Below are positions 1 to 64,000 of a stretch of DNA of 64,000 bases, piece by piece; positions within the stretch are counted from its first letter, which is position 1, and every line of letters starts with the position of its first letter. The notes below the pieces were generated by a model, which ran no database searches, was not told where the DNA came from, and saw only the letters and a program-made list of their open reading frames with translations. The translations under genes were made by a program, and so were the position numbers. This DNA comes from an uncultured Prochlorococcus sp. (GTDB lineage Bacteria; Cyanobacteriota; Cyanobacteriia; PCC-6307; Cyanobiaceae), in NCBI GenBank assembly GCA_902560875.1, contig CACENO010000002.1:43864-107863 (forward strand), in the 5' to 3' direction.

Positions 1-1059
1 ATTTTGGCTGCTGCTCAGATTCCGGCTTATCAGAGTTTGATTGATGAAGCACTTAAATTCTCTAGAGACAAAATTGGACTTGGGGCAGCAGTTGAAGAAG
101 TAGTAGAAGAAGCTCTAGATGAGATTTGTGTGATTTTTGGCAAGGAAATTCTGAAATTAATTCCAGGCCGCGTCTCTACAGAAGTTGATGCAAGGTTGAG
201 CTTTGATCAAGATGCAACTATTGCAAAAGCCAGGAAAATTATCAGTCTTTATAATGAAGCTGGTATTTCAAATGATCGAGTTCTTATTAAAATTGCTTCA
301 ACATGGGAGGGGATTAAGGCAGCAGAAATCCTTGAGAAGGAAGGTATCCACTGTAACCTAACATTATTGTTTGGCTTTTCACAGGCTGCTGCTTGTGCGG
401 AAGCCGGAGTTACTTTAATCTCACCATTTGTAGGAAGGATACTTGATTGGTATAAAGCTAATGAAGGCAAACAATCTTATATAGGATGTGAAGATCCAGG
501 TGTTATTTCAGTAACTAAAATATTCAATTATTTTAAAACCCATGGCTATAAAACAGAAGTTATGGGAGCAAGCTTTCGAAATATTGATGAGATTATTGAG
601 TTAGCAGGTTGCGATCTGCTTACTATCTCTCCAAAACTATTAGATCAGCTAAGTAAAACGCAACTTCCACTAAAAAAGAAATTGGATTCTGTAAATCCTG
701 AAAATGTTGGAGATAAAATAGATATTGATAAAAAAAGATTTGATTTTTTAATGTCAGAAGATCGTATGGCAAGAGAAAAATTGGATGAGGGAATTCGTGG
801 CTTTAGCAAAGCTATTGAAACTTTGGAGGCACAACTTGCCCATCGCTTTGCTGTAATTGAAGGCGGATCAGCTTTTTCACATGTTGTTCATGAAATTTTC
901 ATGCTGAATGACCTTGATGGTGATGGGTGTATTACAAGAGAAGAATGGTTGGGAAGTGATGCTGTTTTTGATGCTCTTGATAATGACCATGATGGTCGAT
1001 TGCTTCAAAATGATTTATTTTCAGGCCTTGGTGCTGCGTTAGCACTTAGCCCAAAATAG
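1..1059 (+). CDS. tal: Transaldolase, 5' end outside window, with C-terminal EF-hand-like domain
   Basis: Frame 1 is open from base 1 ([17 protein letters not shown]...); transaldolase motifs ([57 protein letters not shown]); C-terminal [13 protein letters not shown] and DNDHDGRL loops. Confidence 0.95.
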
Positions 1060-1237
1060 GTTTATACAGGAATTTAAATCGATAGAGTTCTTTTGCAATT
1101 TATATCCTTTTCCTGTAGAGAATTATGTTTTTATTTGTTAGATTAATTATTAAAATCTTTAAAGATAAAAATAATTTGAATGTTTGGAAAATTCAATTTT
1201 TATAATATAAGTATAACCAAGCATAGGAATCTGTTTT

Positions 1238-1459
1238 TTAGAAGTACTTCCATATCGCATCTTGGGGGATTTGGGGACTTTCTTTTTTATTGAAAGGCTC
1301 GTCAAATTTGACGCGCCATTCGGGCACTCTGCAAGTTACAAAATCTGTTCGCTCAATCAATATTCCATCCTCATTGGTTTTACTTGCAATGAATCCTGAA
1401 ACCCATGAGCCCCCTTTTAAGCCTCCTTTAAACCAGACCCAAGCCTTTTTCTTTTCCAT
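1238..1459 (-). CDS. Small conserved-type hypothetical protein (73 aa)
   Basis: Intact ORF in an intergenic gap, protein-like composition; no family recognised. Confidence 0.55.
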   Translation of the reverse strand: MEKKKAWVWFKGGLKGGSWVSGFIASKTNEDGILIERTDFVTCRVPEWRVKFDEPFNKKESPQIPQDAIWKYF

Positions 1460-1560
1460 TGTCTAAAAAGTTGCTGTGTATATGATTGTGAATCAATTTT
1501 GATTTTTATTCAAGGAAGATTAAATGTGAACTGTTCAGAAAAAATTACTGGTTGTTGTAT

Positions 1561-2694
1561 TCAAGATCTTTGGAAAAGAAGCCTTTTGATAACTCTTGTA
1601 GCAATGTCACCATAACCCATTTCCCCAGAAAGTATCTGAGCAATTCTTTGGGGTGCCGTAGGCCTTTTAATCCCTAGTTGATATCCAACTTTGGGGAACC
1701 TATAGAAAACTTGAGAAATTCTTTTTCCCCAAGCCATTGACTCACCCCATTCCTTTCTCATTGTTTCTGTGTAGTCATTAAGGTCTTTGTTATTACCTCG
1801 TAACCAATTATTTATGCTTTTTGATGCTTCGTATCCGCTCATTATTGCTGGTCTGAGACCTTCAGCGAGGAATGGATCGCATAGAGAAGCTGCATCACCT
1901 ATTGCGACCATACCGCTCCCGTTTAGAGGGTAATTCCCATTCCAAACTCTTAAACGTGATGCTTGACGAATTCCATCATTTTGATTAAATCCAAGGGATG
2001 GAAGGATTTGATCGAGTATTGATTCAGTATTTACTGCATGTTGACCGATAAAACTACCAATACCAATATTTACTCCTCCTTCTATGGGGAATGCCCAAGC
2101 AAAGCCATAAGGTACAAGGCCAAATTCAAACCTTGTTGTTCCTTTTTCAAGAGTTCCACTTCGATTTAATCTCACGGAAGTTGTAAATGCATGGTGCTGA
2201 GTTTTAGGTCCTAAGCCAAACTTCTTGGGCCATGGAGAGTTGGAGCCATCAGCAATAACTACTACTTTTGCGTTTAGTTGTTGACCCTTCTCATTAGTGA
2301 CCTGCCAATAATTGCCTCTTCTCTCTATATTTTCAACTCTAAAAGGTTTTAGCAGCTCTGCTCCTTCATTAATAGCTTGACTGGTAATGAAATGATCAAG
2401 TTTTTCTCTTTTGACAATCCAAAATGGAGAGGAGCCCGGTAAATCTGCTTTTACTTGATCTGAAAGATTCCATGTGAAGTCAACTCTATTTACAACATCA
2501 TCAACTACTGGTTTTAGGTCAAATGGGAACCATTTCTGAACAGCAGCGGCCATCCCTCCTGCACAAGGCTTGACAAGGTTCATTGAACTCTTTTCAAGAA
2601 GAACTACATCATTTCCAGCTTTAGCCAGATGAAAGGCAGCAGTAGAACCTGCAACACCTGCTCCTATTATTAATACGTCTTTTGTTTTGCTCAA
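1561..2694 (-). CDS. FAD-dependent oxidoreductase, geranylgeranyl reductase (ChlP/FixC-like) family
   Basis: N-terminal Rossmann motif [43 protein letters not shown] motif. Confidence 0.85.
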
Positions 2695-3257
2695 ACCTTG
2701 AGGATGTCTGCTTCTTTTTCACTAAGTAATCCATCTATTTCAGAAATAAATCTGTTAGTTAGCTTTTGCATCTTTTCTTGTTCGTCATGACTTTGATCTT
2801 CAGACATCTCTCCAGATTTTTCTAGTTTTTTGATTTTGTCTATTGCATCGCGCCTATTATTTCTAAGAGATACTTTTCCTTCTTCTGCATATTTGGAAGC
2901 TATTTTGCAAAATTCTTTGCGACGTTCTTCTGTTAAAGGTGGAACATTAATTCTAATAACTTTACCATCATTATTTGGAGTAAATCCAAGATCACTCGTT
3001 GCAATAGCCTTTTCAATAAGTGCTATTGAACTTAAATCAAAAGGTTGAATTGAAATTGTTTGAGAATCTGGTGTTGATAAGGTTGCAAGTGCCTTAAGTG
3101 GAGTATCTGTTCCGTAATATTCAACATTTATTCGGTCTAGCAACGATGGATTTGCACGACCAGTACGAATTGAGTTGAAGTTGCGCCTTGTTGCCTCCAC
3201 TGATTTGTGCATGTTGGCTTCGATTTCTTGGTTCGACATGGGCTTTACAGAAGGCAA
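2691..3257 (-). CDS. frr: Ribosome recycling factor
   Basis: Full-length RRF sequence ([33 protein letters not shown]...); 4-bp overlap with the downstream oxidoreductase. Confidence 0.97.
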
Positions 3258-3293
3258 AGGCGATGGTTTGAAGGAAAAAGCTAAATGTTGTGT

Positions 3294-4007
3294 TTAGCTT
3301 GCATTACCGATACGGGAACCAACAGATTCTCCTGCCACGGCTTTAATAATGTTGCCTGGTTCAAAAAGGTTAAACACGACTATTGGAATGTTGTTGTCTT
3401 TACAAAGAGCAATTGCCGTGCTGTCCATTACTGCAATCTCACGGCTAAGAACTTCTTGATAATTGAGAGTCTTGTAGCGAACTGCATCAGGGAAAAGCTC
3501 AGGATCTTTGTCATAAACTCCATCGACTTTTGTTGCTTTAAAAACAACATCAGCATTAATTTCTGCTGCTCGCAAGGCTGCGGTTGTGTCCGTGGTAAAA
3601 AATGGGGTGCCACATCCTCCCCCAAAGACCACTACTCTTCCTTTCTCAAGATGACGAATTGCCCTTCTGCGTATATAGGGTTCAGCGACCTCTTGCATTT
3701 CTATGGCTGTCTGCACTCTTGTTTCAACACCAGCCCTTTCTAAGCCATCTTGCAAAGTGATTGCATTCATTATCGTTGCAAGCATTCCAACATAATCGGC
3801 AGTAGCTCTATCCATTCCAGCTGCCGAACCTTTTAGTCCTCGGAAGATATTTCCACCACCAACAACAATTGCCAATTGGGTTCCATTTGCAATGACCTTT
3901 GACACATCAGCGGCAATAGATTGAACTATTGCTGGATCAATGCCATATGGCTTTTCTCCCATCAGAGCTTCGCCGCTGAGTTTGAGGAGGGCTCGCGCGT
4001 AAGACAT
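3294..4007 (-). CDS. pyrH: UMP kinase
   Basis: [27 protein letters not shown]; amino-acid kinase fold signatures; adjacent to frr. Confidence 0.97.
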
Positions 4008-4329
4008 TAAGATTCAATATCTTTTAGACAGTAGCAAGTCTTTTGCCGACAGCTATAAATCCGCCAACTTTTTCATCGTAATTTCCTAGAAGAGTTGCTT
4101 TTATAAACAAATTCTTTCTTTAGGAATGTAAGAGGATATTGAAGTTCAAAGCAAATTTGTGGCTTACCTTTCTTTTCTAAGTTTTAGCAACAATGAGTAA
4201 AGATTAAATATGCTGAGGGAAACAAACACTTATAGGCCGTTTTGAATATATGGATTATCAGCATTTATTTTTGCTGCTCAATTAATTCATACAGGTCTAG
4301 AAAAATTTCAGATAGGATTTGAAAAATGT

Positions 4330-5022
4330 TTAGAACTCTATTCCAGCTTGGGCTTTAATCCCTTTTTCTCTAAAAGGATGGCGGATCAAGGTCATTTCAG
4401 TAACAAGATCAGCCTGCTTTATAAGTTCTTCCTTAGCACCTCTACCTGTAAGAACAACATGTGTCAAAGGTGGTCGCTCTGAAAGACCATTTAATACATC
4501 TTCTACAGAAAGATAACCAAGCTTTATTGCGATGTTGATTTCGTCAAGAATTACTAGCTTGTAATTTTTATCTCTTAAGTAGTTTTGTGATTGTTTCCAA
4601 GCATTGGAAACTAGTTCTTGATCTCTAGATCTGTCTTGTGTTTCCCAAGTAAAACCTTCTCCAAGAGCATGCCAACTTAAGTTTTGGCCAAAAATTTTAA
4701 GTGCCTTTGCCTCTCCTGGCTCCCATCCACCTTTAATGAATTGAATTATCGCTACACGTTCCCCATGTCCAAGAGTTCTTAATGCCATTCCAAGTGCAGC
4801 AGTAGTTTTTCCTTTCCCATTGCCAGAGAAAATCACAAGAAGGCCTTTTTCTTTGTCCCTTTGTTCGACTCTTTTTCGTTGAACTTCTTTCCTTCGCTTC
4901 ATTCGTTGCTGATAGCTTTTGTCAGTCGGTTCGTTGCTCAATGCCCCCCCCATGCCAAGCTCAGCTGCATTTTGGTCCAGTTCATTAATAGTCTTCGAGT
5001 CAGGATTGAAGTCATTTTCCAT
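4330..5022 (-). CDS. cobO: Cob(I)yrinic acid a,c-diamide adenosyltransferase
   Basis: P-loop FSGNGKGKTTAALGMALRTLGHG; VILDEINIAIKLGYL motif. Confidence 0.93.
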   Translation of the reverse strand: MENDFNPDSKTINELDQNAAELGMGGALSNEPTDKSYQQRMKRRKEVQRKRVEQRDKEKGLLVIFSGNGKGKTTAALGMALRTLGHGERVAIIQFIKGGWEPGEAKALKIFGQNLSWHALGEGFTWETQDRSRDQELVSNAWKQSQNYLRDKNYKLVILDEINIAIKLGYLSVEDVLNGLSERPPLTHVVLTGRGAKEELIKQADLVTEMTLIRHPFREKGIKAQAGIEF

Positions 5023-5149
5023 GCGGTTTTTTTGGTATATTCTTGGTGTTTAAGCTCTACTCTATAATTAATTCTTTTATATTTAACAAATTTATTAAAT
5101 ATCAATGAAAAGTATTTCGTAAATGATTACAGCTGAAATTTGGAGATTG

Positions 5150-6310
5150 TTAGGCAATTTTTCTTGCCAGTGCATCATCTACTGCTTTTTGTTGATCTCT
5201 ACGAGTGATCCAATGGTGATATGTTTTGTTGTGAATTGAAACTGAATGCCCCATCATTCTTGCCGCTACAGAGTCAGGCAGACCTATATGAATAGTCCTT
5301 ATAGCCCAAGCATGTCTAAGGTCATATGGAGTTAATTGCAAATTATATCTATGAAATTGTTCTGTAACACGTCTTCCTACTTTTTGAAGAGTAGTCGAAT
5401 TCAGGTCGGTTTTAATCGAAGGAAGTGCTTTTGGATTTTTTGCAAGTTGCTCTAGATTGAATAGAGTAAACCATGAAGGATGAAATGGCCAAACTTGATG
5501 TTCCCCTGTTTTTGTATTTGGTAAAACTCTTATAACCTTATCTCCATCATTAGTGAGGCCAGAAAAATCGCAAAAGAATACCTCGTGGTTCCTGAGTCCA
5601 TATGTAGCCATTAAGCCATAAGCTAATCTCCATTTTGGATTTGGTATTTGCAACCAAGTTTCTTTAATTTGATTGTCACTAGGTAATTTGCGAAAGTGAG
5701 CTTTATGGAGACCATATCCATTGCCATTAGCTCTCCAATTATCGGGAAGTTGTAGTTCTAGATAATTTGCAAAGGCAGAAAGTGCTGTTGCACATTGTTG
5801 TCGACTGCGACTATTCTCAGAATAACTTGTAAGAGTTTTATTGAATAGATTAACATTTAATTTGCAAGTTTCTTTCATACCAATCCTCATGAGACGGTTT
5901 AAATAGGGAAGGTAAGCAGAATTCCATGTTGTTATTGTTCCTGATTTAGACCTTTTTCGAAGTGGGTCTGAGAAAAAAGCTGATTTGAAATTCTCTAATT
6001 TCTCATGGTCAGGGGACTCAGTTTTTTGAAGACTTTTTGAATGCTGATTGTTGCCCCAGTGGTTCCAATTGAATTGATTTTGATTTAGTTGAAAGAGCAC
6101 CATCTCGAGTATCTTTTGTGCTTGCATGAGGCCTTCATGGTCTGCTTTTAAACGCAGACTGATTCGCTGAACCTTTGTTTCCATTGCATTTGAGCGAGAA
6201 GGCAGTGGGCCTCGAAGATTGAGTAGGTCACCTCTTTTCTCAATTCTCAAACGAACAGCGCTCTTGGCAAGATCTTCATTGATTTTGGAAAGCTCAATAT
6301 TTGGGTCCAT
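5150..6310 (-). CDS. Tyrosine recombinase / phage-integrase family protein
   Basis: C-terminal catalytic-like motifs YGLRNHEV, YDLRHAWAIR, ARMMGHSVSIHNKTYHHW (R-HxxR-GH-Y arrangement). Confidence 0.85.
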   Translation of the reverse strand: MDPNIELSKINEDLAKSAVRLRIEKRGDLLNLRGPLPSRSNAMETKVQRISLRLKADHEGLMQAQKILEMVLFQLNQNQFNWNHWGNNQHSKSLQKTESPDHEKLENFKSAFFSDPLRKRSKSGTITTWNSAYLPYLNRLMRIGMKETCKLNVNLFNKTLTSYSENSRSRQQCATALSAFANYLELQLPDNWRANGNGYGLHKAHFRKLPSDNQIKETWLQIPNPKWRLAYGLMATYGLRNHEVFFCDFSGLTNDGDKVIRVLPNTKTGEHQVWPFHPSWFTLFNLEQLAKNPKALPSIKTDLNSTTLQKVGRRVTEQFHRYNLQLTPYDLRHAWAIRTIHIGLPDSVAARMMGHSVSIHNKTYHHWITRRDQQKAVDDALARKIA

Positions 6311-6385
6311 TTATATAAGTTTTTTAGCTAGCTTTACGTTTGTGAGGGCTTTCCTCAACCCCCCCCCCTCGAAATTTCTTCTTCA

Positions 6386-7561
6386 ATGGCTCGGATAGGC
6401 ATCCTCTTGATGAATCTTGGAGGACCTGAGCGGATACAGGATGTCGGACCTTTTTTATATAACTTGTTTTCTGATCCAGAGATCATCAGGTTGCCGCTTT
6501 CTTCTCTGCAAAAACCTCTTGCTTGGTGGATAAGTACCCTTCGCAGCAGAAAGTCAGAGAGAGCATATAGAGCAATTGGAGGAGGTTCTCCATTGCGACG
6601 GATAACTGAGCAGCAGGCCAGAGAGTTACAAAGTGCACTTCGTTCAAGGGGTATTGATGCAACGAGTTATGTGGCAATGCGTTACTGGCATCCTTTCACT
6701 GAGTCAGCTGTTGCTGATATCAAGGCAGATGGAATAAGCCAGGTTGTTGTTCTTCCTCTATACCCTCATTTTTCTATTAGTACAAGTGGATCTAGTTTTA
6801 GAGAATTAAGTCGCTTACATGAAAAAGATAATGAATTTCAGCAAATTCCAATTCGGTGCATTCGAAGTTGGTATGACCATCCGGGTTATGTGCATGCGAT
6901 GGCTGAGTTAATTGCTGAACAGATTGCTTTGTGTGAATTGCCTGATGAGGCGCATGTCTTCTTTAGCGCGCATGGTGTCCCGAAAATTTATGTAGAAGAG
7001 GCAGGTGATCCCTATCAGAAAGAAATAGAAACTTGCTCAAGATTGATTATGGATGAACTTGAAAGAGCTTTAGGAAATCGCAACCCTTCAAGTCTTTCTT
7101 ATCAGAGTCGTGTTGGTCCTGAGGAATGGCTGCAACCATATACAGAAGAGGTCTTGGCCAAGCTTGGCAAGGAGGGAACAAGAGAATTAGTAGTAGTACC
7201 TATTAGCTTTGTCAGTGAACATATCGAAACTCTTCAGGAAATAGATATTGAATATAGATTATTAGCCAAGGAGTGTGGAATTGTTAATTTTAGAAGAGTT
7301 CGAGCATTAGATACTTATCCATTATTTATACAAGGACTTGCAGATTTAGTTGCAGCTACTTTAAAAGCTCCAGAAATTAGTTTGCAAGATGTAGCAAAAC
7401 TCCCTTCTGGAGTTAAGTTATATCCACAAGAGAAATGGCAATGGGGCTGGAATAATAGTTCAGAGGTTTGGAATGGACGTGTAGCAATGATTCTTTTTCT
7501 AGAATTTCTATTGGAGATAATTGGTGGGAATGGACCTTTACATATGATAGGTCTTTTGTAA
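6386..7561 (+). CDS. hemH: Ferrochelatase with C-terminal chlorophyll a/b-binding-like (Hlip) helix
   Basis: [15 protein letters not shown] start, [25 protein letters not shown]-terminal [27 protein letters not shown]. Confidence 0.95.
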
Positions 7562-7854
7562 TCACCTTCGTAAAGTTTTTGTTGTCTTGTGAATCTGATT
7601 CCATAAGGTGGATAGTGACTTTCTCAATAATATTTTGAACTTATAAGTAAACCTAGGCAGCTAAAGTACAAATTTATTAGGACATTATTTATGAAATTAT
7701 AGATATATACAAGGAATTAATTATTTTCAATTGATTTGTACTTGCTTTTGGTTTTGAGAAGTTTTTTGTTTCTCCTTTCGCTGATCTTGCTTATATTGAA
7801 GAAATCCTAAAATTATTTTTCTTTTGAGATCCTGAAAAAAAAATTAAATTCTAC

Positions 7855-9693
7855 ATGTCATTTTTGGCAGTGATTGAGCACAATGAGCATAAAAGTCTTA
7901 ACCTTAAGAATCACACATCATTTACTTCTTCAGTGACCCTGACTTCTTCACCTAAATCCCTAGGTGATATAAAAAAGCAGGAGCATCGACGCATGAATGG
8001 GGCTGATGCCTTATTAGATGCTCTTCGCAGACATGGGGTTGATACTGTTTTTGGTTATCCAGGGGGTGCAATTCTTCCTATTTACGATGCTGTTCATAAA
8101 GCAGAAGAAGCAGGGTGGTTTAAACACATTCTTGTCCGCCATGAGCAAGGTGGGGCTCATGCTGCAGATGGTTTTGCACGGTCTACTGGAAAAGTAGGGG
8201 TTTGTTTTGGTACTTCAGGACCCGGTGCTACCAATCTCGTTACAGGGATTGCAACTGCACAAATGGATTCTGTTCCATTGGTTGTAATTACAGGTCAAGT
8301 CCCTCGGCCTGCCATAGGAACTGACGCTTTTCAGGAAACTGATATTTTTGGCATAACATTGCCTATTGTCAAACATTCATGGGTTGTAAGGGATCCTTCG
8401 GACATAGCCTCTGTTGTATCGCAAGCGTTTTTGATTGCCGCTTCAGGTCGTCCAGGCCCTGTACTTATAGATATTCCAAAGGATGTTGGTCAGGAAATCT
8501 TTGATTATTTCCCTGTAGAGCCAGGTTCTGTTTCTCCTCCTGGGTTTCAGCTGCCTTTAGATCCAGACCCTTTGGCAATATCTTCAGCCTTAGAGCTGAT
8601 CGAACAAGCTCAACGTCCACTCCTTTATGTAGGGGGAGGAGTGATTTCCGCTTCTGCTCATGAAAGCCTAGCTTCGATTGCAAAACGTTATCAGTTACCA
8701 GTCACTACCACATTGATGGGAAAGGGCGCTTTTGATGAGCGCGATTATCTTTCTCTTGGAATGTTGGGGATGCATGGAACTGCATACGCGAACTTTGCAG
8801 TAACTGAATGTGATTTGCTTATAGCTATTGGGGCACGTTTTGATGATCGAGTCACTGGCAAATTAGATACATTTGCTCCACTAGCGAAAGTAATACATTT
8901 TGAAATTGATCCAGCTGAAGTTAGTAAAAATCGAATTGCAGATGTAGCTGTTTTGGGTGATGTAAAACAAAGTCTTATAAAGTTGGATGAGTTAAGCAAG
9001 CAGAAGAAGTTTGAACCAAAAACGTCTTCATGGTTGGCGCTTATTGATTCTTGGAAAGAAAAATATCCATTGATAGTTCCTCCCATGGAAGGCGAGATTT
9101 ATCCACAAGAAGTTCTATTAGCAATTAGAGATTTGTCACGTGATTCTTATATCACTACTGATGTTGGACAGCATCAAATGTGGGCTGCTCAGTATCTGCT
9201 GAATGGCCCAAGACAGTGGATTAGCAGCGGAGGTTTGGGCACAATGGGATTTGGTATGCCTGCTGCTTTAGGTGTGCAAGTTGCACTACCTGAGAAACAA
9301 GTTATTTGCGTTGCAGGAGATGCAAGTATCCTTATGAACATTCAAGAGCTAGGAACTATTGCGCAACATAAATTACCAGTAAAAGTGGTGATTGTTAATA
9401 ATCATTGGCAAGGGATGGTAAGACAATGGCAAGAAAGTTTTTATGAGGAAAGATATTCAGCTTCTGATATGTTGCCTGGGAGCCCTGATTTTGTGGCTTT
9501 AGCAAAGGCCTTTGGCGTTGGAGGAATGATAATTCATGAGCGTAAAGATTTAAATTCAAAACTTAAAGAAGCTTTTAATGATCCTGGTCCAATGCTTATA
9601 GATATTCGTGTTCGCAGAGGAGAAAATTGTTATCCGATGGTCCCTCCAGGTAAAAGTAATGCCCAAATGGTTGGCCTTCCCTCTCGACCATAG
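7855..9693 (+). CDS. ilvB: Acetolactate synthase large subunit
   Basis: ThDP enzyme: MNGADALLDALRRHGVDTVFGYPGGAILPIYDA, GDASILMNIQELGT; true start may be ATG at 7993. Confidence 0.95.
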   Translation: MSFLAVIEHNEHKSLNLKNHTSFTSSVTLTSSPKSLGDIKKQEHRRMNGADALLDALRRHGVDTVFGYPGGAILPIYDAVHKAEEAGWFKHILVRHEQGGAHAADGFARSTGKVGVCFGTSGPGATNLVTGIATAQMDSVPLVVITGQVPRPAIGTDAFQETDIFGITLPIVKHSWVVRDPSDIASVVSQAFLIAASGRPGPVLIDIPKDVGQEIFDYFPVEPGSVSPPGFQLPLDPDPLAISSALELIEQAQRPLLYVGGGVISASAHESLASIAKRYQLPVTTTLMGKGAFDERDYLSLGMLGMHGTAYANFAVTECDLLIAIGARFDDRVTGKLDTFAPLAKVIHFEIDPAEVSKNRIADVAVLGDVKQSLIKLDELSKQKKFEPKTSSWLALIDSWKEKYPLIVPPMEGEIYPQEVLLAIRDLSRDSYITTDVGQHQMWAAQYLLNGPRQWISSGGLGTMGFGMPAALGVQVALPEKQVICVAGDASILMNIQELGTIAQHKLPVKVVIVNNHWQGMVRQWQESFYEERYSASDMLPGSPDFVALAKAFGVGGMIIHERKDLNSKLKEAFNDPGPMLIDIRVRRGENCYPMVPPGKSNAQMVGLPSRP

Positions 9694-9785
9694 CTTGTAG
9701 TGGACATTATTCGCAAATGTAAATCAGGTGCTCTTATTACAGATTTTGAGTATAAGTTTTAACCATAATATGGATCTTCTTATTA

Positions 9786-10133
9786 ATGAAAAAATTTGTT
9801 GAGGTCATTTTAATTTTATTTATTTTTCTGTTGTGTTCTCCATTGAATTTATTTGCCGCAGAAATATTACAAGTGCGTACTTCATCTCTCTTTCAAATAG
9901 GAGATCGGAATAGGAGCTATACTGTAAAACTTTCCTGCGTAGATATTGATGCCTCCTCTGAAGAAATGGCAGTAAAGTGGCTTAGATTAAAGCTCCCCAG
10001 GAGAAGTAAAATAAACTTAAGGCCAGAAAGGGTTGATGATGGCATTTTATTCTCTAAAATATATCTAATTGATAGCAATGAAGATATTGCTCTTCAACTC
10101 TCTTTAGAAGGCTTGGCTAATTATACTTGTTGA
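9786..10133 (+). CDS. Small secreted protein, possible SNase-like fold
   Basis: Signal-peptide-like N-terminus followed by a beta-rich short domain (VKLSCVDIDA...LRLKLPRRSKINLRP); fold assignment is weak. Confidence 0.55.
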   Translation: MKKFVEVILILFIFLLCSPLNLFAAEILQVRTSSLFQIGDRNRSYTVKLSCVDIDASSEEMAVKWLRLKLPRRSKINLRPERVDDGILFSKIYLIDSNEDIALQLSLEGLANYTC

Positions 10134-10191
10134 GTATTTAAATTAAATTATTTTAGCTATAAGTATTGATATCTTTCGTTTTAATGAATCT

Positions 10192-10950
10192 TTAACTCTT
10201 GTTTGCTATTCCACTCCATTGTCTTGATTTGATTTGATCCCTGCGCCATGAATTGAATTTCTTTTCGTTCTTGAAAGTGCATAAGGGACAGGAATGAATT
10301 TGATTAGACTTTACCCCTGCATTATTTAATTGAAAAACCGCACAAGATTTTAGATCTAGTTTGAATTCATTATTTGTTCTTTTGACTAGTCCTGAGGAAA
10401 TCAAATTGTAAACTCGATCTTTAATATCTATTGCTAAATCGTCGTTAATACTTTGATGAACTAATTTTAATATTTCCATACCTACTGGATAGTTAACACC
10501 ATTAATTGATGGTCCTAGAACAAAAATTATTGTTTCTGTTGATATTCCAAAAGAGTTTAGTTTCCTAATGCTGTTTATTATAATTCCGTTGGCAATTCCT
10601 CTCCATCCTGCATGTATAGCCGCAACAGAGCCAGTTTGTTGATCTGCAATTAGTAGAGGAATGCAATCCGCAGTGTATATCCATAAACTTTGATTCTTCT
10701 CATCACTAACTAATCCATCTGCCTCTGGCCAGGGATAGACGGATTTTTGGGAGGCTCTAATTATTTTTGATCCATGTACTTGCCTAACTCTATGAATACT
10801 AGCTTTTGGATTTAATAAATATGCTTGGTCTGTTAAATCATTTTCTTTCCATTCTTTAGTGAAAAATCCATGGTGAAAGCCTTCATTTAGAAGTGCCTTG
10901 GATTGAAGGAATGAGCCTTGTTTGGAAATTTTCCAAATCCAATCTTTCAT
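10192..10950 (-). CDS. YfiH/PgeF-family polyphenol oxidase-like protein
   Basis: VHGSKI, ADGLVSDEKNQSLWIYTADCIPLLIAD, AAIHAGWRGIANGI signatures. Confidence 0.9.
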   Translation of the reverse strand: MKDWIWKISKQGSFLQSKALLNEGFHHGFFTKEWKENDLTDQAYLLNPKASIHRVRQVHGSKIIRASQKSVYPWPEADGLVSDEKNQSLWIYTADCIPLLIADQQTGSVAAIHAGWRGIANGIIINSIRKLNSFGISTETIIFVLGPSINGVNYPVGMEILKLVHQSINDDLAIDIKDRVYNLISSGLVKRTNNEFKLDLKSCAVFQLNNAGVKSNQIHSCPLCTFKNEKKFNSWRRDQIKSRQWSGIANKS

Positions 10951-11014
10951 CTTTTCCGAATTGATCTCCTATTAGAAATTTTTAGTGTTGTTTCTTCCGT
11001 AGATAATTTGATGC

Positions 11015-11911
11015 TTAGAAATCTGGAATATCTCTAAGCATCCAAAAACCGGCAAAGATTTGTTCCTCTGGTGTGCTTTGGACTGAAATGAATTGAAGTC
11101 CAGAGAGATGCGCCCTTGAATTATCAAGTGCTTTCGCCGCCTCCTTCGCAGTTTCTTTCGTCATCTCTGTCACAATCCAACGATCATCTTGCCCTGCTTC
11201 CAGAAGTAGTTGGTTTTCTTCTATTACTAATTTCACTGGGTCGAGGCCACCTAGCCAGCCAGCTAAAGCCAGTGCTCGAGTTTTGCTAAAGAGTCTTAAG
11301 CCTGGAACAGGTAGTGATTCTTTAAAGGTTCCTTTTATAGGAAGAAGTCCTCTGAACTCTATAGGCCATTCTTCTGCTTCTTGAAATATTCCCAAAGGAA
11401 GAGAAGCAAAAGTCCATGCATCTCCTCTAACGGCCTCGGGAAGTGGAACAGGTTGATTAAGGATCCTTGCTGGTGGTGGAGCTATTGGTCCTGACATATA
11501 GCCTTTTTGATTTGGATAAAGATCCTTTTCCCGTTGAGAAAGCCAATCTGCAAGTGCAAAAGTTCGACGACTAGAAATAACCTCTATTCCGACATTTGCT
11601 GCTGCCTTGGTAACCATAGTTTTCATGGATGTTCGCCAGCAACGAAGTCTTTGAGGTGCTTCCCACCCTTCTTCTAGGGCATCATTTAGTGCTTCTTTAA
11701 GCGCGACTGCTAGCCAAATAGAATTGACTTCTCCTGCAGGACATATCTTTTCCCATCTAAAGGCTTTAGCGCTTTTAATTTCCTCAGTATTAGTGATCAG
11801 GAGCTCCCAACGTTTCTTCCCGTCAGGCTCAAGGATCGGTCTTGAGTAGAAATCAAGCTCCCAATCTGCCTTGGAGGGTTGAGAGAACTTTTCTTGAGGA
11901 TCTGGAGACAT
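11015..11911 (-). CDS. Tab2/Atab2-like RNA-binding protein (DUF1092)
   Basis: DWELDFYSRPILEPDGKKRWELLI N-terminal motif typical of the cyanobacterial/plastid Tab2 family. Confidence 0.85.
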   Translation of the reverse strand: MSPDPQEKFSQPSKADWELDFYSRPILEPDGKKRWELLITNTEEIKSAKAFRWEKICPAGEVNSIWLAVALKEALNDALEEGWEAPQRLRCWRTSMKTMVTKAAANVGIEVISSRRTFALADWLSQREKDLYPNQKGYMSGPIAPPPARILNQPVPLPEAVRGDAWTFASLPLGIFQEAEEWPIEFRGLLPIKGTFKESLPVPGLRLFSKTRALALAGWLGGLDPVKLVIEENQLLLEAGQDDRWIVTEMTKETAKEAAKALDNSRAHLSGLQFISVQSTPEEQIFAGFWMLRDIPDF

Positions 11912-11914
11912 GTC

Positions 11915-13234
11915 TTAATTAAGTGGTTTTTGTTCTTTTTCTTGTTCTTTTTCTTGAGCCTTTTTCTGTTCTTGTTCTTTAATGACTTTGCGAACTTTTT
12001 CCGCACGTTCAGAAGCTTCTGACATTACTTTCTCCTTTTCAGCAATTAATTCACCAGGAGGACCCTCTAATAGAGCAGTATTTAAACTTATCCTTCCCCT
12101 GGCTGCATCAAGTTCTGTAATAAGAGCTTTTACCCGGTCACCTTGATTAAAAACTTCTCTTAAAGATCTAAAAGTACCATTAGTGATCATTGAATGATGC
12201 AATAAACCACTTATTCCTCCTAAATCAATAAAGAAACCATAGGGCTTAATGGCGACTACTTGTCCTTCTACTAGATTTCCGATCTCTAATTTAGAGAAAA
12301 GAGCTGCAATTGCGGCTTTCTTTTCAGAAAGCACTAGCTTTCTTGTCTCTGGATTTACCTCAAGGAATGCAACTCCAATAGTTTTACCTACAAGTGCTTC
12401 ATGATTCTCTCCATCTTCAAGTTGAGAACGGGGTATGAAGCCCCTAAGACCCTCTAAATCACAGGTAACACCGCCTCGATTGAATCCGTTTACTTTTACT
12501 TGAACAACCTTTCCTTCTGATTCGAGTTGTTGAACTTTTTCCCAACTTTTTCTTAGTTCAAGAGCTCTACAGCTAATAGTGACCATTCCATCTGCATTTT
12601 GTTCCCCTGTAACTAAAACTTCAACTTGCAGACCTTTTGGAAAACGCTCTTTGATGTTGGTTATCACACCTAGACCACATTCTTTTTTTGGCATGAAGCC
12701 TGGAGCTTTACCCCCGATATCAACATATACCCCATCACTATCTACATTTATTACAGCACCTATGGCTTTTTCCCCTGTATTACCTATAGGTTCATTTTCA
12801 TCTAAAGCAGCCAAGAAGGCATCTTCATCAAAATCAAAGTCGTCGACACTTCTTGTTTGGATAGTGCTTGCTTGATTGTTAAAGGGATTTAGCGATTTAC
12901 GTAATGAAGAAGATTTTTTTGATTGGTCTGGAGGCCCCAATAAGTCAGCCATGCTGACCCCCTCAAGGTCAGCATCATCAATGTTTTGCTCAATTAACTC
13001 TCCAGTATTGAATTTTGATTGCGTGTTGCCTTGAGGTTGACCTTGGAGATTGTGAGTGTTGTCCTGATTTGCATTGGTTTGCAAATAAGTGTTTTCGGCC
13101 TTTTCCTTAAGACTTTTCTCGTCTTCCTTACGCTTGATATGCATTACCTGCGGAGGCTTTCGTGAAGCCTCCGCAGGGTTTTGCTTGGAAGGTCTGTTTG
13201 GTCTGTTTGGCTGCGGAATGTCTGATCCGGCCAT
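11915..13234 (-). CDS. Protein with S1 RNA-binding domains (ribosomal protein S1 homologue)
   Basis: Repeated S1 units (GAVINVDSDGVYVDIGGKAPGFMPKKE; GQVVAIKPYGFFIDLGGISGLLHHS); low-complexity N- and C-termini. Confidence 0.88.
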   Translation of the reverse strand: MAGSDIPQPNRPNRPSKQNPAEASRKPPQVMHIKRKEDEKSLKEKAENTYLQTNANQDNTHNLQGQPQGNTQSKFNTGELIEQNIDDADLEGVSMADLLGPPDQSKKSSSLRKSLNPFNNQASTIQTRSVDDFDFDEDAFLAALDENEPIGNTGEKAIGAVINVDSDGVYVDIGGKAPGFMPKKECGLGVITNIKERFPKGLQVEVLVTGEQNADGMVTISCRALELRKSWEKVQQLESEGKVVQVKVNGFNRGGVTCDLEGLRGFIPRSQLEDGENHEALVGKTIGVAFLEVNPETRKLVLSEKKAAIAALFSKLEIGNLVEGQVVAIKPYGFFIDLGGISGLLHHSMITNGTFRSLREVFNQGDRVKALITELDAARGRISLNTALLEGPPGELIAEKEKVMSEASERAEKVRKVIKEQEQKKAQEKEQEKEQKPLN

Positions 13235-13305
13235 GGGGCCCTGTGGTCATTGATGGTCATTCTGACAGGCAAGGTTAATTTGTTTAAAGTCGCTGTGGTG
13301 ATGGT

Positions 13306-14112
13306 ATGACTTCTCAACCTCGGCGTTTCGATTATCTGAGCTGGCCAAAAGCTGAAGCAGCAGCCAAAAAGCATGGCTCAACCTTGGTTTGGCCTTTTGG
13401 GGCTTGTGAGCAACATGGCCCTCATTTGCCTTTGGCTACGGATAATCTTTTTGCCGAAACTATTTTAAAGAAAGTTTTGGATCGATTACCTAATGAATTT
13501 CCAATATGGAGCCTTCCTTCTCAGCCAATAGGCTTTTCTCCAGAGCATGTTTCGTTCCCGGGGACGATATCTGTTTCGTCAAATTTGTTGTTGGATTTAG
13601 TTTTAGAAGTTGGCCAACAAGCCTCATCATTTGGTTTCAGAAGATTGTTGCTTTTTAACGCTCATGGAGGACAAATTGGTTTATTACAGGCTGCAGCAAG
13701 GCAATTAAGGCTGAAATCTCCAACAATGGCTGTTTTGCCGTGTTTTTTATGGAGTGGAATTTCGCAATTAGAAGAATTGATCCCTGTGAAAGAGAGAGCA
13801 GAAGGCCTTCATGCAGGTCTTGCTGAAACAAGCTTAATGATGTCTCTTGAGCCAGACTTAGTTGGTTCACTTAGGCCTTTAGATGGAGAGCACTTTTCAA
13901 AAGAATCTGTGGCCTCTCCACCAGAGGGATGGAGCTTGGAAGGTGCTGCTCCTTGGGCATGGCTTACAAAAGACTTAAGTGTTTCTGGAGTGATTGGAGA
14001 CAGTAGATCCTCAAATCAATCTTTAGGAAATCACCTTCAAGAGCTTCTAATTGACCACTGGGCAAGACTTTTGACGAATTTGATGGAGAGCGAATGGCCA
14101 CCAGTGACTTAG
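13306..14112 (+). CDS. Creatininase family protein
   Basis: VWPFGACEQHGPHLPLATDN and FNAHGGQIG metal-binding motifs. Confidence 0.9.
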   Translation: MTSQPRRFDYLSWPKAEAAAKKHGSTLVWPFGACEQHGPHLPLATDNLFAETILKKVLDRLPNEFPIWSLPSQPIGFSPEHVSFPGTISVSSNLLLDLVLEVGQQASSFGFRRLLLFNAHGGQIGLLQAAARQLRLKSPTMAVLPCFLWSGISQLEELIPVKERAEGLHAGLAETSLMMSLEPDLVGSLRPLDGEHFSKESVASPPEGWSLEGAAPWAWLTKDLSVSGVIGDSRSSNQSLGNHLQELLIDHWARLLTNLMESEWPPVT

Positions 14113-14211
14113 TTAGAAATATGAGAGCACGCTAAGGACTAACAACAAAAATACTAAATTTTCAATTTGGTGGTTAAAGTCACCCCTAATATTCAAATTT
14201 TTTAGAGATCT

Positions 14212-14940
14212 ATGCCGACTATCGAATCACCTGACGTGGCAGTGCTCGATCGTCCGGATGGATCTTTAGGTGAACTTCCTGATTTCACCACGGATACATA
14301 CAAGGATGCGTATAGCCGTATTAACGCAATTGTTATTCAAGGCGAACAAGAGGCCTATGACAATTATGTGGCTATTGGAACTTTGATTCCTGAACAAGCA
14401 GACGAGCTTCTCAAGCTAGGACGAATGGAACTTAAGCATATGAGAGGTTTTACTGCCTGTGGTAAAAATCTTGGTGTAACAGCTGATATGACTTTTGCAA
14501 AGGAGTTTTTCTCTAGGTTGCATGGCAATTTTCAAGAAGCTCTTTCAGAAGGTCATATAACTACTTGCCTTTTTATTCAGGCAATTTTGATTGAAGCCTT
14601 TGCTATTTCTGCCTATCACGTGTACATCCGTGTAGCAGACCCCTTCGCCAAGAAAATAACTGAAGGTGTAGTTAAAGATGAATACCTCCACTTGAACTAT
14701 GGTCAGCAATGGCTAAAGTCGAATTTAAAGAACTGTAAAGAAGAACTAATTCAAGCTAATAAGGCTAATCTTCCTCTTATTCGTTCAATGCTCGAGCAAG
14801 TATCTGAGGATGCAGCCGTTCTTTATATGGATAAAGAAGAATTAATGGAAGAATTCATGATTGCTTTCCAAGATTCTCTTACTGAAATTGGATTAGATAA
14901 TCGTGAAATCGCTAGAATGGCACTTGCAGCCATTGCCTGA
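14212..14940 (+). CDS. ado: Long-chain aldehyde deformylating oxygenase (alkane biosynthesis)
   Basis: Ferritin-like di-iron protein (GEQEAYDNYVAIGTLIPEQADELLKLGRMELKHMRGF); adjacent AAR. Confidence 0.96.
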   Translation: MPTIESPDVAVLDRPDGSLGELPDFTTDTYKDAYSRINAIVIQGEQEAYDNYVAIGTLIPEQADELLKLGRMELKHMRGFTACGKNLGVTADMTFAKEFFSRLHGNFQEALSEGHITTCLFIQAILIEAFAISAYHVYIRVADPFAKKITEGVVKDEYLHLNYGQQWLKSNLKNCKEELIQANKANLPLIRSMLEQVSEDAAVLYMDKEELMEEFMIAFQDSLTEIGLDNREIARMALAAIA

Positions 14941-15087
14941 AGCAATTTCTATTCAAAATTCAACATCTCATGATTGGTTTCTACTGATTAACTAGATTTT
15001 TAGAAACCACTTTCAGGGATCACGATGAGCTAGCCTCCGATGCCACGGATAAGGCATTTATTTCCGATTATTCGTTCTTAGTTAGCA

Positions 15088-16128
15088 ATGTTTGGATTAA
15101 TCGGACACTCGACGAGCTTTAAGGAAGCCAGGCTAAAGGCTATGGAGCTTGGATACGAGCACATTGCCGAAGGTGATTTAGATGTATGGTGCAGCGCTCC
15201 TCCTCAGTTGGTGGAGCATGTAAAGGTAGTAAGTCGTACTGGCAAGGTTATTGAAGGGGCATATATCGATTCATGCTTTGTTCCTGAAATGCTCGGTCGC
15301 TTTAAAACTGCAAGAAGAAAGGTGCTAAATGCTATGGAATTAGCTCAAAAAAAAGGAATTAATATCACTGCCTTAGGAGGCTTCACCTCAATAATTTTTG
15401 AGAATTTTAATCTTCTACAGCATCAACATGTCAGGAATACAACCCTTGAGTGGGACCGGTTTACGACAGGTAATACCCACACAGCGTGGGTTATTTGCAG
15501 ACAACTTGAAATTAATGCTCCAACATTAGGAATTGACTTGAAAAAGGCTCGAGTCGCTGTTGTTGGTGCCTCAGGTGATATTGGTAGTGCAGTCTGTAGA
15601 TGGTTGTCAGGGAGGACAGGAGTAGCTGAATTGCTTTTGGTCGCAAGACAGCAGCAACCCCTTATTGATCTTCAGAATGATTTAGGAGGAGGAAGAATAC
15701 TTAGCCTTGATGAGGCTTTGCCTGAGGCTGATGCAATTATCTGGGTAGCCAGTATGCCTAGAACTCTTGAAGTGGATACAACGAAACTTAGGAATCCTTG
15801 TCTAATGATCGATGGTGGATACCCCAAAAACCTAAATCAAAAGTTTTCTGGAGAAGGAGTGGAAGTTTTAAAGGGTGGAATTGTTGAGTTCTTTGATGAC
15901 ATTGGATGGAACATGATGGAGATTGCAGAAATGGAGAAACCTCAAAGGCAAATGTTTGCTTGTTTTGCAGAGGCCATGCTGCTCGAATTTGAAAATTGCC
16001 ATACGAATTTCAGCTGGGGTCGTAATAACATCACTCTTGAAAAGATGGACTTTATTGGTGAATCTTCTGTTAGGAATGGATTCTCTACACTCAATCTCAA
16101 TGGCATGTTTCAGGCTGCTGCTGCCTGA
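15088..16128 (+). CDS. aar: Long-chain acyl-ACP reductase
   Basis: [46 protein letters not shown](P)-binding [18 protein letters not shown]. Confidence 0.96.
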
Positions 16129-16158
16129 AGCATGATTTAAGTTTTTGCATTTTTCTTT

Positions 16159-17148
16159 ATGGCTCGACGTTATCTTCTGGAATTTGAGAAGCCACTCGTA
16201 GAGCTCGAGAAGCAGATAGAACAAATTCGAGAACTGGCAAGGGATTCAGAAGTTGATGTAAGTCAGCAACTACTTCAATTAGAGACTCTTGCTGCGAGAA
16301 GAAGAGAAGAGATTTTTCAAGGCTTAACTCCTGCTCAAAAGATTCAAGTGGCTCGCCACCCTCAAAGACCAAGCACTTTGGATTACATCCAAATGTTTTG
16401 TGATGATTGGGTTGAGTTACATGGGGATCGTAATGGAAGTGATGACAAGGCCTTAATTGGCGGCATTGGACGTATAGGAAACAGGCCTGTTCTCTTGTTA
16501 GGCCAGCAGAAGGGACGAGACACCAAGGAGAATGTTGCAAGAAACTTTGGCATGGCCACTCCCGGGGGCTATCGCAAAGCATTGAGATTAATGAAGCATG
16601 CTGATCGATTTAAATTGCCGATTATTTCTTTTATTGATACACCAGGCGCTTATGCAGGTGTCCTGGCAGAGGAACAAGGTCAGGGGGAAGCAATAGCAGT
16701 AAACCTTCGAGAAATGTTTAGATTACGTGTCCCAATTATTGCGACTGTTATTGGAGAAGGAGGTTCTGGAGGAGCCTTAGGTATTGGTGTGGCAGATAGG
16801 TTGTTGATGTTTGAGCATAGTGTTTATACCGTTGCAAGTCCTGAAGCATGTGCTTCTATTTTGTGGAGGGATGCTGCAAAAGCTCCCGAAGCAGCATCTG
16901 CTCTAAAAATAACTGGACCTGATCTCCTGAGTCTTGGAGTAGTTGATGAGGTCTTAAAAGAACCAGCAGGTGGTAATAATTGGGCCCCTCTCCAAGCAGG
17001 GGAGACATTAAAACAAGCCCTAAACAAACATCTTGATGAATTATTGAAATTGTCTATTGAGCAACTTAGAGAAGCTCGTTATCGAAAGTTCAGATCTATG
17101 GGCAGGGTTTTAGATCAAAGTCCGGCAGAGAAAGGTTTGAGTAACTAG
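16159..17148 (+). CDS. accA: Acetyl-CoA carboxylase carboxyltransferase subunit alpha
   Basis: [51 protein letters not shown]. Confidence 0.97.
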
Positions 17149-17174
17149 AGTCTTGACTCTTAGCACTTATTGAA

Positions 17175-17882
17175 TTGGGAACAGCTTTAATTACTGGAGC
17201 ATCAAGGGGTATAGGAAAAGCAACGGCTGAGTTATTTGCTCATGCTGGTTGGGATCTTTTGCTAGTAGCTCGTTGTGAAAACTCTTTGAAATCATTGTCG
17301 GAAGAGCTTTCGAGGACGGGGCGAAGTGTTCTCTACAAATCCATAGACCTATCTGATTCGGCAGCTATAACAACTGGGCTTTCGGAGTTACTTGATAAAG
17401 ACTATGTACCATCAGTTTTGATTAATAACGCTGGTGTTGCATGGACTGGCGACCTTTTGTCAATGCCCCTTCCCCGATGGGAGTGGATGTTACAGATGAA
17501 TTTAACAAGTGTTTTTCAGATTTGTTCTGCTGTTGTTCCCCTTATGAGATCTAAAGGAGGATTAGTTATTAATGTCAGTAGTCATGCTTCAAGGAATGCT
17601 TTCCCTAAATGGGGCTCTTATTGCACAACAAAGGCTGCTTTAGCGAGCTTTACGAGATGCCTTGCTGAGGAAGAGCGTAAGAATAGAATTCGCGCGACTA
17701 CATTAACTTTAGGTTCAGTTAATTCATCACTGTGGGATACAGAAACTGTACAAAGTGATTTTGATAGAACTGCCATGCTTTCCGTTAAGCAGGTGGCGTC
17801 TGAGATTCTTCATTTGGCGGAACAACCTTCTAACCAGATAATAGAAGACCTAACTCTGATGCCATCAGGTGGGGCTTTCTAG
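17175..17882 (+). CDS. Short-chain dehydrogenase/reductase
   Basis: TGASRGIGKATAE, NNAGVA, YCTTK motif; likely TTG start. Confidence 0.9.
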   Translation: MGTALITGASRGIGKATAELFAHAGWDLLLVARCENSLKSLSEELSRTGRSVLYKSIDLSDSAAITTGLSELLDKDYVPSVLINNAGVAWTGDLLSMPLPRWEWMLQMNLTSVFQICSAVVPLMRSKGGLVINVSSHASRNAFPKWGSYCTTKAALASFTRCLAEEERKNRIRATTLTLGSVNSSLWDTETVQSDFDRTAMLSVKQVASEILHLAEQPSNQIIEDLTLMPSGGAF

Positions 17883-18136
17883 CTGTCTAATACTTTAAGA
17901 CTTGTTCCTAAAAAAAACTTAGTAAAAATAATATTGAATTTAGTTTACAGTTAAGTAAAAAGATTTAATTGGATAACTTGACCTTTTATTTCAAAAGTTA
18001 GACATTTATTACTTTCTACTTCTGCTAACTATCAGTAAATTGATTAGTTTGAGAGTGAAATCTACATTGAGTTCAGCTGCTCATTGTTTTTGGCTTAGAT
18101 TGTAAATGCCTGTTGAATATAGAATTTAAGAAAATA

Positions 18137-18820
18137 TTATTTTAAATTGTTTATTCTTCTAACTTCTTCTACAAGTTCTCTGACAAGCTTCAAATCTTTG
18201 ACTCCTGGTTCTATTTCTAGTCGACTAGAAGCATCTAGACCAAAAGGATCGACGTGTTTGAAAACCTCTTCAATCCATTCTGCTGAAATGCCTCCAGCTA
18301 GCCACCAAGGGAGATTTAATTTGGCCTGACGAATCCACTCAAGAGGAAGGCGTTTGCCACTTCCTCCAAGTCCTTTTGAACTCCATGCATCTAAAAGCAA
18401 TGCATCAACACTTTCTTGGTAAAGATTAGTTTTTTCTAGATCTTCAGGTTTTTGTATCCTGATAGCTTTCCACCATTGAATATTTGGGTATTTGTTACGC
18501 AATTCTTTACAGCGACTTTGAGATTCCTTCCCATGTAATTGGACTACCGTTGGCCCTTCCTTTTCTTGGATTCCACGATCAATTTCAGCATCATTTAAAT
18601 CAGCTATGACCCAAACACGATCAACGTTTGGGCAAGAACAATGAATTTGAGCAAAAAGCTCTCTTCTTTTTTGCTCTGTTACAAAACGTGGGGAGCCTTC
18701 GACTCCAATAACTCCAATGGCCTCCACGCCAATTTCAGTAATTGCTTTGGCTTGGTTAATATCTGTTATTCCACAGATCTTTATTGAGGTGGATCTTTGA
18801 TGTCCCATTTTGAAAGTCAT
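18137..18820 (-). CDS. trpF: Phosphoribosylanthranilate isomerase
   Basis: IKICGITDINQAKAI, VQLHGKE, LAGGISAEWIEE, GLDASSRLE. Confidence 0.95.
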   Translation of the reverse strand: MTFKMGHQRSTSIKICGITDINQAKAITEIGVEAIGVIGVEGSPRFVTEQKRRELFAQIHCSCPNVDRVWVIADLNDAEIDRGIQEKEGPTVVQLHGKESQSRCKELRNKYPNIQWWKAIRIQKPEDLEKTNLYQESVDALLLDAWSSKGLGGSGKRLPLEWIRQAKLNLPWWLAGGISAEWIEEVFKHVDPFGLDASSRLEIEPGVKDLKLVRELVEEVRRINNLK

Positions 18821-18879
18821 TAGAGAGCGTCCTTTTTAGGATTGGTTGACTATCGACTATTGGTTATTTACCAAGCTAT

Positions 18880-20124
18880 ATGGAGGAAAAGTTGGAAAGC
18901 TGGGAATTACTGAGAATTAAAGGGATTCCCTTGCGAATTCATCCCAGTTGGTTTGTTATCTTGTTTCTTTTTACTTGGACGGCCCAGGGACAGCTTTCTA
19001 ATGCTGTGGATTCACCATTATTGAGATGGGGGCTTGGGTTTATATCATCTCTGCTTTTGTTTGCTTCGGTTCTCCTACATGAACTTGGCCATTCGTTTAT
19101 GGCTTTACGTGAGGGAGTTAAGGTTCGAAGCATTACCCTTTTCCTGTTAGGCGGCGTTGCCCGGGTTGAAAGAGAATGTTCAACGGCAATGGGATCACTT
19201 CGAGTTGCAATCGCAGGACCTTTAGTTAGTTTTTTCTTGGCAATAATCTTTTTAAGGTCAGCTCAATCTATTGAAGAAATAAGTCCAATAGTTTCAAAAA
19301 TTTTTGAACAATTAGGCTCATTAAATCTAGTTTTGGCAATTTTTAACTTATTACCCGGACTACCTTTGGATGGTGGAGTGATTTTAAAGGCATTAGTTTG
19401 GCACATCACAGGTAGTCAAAGAAGAGGATTAAAGGTTGCTACAGCAACAGGATGTGCATTATCTCTTTTTGCAATTTTCTTTGGCACTGTTATCTGTATT
19501 CAAGGTGGTGGTTTAGGAGGACTTTGGCTTGTCATGCTTGGGTGGTTTGGGTTTGCTGCATCAAGATCGCAAAACCAGATTTTGACTTTGCAGAAAGCTT
19601 TGATTGATTTACATGTTTCTCAGTCAATTAGCCGACATTTTAGAGTGTTCGAAGAAGATCAACCTCTAAGGAGACTTAGTGAGATACGTTTATCTTCAAG
19701 CAATGAAAAGAAGATACCTGAATGGGTTTTAGTGTGTCGATTAGGTCGCTGGATAGGGTATGTAAATGATGAAGTATTAAAAAATTTACCTGTTCAATAT
19801 TGGGATAAACATATTTTGAAAGATTACACAAAACCATTAAATGAATTGCCTTCTATTGGAGAGAAGGCATCACTTTGGGAAGCTGTTATTGCTTTAGAGA
19901 AATCGAGACAAGGCCGACTACTTGTATTTAATCTTGCTGGCTTACCTTCTGGAACTTTGGATCGAATTGATGTCGGAGAGGCTGTCCTTAAGTATCTAGG
20001 AATGAAGATACCTAATGCTTTCTTAGAGGCAGCTCGCAACCAAAATTCATATCCACTTGGTTTAGGACTTCCTGAAGCTGTAGAAGCAATGATTACATCT
20101 GGTTTGATAGATCATCAAACGTAA
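18880..20124 (+). CDS. M50 (site-2 protease-type) zinc metalloprotease
   Basis: HELGHSFMA (HExxH), NLLPGLPLDGG motif, multiple TM helices, C-terminal regulatory region. Confidence 0.92.
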   Translation: MEEKLESWELLRIKGIPLRIHPSWFVILFLFTWTAQGQLSNAVDSPLLRWGLGFISSLLLFASVLLHELGHSFMALREGVKVRSITLFLLGGVARVERECSTAMGSLRVAIAGPLVSFFLAIIFLRSAQSIEEISPIVSKIFEQLGSLNLVLAIFNLLPGLPLDGGVILKALVWHITGSQRRGLKVATATGCALSLFAIFFGTVICIQGGGLGGLWLVMLGWFGFAASRSQNQILTLQKALIDLHVSQSISRHFRVFEEDQPLRRLSEIRLSSSNEKKIPEWVLVCRLGRWIGYVNDEVLKNLPVQYWDKHILKDYTKPLNELPSIGEKASLWEAVIALEKSRQGRLLVFNLAGLPSGTLDRIDVGEAVLKYLGMKIPNAFLEAARNQNSYPLGLGLPEAVEAMITSGLIDHQT

Positions 20125-20884
20125 TTGGGGGGAGTAAGTATTCCAATGATCTAGTTTGAATTTCTTTTGTTACTTCTTGGTTTAACTCTTCTTCTTTCCA
20201 GAGAATATCAGGCCAACTTGACATACAGGCTTTTTTAAGTAGTTCATCTAAACCATCCCTTGGAATAGATAAGGCTGCAGGATTTGGGGCTTTGCTATTA
20301 AAAATTTCCATCCATAGATCTTTTGGAGGATCTAAGAGTATTTCTCCATGTTGCATAAGATGACCTTCTCTCCAAAGTTGAGCGCTTCCTATCCGTTTAT
20401 TTCCATCAATGTCAACAAGATCAGCCAAGGTTGAGGTCCCAAAACAATTTATTTTATTTGGATTACATAATTGATTTCCAAATTTGAGTGGAACGCCCAA
20501 ATTAAAAAATCCATTCACAAGCCAATTGCTGGCTAAGTAATAGGCCTCCTTCTTTTTGCGAGGAGGTGAACTCCAAATTAATGCATAGGTAAGGCCTCCT
20601 CCATGCAGGACAGCATTTCCCCCTGTTGGTCTACGAACTATCTGGATTTTTTTTGAATTAACTAGGTTAAGCCAATTTTTTGGGATTCCTTTTTGATTCC
20701 TTCCAATAGATATCCAATAACCTTCCCATTTGTAAAAGCGAAGAGCAAAAGATAGATTTAAATCTTTTCTAATTTTTTCTAGAAGTATCACATCTAATGC
20801 CATATTCTCTGGACCTGATAAATGCATTGTTGGGAAGACCTTTCCATATCTTTTAATGCTGCTTCCTGGATTTCTTTTATTCAT
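20093..20884 (-). CDS. Lipoate-protein ligase A family
   Basis: FYKWEGYWISIGRNQ, RRPTGGNAVLHGGGLTYALI. Confidence 0.88.
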   Translation of the reverse strand: MNKRNPGSSIKRYGKVFPTMHLSGPENMALDVILLEKIRKDLNLSFALRFYKWEGYWISIGRNQKGIPKNWLNLVNSKKIQIVRRPTGGNAVLHGGGLTYALIWSSPPRKKKEAYYLASNWLVNGFFNLGVPLKFGNQLCNPNKINCFGTSTLADLVDIDGNKRIGSAQLWREGHLMQHGEILLDPPKDLWMEIFNSKAPNPAALSIPRDGLDELLKKACMSSWPDILWKEEELNQEVTKEIQTRSLEYLLPPITFDDLSNQM

Positions 20885-21243
20885 TTGAATATTTGGTAAA
20901 TTCTTTTCTGCTCAAATGAAAATCTTGGATTCTCTCAACTCTATCTTAATCCTCCTTAGATAGGTTGAAAAGAGCATTATCTCTATTCCTATAAATCTAA
21001 TTATTTTTCTAGATGTAGAGCTTTTTAGTTGTTCTACTTTTCTTTCACAAATGACAAGTAATATATTTTTCAATGATAATCTTGAGATATTTATCTGTTA
21101 GCAGGAGGGAGCTCCATTCCATTTCAATCAATCTTTAAGATTTGCTTAATATTTTTAGTTGTATAGGTGTGACAGCCTTTTGCAAATAGTGGCCATTTAC
21201 CCACCTTTGAGTGGAAAATATATTTGCACTTCGAGTTCGCCTC

Positions 21244-21348
21244 ATGGAGCTCACTCCCACTCTTGATCTTGCAGGCCTTTGTTTGGTAGTAGTTATTCAT
21301 GCCGGGGTCTTGGCCCTTCGTCTTGGAATAAGCCTTGCTCGAGCTTGA
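21244..21348 (+). CDS. psaM: Putative photosystem I subunit XII (PsaM), 34 aa
   Basis: Read by eye; absent from ORF track. MELTPTLDLAGLCLVVVIHAGVLALRLGISLARA: one TM helix and a VLALRLG-type motif resembling PsaM VLAFRLS. Confidence 0.65.
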   Translation: MELTPTLDLAGLCLVVVIHAGVLALRLGISLARA

Positions 21349-21414
21349 TTTAAAGACTTTAGGGCTTGGCAAGAGGCTTCCTTTGCGATAGAAGCGGTTA
21401 ACCGTAGATATGCA

Positions 21415-21828
21415 TTGCCGCCTCTCTTAGCCGAGACAGGGCCTACTTATTCAAGGCGTATACGGCCAAGAAAAAGGAAAGCCAGGCCTTTATCTCCCAC
21501 TAAAACTAGGCTTGATGCTGCAACTGTTGCCTCGACTTTGCAGCTTCAGGAGCAGCAAAGGGATTTGATCTATAGCTTCATAGCGCTTGCAATGAAGCTT
21601 GGATTTCTCCTTATAGGGACTGCAAGCTTAGTTAAATTGGGAATAGCTTCTCATCAAAGAGTAGGAAGGTACGCAGAGCTTTCTAATGTTTTAGAAGGTG
21701 AAACAGCCCGATTATTAAGGCTTCAGGAACGTTTTGACAAACTTTTTACTGTTGGAGGAGATAGGCGCTTAATGGATGAACAGGATCATTGGATTGCTCC
21801 TGACCGTATAAGAGTTGTTTGGCGATAA
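21415..21828 (+). CDS. Hypothetical membrane-associated protein
   Basis: Intact ORF between psaM candidate and por; basic N-terminus, one TM segment. Confidence 0.7.
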   Translation: MPPLLAETGPTYSRRIRPRKRKARPLSPTKTRLDAATVASTLQLQEQQRDLIYSFIALAMKLGFLLIGTASLVKLGIASHQRVGRYAELSNVLEGETARLLRLQERFDKLFTVGGDRRLMDEQDHWIAPDRIRVVWR

Positions 21829-21904
21829 ATTCCATTTCTAAATGAGACGTTAGTTTGTTTATTCTTAGTGATTGACTTAAAAACACAGGATTAACTCATA
21901 GCAG

Positions 21905-22918
21905 ATGGCTTCTTCCCAAGCTGCCCCAGGAACAGTACTAATTACAGGCACAACTTCTGGCGTAGGGCTTTATGCAACCAAAGCGTTAGTAGATCGAGGC
22001 TGGAGGGTTATTACTGCCAATCGGAGCACTCTTCGTGCTGAAGCGGCTGCAGTAAGCATTGGTCTGCCTTCAGGGAGGCCTCGTCAGCTAAAACATATTC
22101 GTATGGATTTAGGGGATTTAGAGAGTGTGCGAGAAGGAACTAGCAATGTTCTTGATTTCCTTGAAGAGCCTTTAGATGCTTTGGTATGTAATGCTGCTGT
22201 TTATTTGCCAAGGTTAAGTAAACCCCAGAGATCTCTTCAGGGTTATGAGATTTCCATGGCAACTAATCATTTTGGACATTTCTTGCTGATTCAACTTCTT
22301 TTAGAAAACTTAAGTCAATCAAAACGGCCAGTTTGGCTGGGACGAACTTGGGGCGTAGAAGCTCCGAGAATGGTCATGCTTGGTACTGTTACGGCTAATT
22401 ATAAAGAACTGGGTGGCAAAATACCTATTCCTGCGCCTGCTGATTTAGGCGACCTTGCTGGATTTGAGCAGGGGTTTCGTGATCCAATTAGCATGGCAAA
22501 TGGCAAACGTTTTAAGCCAGGTAAAGCGTATAAAGATAGTAAGCTTTGCAATATGATTACGACTCAAGAACTTCACCGAAGATATATAAATTCTCCTATT
22601 GTTTTCACTTCGCTTTACCCAGGCTGCGTTGCAAATACTAGACTCTTCAGAAACACTCCTAAGCTTTTTCAGTTACTTTTCCCTTGGTTCCAGAAATTAA
22701 TTACTGGAGGCTTTGTAAGTCAAAAGCTTGCAGGAGAAAGGGTCGCTCAAGTTGTAGCTGATCCAGGCTTCGGTATTTCAGGCGTTCATTGGAGCTGGGG
22801 TAATCGACAAAGAAAAGATCGACAGCAATTTTCTCAAGAACTTTCAGATAGGGTTACTGATAGCCTTACTTCTCGAAGGGTTTGGGAATTGACTATGCAG
22901 ATTATTGGATTGAATTAG
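21905..22918 (+). CDS. por: Light-dependent protochlorophyllide oxidoreductase
   Basis: [35 protein letters not shown] catalytic region. Confidence 0.96.
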
Positions 22919-22926
22919 ATAAAACT

Positions 22927-23901
<975 letters not shown>

Positions 23902-24028
23902 CTATGTTCATAATTTATTTTTTCTGAGCAACTAAAAGCATCCTTCCCTAGGGATTAATACCTAGAGACGGATGCTTTTAGTTCTGAATGCAAATTATGA
24001 AATTAGATAAGAATTTTCATTTTCTTTA

Positions 24029-25621
24029 TCAAGCTTTGAAGTGGGCTTTTGCATCGTAGAGAGTCTCACTATCAATTTTCCTGCAGCCGATTTGACGAGC
24101 ATACTTTTCGGTCTTATTGCGAATTTTTCCCCTTACAAAGAAGGGAATTTTTGAAAGCTCTTCTTTTCCATCTGGTGTCCAAATAGGATCTAGTTCTGAT
24201 ACAGCAGTTTTTGCTGTATTGCTAGAGGGTTCTTCTGTTGTTTTATTGGTTTCGCTTTGATGTCCCCCTAAGTGTCCTAGGTGACTCTGATGACCATCTA
24301 CAAATTCGAAATCATGGCGGAACATGCCAATTAGATGTTCTTCGAGTCCCATCATTAGTGGGTGGACCCAGCTATCAAAAATTACGTTTGCACCTTCCCA
24401 TCCCATTTGTGGGCTATATCGGGCAGGAACATCTTGAACATGCATTGGAGTACTGATGACAGCACAGGGAATCCCTAATCGTTTAGCACTATGTCGTTCC
24501 ATCTGAGTACCCAGGACAAGTTCTGGAGATGACTTAGCCATGGCCTCTTCTACTTCGAGGTAGTCATTGCTAATAAGAGCTTCAAGACCAAGCTCCTTTG
24601 CAAATCCCCGAACTTTGCGGGCCATTTCTCGGCTATATGTTCCAAGTCCAACGACTTCGAAACCAAGTTCCTCCTTGGCAATTCTCGCAGCTGCAATAGC
24701 GTGGGTCCCATCTCCGAATATGAATACTCTCTTTCCTGTGAGATAGTTGGAATCTACTGATTGAGAGTACCAAGTGAGTCTTGATTGAGTGCCCAGTTCT
24801 TTAGGCTGGTATGAGGGCATGCCTAGAAGTTGATGAAGTTCGTTCAAAAAGTCATGCGTTGCTCCTACTCCAATAGGAATTGTTTTACTGAAAGGCATCC
24901 CAAAGTTTCTTTCAAGCCAGAGACATGTTGATTCTGAGATTTCTGGATAGAGGCATACATTGATATCAGCTTTTGGCAGCCTTATTAGATCTGCTGGGGA
25001 GGACCCTAGAGGTGCGATGACATTCACGTCGATGCCATTTTCTCCAAGAAGTTTTTGCACTTCAAGGACATCGTCGCGACAGCGAAATCCAAGTAAAGAT
25101 GGCCCTAAAAGGTTCACTCTGGGGCGTCTACCTTGGCCTTTCCAGTTTTGGGGGTTATGGTTCTTATCCTCAGGGATCTCGTCCTTCAGAAGTCCACGCA
25201 CGAGTTGATAAAAAGTCTCAGAAGCACCCCAGTTTTCTTTTTTGCTGTAAGCAGGAAGTTCAAGGCTGACTATTGGAAGATTGAATCCCATCCCAAGTGC
25301 TAGTGAACCTGGTTGATCTTGAATTAGTTCAGCAGTGCAACTTTCTCCAACTAAAAGGGCTTCTGGTTGAAAGCGTTCAACCGCTTCGCGAATATGTCCT
25401 TTAACTAGTTCTGCCGTATCCCCTCCAAGATCCCTCGCCTGAAAAGTTGTATATGTTACGGGTGGCCTACGCCCCCGCCTTTCAATCATTGTGAAGAGCA
25501 GGTCTGCGTAGGTGTCTCCTTGTGGAGCATGTAAGACATAGTGAACGCCTTCCATTGAAGAGGCAATTCTCATTGCTCCTATATGAGGGGGCCCTTCATA
25601 TGTCCAGAGAGTTAGTTCCAT
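24029..25621 (-). CDS. chlB: Light-independent protochlorophyllide reductase subunit B
   Basis: [49 protein letters not shown]. Confidence 0.97.
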
Positions 25622-25623
25622 TT

Positions 25624-26889
<1,266 letters not shown>

Positions 26890-27244
26890 TCAGATCATTA
26901 TTAAAACTGTACTGATTATTAGCGATTAGTCATTAGTAACTGAAACTCTTTGGGATTGGGAAATAATTGTTGCGATTATGAAGTGATTCGGAGGGAAGTG
27001 AATTGGTTGTTTTTGGTAAACGAATGTGAATTTTGAATTCAACCTGGATTTCTGATTCGCTTGAAAAAGGGATTCTCGGTTTTCTGAAAAAAGGTGTTGC
27101 CAACTAACTTGTTTGATTGGTTATCTATAATTTTAAATTAGGAGAAAGATCATTCCTGATGATTTGCTTTTGTATCGACAGCAGTTAATTATTTGAAAGG
27201 TCTATATCTGAGATCTGTTTTGAAACGCTCATTAAAGATTTTTA

Positions 27245-27628
27245 TTAATTGCGCCAGTGAGAATTCTCAGTTGTTGCTTTATTGAGCTTCCAAACATTTC
27301 TGCTAATTCTCCTTGCAACCAGACCGCCTCTCTCAGCTTTTGATGATCCCGGACGTGAACCAAGCAGGTGAGTAACTTCAGAGGTGCTTAAAGGTGCACC
27401 GGTTTCTATTGCTAATGCGGTTAATTCAAGCCGTTGACGAAGAGACGCAATATCAACTTTTTCATTGCCGCCTTCTGATGCCCAGTCCCATCCAGAGGAG
27501 CCTTCTCTAGACATCTTTTGCATTAGACCTAGTCCTATCAATCCTAAGGCCTGCTCTGCTTTTAGCTCTGTAGGCAAAGTATTTGAATTTGAGGCTTTAG
27601 TTTTAGAAGTAGACATCCTTAAAAACAT
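27245..27628 (-). CDS. Conserved-type hypothetical protein next to chlN/csoS1D
   Basis: Intact ORF, predicted helical C-terminal domain; start may be ATG at 27616. Confidence 0.65.
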   Translation of the reverse strand: MFLRMSTSKTKASNSNTLPTELKAEQALGLIGLGLMQKMSREGSSGWDWASEGGNEKVDIASLRQRLELTALAIETGAPLSTSEVTHLLGSRPGSSKAERGGLVARRISRNVWKLNKATTENSHWRN

Positions 27629-27715
27629 TTCTTTTCTTAGAAGGTATCGGCTCTTTCCTAGCTCGCAAGTTATTTCTTCTTTGGATCATTAACTAAATAT
27701 TGTAGTATCCCCGCC

Positions 27716-28486
27716 ATGAACGGATTCGCCAGCTTTGAGAACCGTGAGCGGCGACTTGGTAGAAGCTCGCTAGTTACCGGAACTGAGGTACAGCCTCCCG
27801 AAGGAGGAGCAAGCTGCGTAATTACTACTGATTCAGAAACTGCAAGAGTTGCGCGTCAGGCAAGTCATGTACAACAAATTGAATTAAGGTCATATGTATT
27901 TATAGATTCTTTGCAGCCTCAGCTTGCTTCCTATATGGGCACAGTAAGTCAAGGTTTTTTGCCAATACCTGGTGACGCTTGCCTATGGATGGAGGTTTCT
28001 CCTGGTATGGCTGTACACAGAGTTACAGATATAGCCCTTAAAGCGAGTAATGTCAGGCTTGGCCAGATGGTAGTTGAGAGAGCTTTTGGTTCAATGGCTC
28101 TTTATCACCGAGACCAAAGTACTGTTTTACATTCTGGTGACGTTGTTTTGGATGCGATAGGGAGCTCTGTAGGAAGGAGAAACACCTGTCTTGTGAGTTG
28201 GACTGAAGTAATCAGAGCCATTACTCCAGACCATGCAGTATTGATTAATCGACTAAATAGAAGAGGTTCAATGATTGAATCTGGGATGAGTATGTTCATT
28301 CTGGAAACAGAGCCTGCTGGATATGTTCTTTATGCAGCTAACGAGGCTGAAAAAGCCTCAAATATCACTGTTGTTGACGTCAAAGGAGTAGGAGCTTTTG
28401 GCCGACTCACTCTTGCGGGAAAAGAAGGGGATGTTGAGGAATCAGCAGCGGCAGCAATGAGAGCTATTGATCAAATTAATAGTTAG
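27716..28486 (+). CDS. csoS1D: Tandem-BMC-domain alpha-carboxysome shell protein
   Basis: Tandem BMC-like architecture ([58 protein letters not shown]...); location upstream of cso operon. Confidence 0.9.
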
Positions 28487-28490
28487 ATTT

Positions 28491-29090
28491 TTAAATTATC
28501 AATCCAAATTCTTTAAGAAGATAAGGCGCAATGGCTCGCGCTGCCTTCCCTCGACTGCCAATCTTTGATAGTTGTTGTTGCGTTAGTTCTCCATAGGTGC
28601 ATTGAGCTTCTTTTACCCAAAAAAGTGATTCAAATTCACCACCTTGGTATGAAGGAGCTTTTAGTAATTCTCCCCAACAAATGCCTTCTGCGTCTTTGAT
28701 TGGATTCCCTTCCGGGTCACATAAAACCATAACGCTGTGAAATCTTGCACTGCGGTATGGACTATCTCCGAGGGCGTTAAGAATTTTTTTTAGTTTTGCC
28801 TCATTGTTTTGGGCAAACCGAGCAGAGTAGATGCCAGGTTCTCCTTCAAGTGCATCTACTTCAAGTCCAGAATCATCTGCAATGGTCCAGCTTCCTGTGA
28901 TTCTTGCTGCTGCCTTCCCTTTGAGGAGTGCATTCTCAAGATAGGTAGAGCCTGTTTCTTCTACATGAAGGTCACTTGGCTGACGCTGCACTTCTAAAGG
29001 CAATGGACCCAACATTGCCTCTATTTCTGCAACTTTTTGAGGATTGCCACTAGCAATCGTTAGTAGTGGCTTAGTCAAAATCAAAACCAA
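28491..29090 (-). CDS. rdgB: RdgB/HAM1 family non-canonical purine NTP pyrophosphatase
   Basis: TIASGNPQKVAEIEAML, TIADDSGLEVDALEGEPGIYSARFA. Confidence 0.95.
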   Translation of the reverse strand: MVLILTKPLLTIASGNPQKVAEIEAMLGPLPLEVQRQPSDLHVEETGSTYLENALLKGKAAARITGSWTIADDSGLEVDALEGEPGIYSARFAQNNEAKLKKILNALGDSPYRSARFHSVMVLCDPEGNPIKDAEGICWGELLKAPSYQGGEFESLFWVKEAQCTYGELTQQQLSKIGSRGKAARAIAPYLLKEFGLII

Positions 29091-29435
29091 TAATTGAATT
29101 CACCATTTTGAAAGGTGATTAGTTAATTTTAGATTCTTTGTTGAAATTTATTTGAGACAGGATTGGTTGAACATTCCACCCCTTAGCAATGCCTTGGGAC
29201 CCGTCTCGAGGAGAGAAAATACTCATGATTTAGGCAACTCGCAATCCAATGTGCTGAGGTCCTGACCTGAAAACCAACAGCTGTTTTTAACAGTTATGGA
29301 CAGGGTGATAAGCATGGCTTATGAGAGACACAAAAGAAGGTAATCGTGTTTTTAGTCAAATTCACTTGACTTATCGATGGTCTCCGAAGCATTGTTCGCA
29401 ACGAACATTCCATCCCTTTACTTAATAGGCAGGCA

Positions 29436-29747
29436 ATGGCTAACGAAACAATGGGCATCGCGCTCGGCATGATTGAGACACGCGGCCTCGTACCAGCAAT
29501 CGAAGCTGCTGATGCAATGACCAAGGCTGCTGAAGTGCGCCTTATAGGTCGTGAATTCGTCGGTGGTGGTTACGTAACAGTTTTGGTTCGTGGTGAAACT
29601 GGTGCCGTTAACGCTGCAGTTCGCGCCGGTGCAGACGCATGTGAGCGAGTTGGAGACGGTTTGGTTGCAGCTCACATCATTGCGCGCCCACATCGTGAAG
29701 TTGAGCCAGCTCTTGGTAATGGAGCTTTCCTTGGTCAAAAGGACTGA
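29436..29747 (+). CDS. csoS1: Alpha-carboxysome major shell protein (BMC-H)
   Basis: GIALGMIETRGLVPAIEAADAMTKAAEV...GAVNAAVRAGADACERVGDGLVAAHIIARPH. Confidence 0.97.
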   Translation: MANETMGIALGMIETRGLVPAIEAADAMTKAAEVRLIGREFVGGGYVTVLVRGETGAVNAAVRAGADACERVGDGLVAAHIIARPHREVEPALGNGAFLGQKD

Positions 29748-29817
29748 GGCATCTTCAGATCCTTTGAGAAGGATCGCAATGTCTCAACCTTCAATAACGA
29801 CTTAAAGGAGTTTCCTA

Positions 29818-31230
29818 ATGAGCAAGAAGTATGACGCTGGGGTTAAAGAGTACAGAGATACCTACTGGACTCCCGATTATGTGCCCCTAGACACCGACCT
29901 TTTGGCCTGCTTCAAGTGCACCGGCCAAGAAGGTGTTCCCAGAGAGGAAGTAGCTGCAGCCGTAGCTGCTGAATCTTCTACAGGTACTTGGTCCACAGTT
30001 TGGTCTGAGTTGTTAACCGATCTTGAATTTTATAAAGGTCGTTGCTACCGCATCGAAGATGTCCCTGGAGACAAGGAATCTTTCTATGCGTTTATTGCCT
30101 ATCCACTTGATCTTTTTGAGGAAGGATCAATTACAAACGTACTGACTTCTTTGGTTGGTAACGTTTTTGGCTTTAAGGCTTTGCGCCATCTGCGCCTTGA
30201 AGATATCCGCTTCCCAATGGCCTTCATAAAAACATGTGGTGGTCCTCCTAACGGAATTGTGGTTGAACGGGACCGTTTAAATAAATACGGTCGGCCTTTG
30301 CTTGGTTGCACAATCAAGCCGAAGCTAGGTCTTTCAGGTAAAAACTATGGCCGAGTTGTTTATGAGTGCCTTCGTGGTGGACTTGACCTCACAAAGGATG
30401 ACGAAAACATCAACTCACAGCCTTTCCAAAGATGGAGAGAACGTTTTGAGTTTGTTGCTGAAGCTGTAAAACTTGCTCAGCAGGAGACAGGCGAGGTAAA
30501 AGGCCATTACCTCAATTGCACAGCTACAACACCTGAAGAGATGTATGAGCGTGCAGAGTTCGCTAAAGAACTCGACATGCCGATCATCATGCATGACTAC
30601 ATCACTGGTGGCTTTACCGCCAATACGGGCTTAGCTAATTGGTGTCGTAAGAATGGGATGTTGCTTCATATTCACCGAGCAATGCATGCTGTGATTGATC
30701 GCCATCCAAAGCATGGTATCCACTTCCGTGTTCTTGCTAAGTGTTTACGCCTCTCAGGTGGAGACCAGCTTCACACAGGAACGGTAGTTGGAAAGCTCGA
30801 GGGGGATCGTCAGACCACTCTTGGTTACATAGACAATCTTCGCGAATCCTTTGTCCCTGAAGACCGCACCCGTGGAAACTTCTTTGATCAGGATTGGGGA
30901 TCTATGCCTGGTGTCTTTGCTGTTGCCTCTGGTGGTATCCATGTATGGCATATGCCAGCTTTGCTAGCAATCTTTGGCGATGACTCTTGTCTACAGTTTG
31001 GTGGTGGTACACATGGCCATCCATGGGGATCCGCTGCTGGTGCGGCTGCTAACCGTGTAGCTCTAGAAGCCTGTGTTAAAGCACGTAATGCTGGTAGAGA
31101 AATCGAGAAGGAAAGTCGCGACATCCTCATGGAAGCTGCGAAGCATAGCCCTGAGTTGGCAATTGCCCTTGAGACCTGGAAGGAGATCAAGTTCGAGTTC
31201 GACACAGTTGACAAGCTCGACGTTCAATAA
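29818..31230 (+). CDS. cbbL: RuBisCO large subunit, form IA
   Basis: [43 protein letters not shown]. Confidence 0.99.
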
Positions 31231-31237
31231 TGGCTCC

Positions 31238-31261
31238 AAGGAGGAGACTTCTCTCCTCCTT
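31238..31261 (+). promoter_or_regulatory. Perfect RNA hairpin in cbbL-cbbS intergenic region
   Basis: AAGGAGGAGA-CTTC-TCTCCTCCTT: 10-bp perfect stem, 4-nt loop, just after cbbL stop. Confidence 0.7.
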
Positions 31262-31333
31262 ATAGCTTTCCTTTTATTACCAGTAGTCGACCACCTTGTA
31301 GTCGACCCTAATTATTCCTAACTAACGTTCACC

Positions 31334-31675
31334 ATGCCTTTCCAGAGCACAGTTGGTGACTATCAAACAGTCGCCACCCTGGAAACCTTCGGCTTCTTAC
31401 CGCCGATGACCCAGGACGAAATTTACGATCAAATTGCTTACATCATTGCTCAGGGTTGGAGCCCTGTTATTGAGCATGTTCATCCAAGTGGTTCTATGCA
31501 GACCTATTGGTCTTATTGGAAGCTGCCTTTCTTTGGGGAGAAGGATTTGAACATGGTTGTAAGTGAACTAGAGGCTTGCCATCGCGCATATCCTGATCAC
31601 CATGTACGAATGGTTGGCTACGACGCTTACACCCAAAGTCAAGGTACTTGCTTCGTGGTTTTTGAAGGTCGCTGA
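31334..31675 (+). CDS. cbbS: RuBisCO small subunit
   Basis: MPFQSTVGDYQTVATLETFGFLPPMTQDEIYDQIAYIIAQGW. Confidence 0.98.
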   Translation: MPFQSTVGDYQTVATLETFGFLPPMTQDEIYDQIAYIIAQGWSPVIEHVHPSGSMQTYWSYWKLPFFGEKDLNMVVSELEACHRAYPDHHVRMVGYDAYTQSQGTCFVVFEGR

Positions 31676-31689
31676 TCAGCGATGTAGTT

Positions 31690-31720
31690 AATAGCCTCGA
31701 AGCTAAACCTCGAGGCTATT
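31690..31720 (+). promoter_or_regulatory. Perfect 11-bp stem hairpin between cbbS and csoS2 (possible attenuator or processing element)
   Basis: AATAGCCTCGA-(9 nt)-TCGAGGCTATT; no strong T-run follows. Confidence 0.65.
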
Positions 31721-31778
31721 TAGTTTCCTTTGGGAAGATTGATCTCTTCTCGCCTTACGACATTCTTATCGGGTAGAC

Positions 31779-34139
31779 ATGGCAAAACAATCCAGTCGCG
31801 AGCTAGGACTTGAGCGCCGAAAGGCACTTAGTCAAGGCGGAAAGAAAGCTGTTGCAGTAAACAGCTCTAAAGAAAACAGGGTTAGATCGGCTGCAGATTC
31901 CCGTGTTGCCAGAACAGGTACATCTGTTGTGCACTCTGGAAAAACTAGATCAAATACGACCTCTGAAAGTTCCTTGTCAGGCTCAACTGGTTCAACTTCT
32001 ATTAGAAATATCAAGCGTGTAAGTCAACCTAGTCGTGAATTGGTGTTGGCCCGTAGAGAAGCACTTTCTCGTAGAGGTAAGACAGCAGATTCGAGCAAAG
32101 ATCGAACACGAGTAGATGTTGCCAAAAACTCTGCACCAACGAGTGCTGCAACTTCTTCTTCAATAAAATATTGCTGTGACGATTGTAAAGAGAGAGATTT
32201 TGAATCATCTGACTCTCCCAAATCGTTAACTAGTACAAATAGAACTCCAGAATTGACTGCTAAAAGTGTTGGTCGTCGTCCTACTACAAAACGTCGCGCT
32301 ATTCAAAATTCCAGTAGAGCACTTGTATTAGCCCGTCGAGAAGCTCAGTCTAAGCACGGCAAAACGGCTGGGAAGCAACCAACTTCCGCCGCTTCAGTTG
32401 CCAGACAAGGTGATCCTGAATTGACTAGTAGAGAGCTTTCACAGAGAGTTCGCGAACTTCGTAGCAAGAGTGGTGCTACTGGTTCGCAACGCTCAGGTGT
32501 TAGCAGACCTTGTGGACCTAATAGAAATGGATCAAAGCAGGCATCATCTGCTGAAGATGCTCATTGGAAAGTTGGAGCTAGTGCGACAAACTCTGGTCAG
32601 GTAGTTACAGGTACTCAAGCTAATAGATCTATAAAAACAACTGGTAATGAGGCCAGTACATGTCGTTCGGTTACAGGTACTCAGTATTTGGGCTCTGAGG
32701 TTTTCGAGACTTTCTGTCAGTCATCTCCTTCTCCTAGCCAACCATCGAAGGTTTCAGTTACTAATACAACTCATGGAAATAGAGTTACAGGGAATGAGGT
32801 AGGTCGATCAGAAAAAGTTACTGGAGATGAGCCGGGTACTTGTAAGGCTTTGACAGGTACTGAATATATTTCTGCTAATCAATCCCAGGAATATTGTGGC
32901 AGTGTCCAATCTTCTCCTCGGAAAGTTGGTAGGAGCCTAACGTTGGAGGGCAGAAAGGTAAGCGGAACCATGGTTGGCCGCTCATCTCATGTCACGGGAG
33001 ACGAGGCTGGTTCCCAAAAAGAACTTACTGGTGATCAATATCTTGGTTCTGATCCACTACCAGAAGGTAGACCAGCGGAAAAGGTTGGTTCTTTCAATAC
33101 TCTTAGTGGAGCAGGTGTAACAGGAACAAATGTTTCTCGTTCTCAACATGTCACCGGTAATGAACCTGGTAGCTGTAAGCGAGTTACTGGTGATGAATAT
33201 GTTGGCACCCAGCAATATCAATCATTTTGTGAAGGCAGACCTGATCCTGAGGCGGCAAAAGTTGGTTTAAGTCTTACAAATAAGTCTCAAGCTGTTAGTG
33301 GAACACTTACAGGACGATCTGGTCTTGTGACTGGTGATGAACCTGGTACATGTAAGGCAGTAACCGGAACTCCATATGCTGGCGTAGAGCAGGCTAGTGA
33401 ATGGTGTAAAACTCGGAATATTGAAGAAATTGAACAGCGCACACCAAAAAGATTGGGAACTCCAGGCGCCCGGATGACAGGACAGCAACCTGGAATTGGA
33501 GGAGTAATGACCGGAGCTCATAAAGGTGCTTGTGAATCCTTAACTGGAACTCCTTATGTTGGTGCAGATCAACTTGTGCAGGCTTGCGGTGTAAATGCTC
33601 CTTCTGGAAGCTCTGATTATCAGGGTGATGTAGAAAATAGTTTTGGTACTGATTTCACTGTTCAGTCCCCAGCAAGGTCTGCTCAGTTACAGCGTGAACA
33701 CCAGTTGGGTGTAACAGGAACCAGCTATGAGAATGGATCTAAAATTACAGGACCATTTGATAAGGCACCAGAAAAGGTGACTGGTACGGAACAGTTTCGC
33801 TTTGATCGAAAGAAACGAGAATTCAACTCTGTTCCTGTTGACGAATCTCTAAGTAAAGAGGAAGGTGCTCGCCCAATTTCTCGGATAACAGGTGAAGGAC
33901 AATCAGCCGGTTTAAACATCACAGGAGATGATTGGGCTCGTGGTGAACAAGTCACAGGTACAGAAGGAGCTTCTGCTCGCCGACGTAATCCGACTAGACC
34001 AGGCACTATGACGGCAATGCCGTCAAATGAAAATAAAAGGAATGAAGAACTTAAGAAGGCAGATTTTCTTATTACTGGAGCTAGCGGAAACACTAGAGAT
34101 GGACAACTTGTCACTTTCTCTGGTGGGGCTAGAGGTTGA
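31779..34139 (+). CDS. csoS2: Carboxysome scaffold protein CsoS2
   Basis: Four N-repeats (SSRELGLERRKALSQGGK, PSRELVLARREALSRRGK, SSRALVLARREAQSKHGK, TSRELSQRVRELRSKSG), VTG-rich middle repeats, C-terminal ITG region. Confidence 0.97.
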   Translation: MAKQSSRELGLERRKALSQGGKKAVAVNSSKENRVRSAADSRVARTGTSVVHSGKTRSNTTSESSLSGSTGSTSIRNIKRVSQPSRELVLARREALSRRGKTADSSKDRTRVDVAKNSAPTSAATSSSIKYCCDDCKERDFESSDSPKSLTSTNRTPELTAKSVGRRPTTKRRAIQNSSRALVLARREAQSKHGKTAGKQPTSAASVARQGDPELTSRELSQRVRELRSKSGATGSQRSGVSRPCGPNRNGSKQASSAEDAHWKVGASATNSGQVVTGTQANRSIKTTGNEASTCRSVTGTQYLGSEVFETFCQSSPSPSQPSKVSVTNTTHGNRVTGNEVGRSEKVTGDEPGTCKALTGTEYISANQSQEYCGSVQSSPRKVGRSLTLEGRKVSGTMVGRSSHVTGDEAGSQKELTGDQYLGSDPLPEGRPAEKVGSFNTLSGAGVTGTNVSRSQHVTGNEPGSCKRVTGDEYVGTQQYQSFCEGRPDPEAAKVGLSLTNKSQAVSGTLTGRSGLVTGDEPGTCKAVTGTPYAGVEQASEWCKTRNIEEIEQRTPKRLGTPGARMTGQQPGIGGVMTGAHKGACESLTGTPYVGADQLVQACGVNAPSGSSDYQGDVENSFGTDFTVQSPARSAQLQREHQLGVTGTSYENGSKITGPFDKAPEKVTGTEQFRFDRKKREFNSVPVDESLSKEEGARPISRITGEGQSAGLNITGDDWARGEQVTGTEGASARRRNPTRPGTMTAMPSNENKRNEELKKADFLITGASGNTRDGQLVTFSGGARG

Positions 34140-34143
34140 GTGA

Positions 34144-35685
34144 TTGATGCCCCCTCTTCGCAATCTTTCACAAAATTCTCCACGCTTCTCTGGGCCTACC
34201 GCTCCAAGGAAGAGATATCTCCATGCAAAAGAGCAAAAAGTTATAGGTAATAAATCTGATCTATTTGTTAAATCTAGTGGGTTTCATCCTTTAACAAATT
34301 CTTCTGTTAACCAGCAACTGAAATCATATGAAGTTGAGGTAAAAGGAACATTTGATCAAATTGTTCCATTCCTGAAAAGACTTTCAGAAATACAACATCA
34401 TCAAAATTTTGTTCCTGAAGCTCAGCAGTTAGCCTTATCTGAACTTGGATTTGAATTGCCTGATCATGTATTAGCTAAAGCGTGGGTGAGGCCTCTTGAT
34501 ATGAGGGCTTTATTTGCATGGTGCGTTTTTCAGGCTCACAAACAAGCTAGTGATCGTTTTTTTGAATCGGATCCTTTGCATGGCTCAGAACAAAGTCAAG
34601 AAACAAAGACTTTCCAAACTTTTCTTTCGGAGTGTGGATTTCATCTGTTAGATGTAACGCCTTGTGCCGATGGCCGTTTGGCGCACACAATTGCATATGT
34701 TTTGCGCATCCCTTTTAGTTCAGTTCGTCGTCGATCCCATGCAGGAGCACTCTTTGATATTGAGAACACTGTTAATCGTTGGGTAAAGACTGAGCATCGA
34801 AGATATAGAGAAGCAACGCCGAATTCGGCCCAAACCCCTACTCGCTATTTAAAGGTTGTTACCTATCACTTCAGCTCTGTGGACCCCTCTCATCAAGGTT
34901 GTGCGGCCCATGGGAGTGATGATGCTTTAGCCGCAGCAGCAGGCCTTCAGCGATTACTTGATTTCCGCCAATCAATTGAGAATAGTTTTTGCTGTGGTGC
35001 TTCAGTAGATCTATTGCTAATAGGACTTGATACAGATACTGATGCAATCAGAGTTCATGTCCCTTCTGCAGATAGCGAAATGGATCTAGATAAGTGGGTC
35101 TGTGCTTTAGACCTCTATAGAGAGACGCAATCACTATCAGCTATTCAGGCAACGGAAAGAATTTTTCATAGAGTTGAAGCGAGTGCTCCTGCAACTCCTG
35201 ATTCGGGAATGATTACCTTTATTACTAGATTGATATCTAATAACATTTCTCAGATTGATTATGTTCGTGAACTACATAATGGACCTTACCCAGATGCCGG
35301 ACATGCTGAAAGATTTATAGGCGTAGGAATTGGTTTTAAAGAAGTTCATTTGAGAAATCTCACTTATTTTTCACATCTTGATACCGTGGAAGAGGGAGCA
35401 CCTGATTTAGATGTTGGCGTGAAGATTTTCACGGGCTTAAATCTATCTCGAGATCTGCCGATACCTGTAGTTATTCGCTTTGATTACTCAGGTAAAGTGC
35501 CTGGGGCTAGAGACCGTGCAATAGCTGATTGCCATCGTGTTAATGAGGCCATTGCAGTACGTTATCGAGATTTAGTAGGCGATGGCTTGCTTCACACTTA
35601 TCTGACAATTAGAGATCGAGACCAAAGAGTCCCCGCGGAAGTTGTAGGCTCTTCACTCGATCCTTCACTCAAGGAGGTTCACTAA
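34144..35685 (+). CDS. csoS3: Carboxysomal carbonic anhydrase CsoSCA
   Basis: Position after csoS2; CSPLH-less beta-like CA family sequence (HAGALFDIENTVNRWVKTEHRRYREA; FSSVDPSHQGCAAHGSDD). Confidence 0.95.
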   Translation: MMPPLRNLSQNSPRFSGPTAPRKRYLHAKEQKVIGNKSDLFVKSSGFHPLTNSSVNQQLKSYEVEVKGTFDQIVPFLKRLSEIQHHQNFVPEAQQLALSELGFELPDHVLAKAWVRPLDMRALFAWCVFQAHKQASDRFFESDPLHGSEQSQETKTFQTFLSECGFHLLDVTPCADGRLAHTIAYVLRIPFSSVRRRSHAGALFDIENTVNRWVKTEHRRYREATPNSAQTPTRYLKVVTYHFSSVDPSHQGCAAHGSDDALAAAAGLQRLLDFRQSIENSFCCGASVDLLLIGLDTDTDAIRVHVPSADSEMDLDKWVCALDLYRETQSLSAIQATERIFHRVEASAPATPDSGMITFITRLISNNISQIDYVRELHNGPYPDAGHAERFIGVGIGFKEVHLRNLTYFSHLDTVEEGAPDLDVGVKIFTGLNLSRDLPIPVVIRFDYSGKVPGARDRAIADCHRVNEAIAVRYRDLVGDGLLHTYLTIRDRDQRVPAEVVGSSLDPSLKEVH

Positions 35686-35686
35686 C

Positions 35687-35962
35687 ATGTTGATTTGTAA
35701 AGTCCTAAAGCCACTTGTCTCAACAAACAGAATTCCCGGACTTGAGCATAAACATCTCCAAGTCGTACTTGATGGTAGTTCGAAAAAGGTTGCTGTTGAT
35801 GCGGTGGGCTGCAAGCCAGATGACTGGGTGATTTGTGTTGGGAGTTCAGCAGCTAGAGAAGCTGCTGGAAGTAAGTCTTATCCAAGTGATCTCACAATCA
35901 TTGGAATTATTGATTATTGGGACCCTGATTCTCCCAAATCCCCTCAAGGGAGTTCTGCTTAA
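35687..35962 (+). CDS. csoS4A: Carboxysome vertex protein (BMV family)
   Basis: MLICKVLKPLVSTNRIPGLEHKHLQVVLD; operon position. Confidence 0.96.
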   Translation: MLICKVLKPLVSTNRIPGLEHKHLQVVLDGSSKKVAVDAVGCKPDDWVICVGSSAAREAAGSKSYPSDLTIIGIIDYWDPDSPKSPQGSSA

Positions 35963-36213
35963 TGGAAATAATGCAGGTTGTTGGACGGATGGTCTGTACG
36001 CAAAGAGTGGACGGGTTAAATCATATGGATCTCCGCATACTTCGCAATAGCAGTGGTAAACAATTAGTAGCCGTTGACCCAGTGGGAGCTCGAGAAGGTA
36101 ATTGGGTGTTCACCGCTACTGGTACTGCAGCCCGATTTGCTTGTCCTAATCCAGCGACTCAGACAGATTTAACTATCGAAGGGATTATTGATTTTTGGTT
36201 TCCAGACGGATAA
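35962..36213 (+). CDS. csoS4B: Carboxysome vertex protein (BMV family)
   Basis: MEIMQVVGRMVCTQRVDGLNHMDLRILRN; 1-bp overlap with csoS4A. Confidence 0.96.
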   Translation: MEIMQVVGRMVCTQRVDGLNHMDLRILRNSSGKQLVAVDPVGAREGNWVFTATGTAARFACPNPATQTDLTIEGIIDFWFPDG

Positions 36214-36255
36214 TTTTTTGAATTGATTGCGACTCTTTATTTTTACTTTGACTTT

Positions 36256-36807
36256 ATGACTAATTCATCAGCTTCTTCATCTCCTAATGCATCTAATCAA
36301 ACAGTTGATGTTTCTCCAGTTTTAACTGATCAGAAAAAGTCTGGATCTACTAAAACAAGAGCTGCTGGTGGAAGAGATGCATCGAAAACAACTTCTGTTG
36401 AACGTAGTAAAAAGTCATCCGGTTCAATTAAGTCAAATCCTGAAAACAGTCGAAGAAAGGGAGGTGGCGGGAATTTTGGTTCATCTCATACGTTCTCATT
36501 CTCTTCTTTTCGTAAGGGAATTGCTCTAGGGATGATTGAAACTCGTGGGATGGTTCCTGCTATAGAGGCAGCTGATGCTATGACAAAAGCAGCTGAGGTA
36601 ACACTTGTAGCAAGGGAATATGTTGGAGGTGGTTATGTCACAGTTATGGTCCGTGGAGAGACAGGAGCCGTGAATGCTTCAGTTCGTGCAGGAGCAGATG
36701 CTTGTGAGCGTGTAGGTGATGGTTTGGTTGCAGCTCATATAATTGCTCGACCTGATTCGGGGGTTGAACCTGCTTTGACTCCTAGTGGTGCTAAACGTAG
36801 ATATTAA
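36256..36807 (+). CDS. csoS1E: BMC-domain shell protein with long Ser/Lys-rich N-terminal extension (CsoS1E-like)
   Basis: BMC domain near-identical to csoS1 (KGIALGMIETRGMVPAIEAADAMTKAAEV); ATG at 36256 (MTNSSASSSPNAS) preferred over upstream TTG. Confidence 0.85.
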   Translation: MTNSSASSSPNASNQTVDVSPVLTDQKKSGSTKTRAAGGRDASKTTSVERSKKSSGSIKSNPENSRRKGGGGNFGSSHTFSFSSFRKGIALGMIETRGMVPAIEAADAMTKAAEVTLVAREYVGGGYVTVMVRGETGAVNASVRAGADACERVGDGLVAAHIIARPDSGVEPALTPSGAKRRY

Positions 36808-36894
36808 AATTCCTTTTTTGAATTTTTGGGCTTTTTAGTCCGAACAATTTTTTTGATGCTCTAAGTTCAGCATGCAATCAAAGCATACCTATTA

Positions 36895-37146
36895 ATGGAG
36901 AAATGGCAGGTTAAAAAACGGCCTCTTTGCCTTGAGAGACGCTTTGAATTTAAAAGTTATTCAGAAACCAGAGAATTCTTGGAGCAACTTGGGGATTTGA
37001 GTGAAGAGAAAAAGATTTTCCCTGATATAAGTTTTGGGAGAACTTACGTGAATCTCACGATTCGGCCAGAAGGTGAAGCTAATGACTCTCAGATTACAGA
37101 TGTAGAGAAAAACTTTGCTTCTGAGATAAATGGACTCCTCAATTGA
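36895..37146 (+). CDS. Pterin-4a-carbinolamine dehydratase-like protein (acRAF-like RuBisCO assembly factor)
   Basis: Short PCD-fold-like sequence ([44 protein letters not shown]) in cso locus. Confidence 0.8.
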
Positions 37147-38038
37147 TCTCTCTGCCGAATATGTTGAATCAGGTGTGGCTGATGTCCTTAATCAGTTAGA
37201 TAGTGAATTAGTTGGATTAAAACCAGTTAAAACTCGTATCAAAGAGATTGCAGCTTTGCTCTTGGTTGATCGAGCTAGGGAGTCATTAGAACTTTCTTCA
37301 AAGAAACCAGCCCTCCATATGTCTTTTACGGGTCGACCTGGTACTGGAAAAACTACTGTTGCAAACAGAATTTCACAGATTTTGCATAGGTTAGGTTATT
37401 TAAGAAAAGGTCATGTCGTTAATGCCACTAGAGATGATCTTGTAGGACAATATGTTGGTCATACTGCACCTAAAACGAAAGAGATGATAAAAAGAGCACA
37501 GGGAGGTGTTCTTTTTATTGATGAAGCTTATTACCTTCATAAGTCTGGCAATGAGAGAGATTATGGGAGTGAGGCTATTGAGATACTTATGCAGGGTATG
37601 GAGCAAGAAAGAGATGGTTTCATAGTTATTTTTGCAGGTTATAAAGATTTAATGGAATCTTTTTATCGCTCTAATCAAGGCCTTTATTCAAGAGTTGCAC
37701 ATCATATTGATTTCCCTGATTACACCAATCAAGAATTAATGGAGATCGCTAATCTTTTTTTATTAGAACAAAATTATTCTTTTAGTCAAAAAGCTTCAAT
37801 CGTATTTGCAGATTATATTCAGCGCCGACGAGAACTTCCGTTTTTCGCGAATGCCAGATCAATTCGTAATGCTCTTGATAGAACAAGACTTAGACAAGCT
37901 AATCGATTATTTTCTAAAGAGGATACTTTGTTAACTCGTCAACAACTAATGATTATTGAGGCCGAAGATATTTTGGCTAGTAGAGTCTTTAAAGGTGAAG
38001 TTGAGGGACATGAATTTGTTAATTCTGATTCAAATTAG
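37130..38038 (+). CDS. cbbX: CbbX-type AAA+ RuBisCO activase
   Basis: [71 protein letters not shown]. Confidence 0.94.
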
Positions 38039-38055
38039 ACTTGAAATGGATTCTT

Positions 38056-38307
38056 TCAACTCTCAGACCCTTCTTCTTTTGGCTGTTCCAGGTCTCGTTT
38101 GATTAAAACCATCAAGTATGAGGGCGCTTTGTAACGCCCTGGAAGGCACCTATTCAAAGTTTCTAAGTGGCTCCAGCAGACTGTTCGTTGGATTTCTTTA
38201 GGGCTGCGGCCTTCTTGGACAAGGCGCCTCAATGCCTTGCAATAAAGCGGATAACCAGCTTCTAGTTCGCCTATTGTCAACTTGGCCGCAGGCATGACGA
38301 GTCGCAA
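38056..38307 (-). CDS. DUF3136-type cyanobacterial small protein
   Basis: KLTIGELEAGYPLYCKALRRLVQEGRSPKEIQRTVCWSHLETLNRCLPGRYKAPSYL. Confidence 0.75.
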   Translation of the reverse strand: MRLVMPAAKLTIGELEAGYPLYCKALRRLVQEGRSPKEIQRTVCWSHLETLNRCLPGRYKAPSYLMVLIKRDLEQPKEEGSES

Positions 38308-38532
38308 TTAGAGACTTAATTTAGACAATCATCGGTACGCATTGCAAAGTGGCACCTCTTTAAGATGTGCTTTTTGTATGAATGAGCTGTATCTATTGCT
38401 ATGAAAGGGGTTACCCATGTGCTCAGAGCATTGATACTTCTTTTTTCTCCCCTAAACAAAGGGCTCTTGGGGGTTGTGATCTATAAATAATCGATTTATT
38501 TCTTCAAGAGTCTATTGAAATTTTGATCATTT

Positions 38533-38934
38533 TTAATTGTTTCCTAGCCATGCGATGCAATCAATTTCCACCTTGGCCCCTTTTGGAAGAGAGGAGACTT
38601 CTATGCATGCTCTTGCAGGGCTTGTTCCATTCATAAAGGTTTCTGAATATATTGAATTCACTTTCTCAAAATCTTTAAGGTCTACCAGAAAAATAGTTGT
38701 TTTAACTACTCGAGATGTTGTAGTACCTCCTGCTTCTAAGACTGATTTTAAGTTGCTAAGGACTTGACGCGTTTCTGCTTCTATGTCCCCATTTCCTACT
38801 AGTTTGCCGCTTTTTGGGTCAAGGGGGATTTGCCCAGAACAATAAAGCCATCCTCCAGCAAGTACGGCTTGGCTATATGGCCCAACAGGTGAGGGCGCAC
38901 CTTTTGTGAAAATTGCTTTTGATGTGGAGTTCAT
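38533..38934 (-). CDS. ridA: RidA/YjgF family enamine/imine deaminase
   Basis: GAPSPVGPYSQAVLAGGWLYCSGQIPLDP; CIEVSSLPKGAKVEIDCIA. Confidence 0.95.
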   Translation of the reverse strand: MNSTSKAIFTKGAPSPVGPYSQAVLAGGWLYCSGQIPLDPKSGKLVGNGDIEAETRQVLSNLKSVLEAGGTTTSRVVKTTIFLVDLKDFEKVNSIYSETFMNGTSPARACIEVSSLPKGAKVEIDCIAWLGNN

Positions 38935-39090
38935 TTAAAGAATAGTTGCTCTTTTTTGATTCTATTACTTATATAGTTCAGTTAATTGGAACAAATATAT
39001 TTTGAATTTTATGCCTTACTCTTACAAGTAGTTCTTAGATTAGATTCTAAAAGTATATACTTTGATGTGGATTTTAACTTTTTGCTTGGT

Positions 39091-39846
39091 TCACCAATTA
39101 TCTTTGTTTGACCTTAATCTGGTGAATTCTTCAACATTTTTTGCACGAAAAAAAAGATTCGTTTCTTTTTCCTCTCTTATGGTACTAGGCAGGCTTAGAA
39201 GACCTTCAGCCCTCATTTTTATTGTATTTCTAAGCCGCTTTTGTATTGGCATGTCTTCTGGGAAAATTGATACTGCCCAGCGTAGATTTGCTTCTGTGTA
39301 CTCATGAGCACAGTATACTTCTGTTTCGTCTGGCAATGCCTTAAGGTAGTTCAGAGACTTATACATTTCTTGCGCAGTTCCTTCAAAAAGACGTCCACAT
39401 CCTGCGCCAAATAATGTGTCACCACAAAACAAAGCTGGTCTTGAAATTAGTGGATTATTAAATGATATGTAGTAGGCTAAATGTGCATTGGTATGACCTG
39501 CTACTTCTAGGACTTTTACAGTGCTTCCCATCAGAGAGAATTCATCACCATGCGAAACTGAAATGGTTTGGAAGGGTATTCGCTTGATGTCAGCTTTAGA
39601 TGCAATTATATTTGCCTTTGGCCAATAATTAAGAAGGCCTTTTGTTCCTCCAATATGATCATTATGGTGATGAGTTTGAATTATGCTTATAAGTTTTAGT
39701 TCTTTGCTTTCGAGCCATTTAGCTACAGGCTCTGTCACAGATGGATCGATTATTACAGCTTCGCTTCCACGACTCCATATCCAGATGATGTTGTCTTCAA
39801 GAACTTGAAGTCCATGTATTGAGTAACTGCTTTTTTCTTTGCACAT
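39091..39846 (-). CDS. gloB: Hydroxyacylglutathione hydrolase (glyoxalase II)
   Basis: [38 protein letters not shown]. Confidence 0.95.
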
Positions 39847-39897
39847 TTCAGAAAAAGGGGGGAGGGATCGTTAAAGTTCAATCTGGCGAGTCATTCC

Positions 39898-40530
39898 ATG
39901 ATTACGGTTGCGCTAGCTAAAGGGGCCTTATTAAAAGGGTCAGTTTCACGTTTTGCCAAGGCAGGACTTGATTTTTCAACAGTTTTAGATCCTGACAATC
40001 GTCAATTAATGGTCCCTTCAATCTGTGGTCGTGCAAGAGCTCTTTTAGTACGTAATGGCGATGTGCCTGTATATGTAGCTTATGGTCAGGCGCAGTTAGG
40101 TGTCGTTGGATTTGATGTGCTAAGCGAAAAGCAAATGCAACTGGCACATTTAATCGATCTAGGTTTTGGTGGTTGCAGAATGTCAGTTGCAGTCAAAGAA
40201 AGTAGTGGTTACAGAAGAGCGATTGACTTGCCTCCTCATTGCAGAGTTGCAAGCAAGTTTACCCATTGTGCAAGAACATATTTTGACAAAATTGACCTTC
40301 CTGTTGAGCTTGTTCATTTGACTGGTTCAGTTGAGCTGGGCCCAATAACTGGTATGGCAGAAGCAATAGTTGATTTGGTCGCGACAGGGCGTACTTTGCG
40401 AGATAATGGATTGATATCAATTGAAGACCTTTTTCATTCATCAGCTCGATTAGTCGGGAATCCCCTTGCCTTGAGGATGGATGTTGGAGAGCTCCAATCA
40501 ATTGTTGATCTAATTCGCTCAGAAGAGTGA
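39898..40530 (+). CDS. hisG: ATP phosphoribosyltransferase, short form
   Basis: [25 protein letters not shown]; 210 aa (HisG-S class). Confidence 0.95.
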
Positions 40531-40546
40531 TCAAGTAACACCTCTA

Positions 40547-42343
40547 ATGGCTTTGAATGATTTCCAACGTGTAAGACGTTTAGGACGTTACTTGGAGCAG
40601 GATAGAAAGCGGTTAGCATTAATTTTTTTAATTCTCCTTCCAGTTGCTTTTGCTGGAGCTATTCAACCACTTTTAGTTGGTCAAGCAATAAGTGTCTTAA
40701 GGGGTGAGGCAACTTTTTACTTTTTAAAGGATTTGCCGATGAGTTCATCTATAAGGTTTTTGATTGGGGGGTTATTAATATCAGTTTTGCTTAGATTGTT
40801 TTTGCAGGGATATCAGACTTATAACATTCAGGCTGTAGGTCAGCGACTTACTGCTCGCATAAGGCATGATCTTTTTTCTCATGCGATGGCCCTGTCTCTG
40901 CGCTATCACGAAAGAATGCCAGTAGGAAAACTTCTCACTAGGTTGACTAGTGATGTTGATGCATTATCTGAAGTATTTGGTAGCGGAGCAGTAGGAGTTT
41001 TGGCTGATGTAGTGAGTCTATTAGTAATAGCAGTTACTATGCTTCTAGTTGATTGGCGACTAGGATTTTTATTGCTACTTACACAAATACCTGTTACATT
41101 CTTTATCCTCTGGCTCCAGAAGAGATATAGACGAGCTAATTATAAAGTTAGAGAAGAACTTTCACAGTTAAATGCAGATTTTCAGGAGAATCTGCAAGGA
41201 CTTGAGGTCGTTCAGATGTTTCGCCGAGAAAACATCAATGGACGTAAATTTAATAAGACAGGGTTGATTTACCGTCAAGCAGTTAATGGAACTATTTTTT
41301 ATGATAGTAGCATTTCTGCATTCATAGAATGGGTTTCATTAGCTGCAGTTGCAACTGTTCTTGCCGTTGGTGGTTTGATGGTAACTGCAGGAACAATGGG
41401 ATTAGGTCCCTTGACTACTTTTATACTTTATTCTCAAAGACTGTTTGAACCACTTCGTCAACTAGCTGAGCGATTTACTCAGATACAAGGAGGGTTGACT
41501 GCAGTTGAAAGGATAGGAGAGTTGTTAGAGCAAAAGATTGAAATTTCTGATAATGATCCAATAAAAACAAGTTCAATTGAGTTGGCGAATTCTTCTAGAG
41601 GCGATTTAGGTGAAGTGATTTTTGAGAATGTCAGTTTTTCTTATCGACCCGACGAGCCAATTCTTAGAAATCTTGACTTTAGAATTGCACCTGGTGAAAA
41701 TGTTGCTTTAGTTGGTCCTACTGGTTCTGGGAAAACAACATTAATTAGATTACTTTGTAGGCTTTATGAACCTCAGAATGGAAGGATTCTTATAGATGGA
41801 AATGATATTAGGAGAATTCCAATTTCTTACCTGCGTAAGCAGTTAGGAGTTGTACTTCAAGACACTTTTTTGTTTAGTGGCAATGTTGCTGAAAATTTGA
41901 GATTGGATACAGAAATTGATGATGTTCGTTTAATAGAAATTTGCAGAGACCTTGGGTTGCAAAATCTTTTATCTAAGTTGCCCAGTGGTTTGAATACTGA
42001 GTTGAGAGAACGTGGCTCAAACCTTTCTTCAGGGGAGCGTCAATTGTTATCGGTCGCCAGAGTAGCAATTCGCAATCCGAGGGTTTTGATAATGGATGAA
42101 GCGACAGCTTTTATGGACCCTTCAACTGAAGCGACTTTACAAAGAGACTTAGACAGGTTGCTAGAAAAAAGAACTGCGCTGGTAATTGCACATCGTCTTG
42201 CAACAGTTGAATCTGCCGATCGCATTTTAGTTTTAAGAAGGGGTGTCTTGGTAGAGCAGGGAACCCATAAGGAGCTTCGTGATTTAGGTGGCCTATATGC
42301 ACAATTGGCTGATTTGCAAGAGCGTGGCTTGGCTAAACTTTGA
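40547..42343 (+). CDS. ABC exporter (transmembrane + ATPase)
   Basis: TM domain followed by LVGPTGSGKTTLIRLL Walker A, LSSGERQLLSVAR signature. Confidence 0.94.
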   Translation: MALNDFQRVRRLGRYLEQDRKRLALIFLILLPVAFAGAIQPLLVGQAISVLRGEATFYFLKDLPMSSSIRFLIGGLLISVLLRLFLQGYQTYNIQAVGQRLTARIRHDLFSHAMALSLRYHERMPVGKLLTRLTSDVDALSEVFGSGAVGVLADVVSLLVIAVTMLLVDWRLGFLLLLTQIPVTFFILWLQKRYRRANYKVREELSQLNADFQENLQGLEVVQMFRRENINGRKFNKTGLIYRQAVNGTIFYDSSISAFIEWVSLAAVATVLAVGGLMVTAGTMGLGPLTTFILYSQRLFEPLRQLAERFTQIQGGLTAVERIGELLEQKIEISDNDPIKTSSIELANSSRGDLGEVIFENVSFSYRPDEPILRNLDFRIAPGENVALVGPTGSGKTTLIRLLCRLYEPQNGRILIDGNDIRRIPISYLRKQLGVVLQDTFLFSGNVAENLRLDTEIDDVRLIEICRDLGLQNLLSKLPSGLNTELRERGSNLSSGERQLLSVARVAIRNPRVLIMDEATAFMDPSTEATLQRDLDRLLEKRTALVIAHRLATVESADRILVLRRGVLVEQGTHKELRDLGGLYAQLADLQERGLAKL

Positions 42344-42401
42344 TTAAGAGGTCATATGATTATGATTATCAAGAAGGATCAAGGTAGTTGAGAGAAGAAA
42401 T

Positions 42402-42905
42402 TTGATTAGCTCTTTTGCCCTCTCTACTGAAGAACTTCGAGAGTCTTATGGGCAAGGAGCATGTCATTGCCCTTCACCTAATGAGCAGATGACCTTAGTA
42501 TTTAGTCAATCTAAAGCTTTGGATTTAGTAGAGCTTGAACAGTTGCTTCAGTCAGTTGGGTGGAGTCATAGACCACCTCGTAAAGTCAAGAAAGCATTAG
42601 ATAACAGTTTACTTAAAGTAGGTTTATGGAAGCATGATCCCAAATTCCCTCGTCTGATTGGATTCGCTAGGTGTACTGGGGATGGATTGATTGAGGCAAC
42701 TGTCTGGGATGTTGCAGTGCTCCCGATCTATCAGGGTTTTGGTCTTGGGAAACAGCTAATGATTTATATCAAAAAATCACTTAAAGAAATTGGTATTAGA
42801 AGAATTACGTTATTCGCTGATCCTGGAGTTGTGGAGTTTTACACGAGACAAGGTTGGGTGCTCGAACCAAAAGGACATAGATGTGCTTTTTGGTATGCTA
42901 ATTAA
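42402..42905 (+). CDS. GNAT-family N-acetyltransferase
   Basis: WDVAVLPIYQGFGLGKQLMIYI acetyl-CoA motif. Confidence 0.88.
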   Translation: MISSFALSTEELRESYGQGACHCPSPNEQMTLVFSQSKALDLVELEQLLQSVGWSHRPPRKVKKALDNSLLKVGLWKHDPKFPRLIGFARCTGDGLIEATVWDVAVLPIYQGFGLGKQLMIYIKKSLKEIGIRRITLFADPGVVEFYTRQGWVLEPKGHRCAFWYAN

Positions 42906-43022
42906 TAGGTATAGTCTAGTATTTTGGTGGGCGGAATACTCTTGTAATTTAATATAGAAGTTGAATCTTTTTTGTTGAAAATATTTTTTCATTAATAATA
43001 ACTACTAGAATTAAATGCTTTA

Positions 43023-43742
43023 TTATTTTGAGGAATAATATTCATTTGCAAGAATTCTAGAACTTTCACCTCTTATCCAGCGAGATCGTAACCTTGCATT
43101 TTTTATTGCTTTTGTAAAAACATTAATATTTTTCCATCCACGGTCATCGCTATAAATAGGTATTCCTATTCCTTTGATATTTTGTTTTGGTATCCTCCTG
43201 ATTAAGTCTAGATCTTCCATTAGATAAAGTGGCCTATACCCACCTATTTGTTGATATAATTTTCTGCTTATTAGTAAACCTTGGTCACCATATGGCCGTT
43301 TGAATAAATGTGACCTTATGGCGACAGAAAACTCCATCAGCCTAAGGGCAAAACTCTTACCTTCAACTTTTAATGTGAAATACCAAGCTATATTTTCTGA
43401 TGAGGATTGATTAATTATTTTTTTTATAAAATGCGGCCAGTTTATTGGCAATCTGCTATCAGCATGAAGAAAAAGAATCCAATCTCCTTTTGTGTTGTAG
43501 GCACCATGCTGAAGTTGAGCGCCTCTATTTGCTTCAGTTATTTGGAGGGTATTTGCTCCAGCCAATTGTGAAACTGAGAGGGTGAGATCTTTACTGCAAG
43601 CATCGCAAATACAAATTTCCAATTCATCTGGCCAGCGTTGCAGATCAGCTATTAATAATGGAAGGTGACTCGCCTCATTAAGACTTGGAATGACAATGCT
43701 CAGTGTTTGTGATTTTTTAGCCATGCCATGGATAAAGGTCAT
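43023..43742 (-). CDS. Family 2 glycosyltransferase (TIGR04283-like)
   Basis: SIVIPSLNEASHLPLLIADLQ, ILFLHADSRLP, YGDQGLLISRKLYQQIGGY. Confidence 0.88.
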   Translation of the reverse strand: MTFIHGMAKKSQTLSIVIPSLNEASHLPLLIADLQRWPDELEICICDACSKDLTLSVSQLAGANTLQITEANRGAQLQHGAYNTKGDWILFLHADSRLPINWPHFIKKIINQSSSENIAWYFTLKVEGKSFALRLMEFSVAIRSHLFKRPYGDQGLLISRKLYQQIGGYRPLYLMEDLDLIRRIPKQNIKGIGIPIYSDDRGWKNINVFTKAIKNARLRSRWIRGESSRILANEYYSSK

Positions 43743-44358
43743 CTAATTGATCAAGATCGTTTTTTTGAAGGAGCAACCTCGGTTTTATTTTATTGGCATT
43801 AGCTTTGTCAATTGTTTTCTTAAAGACTTGATTTGTTCCCCAAGGTATTCCACTAAAAGGCCATGTTGCTACAGGTTTGACAAGGTCACCAGTTAACCCC
43901 ATTAACCAATAACCACCATCAAAAGAAGGGCCCAGGACTAGTTCATCCTTCTTTAAATATTCAATTGCTTCGATTATATCAAGTTGGCAAAGATTAGGTA
44001 AATCCGTTCCTATGAGAATTGTGGTTTTAGAAGCTTTGAAATGGGATTGCTTCCCTTGCGCTATTAATACTTGCCTTCTCATGCGATGTCCAAGTGTTCC
44101 TTCTCCTTGCAGGATAATTCTTTTAATTCCTTCTTGTTTTCCCCATCTTTTGGCTGCTTTTGGTGATAACCCAGAAATTGCAAAATGTATATCGATTAGG
44201 CCTTTGTCTTCAAGTGATTGTGCTACACCAATTGTATGCTTTGTTAGACGAAGTTGTATTGAGGAAGCTCCTTTTGCCCCAATGTCAGCTGCAAGCCTTT
44301 TTTTACAACGACCTATGGCAGGCCAACGAGCCATTATAACTAGAGCGGGCTTGTTCAT
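43717..44358 (-). CDS. TIGR04282-like glycosyltransferase (CofC/GT-A fold)
   Basis: [47 protein letters not shown]. Confidence 0.88.
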   Translation of the reverse strand: MNKPALVIMARWPAIGRCKKRLAADIGAKGASSIQLRLTKHTIGVAQSLEDKGLIDIHFAISGLSPKAAKRWGKQEGIKRIILQGEGTLGHRMRRQVLIAQGKQSHFKASKTTILIGTDLPNLCQLDIIEAIEYLKKDELVLGPSFDGGYWLMGLTGDLVKPVATWPFSGIPWGTNQVFKKTIDKANANKIKPRLLLQKNDLDQLDDLYPWHG

Positions 44359-44802
44359 GCAATTTAATTGCTATGACTAGTTGCGGTTATTTCTTTTTTA
44401 ATGAGTTGATGTTTGAAACTAGCTCTAGTCATATTAATAGTAGATTAAATTTTCTAATTGCTCAGAAATTTCTAAGAATTATATAAAAAGTTCAGATAGA
44501 AGCCTTTTTAGGATGGAAAAGGTTGCTTTCCAAAAAAGAAGGGTCCAGGGAAGTATCTCAAAATTGCTTTCTTGCGCTGAAATTGATGTACGCATTTGAT
44601 GATTAAGTAACTCTTCGTTTCAGCCTTTTTTGATAAGTCTGCCTGCTTAGGACAAATTTCCTACTTGAATTGGGGAAGAAAACAAGTGAGGGCAGGACTT
44701 CTCTTGATCACGAGCAGTTAAGAGTGCCTGCTTTAGTGTTTGGTGACGAAATGCCTTTAAGGCTAGAAATGCTTAGATTCAGCTTCCTATTAGAAAAGAC
44801 CA

Positions 44803-46203
44803 GTGCCAAAGGGCGATGATCTGTGGAGAAAGGTTCAGGAGGCCCTTCAGCAAAATCTAAGTAAACCAACCTTTGAGACATGGATAAGACCTGCGACATG
44901 TAGCGATTTCAAAGATGGAGAGATGACACTCCAAGCTCCAAATAGCTTTTCAAGCGATTGGTTGCGAAAAAATTATGCACAAACAATTCAAGACTTTGCT
45001 ACTCAAATCTATGGTCATCCGGTTCGAGTAACTATCAATACAAAGACGATTGATCGCAATGAGAAATTAATAGTTGCTTCAGGACCGCCAGAACCAACAA
45101 CTATTTCTCCTAATAGAGTTTCTAATGCTGTTGTTAATACGGCCGCTTTGCCAAATGGTCCACAAAGAATTCTTCCAGGTTTGAATCTTCGATATGTATT
45201 TAATAGATTTGTTGTTGGACCTAATAGCCGAATGGCACATGCTGCTGCTTTAGCAGTAGCAGAGGCTCCTGGTCGTGAATTTAACCCTCTGTTTATTTGT
45301 GGAGGAGTCGGATTAGGTAAAACTCACTTAATGCAGGCGATAGGACATTATCGATTGGAGATTGATCCCAGTGCCAAGGTCTTTTATGTATCTACTGAGA
45401 CATTTACTAATGATTTAATTCTTGCTATTAGAAAAGATGGAATGCAAGCCTTTAGAGACAGGTATAGGGCTGCTGATTTGATTTTGGTTGATGATATTCA
45501 GTTCATTGAAGGGAAGGAGTACACACAAGAGGAGTTTTTTCATACTTTTAATGCTTTGCATGAGGCCGGTCGACAAATTGTTATTGCAAGTGATAGACCT
45601 CCTAGCCAAATTCCTCGTCTTCAGGAACGATTGATTTCAAGATTTTCAATGGGCTTAATTGCTGATATTCAAGCGCCAGATCTGGAGACAAGGATGGCAA
45701 TTTTACAAAAGAAGGCAGAACAAGAACGCATGAGGCTGCCCCGAGAGTTGGTTCATTTCATAGCAGGAAGATTTACTTCAAACATTAGAGAGCTTGAAGG
45801 AGCATTAACTCGAGCTGTTGCGTTTTCTTCAATTACAGGACTCCCAATGACTGTTGAATCAGTCGCTCCTATGCTTGACCCTAATGGTCAAGGAGTTGAA
45901 GTAACGCCAAAACAGGTTATTGAAAAGGTATCTCAGGTTTTTGAAGTTACTTCTGAAGAGATGCGTAGCAATAGTAGAAGACGACCTGTTAGTCAAGCTA
46001 GGCAAGTTGGTATGTATTTAATGAGGCATGGAACAGATTTAAGTTTGCCAAGAATAGGAGAGGCTTTTGGAGGAAAAGACCATACAACTGTTATGTATGC
46101 AATTGAACAGATTGAGAAAAAATTATCTAGTGATCCTCAGATAGCTAGCCAGGTTCAGAGAGTAAAAGATCTTTTGCAAATAGATTCGCGCAAAAAACGC
46201 TAA
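44803..46203 (+). CDS. dnaA: Chromosomal replication initiator DnaA (GTG start)
   Basis: [48 protein letters not shown]. Confidence 0.98.
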
Positions 46204-46305
46204 AGGAAGTTAACAAATATAGATAGATCATTTAAGGGTATGACTACTAAACATAGCAAATAAGATATAGACCTCTATTTCTTATTTGCAGGCTTTTGGA
46301 TTGTT

Positions 46306-47568
46306 TTAGCTATTGCTTAAAAAAGGCTCTGGATCTTGGTCGTATCGATTCCTAGTTGGAATAGCTGTACTTTGCTTTGAATTATCTAGATGAGCAGTCT
46401 TTTCGAGCGCTTGCCTTATGGACCTTGCTGCTAGTAATGGCATGTCTCGAGGAACCGATATTCTGTCTCTGAGGTAACGCAATCCTACGGCACTTCCTTT
46501 GTTTGGAGGGCATATTTTTTGGGTTACTAATAGAGTGAGTGCGGCTCTTAAAGGTTGATCAAATAGTTTGGGCCCTAATGGATTTACTTGCATTATTGTT
46601 TCTCGGTGTTTAAGAATCCTTGTAACGGCAATGGAAGCTGGTTCGATATTTGAGCTTTCTTGTGGAGTGAAATTAGTTTCTAGTTTTCCGAGGCCTTCAC
46701 CTGAGTCTATGGCGGTAGAGAAAAATTTTTGTTTTGCGTTGTAGTCGAACCAGCATCCACCCATTTGAGGGGGTAAGTCGTGAGCATGGGTATGAAAATC
46801 TCCCTGAGTTCCTCTATATTCATCAAGATTCTCTAAAGATTGGAACCATCTATTTATGCCTGGATATTCTTCGCGAAGACATAATCCTTTGTAGTAAGTA
46901 AGGGATGCATTCATTCTTTCTACATAAGGTATGAAAATAACATCGGAGCTTCCAGGGTATGAATATTTTGAATTTTTGAAGACTGGATCTAGCCAAGGTT
47001 CCTTGCCTGTATTTAATTGATCCTCCAGTTCTTGCGCAACTACTTGAAATTGCTTTTTAGGCTGTTTTTTCAAGAGTGATGGATTGCAAAGCCAAATGCA
47101 CCAAGCTCGGAACAACCGTCGTTCTAGATTCCTAAATCTCAGACTTTGTGGGTCTTCTAAGGGTGTGCCTAGCGGTCCAAATTCACGTTCTAATTCAATA
47201 AGGATTTGGTCACTTTCTGTGATTATTTTTTTGTCCAGTTCTAATGCTGGGAGCATTCCTGAGGGGACTTTTTTGATATACCAATTTTCCTTCTTTCCAT
47301 AGCAGCGCATGGTTACTTTCTTGATTTGGTAAGGGATTTTTTTCCACTCAAGCCATAGCCATACTTTTTGGCAATAAGGGCACCAAGCGTGATGATCTCG
47401 ATAAAGGGTTACTCTTATGTTCTCTTTCGATTGTCCAAATAGGCGAAGAACTGAATAGGAGTTTGTAGGTCCATTAATACGATCTTCGTCTTGTGTCCCA
47501 AATGCTGACAACTCTTTCCAACTTAGAGTGTTTGTTGTGACTGCATTAGATTCCATCTTGGACGGCAA
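46306..47568 (-). CDS. Glutathione S-transferase-like protein
   Basis: N-terminal thioredoxin fold (DHHAWCPYCQKVWLWLEWKKIPYQIKKV...GMLPALELDKKIITESDQIL). Confidence 0.88.
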   Translation of the reverse strand: MPSKMESNAVTTNTLSWKELSAFGTQDEDRINGPTNSYSVLRLFGQSKENIRVTLYRDHHAWCPYCQKVWLWLEWKKIPYQIKKVTMRCYGKKENWYIKKVPSGMLPALELDKKIITESDQILIELEREFGPLGTPLEDPQSLRFRNLERRLFRAWCIWLCNPSLLKKQPKKQFQVVAQELEDQLNTGKEPWLDPVFKNSKYSYPGSSDVIFIPYVERMNASLTYYKGLCLREEYPGINRWFQSLENLDEYRGTQGDFHTHAHDLPPQMGGCWFDYNAKQKFFSTAIDSGEGLGKLETNFTPQESSNIEPASIAVTRILKHRETIMQVNPLGPKLFDQPLRAALTLLVTQKICPPNKGSAVGLRYLRDRISVPRDMPLLAARSIRQALEKTAHLDNSKQSTAIPTRNRYDQDPEPFLSNS

Positions 47569-47725
47569 GCTTAAAGTAAATCAATTCAAGATGATTCTAT
47601 ATTCATGGTGTGAACGAGTTGACCTAAAGTAATGTGGATGGGTTCTTTGTTGACATGTTCAGGAAGTTAATAGATTTTCAAGAAGAAGATTCTTGATGGT
47701 TTTGCTTATTCATCTAATCTATTTT

Positions 47726-47763
47726 AAAAAAGGCTATAAACCTATAGGTTTATAGCCTTTTTT
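47726..47763. terminator. 38-bp perfect palindrome, bidirectional intrinsic terminator
   Basis: AAAAAAGGCTATAAACCTATAGGTTTATAGCCTTTTTT; symmetric A/T tracts; contains stop codon of the 47742-48476 gene. Confidence 0.85.
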
Positions 47764-48476
47764 ATTCTTTTTGGAAATGCACTATTCCAGCAATGGCAAA
47801 GAAGTCCCACTGACATTAATAGTTCGAATATTTCTTGATCATTCCTTATCTGTTTTATAGTTGAAGCATATGATATATCGAAGTAAAAATAGAATAATGC
47901 TACTAATAAAAAATATAGGCTATACCGTTTAGCTGGAAAAGCATCAATATTTGGCCACTTCTTCCACCCTAGCCAGCCAAATAATAAGCAAGAAATTTCA
48001 AAAGCAGGATCTAATAATTTATGGTGAAAGAAGTGAATGTTATGCAAATTTGACTCTCCTTGCATATTGATATCCCTTAGTGCATCTAGACCTATTCCTG
48101 TAATACGTTCCCCCCAGCTGATTTCTTCTCCTGCAACAAAAAAGCAAATTATTGCTAGGGCAAGCCAAGCGAACCATTTTTTAGTAAAGATGGAACTTCT
48201 ACGCTTCCAAAGTACAACTGATGAGCAGATAAAAGCCATAAAGAATGATACGAACTGGATCCACTCAAGTGGACCATCTTCGCTCCTGCACCAGTCAAAC
48301 CAGCTGATACCAATTACATCTCTTCCGTAAGGTAGGATGTAAACTAAGCCATAAATTATTAGCAAGTAGACAAGAGGAAAGATATCGACACTTGGATTTA
48401 TTTCTCCCCATGCAGTATTTATTTTCTTAATTTCTCCAGAGGTAAAGGGATTAAGAACTTTTAGAAAGAAATTCAC
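47742..48476 (-). CDS. Multi-pass membrane protein of unknown function
   Basis: Several TM segments; FVAGEEISWGERITG motif. Confidence 0.75.
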   Translation of the reverse strand: MNFFLKVLNPFTSGEIKKINTAWGEINPSVDIFPLVYLLIIYGLVYILPYGRDVIGISWFDWCRSEDGPLEWIQFVSFFMAFICSSVVLWKRRSSIFTKKWFAWLALAIICFFVAGEEISWGERITGIGLDALRDINMQGESNLHNIHFFHHKLLDPAFEISCLLFGWLGWKKWPNIDAFPAKRYSLYFLLVALFYFYFDISYASTIKQIRNDQEIFELLMSVGLLCHCWNSAFPKRIKKAINL

Positions 48477-48617
48477 GTTTATATTGATAGGTATGAACTA
48501 ACTATGACATACTTTGGATGCCTACATGCTTATCTTAATCATTGTATTTAATTTTACTTAGTTATTAATAAGAATAGCGATATATCTTCTTTATGTATTG
48601 TTGAGGGATTTAAAAGT

Positions 48618-50582
48618 TTAATAGTTCAAATTGAATCTTGCCCCTAGCCTACCCTTGTTGGTGCCCACTAGTTGGCCGATATCTTGTAATCCAGCTGCTG
48701 TACTTGCATAGAGATCTAGATGAACACCTTCGCCAAATAGCCAACGAAGTCCGAGTGTCCCATTGTGAGTAGCATTCTTTGTGTCTACGATATTAACTTC
48801 TGGTATTAATTGAAATCTTCGTGAAATTTGTATATTTGCACCTATCCCAATTCCTTTAGGAGTGCTGACACCATTCCAAGCAATCTTTGGATTGATATTT
48901 AGGGCTAAATTATTATTTATTTCCCAGGTATTGATTAATTCTGTAAATAGATATCCTTGGCCTCCTGAGAGCCATCTATTTCTTCCTGCACTAATTCTGG
49001 CTGCTGTCCAGAATGGTGCATTTCTTATTGGGCTACTAAATATAAATTTTGCACCTACTCTTGTTTTCTCTCCCTCATTATTTAAAAATGTACTTATGAT
49101 TTTCCCTTCTTCTCCATCTCTCTTGGGAATATTTCTAAATGAACCTATGTTAATAAGATCCATTTGAAGAATGTTAGATGGTGAATAACCAATATATCCA
49201 AAGAAATTTTCAGAGCTATCAATATTCCCCCAAACTTGTGTTGTCCCTTCTGCTGGCACTAGTGCTGTATTTACAGTTAAACCTCCCATTGCCAATGAAT
49301 TTTCTCTTAGGCTTAGCTCCCTTTGAGGGGAATCTATTGCATCTGGTGTATATCTAACACCTGCGTAATAACCTAATTTGTTAGCAGATGGAATTGTCAA
49401 AATTCCCGTTGAGGGAGTTGCTCCAAAACTATTGGTTAACATTCCTTCTATCCCTACACGAGGGTTGAGGTCCCAATTTAGTCCAAAACTGATGATAGGA
49501 TTTCTCTTGAACTTGAGATTAGAGTCGAAACTATTATTGCCTGGACCAAATGGAATTAGTGCAGAACTTAAAAGGGTTATATTTGAAATAGGCTTCCAAC
49601 TAAATCCAACTCCAGAGAAATAGTTTTTCCCATAGAATTCACCTTCTCCTCCTTGATCTTTACCTTGCTTTTCAGGTAAGAAGCTAACACCAGATAAAAG
49701 ACTTATTTGCAGCTTTTTATTTGCTTGCCAAGAAATAGGTAAGGATAAAGAACCAATAAAGTTATTTGTACTAACACTTCTAAGAGAAGAGTTGAAAATG
49801 TTAGGGCTCCCACTAGTTACATTCCAAGATTCTATTGATGTTTCTAAAGCAGCTTTAAATTTATCTATAGTAAACAAGGGAAGTTTTAAAGATGCACCAA
49901 GACTTTCCCAATAGTTTGGAGTACTTTGAGCATTATGAGCTGTTATTGAACTGTAAAGTGGGTCGTCTGCAGTTGAGTAAAACCCTGAAAGTTGAATATC
50001 TTCTGTTAAACCATAATCAAATCTAAATGCATAGTTTTGGTTCCCTGTTCCTTGTGCAGCTCCACCTGAAAATGTTGAAAGAGTAAATACTTTAGCTTCT
50101 ATGTGTCCATCATGTATTTGATTTGTTGTTGGGAATGCAGGTGAAACCCTAAGAGGTAGTGGGAAATCTTCATCTTGTGGTTCGATTTGACTATATAAGA
50201 TTTGTGCCTCTTTGTAAGTTGATGGTTGTCTTAAGTAGTTTCTATTGAATTCTTGTTTGAAATTTAGTTGATCTAGATTGAAATTGAGATCTTCACTCCT
50301 AACGAGTTCCCATTGGATTTTATTTTGTTGGATGTTGGTCTTTAAAGAAGGTTCTTTCCATTCTCTTTCGTTGTCAAATTTTGCGGTTGAAGAAATAGGC
50401 TTTGTGTTGGGATCAATCTTCTCATTGTTATATATAAAATCCTTATTATTATTGATCAGAAGAGGGCTTATTCCTTTATCTGAAAATGTATCCCATATAA
50501 CTTCAGCATTCGCAGGGGAGATAAAAGTTGAGCAGAAGGAAATTGATCCTAATAAACTTGCTGATAGATGAAATATTTTCAT
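48618..50582 (-). CDS. Predicted outer-membrane beta-barrel protein (YjbH-like?)
   Basis: Signal-peptide-like N-terminus, alternating beta-strand pattern to the end, terminal LGARFNLNY; family assignment tentative. Confidence 0.7.
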   Translation of the reverse strand: MKIFHLSASLLGSISFCSTFISPANAEVIWDTFSDKGISPLLINNNKDFIYNNEKIDPNTKPISSTAKFDNEREWKEPSLKTNIQQNKIQWELVRSEDLNFNLDQLNFKQEFNRNYLRQPSTYKEAQILYSQIEPQDEDFPLPLRVSPAFPTTNQIHDGHIEAKVFTLSTFSGGAAQGTGNQNYAFRFDYGLTEDIQLSGFYSTADDPLYSSITAHNAQSTPNYWESLGASLKLPLFTIDKFKAALETSIESWNVTSGSPNIFNSSLRSVSTNNFIGSLSLPISWQANKKLQISLLSGVSFLPEKQGKDQGGEGEFYGKNYFSGVGFSWKPISNITLLSSALIPFGPGNNSFDSNLKFKRNPIISFGLNWDLNPRVGIEGMLTNSFGATPSTGILTIPSANKLGYYAGVRYTPDAIDSPQRELSLRENSLAMGGLTVNTALVPAEGTTQVWGNIDSSENFFGYIGYSPSNILQMDLINIGSFRNIPKRDGEEGKIISTFLNNEGEKTRVGAKFIFSSPIRNAPFWTAARISAGRNRWLSGGQGYLFTELINTWEINNNLALNINPKIAWNGVSTPKGIGIGANIQISRRFQLIPEVNIVDTKNATHNGTLGLRWLFGEGVHLDLYASTAAGLQDIGQLVGTNKGRLGARFNLNY

Positions 50583-51643
50583 GTCGTACCTGTTTTGTAT
50601 CCATTCGGGTTAGCTGTTTGCCATGCCCAGCTATCGGAACACATATCTAAAATGGTTCTACGTGTTTCCCATCCAAGTATTTTTTTTGCCTGTGTTGGAT
50701 CAGCAATGGTTTTCGCAGTATCACCGGGACGCCTGCCAACAATTTTATAATTTATTTTCTCCCCGATAGTGTCTTCAAATGATTTGACGACCTCAAGGAC
50801 TGAATGACCTTTTCCACTACCTAAATTCAAAGTTAGGAATTCAGATTTCTTCCTAAGTAGATAATTTAAAGCTTCAAGATGCCCCTCTGCCAGATCCATT
50901 ACATGTATGTAATCTCGAATACATGTCTTGTCTTTTGTAGGCCAATCACCACCAAAAACCTCTAAAATATCTTTGTGCCCAATTGCCACCTTACTGACTA
51001 TTGGAAAAAGATTATTTGGCTCTCCATTTGGATCTTCCCCAATCAGTCCACTTGGATGTGCTCCTACTGGATTGAAGTACCTAAGAGAAGCAATACACCA
51101 TTCTGCATCGGATCTTGAAAGGTCTAATAGTATTTTTTCAACTGTAGCTTTTGTATTGCCATAAGGGTTTATTGGATTGATTTTTTCAGTTTCTACTATT
51201 GGAATAGATTTAGGCTTGCCATATATAGTTGCACTGCTACTAAAAATGAATCTTTTGCATTCATATGACTCCATCGTTAATAAAAGATTAGCAGTCCCAT
51301 TTACGTTTGTATCCCAGTATGCTAAAGGCCTTTTTATTGATTCATTAACGGATTTGAGGCCTGCAAAATGAATTACAGCTTGAATTTCTCTTTTCTCTTC
51401 CTTTGCTTTTTTGAAAATCTCATCTAAATTACTTTTATTGCTAATATCTCCTTTAATAATTTGAATTCGTTGATTCACCTCAATTGCACTTATCCCTGTA
51501 ATTTTACAGACACGCTTTAGTGCTATTGGTGAACTATTTATATATGAATCAAATACTAGAAGATCATGTCCAGCTTCTATGAGCACTACACAGGTATGAC
51601 TTCCTATAAATCCTGCGCCTCCTGTTATAAGGATCCTTGCCAT
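50579..51643 (-). CDS. galE: UDP-glucose 4-epimerase
   Basis: ILITGGAGFIGSHTCVVLIEAGHDLLVFDS; NPYGNTKATVE; RYFNPVGAHPSGLIGEDPNGEPNNL. Confidence 0.95.
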   Translation of the reverse strand: MARILITGGAGFIGSHTCVVLIEAGHDLLVFDSYINSSPIALKRVCKITGISAIEVNQRIQIIKGDISNKSNLDEIFKKAKEEKREIQAVIHFAGLKSVNESIKRPLAYWDTNVNGTANLLLTMESYECKRFIFSSSATIYGKPKSIPIVETEKINPINPYGNTKATVEKILLDLSRSDAEWCIASLRYFNPVGAHPSGLIGEDPNGEPNNLFPIVSKVAIGHKDILEVFGGDWPTKDKTCIRDYIHVMDLAEGHLEALNYLLRKKSEFLTLNLGSGKGHSVLEVVKSFEDTIGEKINYKIVGRRPGDTAKTIADPTQAKKILGWETRRTILDMCSDSWAWQTANPNGYKTGTT

Positions 51644-51953
51644 TGTGTAAAAGTGAAGTCCTTGTTATGAAAGACAAGGTTTTAAAAGGTCTGTTTTATT
51701 GAATGAGGTTTTGTATGAGTTTTTTGCATTGGTGTGTTTAAATGACCTTGTAGGAGTCTCTGGTAATTGGCTAACTTCCCTATAAGGCCTTAGTTTGGCC
51801 TGTGGACATAGCCAAGTATTCATAAGGTGAAAGTTATTAGAGTTCTTGATCTTTTAGTGATTTTGTGGTCGGGGGGATAATTGGAACATAGAGATCTCAT
51901 AAGCAACTGTTGGTTGCTTTCTAAAAGAACAATCTTTTGAATTTATTTTTCTC

Positions 51954-53225
51954 GTGAATCAGATCAAAAGCCTACGAGGTATGGTCGATCTCCTCCCAGA
52001 GCAGACGCAGCGCTGGCAGGAAGTTGAGTTAATTGCCCGTGAACAGTTCAAGAGGGCAGGGTTTAAAGAGATCCGAACACCTCTTCTGGAGGTCACAGAA
52101 CTTTTTAGTAGGGGTATTGGAGAGGCTACTGATGTGGTTGGGAAAGAAATGTATACATTCTCAGATCGAGGAAATCGATCTTGCACTTTAAGGCCAGAAG
52201 GTACTGCCTCTGTTGTTAGAGCTGCTTTAGAGCATGGGTTGTTAAACCAAGGACCTCAACGCCTTTGGTATGGGGGACCGATGTTTCGCTATGAGAGACC
52301 TCAAGCTGGACGGCAGCGACAGTTTCATCAAATCGGAGTGGAATGCTTTGGAATAAATTCGACTAGAGCTGATGCTGAGGTGATAGCGATTGCATGGGAT
52401 TTACTTAAACAGTTAGGTCTTAATGGTTTAGTTCTAGAACTTAATAGTCTCGGATCATTAGAAGATCGGAGAAGATATCGCAATGATTTAGTAGTTTGGT
52501 TGCTCGATCGCTTTGAGCAATTAGATACTGATTCTCAGCAACGTGTACAGTCCAATCCATTGCGAATTTTAGATAGCAAAAACCCTCAAACTCAATCTAT
52601 TTTGATGGAAGCACCTACGTTAAATAATTATTTAAGCGAAGAAAGTTTAGAACGCTTCGAAGTATTGCAGCAATCCCTAGAGACTCTTGAAATACCGTTC
52701 AAATTGAACTCCCGTTTAGTTCGTGGACTTGATTACTATTGCCACACAGCTTTCGAAATAAAAAGTGAATATTTAGGTGCTCAATCCACTGTTTGTGGTG
52801 GAGGAAGATATGACGGCTTAGTAGAACAACTGGGAGGTCCTAATACATCTGGTATCGGCTGGGCAATCGGGATGGAGAGATTAATTATGCTTCTGGGTGA
52901 CGTTTTTTCTGGATCAACTACTCCGGATGTTTACCTTGTAAATCAAGGGAAATTGGCAGAGATCCAGGCTTTAGTTGTGGCGAGGAAACTAAGAGCTTTG
53001 GGTTTGATAGTGGAATTGGATAGTTCTGGCTCGTCTTTTGGTAAGCAGTTTAAAAGAGCTAATCGATGCGGTGCTTTTTGGGCAATTGTAATTGGGGATG
53101 ATGAAGCGAAAGGGGAAGTCTTGACTCTTAAAAAACTTCACTCAAATGAGGATTCAACGACTAGTAATGAACTTAAAGTTTCAGCCTCTGACCTGGATGG
53201 GTTGTTTGCCCTTCTTGTTTCGTAA
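51954..53225 (+). CDS. hisS: Histidyl-tRNA synthetase
   Basis: [39 protein letters not shown]. Confidence 0.96.
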
Positions 53226-53246
53226 TCCTTTGATTAAATAGAAGCA

Positions 53247-54680
53247 ATGACTATCCCATTTTTCCCTTCTATTAAGTCTATTTGCTGCATCGGAGCCGGT
53301 TATGTTGGCGGCCCCACTATGGCAGTGATTGCAGATCGTTGCCCACATATTGAAGTCACAGTTGTTGACCTCAATGAAGCGCGTATTGCAGCTTGGAATG
53401 ATTCAGATCTTAATCAGCTACCTGTTTATGAGCCTGGTTTAGATGCAGTGATTAGTAGAGCTAGAGGAAGAAATCTTTATTTCTCTACATCTGTTCAAAA
53501 ATCTATAGCTGCTGCCGACATGGTATTTATTTCAGTAAATACACCAACTAAAACGAAAGGTATAGGAGCTGGTCAAGCAAGTGATTTGCGTTGGGTAGAA
53601 GCTTGTGCTCGTCAAGTTGCTCAAAGTGCAAAAGGACATACTTTTGTTGTTGAAAAGAGTACATTGCCTGTAAGAACTGCTGCAACAATTAAATCAATAC
53701 TTGATGCGCCTCAAAAACATTGTGATGGCGCTGGTACCAGTCCAACTTTTTCAGTGCTTTCAAATCCAGAGTTTCTAGCTGAAGGAACAGCAATTAAAGA
53801 TCTTGAAAACCCTGATCGCGTTTTAATAGGAGGAGAAGATGCTGAATCTATAGAGGCTTTGGCAGATGTTTATAGCAATTGGGTTCCTCCAAATAAAATT
53901 TTGCGTACCAATGTTTGGAGCAGTGAGCTATCCAAACTTACTGCAAATGCCTTTTTGGCTCAAAGAATTAGCTCTATAAATTCAGTTGCTGCTTTATGTG
54001 AGGCAACTGGCGCTGATGTGAGAGAGGTTGCCCTTGCAATTGGTGCTGATAGTCGTCTTGGACCTAAATTTTTGAATGCTGGACCAGGGTTTGGTGGCAG
54101 TTGTTTTCAGAAGGACATACTTAATTTGGTGTATCTTTGCCATCACTTTGGATTGCCAGAAGTAGCATCCTATTGGGAACAGGTTGTGAAACTCAATGAT
54201 TGGCAGAAGAATCGAATATCTCGACTTCTAGTGCACAAGCTTTATGGCACTGTTACTGGAAAAAAAATAGCAATCTTTGGATTTGCTTTTAAGGCAGATA
54301 CTAATGACACACGTGAATCTCCCTCTATTCGAATTGCCTTGAACTTAATAGAAGAAGGAGCGAAATTAGCTATCCATGATCCGAAGGCAGATGTTCAACA
54401 GATCTCTCTAGAACTTCAGACTCCACGACAAGAAACCACGGCCGGCTTTGGTCCTGAAGGTTCATGGGACTACGTAGACGATGTTGTTGATGCAGTAAAA
54501 GGAGCAGATGCAGTTTTGATTCTTACAGAGTGGGATCAATATCGAACTTTGGATTGGTGTCATATCGCAACGCTAATGCGAGCACCCGCCTGGGTTTTTG
54601 ATACCAGATCTGTAGCTGACTCTCTTAAAGTTAAAGAAGCAGGATTAAACCTATGGCGTTTAGGCGAAGGAGAAGATTGA
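53247..54680 (+). CDS. ugd: UDP-glucose 6-dehydrogenase, eukaryote-like subtype
   Basis: ICCIGAGYVGGPTMAVIADRCPHIEVTVVDLNEARIAAWNDSDLNQLPVYEPGLD. Confidence 0.93.
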   Translation: MTIPFFPSIKSICCIGAGYVGGPTMAVIADRCPHIEVTVVDLNEARIAAWNDSDLNQLPVYEPGLDAVISRARGRNLYFSTSVQKSIAAADMVFISVNTPTKTKGIGAGQASDLRWVEACARQVAQSAKGHTFVVEKSTLPVRTAATIKSILDAPQKHCDGAGTSPTFSVLSNPEFLAEGTAIKDLENPDRVLIGGEDAESIEALADVYSNWVPPNKILRTNVWSSELSKLTANAFLAQRISSINSVAALCEATGADVREVALAIGADSRLGPKFLNAGPGFGGSCFQKDILNLVYLCHHFGLPEVASYWEQVVKLNDWQKNRISRLLVHKLYGTVTGKKIAIFGFAFKADTNDTRESPSIRIALNLIEEGAKLAIHDPKADVQQISLELQTPRQETTAGFGPEGSWDYVDDVVDAVKGADAVLILTEWDQYRTLDWCHIATLMRAPAWVFDTRSVADSLKVKEAGLNLWRLGEGED

Positions 54681-55009
54681 GCAAATCTTTCCATAAGGTT
54701 AATTGCTTAATAAGAAAAATATATAAGGAAATAGAGACTTTATAGGTTGGTTAAATCGTTCATGTCTTTGTGCCTGAATTATTTACTATCTAGTGGTAGT
54801 CATCCTAAGACTTCTTGTAGGTATATTCATAGCCTCATCAACTTATTGGTTGCTAATCTCTTCAACTTATCTCTTCTGCCTACCGTTCAGGAAATAAAGA
54901 TGAGGAAGAATTATTCTTGCAATTGATGATCTATTAAAATGATAATGCAAATGGTAGTGGCAAGTTCTGTGGCGAATTTTGAGTTCCATACATTCCACTT
55001 AGAAAAGAA

Positions 55010-55246
55010 ATGAAAATGATTTTAATAGCTATTGTTTTTGTTGTATTTGCTTTGTTCTTATTGCAGAAGAAATTAAGACTGACTTTTTTCAGGAAAAAAC
55101 AAGCTATTTGGAATATCAGAACATGGATGCAAATGACAAGGGAGGAGCGATATAGGTCTGATCAAGAAGTTAAAAAGAAATCTATGCTGAGACGAAAATC
55201 ACTTATAAATGATATAAGAAGAGAGTATAAGGACCTAAGTGAATAA
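55010..55246 (+). CDS. Small basic membrane-anchored hypothetical protein (78 aa)
   Basis: N-terminal TM helix, highly basic C-terminus. Confidence 0.5.
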   Translation: MKMILIAIVFVVFALFLLQKKLRLTFFRKKQAIWNIRTWMQMTREERYRSDQEVKKKSMLRRKSLINDIRREYKDLSE

Positions 55247-55328
55247 GATTTAATTGACTCTTTCAGATATAATATTCGCAATATAAATTTTAAAATCTTT
55301 TTAATTTATTGATCTTATTTGTGTTATA

Positions 55329-55544
55329 TCAATTGTATTCCCCAGGAACAATATTCTTCCTAACTGTAACTTTACCAACTTTCTTCCCTGAAAAACGTAA
55401 TAGCTCATCTCCTGAAACTTCATATCCAAGAGCTTGGGCAATTTTTGCAACATCATCTGCTGTAGATGATGAAAGGACTTTCTCTCTAAGAGATTCGTCC
55501 TCTTGCATCTTTTTAAGAAATGCTTTGAGATTTTCAATCGTCAA
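55329..55544 (-). CDS. Nif11-domain (leader-like) small protein
   Basis: MTIENLKAFLKKMQEDESLREKVLSSSTADDVAKIAQALGYEVSGDEL matches the Nif11 leader pattern. Confidence 0.85.
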   Translation of the reverse strand: MTIENLKAFLKKMQEDESLREKVLSSSTADDVAKIAQALGYEVSGDELLRFSGKKVGKVTVRKNIVPGEYN

Positions 55545-55650
55545 AATTGATCCTCCAAAATTAGTTCAGTATGTTTGATGAGGAGAGTCTTGAATGTGAA
55601 AAAGTCTTATTAAGCTATCAGGTGTACTAAGACAAACTTTATTTGGAAGC

Positions 55651-56427
55651 ATGACTTTTGAAGATTTAGTCATGCAACTGGTGCTCGGATTGGTTTCCTT
55701 CTTGGCAAATTTACTGTCAGCTTGTGCGGGTGGTGGCGCAGGCCTTGTCCAGTTGCCTGCTTTAATATTTTTGGGACTTCCATTTCCTATTGCCTTGGCT
55801 ACTCACAAAGTAGCTAGCATCGCTTTGGGCTTAGGAGCAGGTCTAAGACATATTCAGGAAAGAAACCTCAATATCGGCATTGCTTTGTTTATTCTTGGTT
55901 TTGGTTTGCCTGGGGTATGGCTAGGCGCTCGAATCGCACTCGTTATTCCTGAACAGGTTGGTACTTTGTTCCTTGGTATTTTCACTTTCGGTCTTGGTCT
56001 TTTTTCAATTAATCGACCTCAGTTTGGTATTAAGACAGAAAATACGAATCTGAATCTACATAGATTGTTTTTAGGTGGATTAGTGATATTTGCTATTGGG
56101 ACCTTAAATGGTTCTTTTTCTTCTGGTACGGGACTATTTGTGACTTTATGGCTTGTTGGCTGGTTTGGTCTGCCTTATGGGCAAGCAGTTGCATACACTC
56201 TGATTCTCGTAGGGCTTTTTTGGAATGGCACTGGGGCTTTTGTCCTTGCTCTTAGAGGAGAGATTATGTGGGATTGGGTGCCTATGCTTATTGCTGGTTC
56301 CTTGCTGGGTGGTTATACCGGAGCTCAAATGTCACTTGCAAGAGGAAGCCGATTCGTGAAACGTGCCTTTGAGATCCTGTCATTGATTATGGGTGTTTCT
56401 CTTATGGCAAGTGCCCTGAACTCCTAG
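55651..56427 (+). CDS. TSUP/TauE-SafE family permease
   Basis: Multi-TM protein with GGGAGLVQLPALIFLGLPFPIALATHKVASIALGLGAGLRH. Confidence 0.9.
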   Translation: MTFEDLVMQLVLGLVSFLANLLSACAGGGAGLVQLPALIFLGLPFPIALATHKVASIALGLGAGLRHIQERNLNIGIALFILGFGLPGVWLGARIALVIPEQVGTLFLGIFTFGLGLFSINRPQFGIKTENTNLNLHRLFLGGLVIFAIGTLNGSFSSGTGLFVTLWLVGWFGLPYGQAVAYTLILVGLFWNGTGAFVLALRGEIMWDWVPMLIAGSLLGGYTGAQMSLARGSRFVKRAFEILSLIMGVSLMASALNS

Positions 56428-56536
56428 TGAAAATTCATGAAAGCTTCACAAACCCGTTAACTTTTTAGTGATTATTAAACAGATGAGTTGTTTTTGCTTC
56501 AGTTTCGTTTATATACATGATGTCTAAACTGAATCA

Positions 56537-56719
56537 ATGCTTCTTCCTTCTTTGTTTGCCATTTATGGACAGCCCGGCGTCCCGATGGACTTTTTCCTTC
56601 TTACGTTCTTCCATGCTTTGCTCGTAATTCCATTCCATATAGTTCTTTTCCGTTGGAGATCCCAAAGTGGTTATACCAGTTTCTATGCGAAAGATTATTA
56701 TGAAGTAAAAGATGCTTGA
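56537..56719 (+). CDS. Small membrane protein (60 aa), unknown
   Basis: ORF with one TM segment followed directly by a strong terminator. Confidence 0.6.
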   Translation: MLLPSLFAIYGQPGVPMDFFLLTFFHALLVIPFHIVLFRWRSQSGYTSFYAKDYYEVKDA

Positions 56720-56743
56720 TAATTAGCTTTTTTGAAATCTGAA

Positions 56744-56774
56744 GGGCAATTGTTTTATTGCCCTTTTTTTTTTT
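56744..56774 (+). terminator. Rho-independent terminator
   Basis: GGGCAAT-TGTTTT-ATTGCCC followed by an 11-nt T run. Confidence 0.9.
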
Positions 56775-57113
56775 GGAATATAAAAAAATAAATCTAATTT
56801 TCTGCAGAGTATCTGACTACCTCTTTAAGAAGCGCTAATTACTTTGAAAAGATTAATTTATTTATAATATATAAGATTAGTTGCTTTCACTCTAATTCAT
56901 CTCCGATTTGTTTGATTGAAAGATAATTGATGAAATTTGGGACTTAAATCTTTAACCTTCTACTATTACCTCTTTGGCTCACTCTTTTTATTTCAATTAG
57001 TATGACTGTGATTTTTGCTATTAAAAAATACTCATTAACAAGCGAATTGGTATGCAAATTAACTTGGTCATGCCCATACTGTTGGCCTATCTTTCTATAT
57101 GACTTGCCAACTT

Positions 57114-57254
57114 TTAATCGTCATCAGCTTCCCATGGATCAATTAATTTTTTCGAGGGTGGGCCAAATGAGAAATATACAGCTATACCTGTAATTCCTAA
57201 TAGGCCGATTAAGATTGCAATTATTAACGAAAAAGCAGGCGATGAGGTTTCCAT
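57114..57254 (-). CDS. psbN: PsbN family protein (46 aa)
   Basis: Read by eye on the minus strand; absent from ORF track: METSSPAFSLIIAILIGLLGITGIAVYFSFGPPSKKLIDPWEADDD, with the FGPPSK.L.DP signature. Confidence 0.88.
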   Translation of the reverse strand: METSSPAFSLIIAILIGLLGITGIAVYFSFGPPSKKLIDPWEADDD

Positions 57255-57712
57255 TGAATTAGATGTAAATAAAGACTCTGAAGTCTTGAGCCATCAGCTA
57301 AATATACATAGTAACAAGAAAAGAAGTTTAGGGAGGTGGATAAGAGTCTGTTTCCCATTGGCTTCCTATTTTAATTGAGTACCAGCTTGAACCTTTTAAA
57401 GGTTTGATTTTTGGGTTTCAAAAAGGCATTTTTCAAGATCTATATTGGCCTAAATCGTCTTTCACTGCTTTTTGACATGAAATCAGCTTTTTAGTCTTCA
57501 AGACTCTATTCAAGTGGTAAGGCTTGAAATGTCGATAGCTCTTGAAATTGTCCAATATTTTTGCGTTCTCCTTCTCCCTGCGTAAATGTTACAAAACTGG
57601 CATCACCCAATTTTTATAATGACGGTAAGGAGAGTGGGCATTGAATACGGTTTTGCACCCCTGAGAGAAATAGTTTAAAACGCTAAGCTGGCAATGGTTT
57701 GGGAGAAAAATT

Positions 57713-57853
57713 TTGTCCATATCTCCATCCTGGCCTGTAATAGGGATTTTTCTCATAATCATTGGACTCTTGGTTAAATTTGAAGTGCAGGTTATTGATT
57801 CAGACGATCAAAAGGAGATTAAGCATTCAAAGGAAGTTAACGGCCAGAAGTAA
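57713..57853 (+). CDS. Possible small single-TM protein (TTG start, 46 aa)
   Basis: LSISPSWPVIGIFLIIIGLLVKFEVQVIDSDDQKEIKHSKEVNGQK; TM helix plus charged tail; no ATG start. Confidence 0.35.
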   Translation: MSISPSWPVIGIFLIIIGLLVKFEVQVIDSDDQKEIKHSKEVNGQK

Positions 57854-57943
57854 AATGCTTGGCACAGGCCTTGCTTTGGGATCTTAAAGCGGTCTAATTG
57901 ACTTATTAATTCCTATTAGATATAAGTTCTTTATTTTGCTTTT

Positions 57944-58504
57944 TTAATCGTGTCCCCCATTACATCTCATCACTTTGTTGGCCAGATTTAATTGATCTAA
58001 TTGATTTCCATCAGATGTGGTTTGTTGAATGCATTCATTTTGATTTCTTGTCCATTTTGCAATAGGAGCAAGTCTTGTAACGCCAATGATTAGCGCAAGA
58101 GTACTTATGGCTGAGAGGGCAGGATAAACGATCTTATTTAAAGATACTTTTTCTTTTTTTCTTCTTGCTTCTTCTCTAATAGAACGTTCTTCTGCTCTTT
58201 GTTCTTCCTCAATCTTGGCTTTCTCCTTGGCCTTGCGTTCTTCTTCTCTTAATTCACGTTCCTCTGCTCTTTTCTTATAAGCGATTTGGGCTTGCTCTTC
58301 TTCCCTTTGCTTATTCAATAATTTGGACTGCACTTCAGTCCTCTCTTGCCAGTCCGTAAACCAATGAATCAGCCATTGAACAATACTGATCAAAAGGGCA
58401 ATGGCAGCTACAAAGATAGTTCTAATGGATTCAAAGGCTTCTTTGAATCCATTAGCCTGAGGAGGTTCTTTTTGAGATGGACTTGGCAAATTTTCTTTAG
58501 GCAT
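57944..58504 (-). CDS. Membrane protein with charged coiled-coil, unknown function
   Basis: TM segment, long KAEER/REEARRKKEK coiled coil, second TM segment. Confidence 0.7.
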   Translation of the reverse strand: MPKENLPSPSQKEPPQANGFKEAFESIRTIFVAAIALLISIVQWLIHWFTDWQERTEVQSKLLNKQREEEQAQIAYKKRAEERELREEERKAKEKAKIEEEQRAEERSIREEARRKKEKVSLNKIVYPALSAISTLALIIGVTRLAPIAKWTRNQNECIQQTTSDGNQLDQLNLANKVMRCNGGHD

Positions 58505-58845
58505 ATTTCTTTTTAGTATGACTACATCTATTTGTGGTTTTATCTTTTAAAAACTGAATAAACAAGTCCTAATATTATTTTTTTCTTGTTATGGGCCGAC
58601 TACTTACAGATTTGTTTGCTCCCTCAGAGATTTAATACATCCCAAATCAAAGAAGAGTTAAGGCTTTCTGGTGATTTTGGCCTGCTGATGATGATTTCCT
58701 TAAAACCTAGAAGATTATGAACAAATCTGACATATCTCCTTGTTTTTTGATCTTGCAACAGTCTGCATTCTTAACTCAGCACATTTGTTCGCTATACATT
58801 GGCTATTCTTGTGTCTAGTAGAGGCGGTTTTTTAAAATTAAAGGC

Positions 58846-59019
58846 ATGGACTATACCTTTGACCCTGCAATTAATTATGGGCCTAATGATGGTGGGGTAA
58901 GTGCCATTTCTATTGCCTTAGTGGTGATTGCGCTTCTATTGGCTTTTTGGCTTTTTGGCAGTATCTATGGGCAGATAGAAAAATTTTTTCAAAAAAGGGA
59001 AGATGAAGGTGAAGACTAA
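58846..59019 (+). CDS. Small membrane protein (57 aa)
   Basis: Read by eye: MDYTFDPAINYGPNDGGVSAISIALVVIALLLAFWLFGSIYGQIEKFFQKREDEGED; clear TM helix and charged tail. Confidence 0.6.
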   Translation: MDYTFDPAINYGPNDGGVSAISIALVVIALLLAFWLFGSIYGQIEKFFQKREDEGED

Positions 59020-59340
59020 AGGGATGTGCTTCTAAATTATTAAGACTCAGTGTGGAAATAGTCTTTTGCTATTGATACCACTGACAAGAGGGACAAAAGA
59101 GGCACTTTCTATGTTGAGCAAGTTAAGTTGATTGAAGAATCAAGTAAAGACCTTTTTAGGAAATTAACTTGCAGGGGGGGGGCTATCCCTTGTATATGGT
59201 GTTTGAATTTGTAGTTACGTAAAGACAAATCTATATCTAGTGTTACGACTGACGTGTTTTTCAGAACTAATAGTTAACCTCTCAGGGACCGGGTGATGGG
59301 GTCAGTCGGTCTTTTAAATCTATCGATTGATTTTTAAACC

Positions 59341-59514
59341 ATGAATCTCGGACTTCTCTTCCTAGAAACAATCACCACAGGGGTGATCACCATAGAGGAA
59401 ATGGATTGGGTCGCTAATCATCAACGTGATTTTTCGAGGACTGAGAAAGCTGCTGCACAGAGGTTGGGGAGACTTTTAGATGGAGGAAGAATTCATTTAG
59501 GATGTCGTCTTTAA
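59341..59514 (+). CDS. Small soluble protein (57 aa), unknown function
   Basis: Read by eye: MNLGLLFLETITTGVITIEEMDWVANHQRDFSRTEKAAAQRLGRLLDGGRIHLGCRL; amphipathic helical, protein-like. Confidence 0.6.
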   Translation: MNLGLLFLETITTGVITIEEMDWVANHQRDFSRTEKAAAQRLGRLLDGGRIHLGCRL

Positions 59515-59743
59515 CTTTCAGGCTGTTTGATGGTTAGCTTTTAGAGATCTTAGGTATCTCTTCCTTTGGCCACTGATTTCAACGTCGACATGCCATAAAG
59601 ATGAGCCTGACTTCCCTCTTTTTGCGGACCTAGCCGCTAAATCGAAGTCGGAGATTTTTTTCTTTTGTATTTCCATACCATGCATTTAACACTATTTTTA
59701 CCTTTAACGCGAGACCCATTAGCCAGATTTTTTAGTTTGAAAA

Positions 59744-59899
59744 TTACTCGAATAAACCTTTACCTTTGTTAGGTGCTGAAATTATTTCGAGAAAGCTGTT
59801 CCATTGATCTGGATATTTCCAACGAATGAATAAACCTATATATACAAGGTATGCGCAACCTTCAATTGGATGCTGAATTGTTTTTAGAAGATTAAGCAA
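59744..59899 (-). CDS. Possible small protein (TTG start, 51 aa)
   Basis: Read by eye: (M)LNLLKTIQHPIEGCAYLVYIGLFIRWKYPDQWNSFLEIISAPNKGKGLFE. Confidence 0.35.
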   Translation of the reverse strand: MLNLLKTIQHPIEGCAYLVYIGLFIRWKYPDQWNSFLEIISAPNKGKGLFE

Positions 59900-60122
59900 C
59901 TGAGTAGAAAAGTTCCTACGTCACTTAATAAGCCCTTTTGCGCCAATTGTCATGAATATGAAGGGAAATGTACTAATGCCATCAAACTTGGGAAAGCATC
60001 GATTTCTTATTTAAAACCTAATTAATAATTATTCGACAAAAACTGTAAAAAATCATACTTTTCAGGAAGGCAGTTAACAGTTTAGAAAGAATTACAGGCA
60101 TAGAACAATTCAAGGACTAGGT

Positions 60123-60554
60123 TTGCAGAGGTTGAGATTTAAAAGCCTTAGGATGGTCGATCAAAACTCCGGACTCTCGATTCGCCAACATCAAATTTTG
60201 GAGGAACTTGAGGAATGTGATGATGAAATGAGTGGGCAACAACTTTATCGTGCGTTGCAAGAAGGATCTTCTCGAATGGGTTTGACAACCGTTTATCGCA
60301 ATTTGCGAGGGCTTCAGCAAAAAGGAATGGTGCGATGTCGTAACTTGCCTACAGGTGAGGCTCTCTATGCTCCAGTTGCTAGAGATCAGCATCATTTGAC
60401 ATGTGTTGACTGTGGCCAAACGATAGTTTTGAAGTTTTGCCCACTCAATAATCTTGATTTGCCCAAGGCTCAAACAAAGAATTTCGAATTGTTGTTCCAT
60501 ACTCTTGAATTCTTTGGCCTTTGTAAAAACTGTTCTCAGCTTAAAAAAACATGA
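60123..60554 (+). CDS. Fur-family metal-responsive regulator (Fur/Zur type)
   Basis: RQHQILEELEECDDEMSGQQLYRALQEGSSRMGLTTVYRNLRGLQQKGMV; CVDCG...CKNCS zinc-site cysteines; start probably ATG/TTG near 60123-60153. Confidence 0.9.
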   Translation: MQRLRFKSLRMVDQNSGLSIRQHQILEELEECDDEMSGQQLYRALQEGSSRMGLTTVYRNLRGLQQKGMVRCRNLPTGEALYAPVARDQHHLTCVDCGQTIVLKFCPLNNLDLPKAQTKNFELLFHTLEFFGLCKNCSQLKKT

Positions 60555-61007
60555 TTTGTCAATTGAATTGATCTTTGGTAGTGATAATGCGAATTACCTA
60601 AGAGTTTGAAAGTATTCATATTTATAATAACTTCTCTTTTTGGGAAATTTTGTGTCATTGGGGAAAAGTAGCAGTGTGCATTTACAGAATAATGGGGCAA
60701 AGAGAGTAGTAAGAGAATTGCTCTAGGACTAAAGGAATAGCTTTAAGGTCTATTCCTTCCCTTGAAAGATCACAAGACTTTTCTATTCAATTAGTCATCT
60801 AAACAGAATAAAAATTATCAGTCGGTTCTTTGTTAATGCTATCTAAATGCTAATTAATAATGATCCATACCCTTTCTTAATTTGAAATTTGTTCAAGGCA
60901 TCTTCTGAATCTTAATAGTGCAAAGACATTTTTCTTAAACAAGGTTGATCTTCTCTTGTCAGAATAAAATTCTTCGAAACCTCTCGTCAGAGACTATGAT
61001 TTGCGAG

Positions 61008-61081
61008 CGGGGCGTGGCGCAGTTTGGTAGCGCGGGTGCTTTGGGAGCACTAGGTCGCAGGTTCGAATCCTGTCGCCCCGA
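61008..61081 (+). tRNA. tRNA-Pro(TGG)
   Basis: CGGGGCG/CGCCCCG acceptor stem, anticodon loop CTTTGGGA (TGG), T-arm GGTTCGAATCC. Confidence 0.95.
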
Positions 61082-61418
61082 TTAGGTTTTTGGTGATCTC
61101 GAATTGGGATTGGGCCCTCATTGGGCCCTCTTGCACTATTAGTTCTGAATCCTGATGTGTCACTGACAGGAAAAATGCTGAGCAGTTACGGGCAATTAGA
61201 GAGTCGCTGAATGCGCTTGAAGGCGGCAGGGTTATTGATGTTTGAGCTTTGATTTGAAATCGAAAATTAAAACTCACGGCTGGTTGATCCACAACCTATG
61301 AGATAAAAATCGCAAAATCTAAATTTTCTACATATTTGCCACCCAAGAAAGCGTGGGTGAAGCACTTCTTGGAAGACAAACAAAAAACAAAATTGAAATG
61401 AAAACGATTAAGTACGGA

Positions 61419-61613
61419 TTAAGAACAAGGCTTTGCTGCATTCTTACAACTCTTTTTCAGATCAGCTATCCAATCTTCTAATAATTGGAGCGCTTCAAGA
61501 TCTAATTTGTAGTACACCCAACGTCCGCTGTGACGGTCTGTAATTAATCCAGAGTCTTTAAGAACTTTGAGATGAAATGATAGGCGTGATTGTGCAAGAC
61601 CTGTCTTTTTCAT
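61419..61613 (-). pseudogene. ArsR-family repressor, 5'-truncated remnant
   Basis: KTGLAQSRLSFHLKVLKDSGLITDRHSGRWVYYKLDLEAL is the recognition helix/wing of ArsR; the N-terminal half, including the usual Cys metal site, is missing. Confidence 0.75.
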
Positions 61614-62521
61614 CTGTTCCTGAAACGCCGGAAGAAGAACAGAAAGGTAAAAAGCAATTATTCAAATGGGTTGCGGTTCTAACAGGTTCCAAAAATGCTC
61701 TCAAGGGTGTGGGATTTTTTCTGGGTGGAGTTTTACTGATTAGTTTTGGTTTCAATAAGGCCGTTGGACTAATAATGGCATTTGGCCTGGCTCTGTCTTT
61801 TGTTTTGACTCTGGTCTTGCCTGGTGATATGGGGCGCATGAAGAAGAAGCCGATGTTTAAAGATCTATTTTCAAAATCCAAAGGGATCAACGTACTTTCA
61901 ATGGCACTTTTTTTTCTCTTTGGAGCTAGAGATGTGTGGTTTGTCGTTGCATTACCTGTTTTTCTAGAGACATCTCTTAACTGGAACTTTTCAGAGATTG
62001 GAGCTTTTCTAGGACTATGGGTGATTGGTTACGGCTTTGTGCAGGCTTTAGCTCCCACTTTAAGGAATGTCTGGGGAAAGAAATCAAGCCCAGGAGTTTC
62101 CACAGTCAAGTTTTGGAGTGCTGTTCTTACAGCAATTCCTGGACTCATCGCTATTGCGTTGTGGAGGCAGAGTGATCCAGGCATTGCTATTACCGCTGGC
62201 TTAATTGCTTTTGGAGTGGTTTTTGCAATGAACTCATCTATCCATTCCTACATGGTATTGGCATATACAGATGAAGAAAATGTAAGCCTTAATGTTGGCT
62301 TCTATTACATGGCGAATGCGGCGGGCAGACTTCTTGGGACATTGCTCTCAGGAGCTCTATTCGTGCTTGGAGAAAATGCCGATCAAGGTATTCAAATTTG
62401 CTTATGGTGCTCGTCATTATTTGTCTTTTGTGCCTGGATAATCAGTCAAGGTATGCCTGATTCCGAAGCGACAACAACGTCCTTCAGGTGGTGGAAGACC
62501 GTTATGGGTTTATGGCGTTAA
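61577..62521 (+). pseudogene. arsJ: ArsJ-type MFS organoarsenical efflux permease, N-terminally truncated
   Basis: LFKWVAVLTGSKNALKGVGFFLGG...ALFFLFGARDVWFVVALPVFLE matches ArsJ core; N-terminal TM helices absent; in-frame stop just upstream of the ORF start. Confidence 0.78.
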
Positions 62522-62571
62522 GACTTTTCCTACATAGGGTATGTAGTGATGCCCATCCTTTTTTATGACAT

Positions 62572-63291
62572 ATGTCAGGCAATTGGATTGTTGTTGAAGA
62601 AGGTTCAGTTCCATTGCGTTGTTGGTGGAATAACCCTGACCAAAACAGTAACCATATAGTCCTTGTTCTCCCAGAGGTTTTTGGTGTTAACAGCTGGGTA
62701 AGAAGTGTTGTTGATCGACTGGCTGATTATGGGTTCGCTGCATTGGCAATGCCACTCTTTGCTCGAACAGCTCCAGAGTTGGAGCTTGGTTATAGCGAAG
62801 AAGATTTAGTAGAGGGCCGACGACACAAAGAACTCACTACGACCGAGCAGATTCTTGCCGATGCTTCTGCAGCTATTGCTTGGTTAAAACAGCAAAACCA
62901 ACAATCAAAGATCACGGTCGTTGGATTTTGTTTTGGTGGTCATGCTGCACTGATTACTTCAACACTCCCAACAGTCAGCTCCACTTTTGACTTTTATGGT
63001 GCAGGCGTGAGTATCAGTCGGCCTGGTGGTGGTTCGCCCAGCTTGGAATTACTCACAACTGTTTCCGGAGAATTGACTTGTTTATGTGGCACCTCTGATC
63101 CTCTAATTCCCCTATCTGATCGAACCTCAATACAAGAAGCCTTGAGGAAAGAAGATCCAGAAGGAAAACGATTGACCTATATCGAACTTGAATCAGCCGA
63201 CCATGGATTTATGTGTGAACAACGTGCGAGTTTTAATGCCAAGGCTTCTGAACTTGGCTGGGGTTTACTTCTAGAGAAGCTGAATGCTTAG
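62572..63291 (+). CDS. Dienelactone hydrolase family protein
   Basis: VLPEVFGVNSWVRSVVDRLADYGF, VVGFCFGGHAAL, SADHGFMCEQRASFN. Confidence 0.92.
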   Translation: MSGNWIVVEEGSVPLRCWWNNPDQNSNHIVLVLPEVFGVNSWVRSVVDRLADYGFAALAMPLFARTAPELELGYSEEDLVEGRRHKELTTTEQILADASAAIAWLKQQNQQSKITVVGFCFGGHAALITSTLPTVSSTFDFYGAGVSISRPGGGSPSLELLTTVSGELTCLCGTSDPLIPLSDRTSIQEALRKEDPEGKRLTYIELESADHGFMCEQRASFNAKASELGWGLLLEKLNA

Positions 63292-63331
63292 TTAGGAGAT
63301 AAGGCTTAACTGATTCTTACTAGATGCACCA

Positions 63332-63949
63332 ATGGACGAAAGACTCTTTTTCCCGGCAACTGAACGAAACAGAGGCTCCATAGGTGAGGTCCTTTCGAAA
63401 ATCCTTCCTGCAAATGGATTTGTTCTAGAAATAGCTAGTGGTAGTGGAGAGCATGGAGTGACATTTCAAGAACGCTTTCCCAACATTCATTGGCAAACAA
63501 GTGATCCGGATCCCTCCTATAGAAAAAGTATTAGCGCTTGGATTAAGCATCAAGGATTAATGGCCAAGATGCCTCAACCATTAGATCTGGATGTTCAAAA
63601 AAGACCTTGGCCCCTGACTCACGAATTTCGATCGTCTCTTAAAGCCATCGTCTGTATCAATATGATCCACATATCTCCATGGGGTTGTACACAGGCGTTG
63701 TTTGAAAAATCTGGGACCCTCCTAGAGAAGGATCAATGGTTGATGTTATATGGACCTTTCAAAAGGAATGGTGAACACACTAGTGAAAGCAATGCGCGAT
63801 TTGACCAGTCACTAAAGGTACAAAACCCAACTTGGGGTGTTCGGGATTTAGATGTGGTCATTGAAGTAGCAATAAAGAACGGATTTGAGAATCATGATAT
63901 TTTTGAAATGCCTGCCAATAATCTGTCTGTCATTTTTCAGAAGCGATAG
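63332..63949 (+). CDS. DUF938 SAM-dependent methyltransferase
   Basis: RLFFPATERNRGSIGEVLSKILPANGFVLEIASGSGEHGVTFQERFPNIHWQTSDPD; CINMIHISPWG. Confidence 0.92.
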   Translation: MDERLFFPATERNRGSIGEVLSKILPANGFVLEIASGSGEHGVTFQERFPNIHWQTSDPDPSYRKSISAWIKHQGLMAKMPQPLDLDVQKRPWPLTHEFRSSLKAIVCINMIHISPWGCTQALFEKSGTLLEKDQWLMLYGPFKRNGEHTSESNARFDQSLKVQNPTWGVRDLDVVIEVAIKNGFENHDIFEMPANNLSVIFQKR

Positions 63950-64000
63950 AGACAGTAGAGCTGGTTATGGGTCCTTCGTAGAGCTTTGTTCAAGAGGGGT

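Follow-up and report, generated by a model that had tools for sequence, protein, structure and literature searches.

Towards the right end of a 64,000-nucleotide stretch of DNA from an uncultured Prochlorococcus sp. (the window; contig CACENO010000002.1), two short open reading frames overlap head to head, one related to ArsR and the other to ArsJ. We asked whether this arrangement is a working short form of an arsenate-resistance locus, the remains of a broken one, or a joint created during amplification or assembly of the genome. As set out below, the locus is very probably dead, the outcome of one 1,722-bp deletion together with two flanking deletions in a tRNA-Pro island.

Two overlapping partial genes

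Among the open reading frames of the window, the minus-strand frame occupies 61419-61613 (64 aa) and the plus-strand frame 61577-62521 (314 aa, open through 314 codons), and they overlap by 37 bp, which confirms both the positions and the overlap given in the original prediction. The minus-strand product matches positions 34-74 of the 77 in the NCBIfam ArsR/SmtB profile NF033788 with 49.2 bits, below the cut-off of 55 bits, and thus falls short of a complete winged-helix domain. The plus-strand product matches only positions 124-390 of the 392 in NF033734 (MFS_ArsJ, NCBIfam), its 353.4 bits lying below the curated cut-off of 400 bits, which stands for a full-length match; it is not a full-length ArsJ. 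That both matches start inside their profiles agrees with the earlier view that the 5' ends of both genes are gone. Judged by its family matches, the plus-strand frame is an ArsJ fragment by descent, and its first 12 residues read antisense arsR, since nearly all alignments to relatives begin at query residue 13 or 14. In annotation, neither frame should be entered as a working ArsR or ArsJ. The features between the tRNA gene and the next intact gene, a hydrolase gene whose product shares 97% protein identity with the AG-463-F15 (G006) copy, are collected in Table 1.

Table 1. Features from tRNA-Pro to the hydrolase gene, in window positions
Feature	Position	Strand	Evidence or remark
tRNA-Pro(TGG)	61008..61081	+	ARAGORN; left border of island
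Remnant of region upstream of CobW-type GTPase gene	61168..61374	+	87.7% to L138 2673-2883 and L163 4528-4318
Junction 1, short filler without match	61375..61408		alignments stop at 61374, resume at 61409
arsR 3' remnant (recognition helix, wing, C-terminus)	61409..61614	-	94.7% to L031/L032 4072-4277
Junction 2, 1,722-bp deletion point	61614..61615		nucleotide alignment to intact loci
arsJ 3' remnant, 3' two-thirds of gene	61615..62459	+	96.3% to L031 6000-6841
Junction 3 (62460-62468), then end of an unrelated gene read out of frame	62460..62529	+	alignment to G003, G008
Dienelactone hydrolase family gene, intact, right neighbour	62572..63291	+	PF01738, 113 bits

The missing 1,722 bp and the state of the remnants

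The closest ArsJ matches, at 96-97% protein identity, come from two single-cell genomes, Prochlorococcus AG-463-F15 (locus L031) and AG-363-C20 (L032), in both of which arsR (minus strand), a complete GAPDH gene (gap3, 342 aa) and arsJ (415 aa) follow in succession. In AG-363-C20, reading of the ORFs by eye places zinc-uptake genes to the left of the ars genes and a phosphate-binding protein and a CRP-type regulator to the right. In homologues of this locus, the shared promoter is repressed by ArsR, the arsenic-associated GAPDH forms 1-arseno-3-phosphoglycerate, and ArsJ is an exporter of arsenate or its ester. The var operon of V. cholerae (arsR-varG-varH-arsJ) likewise combines ArsR, an arsenic-associated GAPDH and ArsJ in arsenate resistance, whereas the cyanobacterial counterpart lacks varH and has arsR in divergent orientation, and its copy in the window is broken (PMC9601151 for the operon). 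Mutation of arsJ in V. cholerae causes greater sensitivity to arsenate than mutation of the GAPDH gene (PMC9601151); in the window genome both arsJ, as an intact gene, and the arsenic-associated GAPDH are gone.

The remnants share their genes and divergent layout with the AG-463-F15/AG-363-C20 locus, to which they are 94-96% identical at the nucleotide level, but unlike it they are without gap3, the promoter, the ArsR N-terminus, ArsJ TM1-4 and the ArsJ C-terminus. When the nucleotides are aligned with the nearest intact loci, the switch in homology, which had been predicted near 61606-61618, falls exactly at 61614/61615. Both halves align to L031 on the strands and in the order of that locus (Table 1), and exactly 1,722 bp (L031 4278-5999) remain unmatched between them. 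Of arsR this segment takes in 227 bp (about 75 codons, with the cysteine metal site, CVCDLM in relatives) and of arsJ 389 bp (about 130 codons, TM1-4); between the two come the divergent promoter region and the whole of gap3. That the length divides by three is coincidental, arsR and arsJ lying on opposite strands. Since the intact relatives are collinear with both halves and carry the 1,722 bp between them, one deletion explains the fusion. A single deletion of both 5' ends and the shared promoter, with loss of the ArsR thiol metal site and of N-terminal TM helices of ArsJ, is what the original prediction had proposed, and its guess that a GAPDH gene went with them is borne out by the complete gap3 of the relatives. 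The junction was absent from 399 other genomes of the family, 7 of them of the genus, in a search allowing up to 3 mismatches, and none was found in viral contigs; as none of these relatives carries the same fusion, the comparison leaves the proposed deletion standing.

What is left of arsJ begins at the equivalent of about residue 131 of the 415-aa AG-463-F15 protein and stops short of its last residues. With the first 130 residues go the earliest hydrophobic segments, taken to be TM1-4 from the hydropathy of the intact relative, and the remnant does not amount to a complete 12-TM MFS permease. The ArsR remnant differs from all close relatives by E to K and Q to H changes, and the arsJ remnant carries one extra codon that is not seen in 18 aligned relatives. 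The remaining arsJ frame had been thought otherwise intact; it is not, for Leu stands at the position of the invariant Arg227 (84 of 84 distinct ArsJ sequences), and at about 62460-62468 the 3' end runs into the tail of a foreign gene in another reading frame. Homology to arsJ stops at about 62460, leaving the frame without its natural end, and the window matches G003 from 62469 (91%) and G008 from 62468 (88.6%), in sequence that ends directly upstream of the dienelactone hydrolase gene.

The pairwise dN/dS of the arsJ remnant to AG-463-F15 is 0.10, and its private changes, 3 nonsynonymous and 9 synonymous, are alone no proof of relaxed selection. The dN/dS check that had been suggested thus gave no overall signal of relaxed selection, while the invariant-site change and the codon insertion did give one. 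With a ratio of 0.10, most of the divergence would be older than the loss, and the loss is therefore probably recent relative to the divergence.

Probable erosion of a tRNA-Pro island

Directly 3' of tRNA-Pro, a stretch of 1.1 kb contains three junctions, at about 61374/61409, 61614/61615 and 62459/62468. In AG-463-F15 (G006 contig C21, here L134), tRNA-Pro, arsR-gap3-arsJ and the hydrolase gene stand in the order of the window over about 13 kb. On G001 contig C23 the sequence is tRNA-Pro, cobW region, ars genes, again spread over about 13 kb; another fragment of tRNA-Pro follows past ars, about 22 kb away from the tRNA. The CobW-type GTPase gene, named by eye from its sequence, lies about 6.3 kb before arsR in L138 and G001; the region upstream of it, collinear with the ars genes in L138 and L163, persists in the window, where the cobW gene itself is missing. 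The 3' part of tRNA-Pro recurs (repeats of 61037-61097) within the relatives' islands, and contig C32 of the window genome has one more copy. A border tRNA, 3'-tRNA repeats and variable content in relatives together characterise the region as a tRNA-associated island, which spans about 13 kb or more in relatives and about 1.5 kb, from tRNA-Pro to the hydrolase gene, in the window. Because the islands of relatives hold these genes kilobases apart, this part of the window can be understood as a variable metal/phosphate island of which about 1.5 kb remains.

Tycheposons and other tRNA-bordered flexible islands of Prochlorococcus, as described at second hand in PMC10872708, resemble the window locus in having variable cargo by a tRNA and repeats of the tRNA 3' end; a list of seven tRNA genes has been published for them. 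Next to the window locus no integrase or intact element was seen, and none of the nearby window ORFs was recognised by eye as a tyrosine recombinase gene. On contig C32 of the window genome, a 45-bp copy (98%) of the tRNA-Pro 3' end stands without a complete tRNA (L159 1456-1500) and is likely a former attachment site of an island. In the AG-463-F15 contig, tRNA-Pro and its flanks occur at both ends in inverted orientation (L134 1-356 and 16621-16976), an arrangement suggestive of an artefact of amplification or assembly. To the left of the tRNA, a gene for a Fur-family (Zur-like) regulator at 60123-60554 has 59% protein identity to an AG-363-C20 gene about 5 kb beyond arsJ, which suggests rearrangement among the island's zinc genes.

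In the order of events that we infer, the ancestor would have carried arsR (minus strand) divergent from gap3-arsJ (plus strand) inside the tRNA-Pro island. The 1,722-bp deletion would have joined the 3' part of arsR head to head with arsJ from about codon 130, taking the metal-site motif, the promoter, gap3 and ArsJ TM1-4. A left deletion on the cobW/znu side and a right deletion on the side of the phosphate genes would have stripped the remaining island, the right-side event also swapping out the ArsJ C-terminus.

Competing explanations and arsenic genes elsewhere

It is unlikely that the joint at 61614/61615 is a whole-genome amplification or assembly chimera of a single-cell genome whose ars locus was intact in the cell. 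Several features would suit it: the nearest relatives are single-cell genomes, the window assembly (G000; 1.36 Mb) is of a kind that would fit with its 49 contigs and 74% completeness, the AG-463-F15 contig has terminal inverted repeats of the artefact type, and the joint occurs in one genome only. However, a study of 475 amplification chimeras counted just 11 direct joints between segments under 10 kb apart, and 2 or more complementary bases were present in 90.9% of such joints (PMC1855051), whereas the joint considered here is direct, spans 1.7 kb and has zero bases common to both sides, with L031-L033 standing in for the ancestor. Two other junctions bracket it, the remnants are altered at invariant sites, as expected of genes already dead, and the lost piece has left no trace elsewhere in the assembly. 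A direct joint without overlap, the two other junctions and the invariant-site changes therefore favour, short of proof, a biological deletion. That the ars fragment was already truncated when it recombined into the site, the deletion having arisen in another place or lineage, is very improbable; dispersed island repeats and tRNA-Pro fragments speak of much recombination in the region, and the arsJ of the window has scattered variants in common with several lineages, yet the order tRNA-Pro, cobW region, arsR, arsJ is that of G001 and fits decay in place.

The frame open through 314 codons and the low pairwise dN/dS with relatives could also speak for expression of a short ArsJ (start 61577) with some transport or regulatory role, an idea raised in the original prediction. 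We consider this very unlikely, because TM1-4, the promoter and the invariant arginine are lost. Its partner GAPDH is missing as well, its start lies inside antisense arsR, its C-terminus is foreign and out of frame, and scans for promoters and terminators around the fusion returned no more sites than shuffled sequence. There is a slighter chance still that the fused locus has been kept as a minimal arsenate- or phosphate-related membrane protein, with either the antisense overlap or TM5-12 of the truncated ArsJ still active.

In the window assembly, the arsJ match is the only one, and the sole GAPDH related to gap3 is a housekeeping enzyme at 43%, while four relatives have a gap3 homologue at 96-100%; the GAPDH gene that neighbours arsJ in the intact relatives is thus absent from this assembly. 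The Acr3 profile had zero matches in the window assembly (74% complete) and five relatives, and no convincing ArsM was found in the window assembly, the top score being 31 bits where the cut-off is 263. As this assembly is 74% complete, missing genes could sit in gaps. A second arsR-like gene of the window genome (L158 1515-1798, contig C30) was considered as a backup and rejected, as it is split by a stop or frameshift; contig C30 also bears a very long ORF (about 1,222 codons) in which surface-protein-like motifs recur. In another Prochlorococcus genome, G035, arsJ has independently decayed to a fragment interrupted by stop codons at L132 7096-7412 (contig C5), and a second ars locus runs off a contig end (L133). 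As this separate lineage also has a decayed arsJ fragment, decay of the ars locus has probably occurred more than once.

The locus is thus best read as a fairly recent pseudogene, left over from a tRNA-Pro island undergoing erosion. Arsenic and phosphate genes are already known to be gained and lost among Prochlorococcus populations, a theme to which this locus adds a case of ordinary genomic-island decay and neither a new principle nor a new gene type. It would represent a base-resolved example of arsenate detoxification lost by deletion in a streamlined ocean cyanobacterium, within a tRNA-Pro island.
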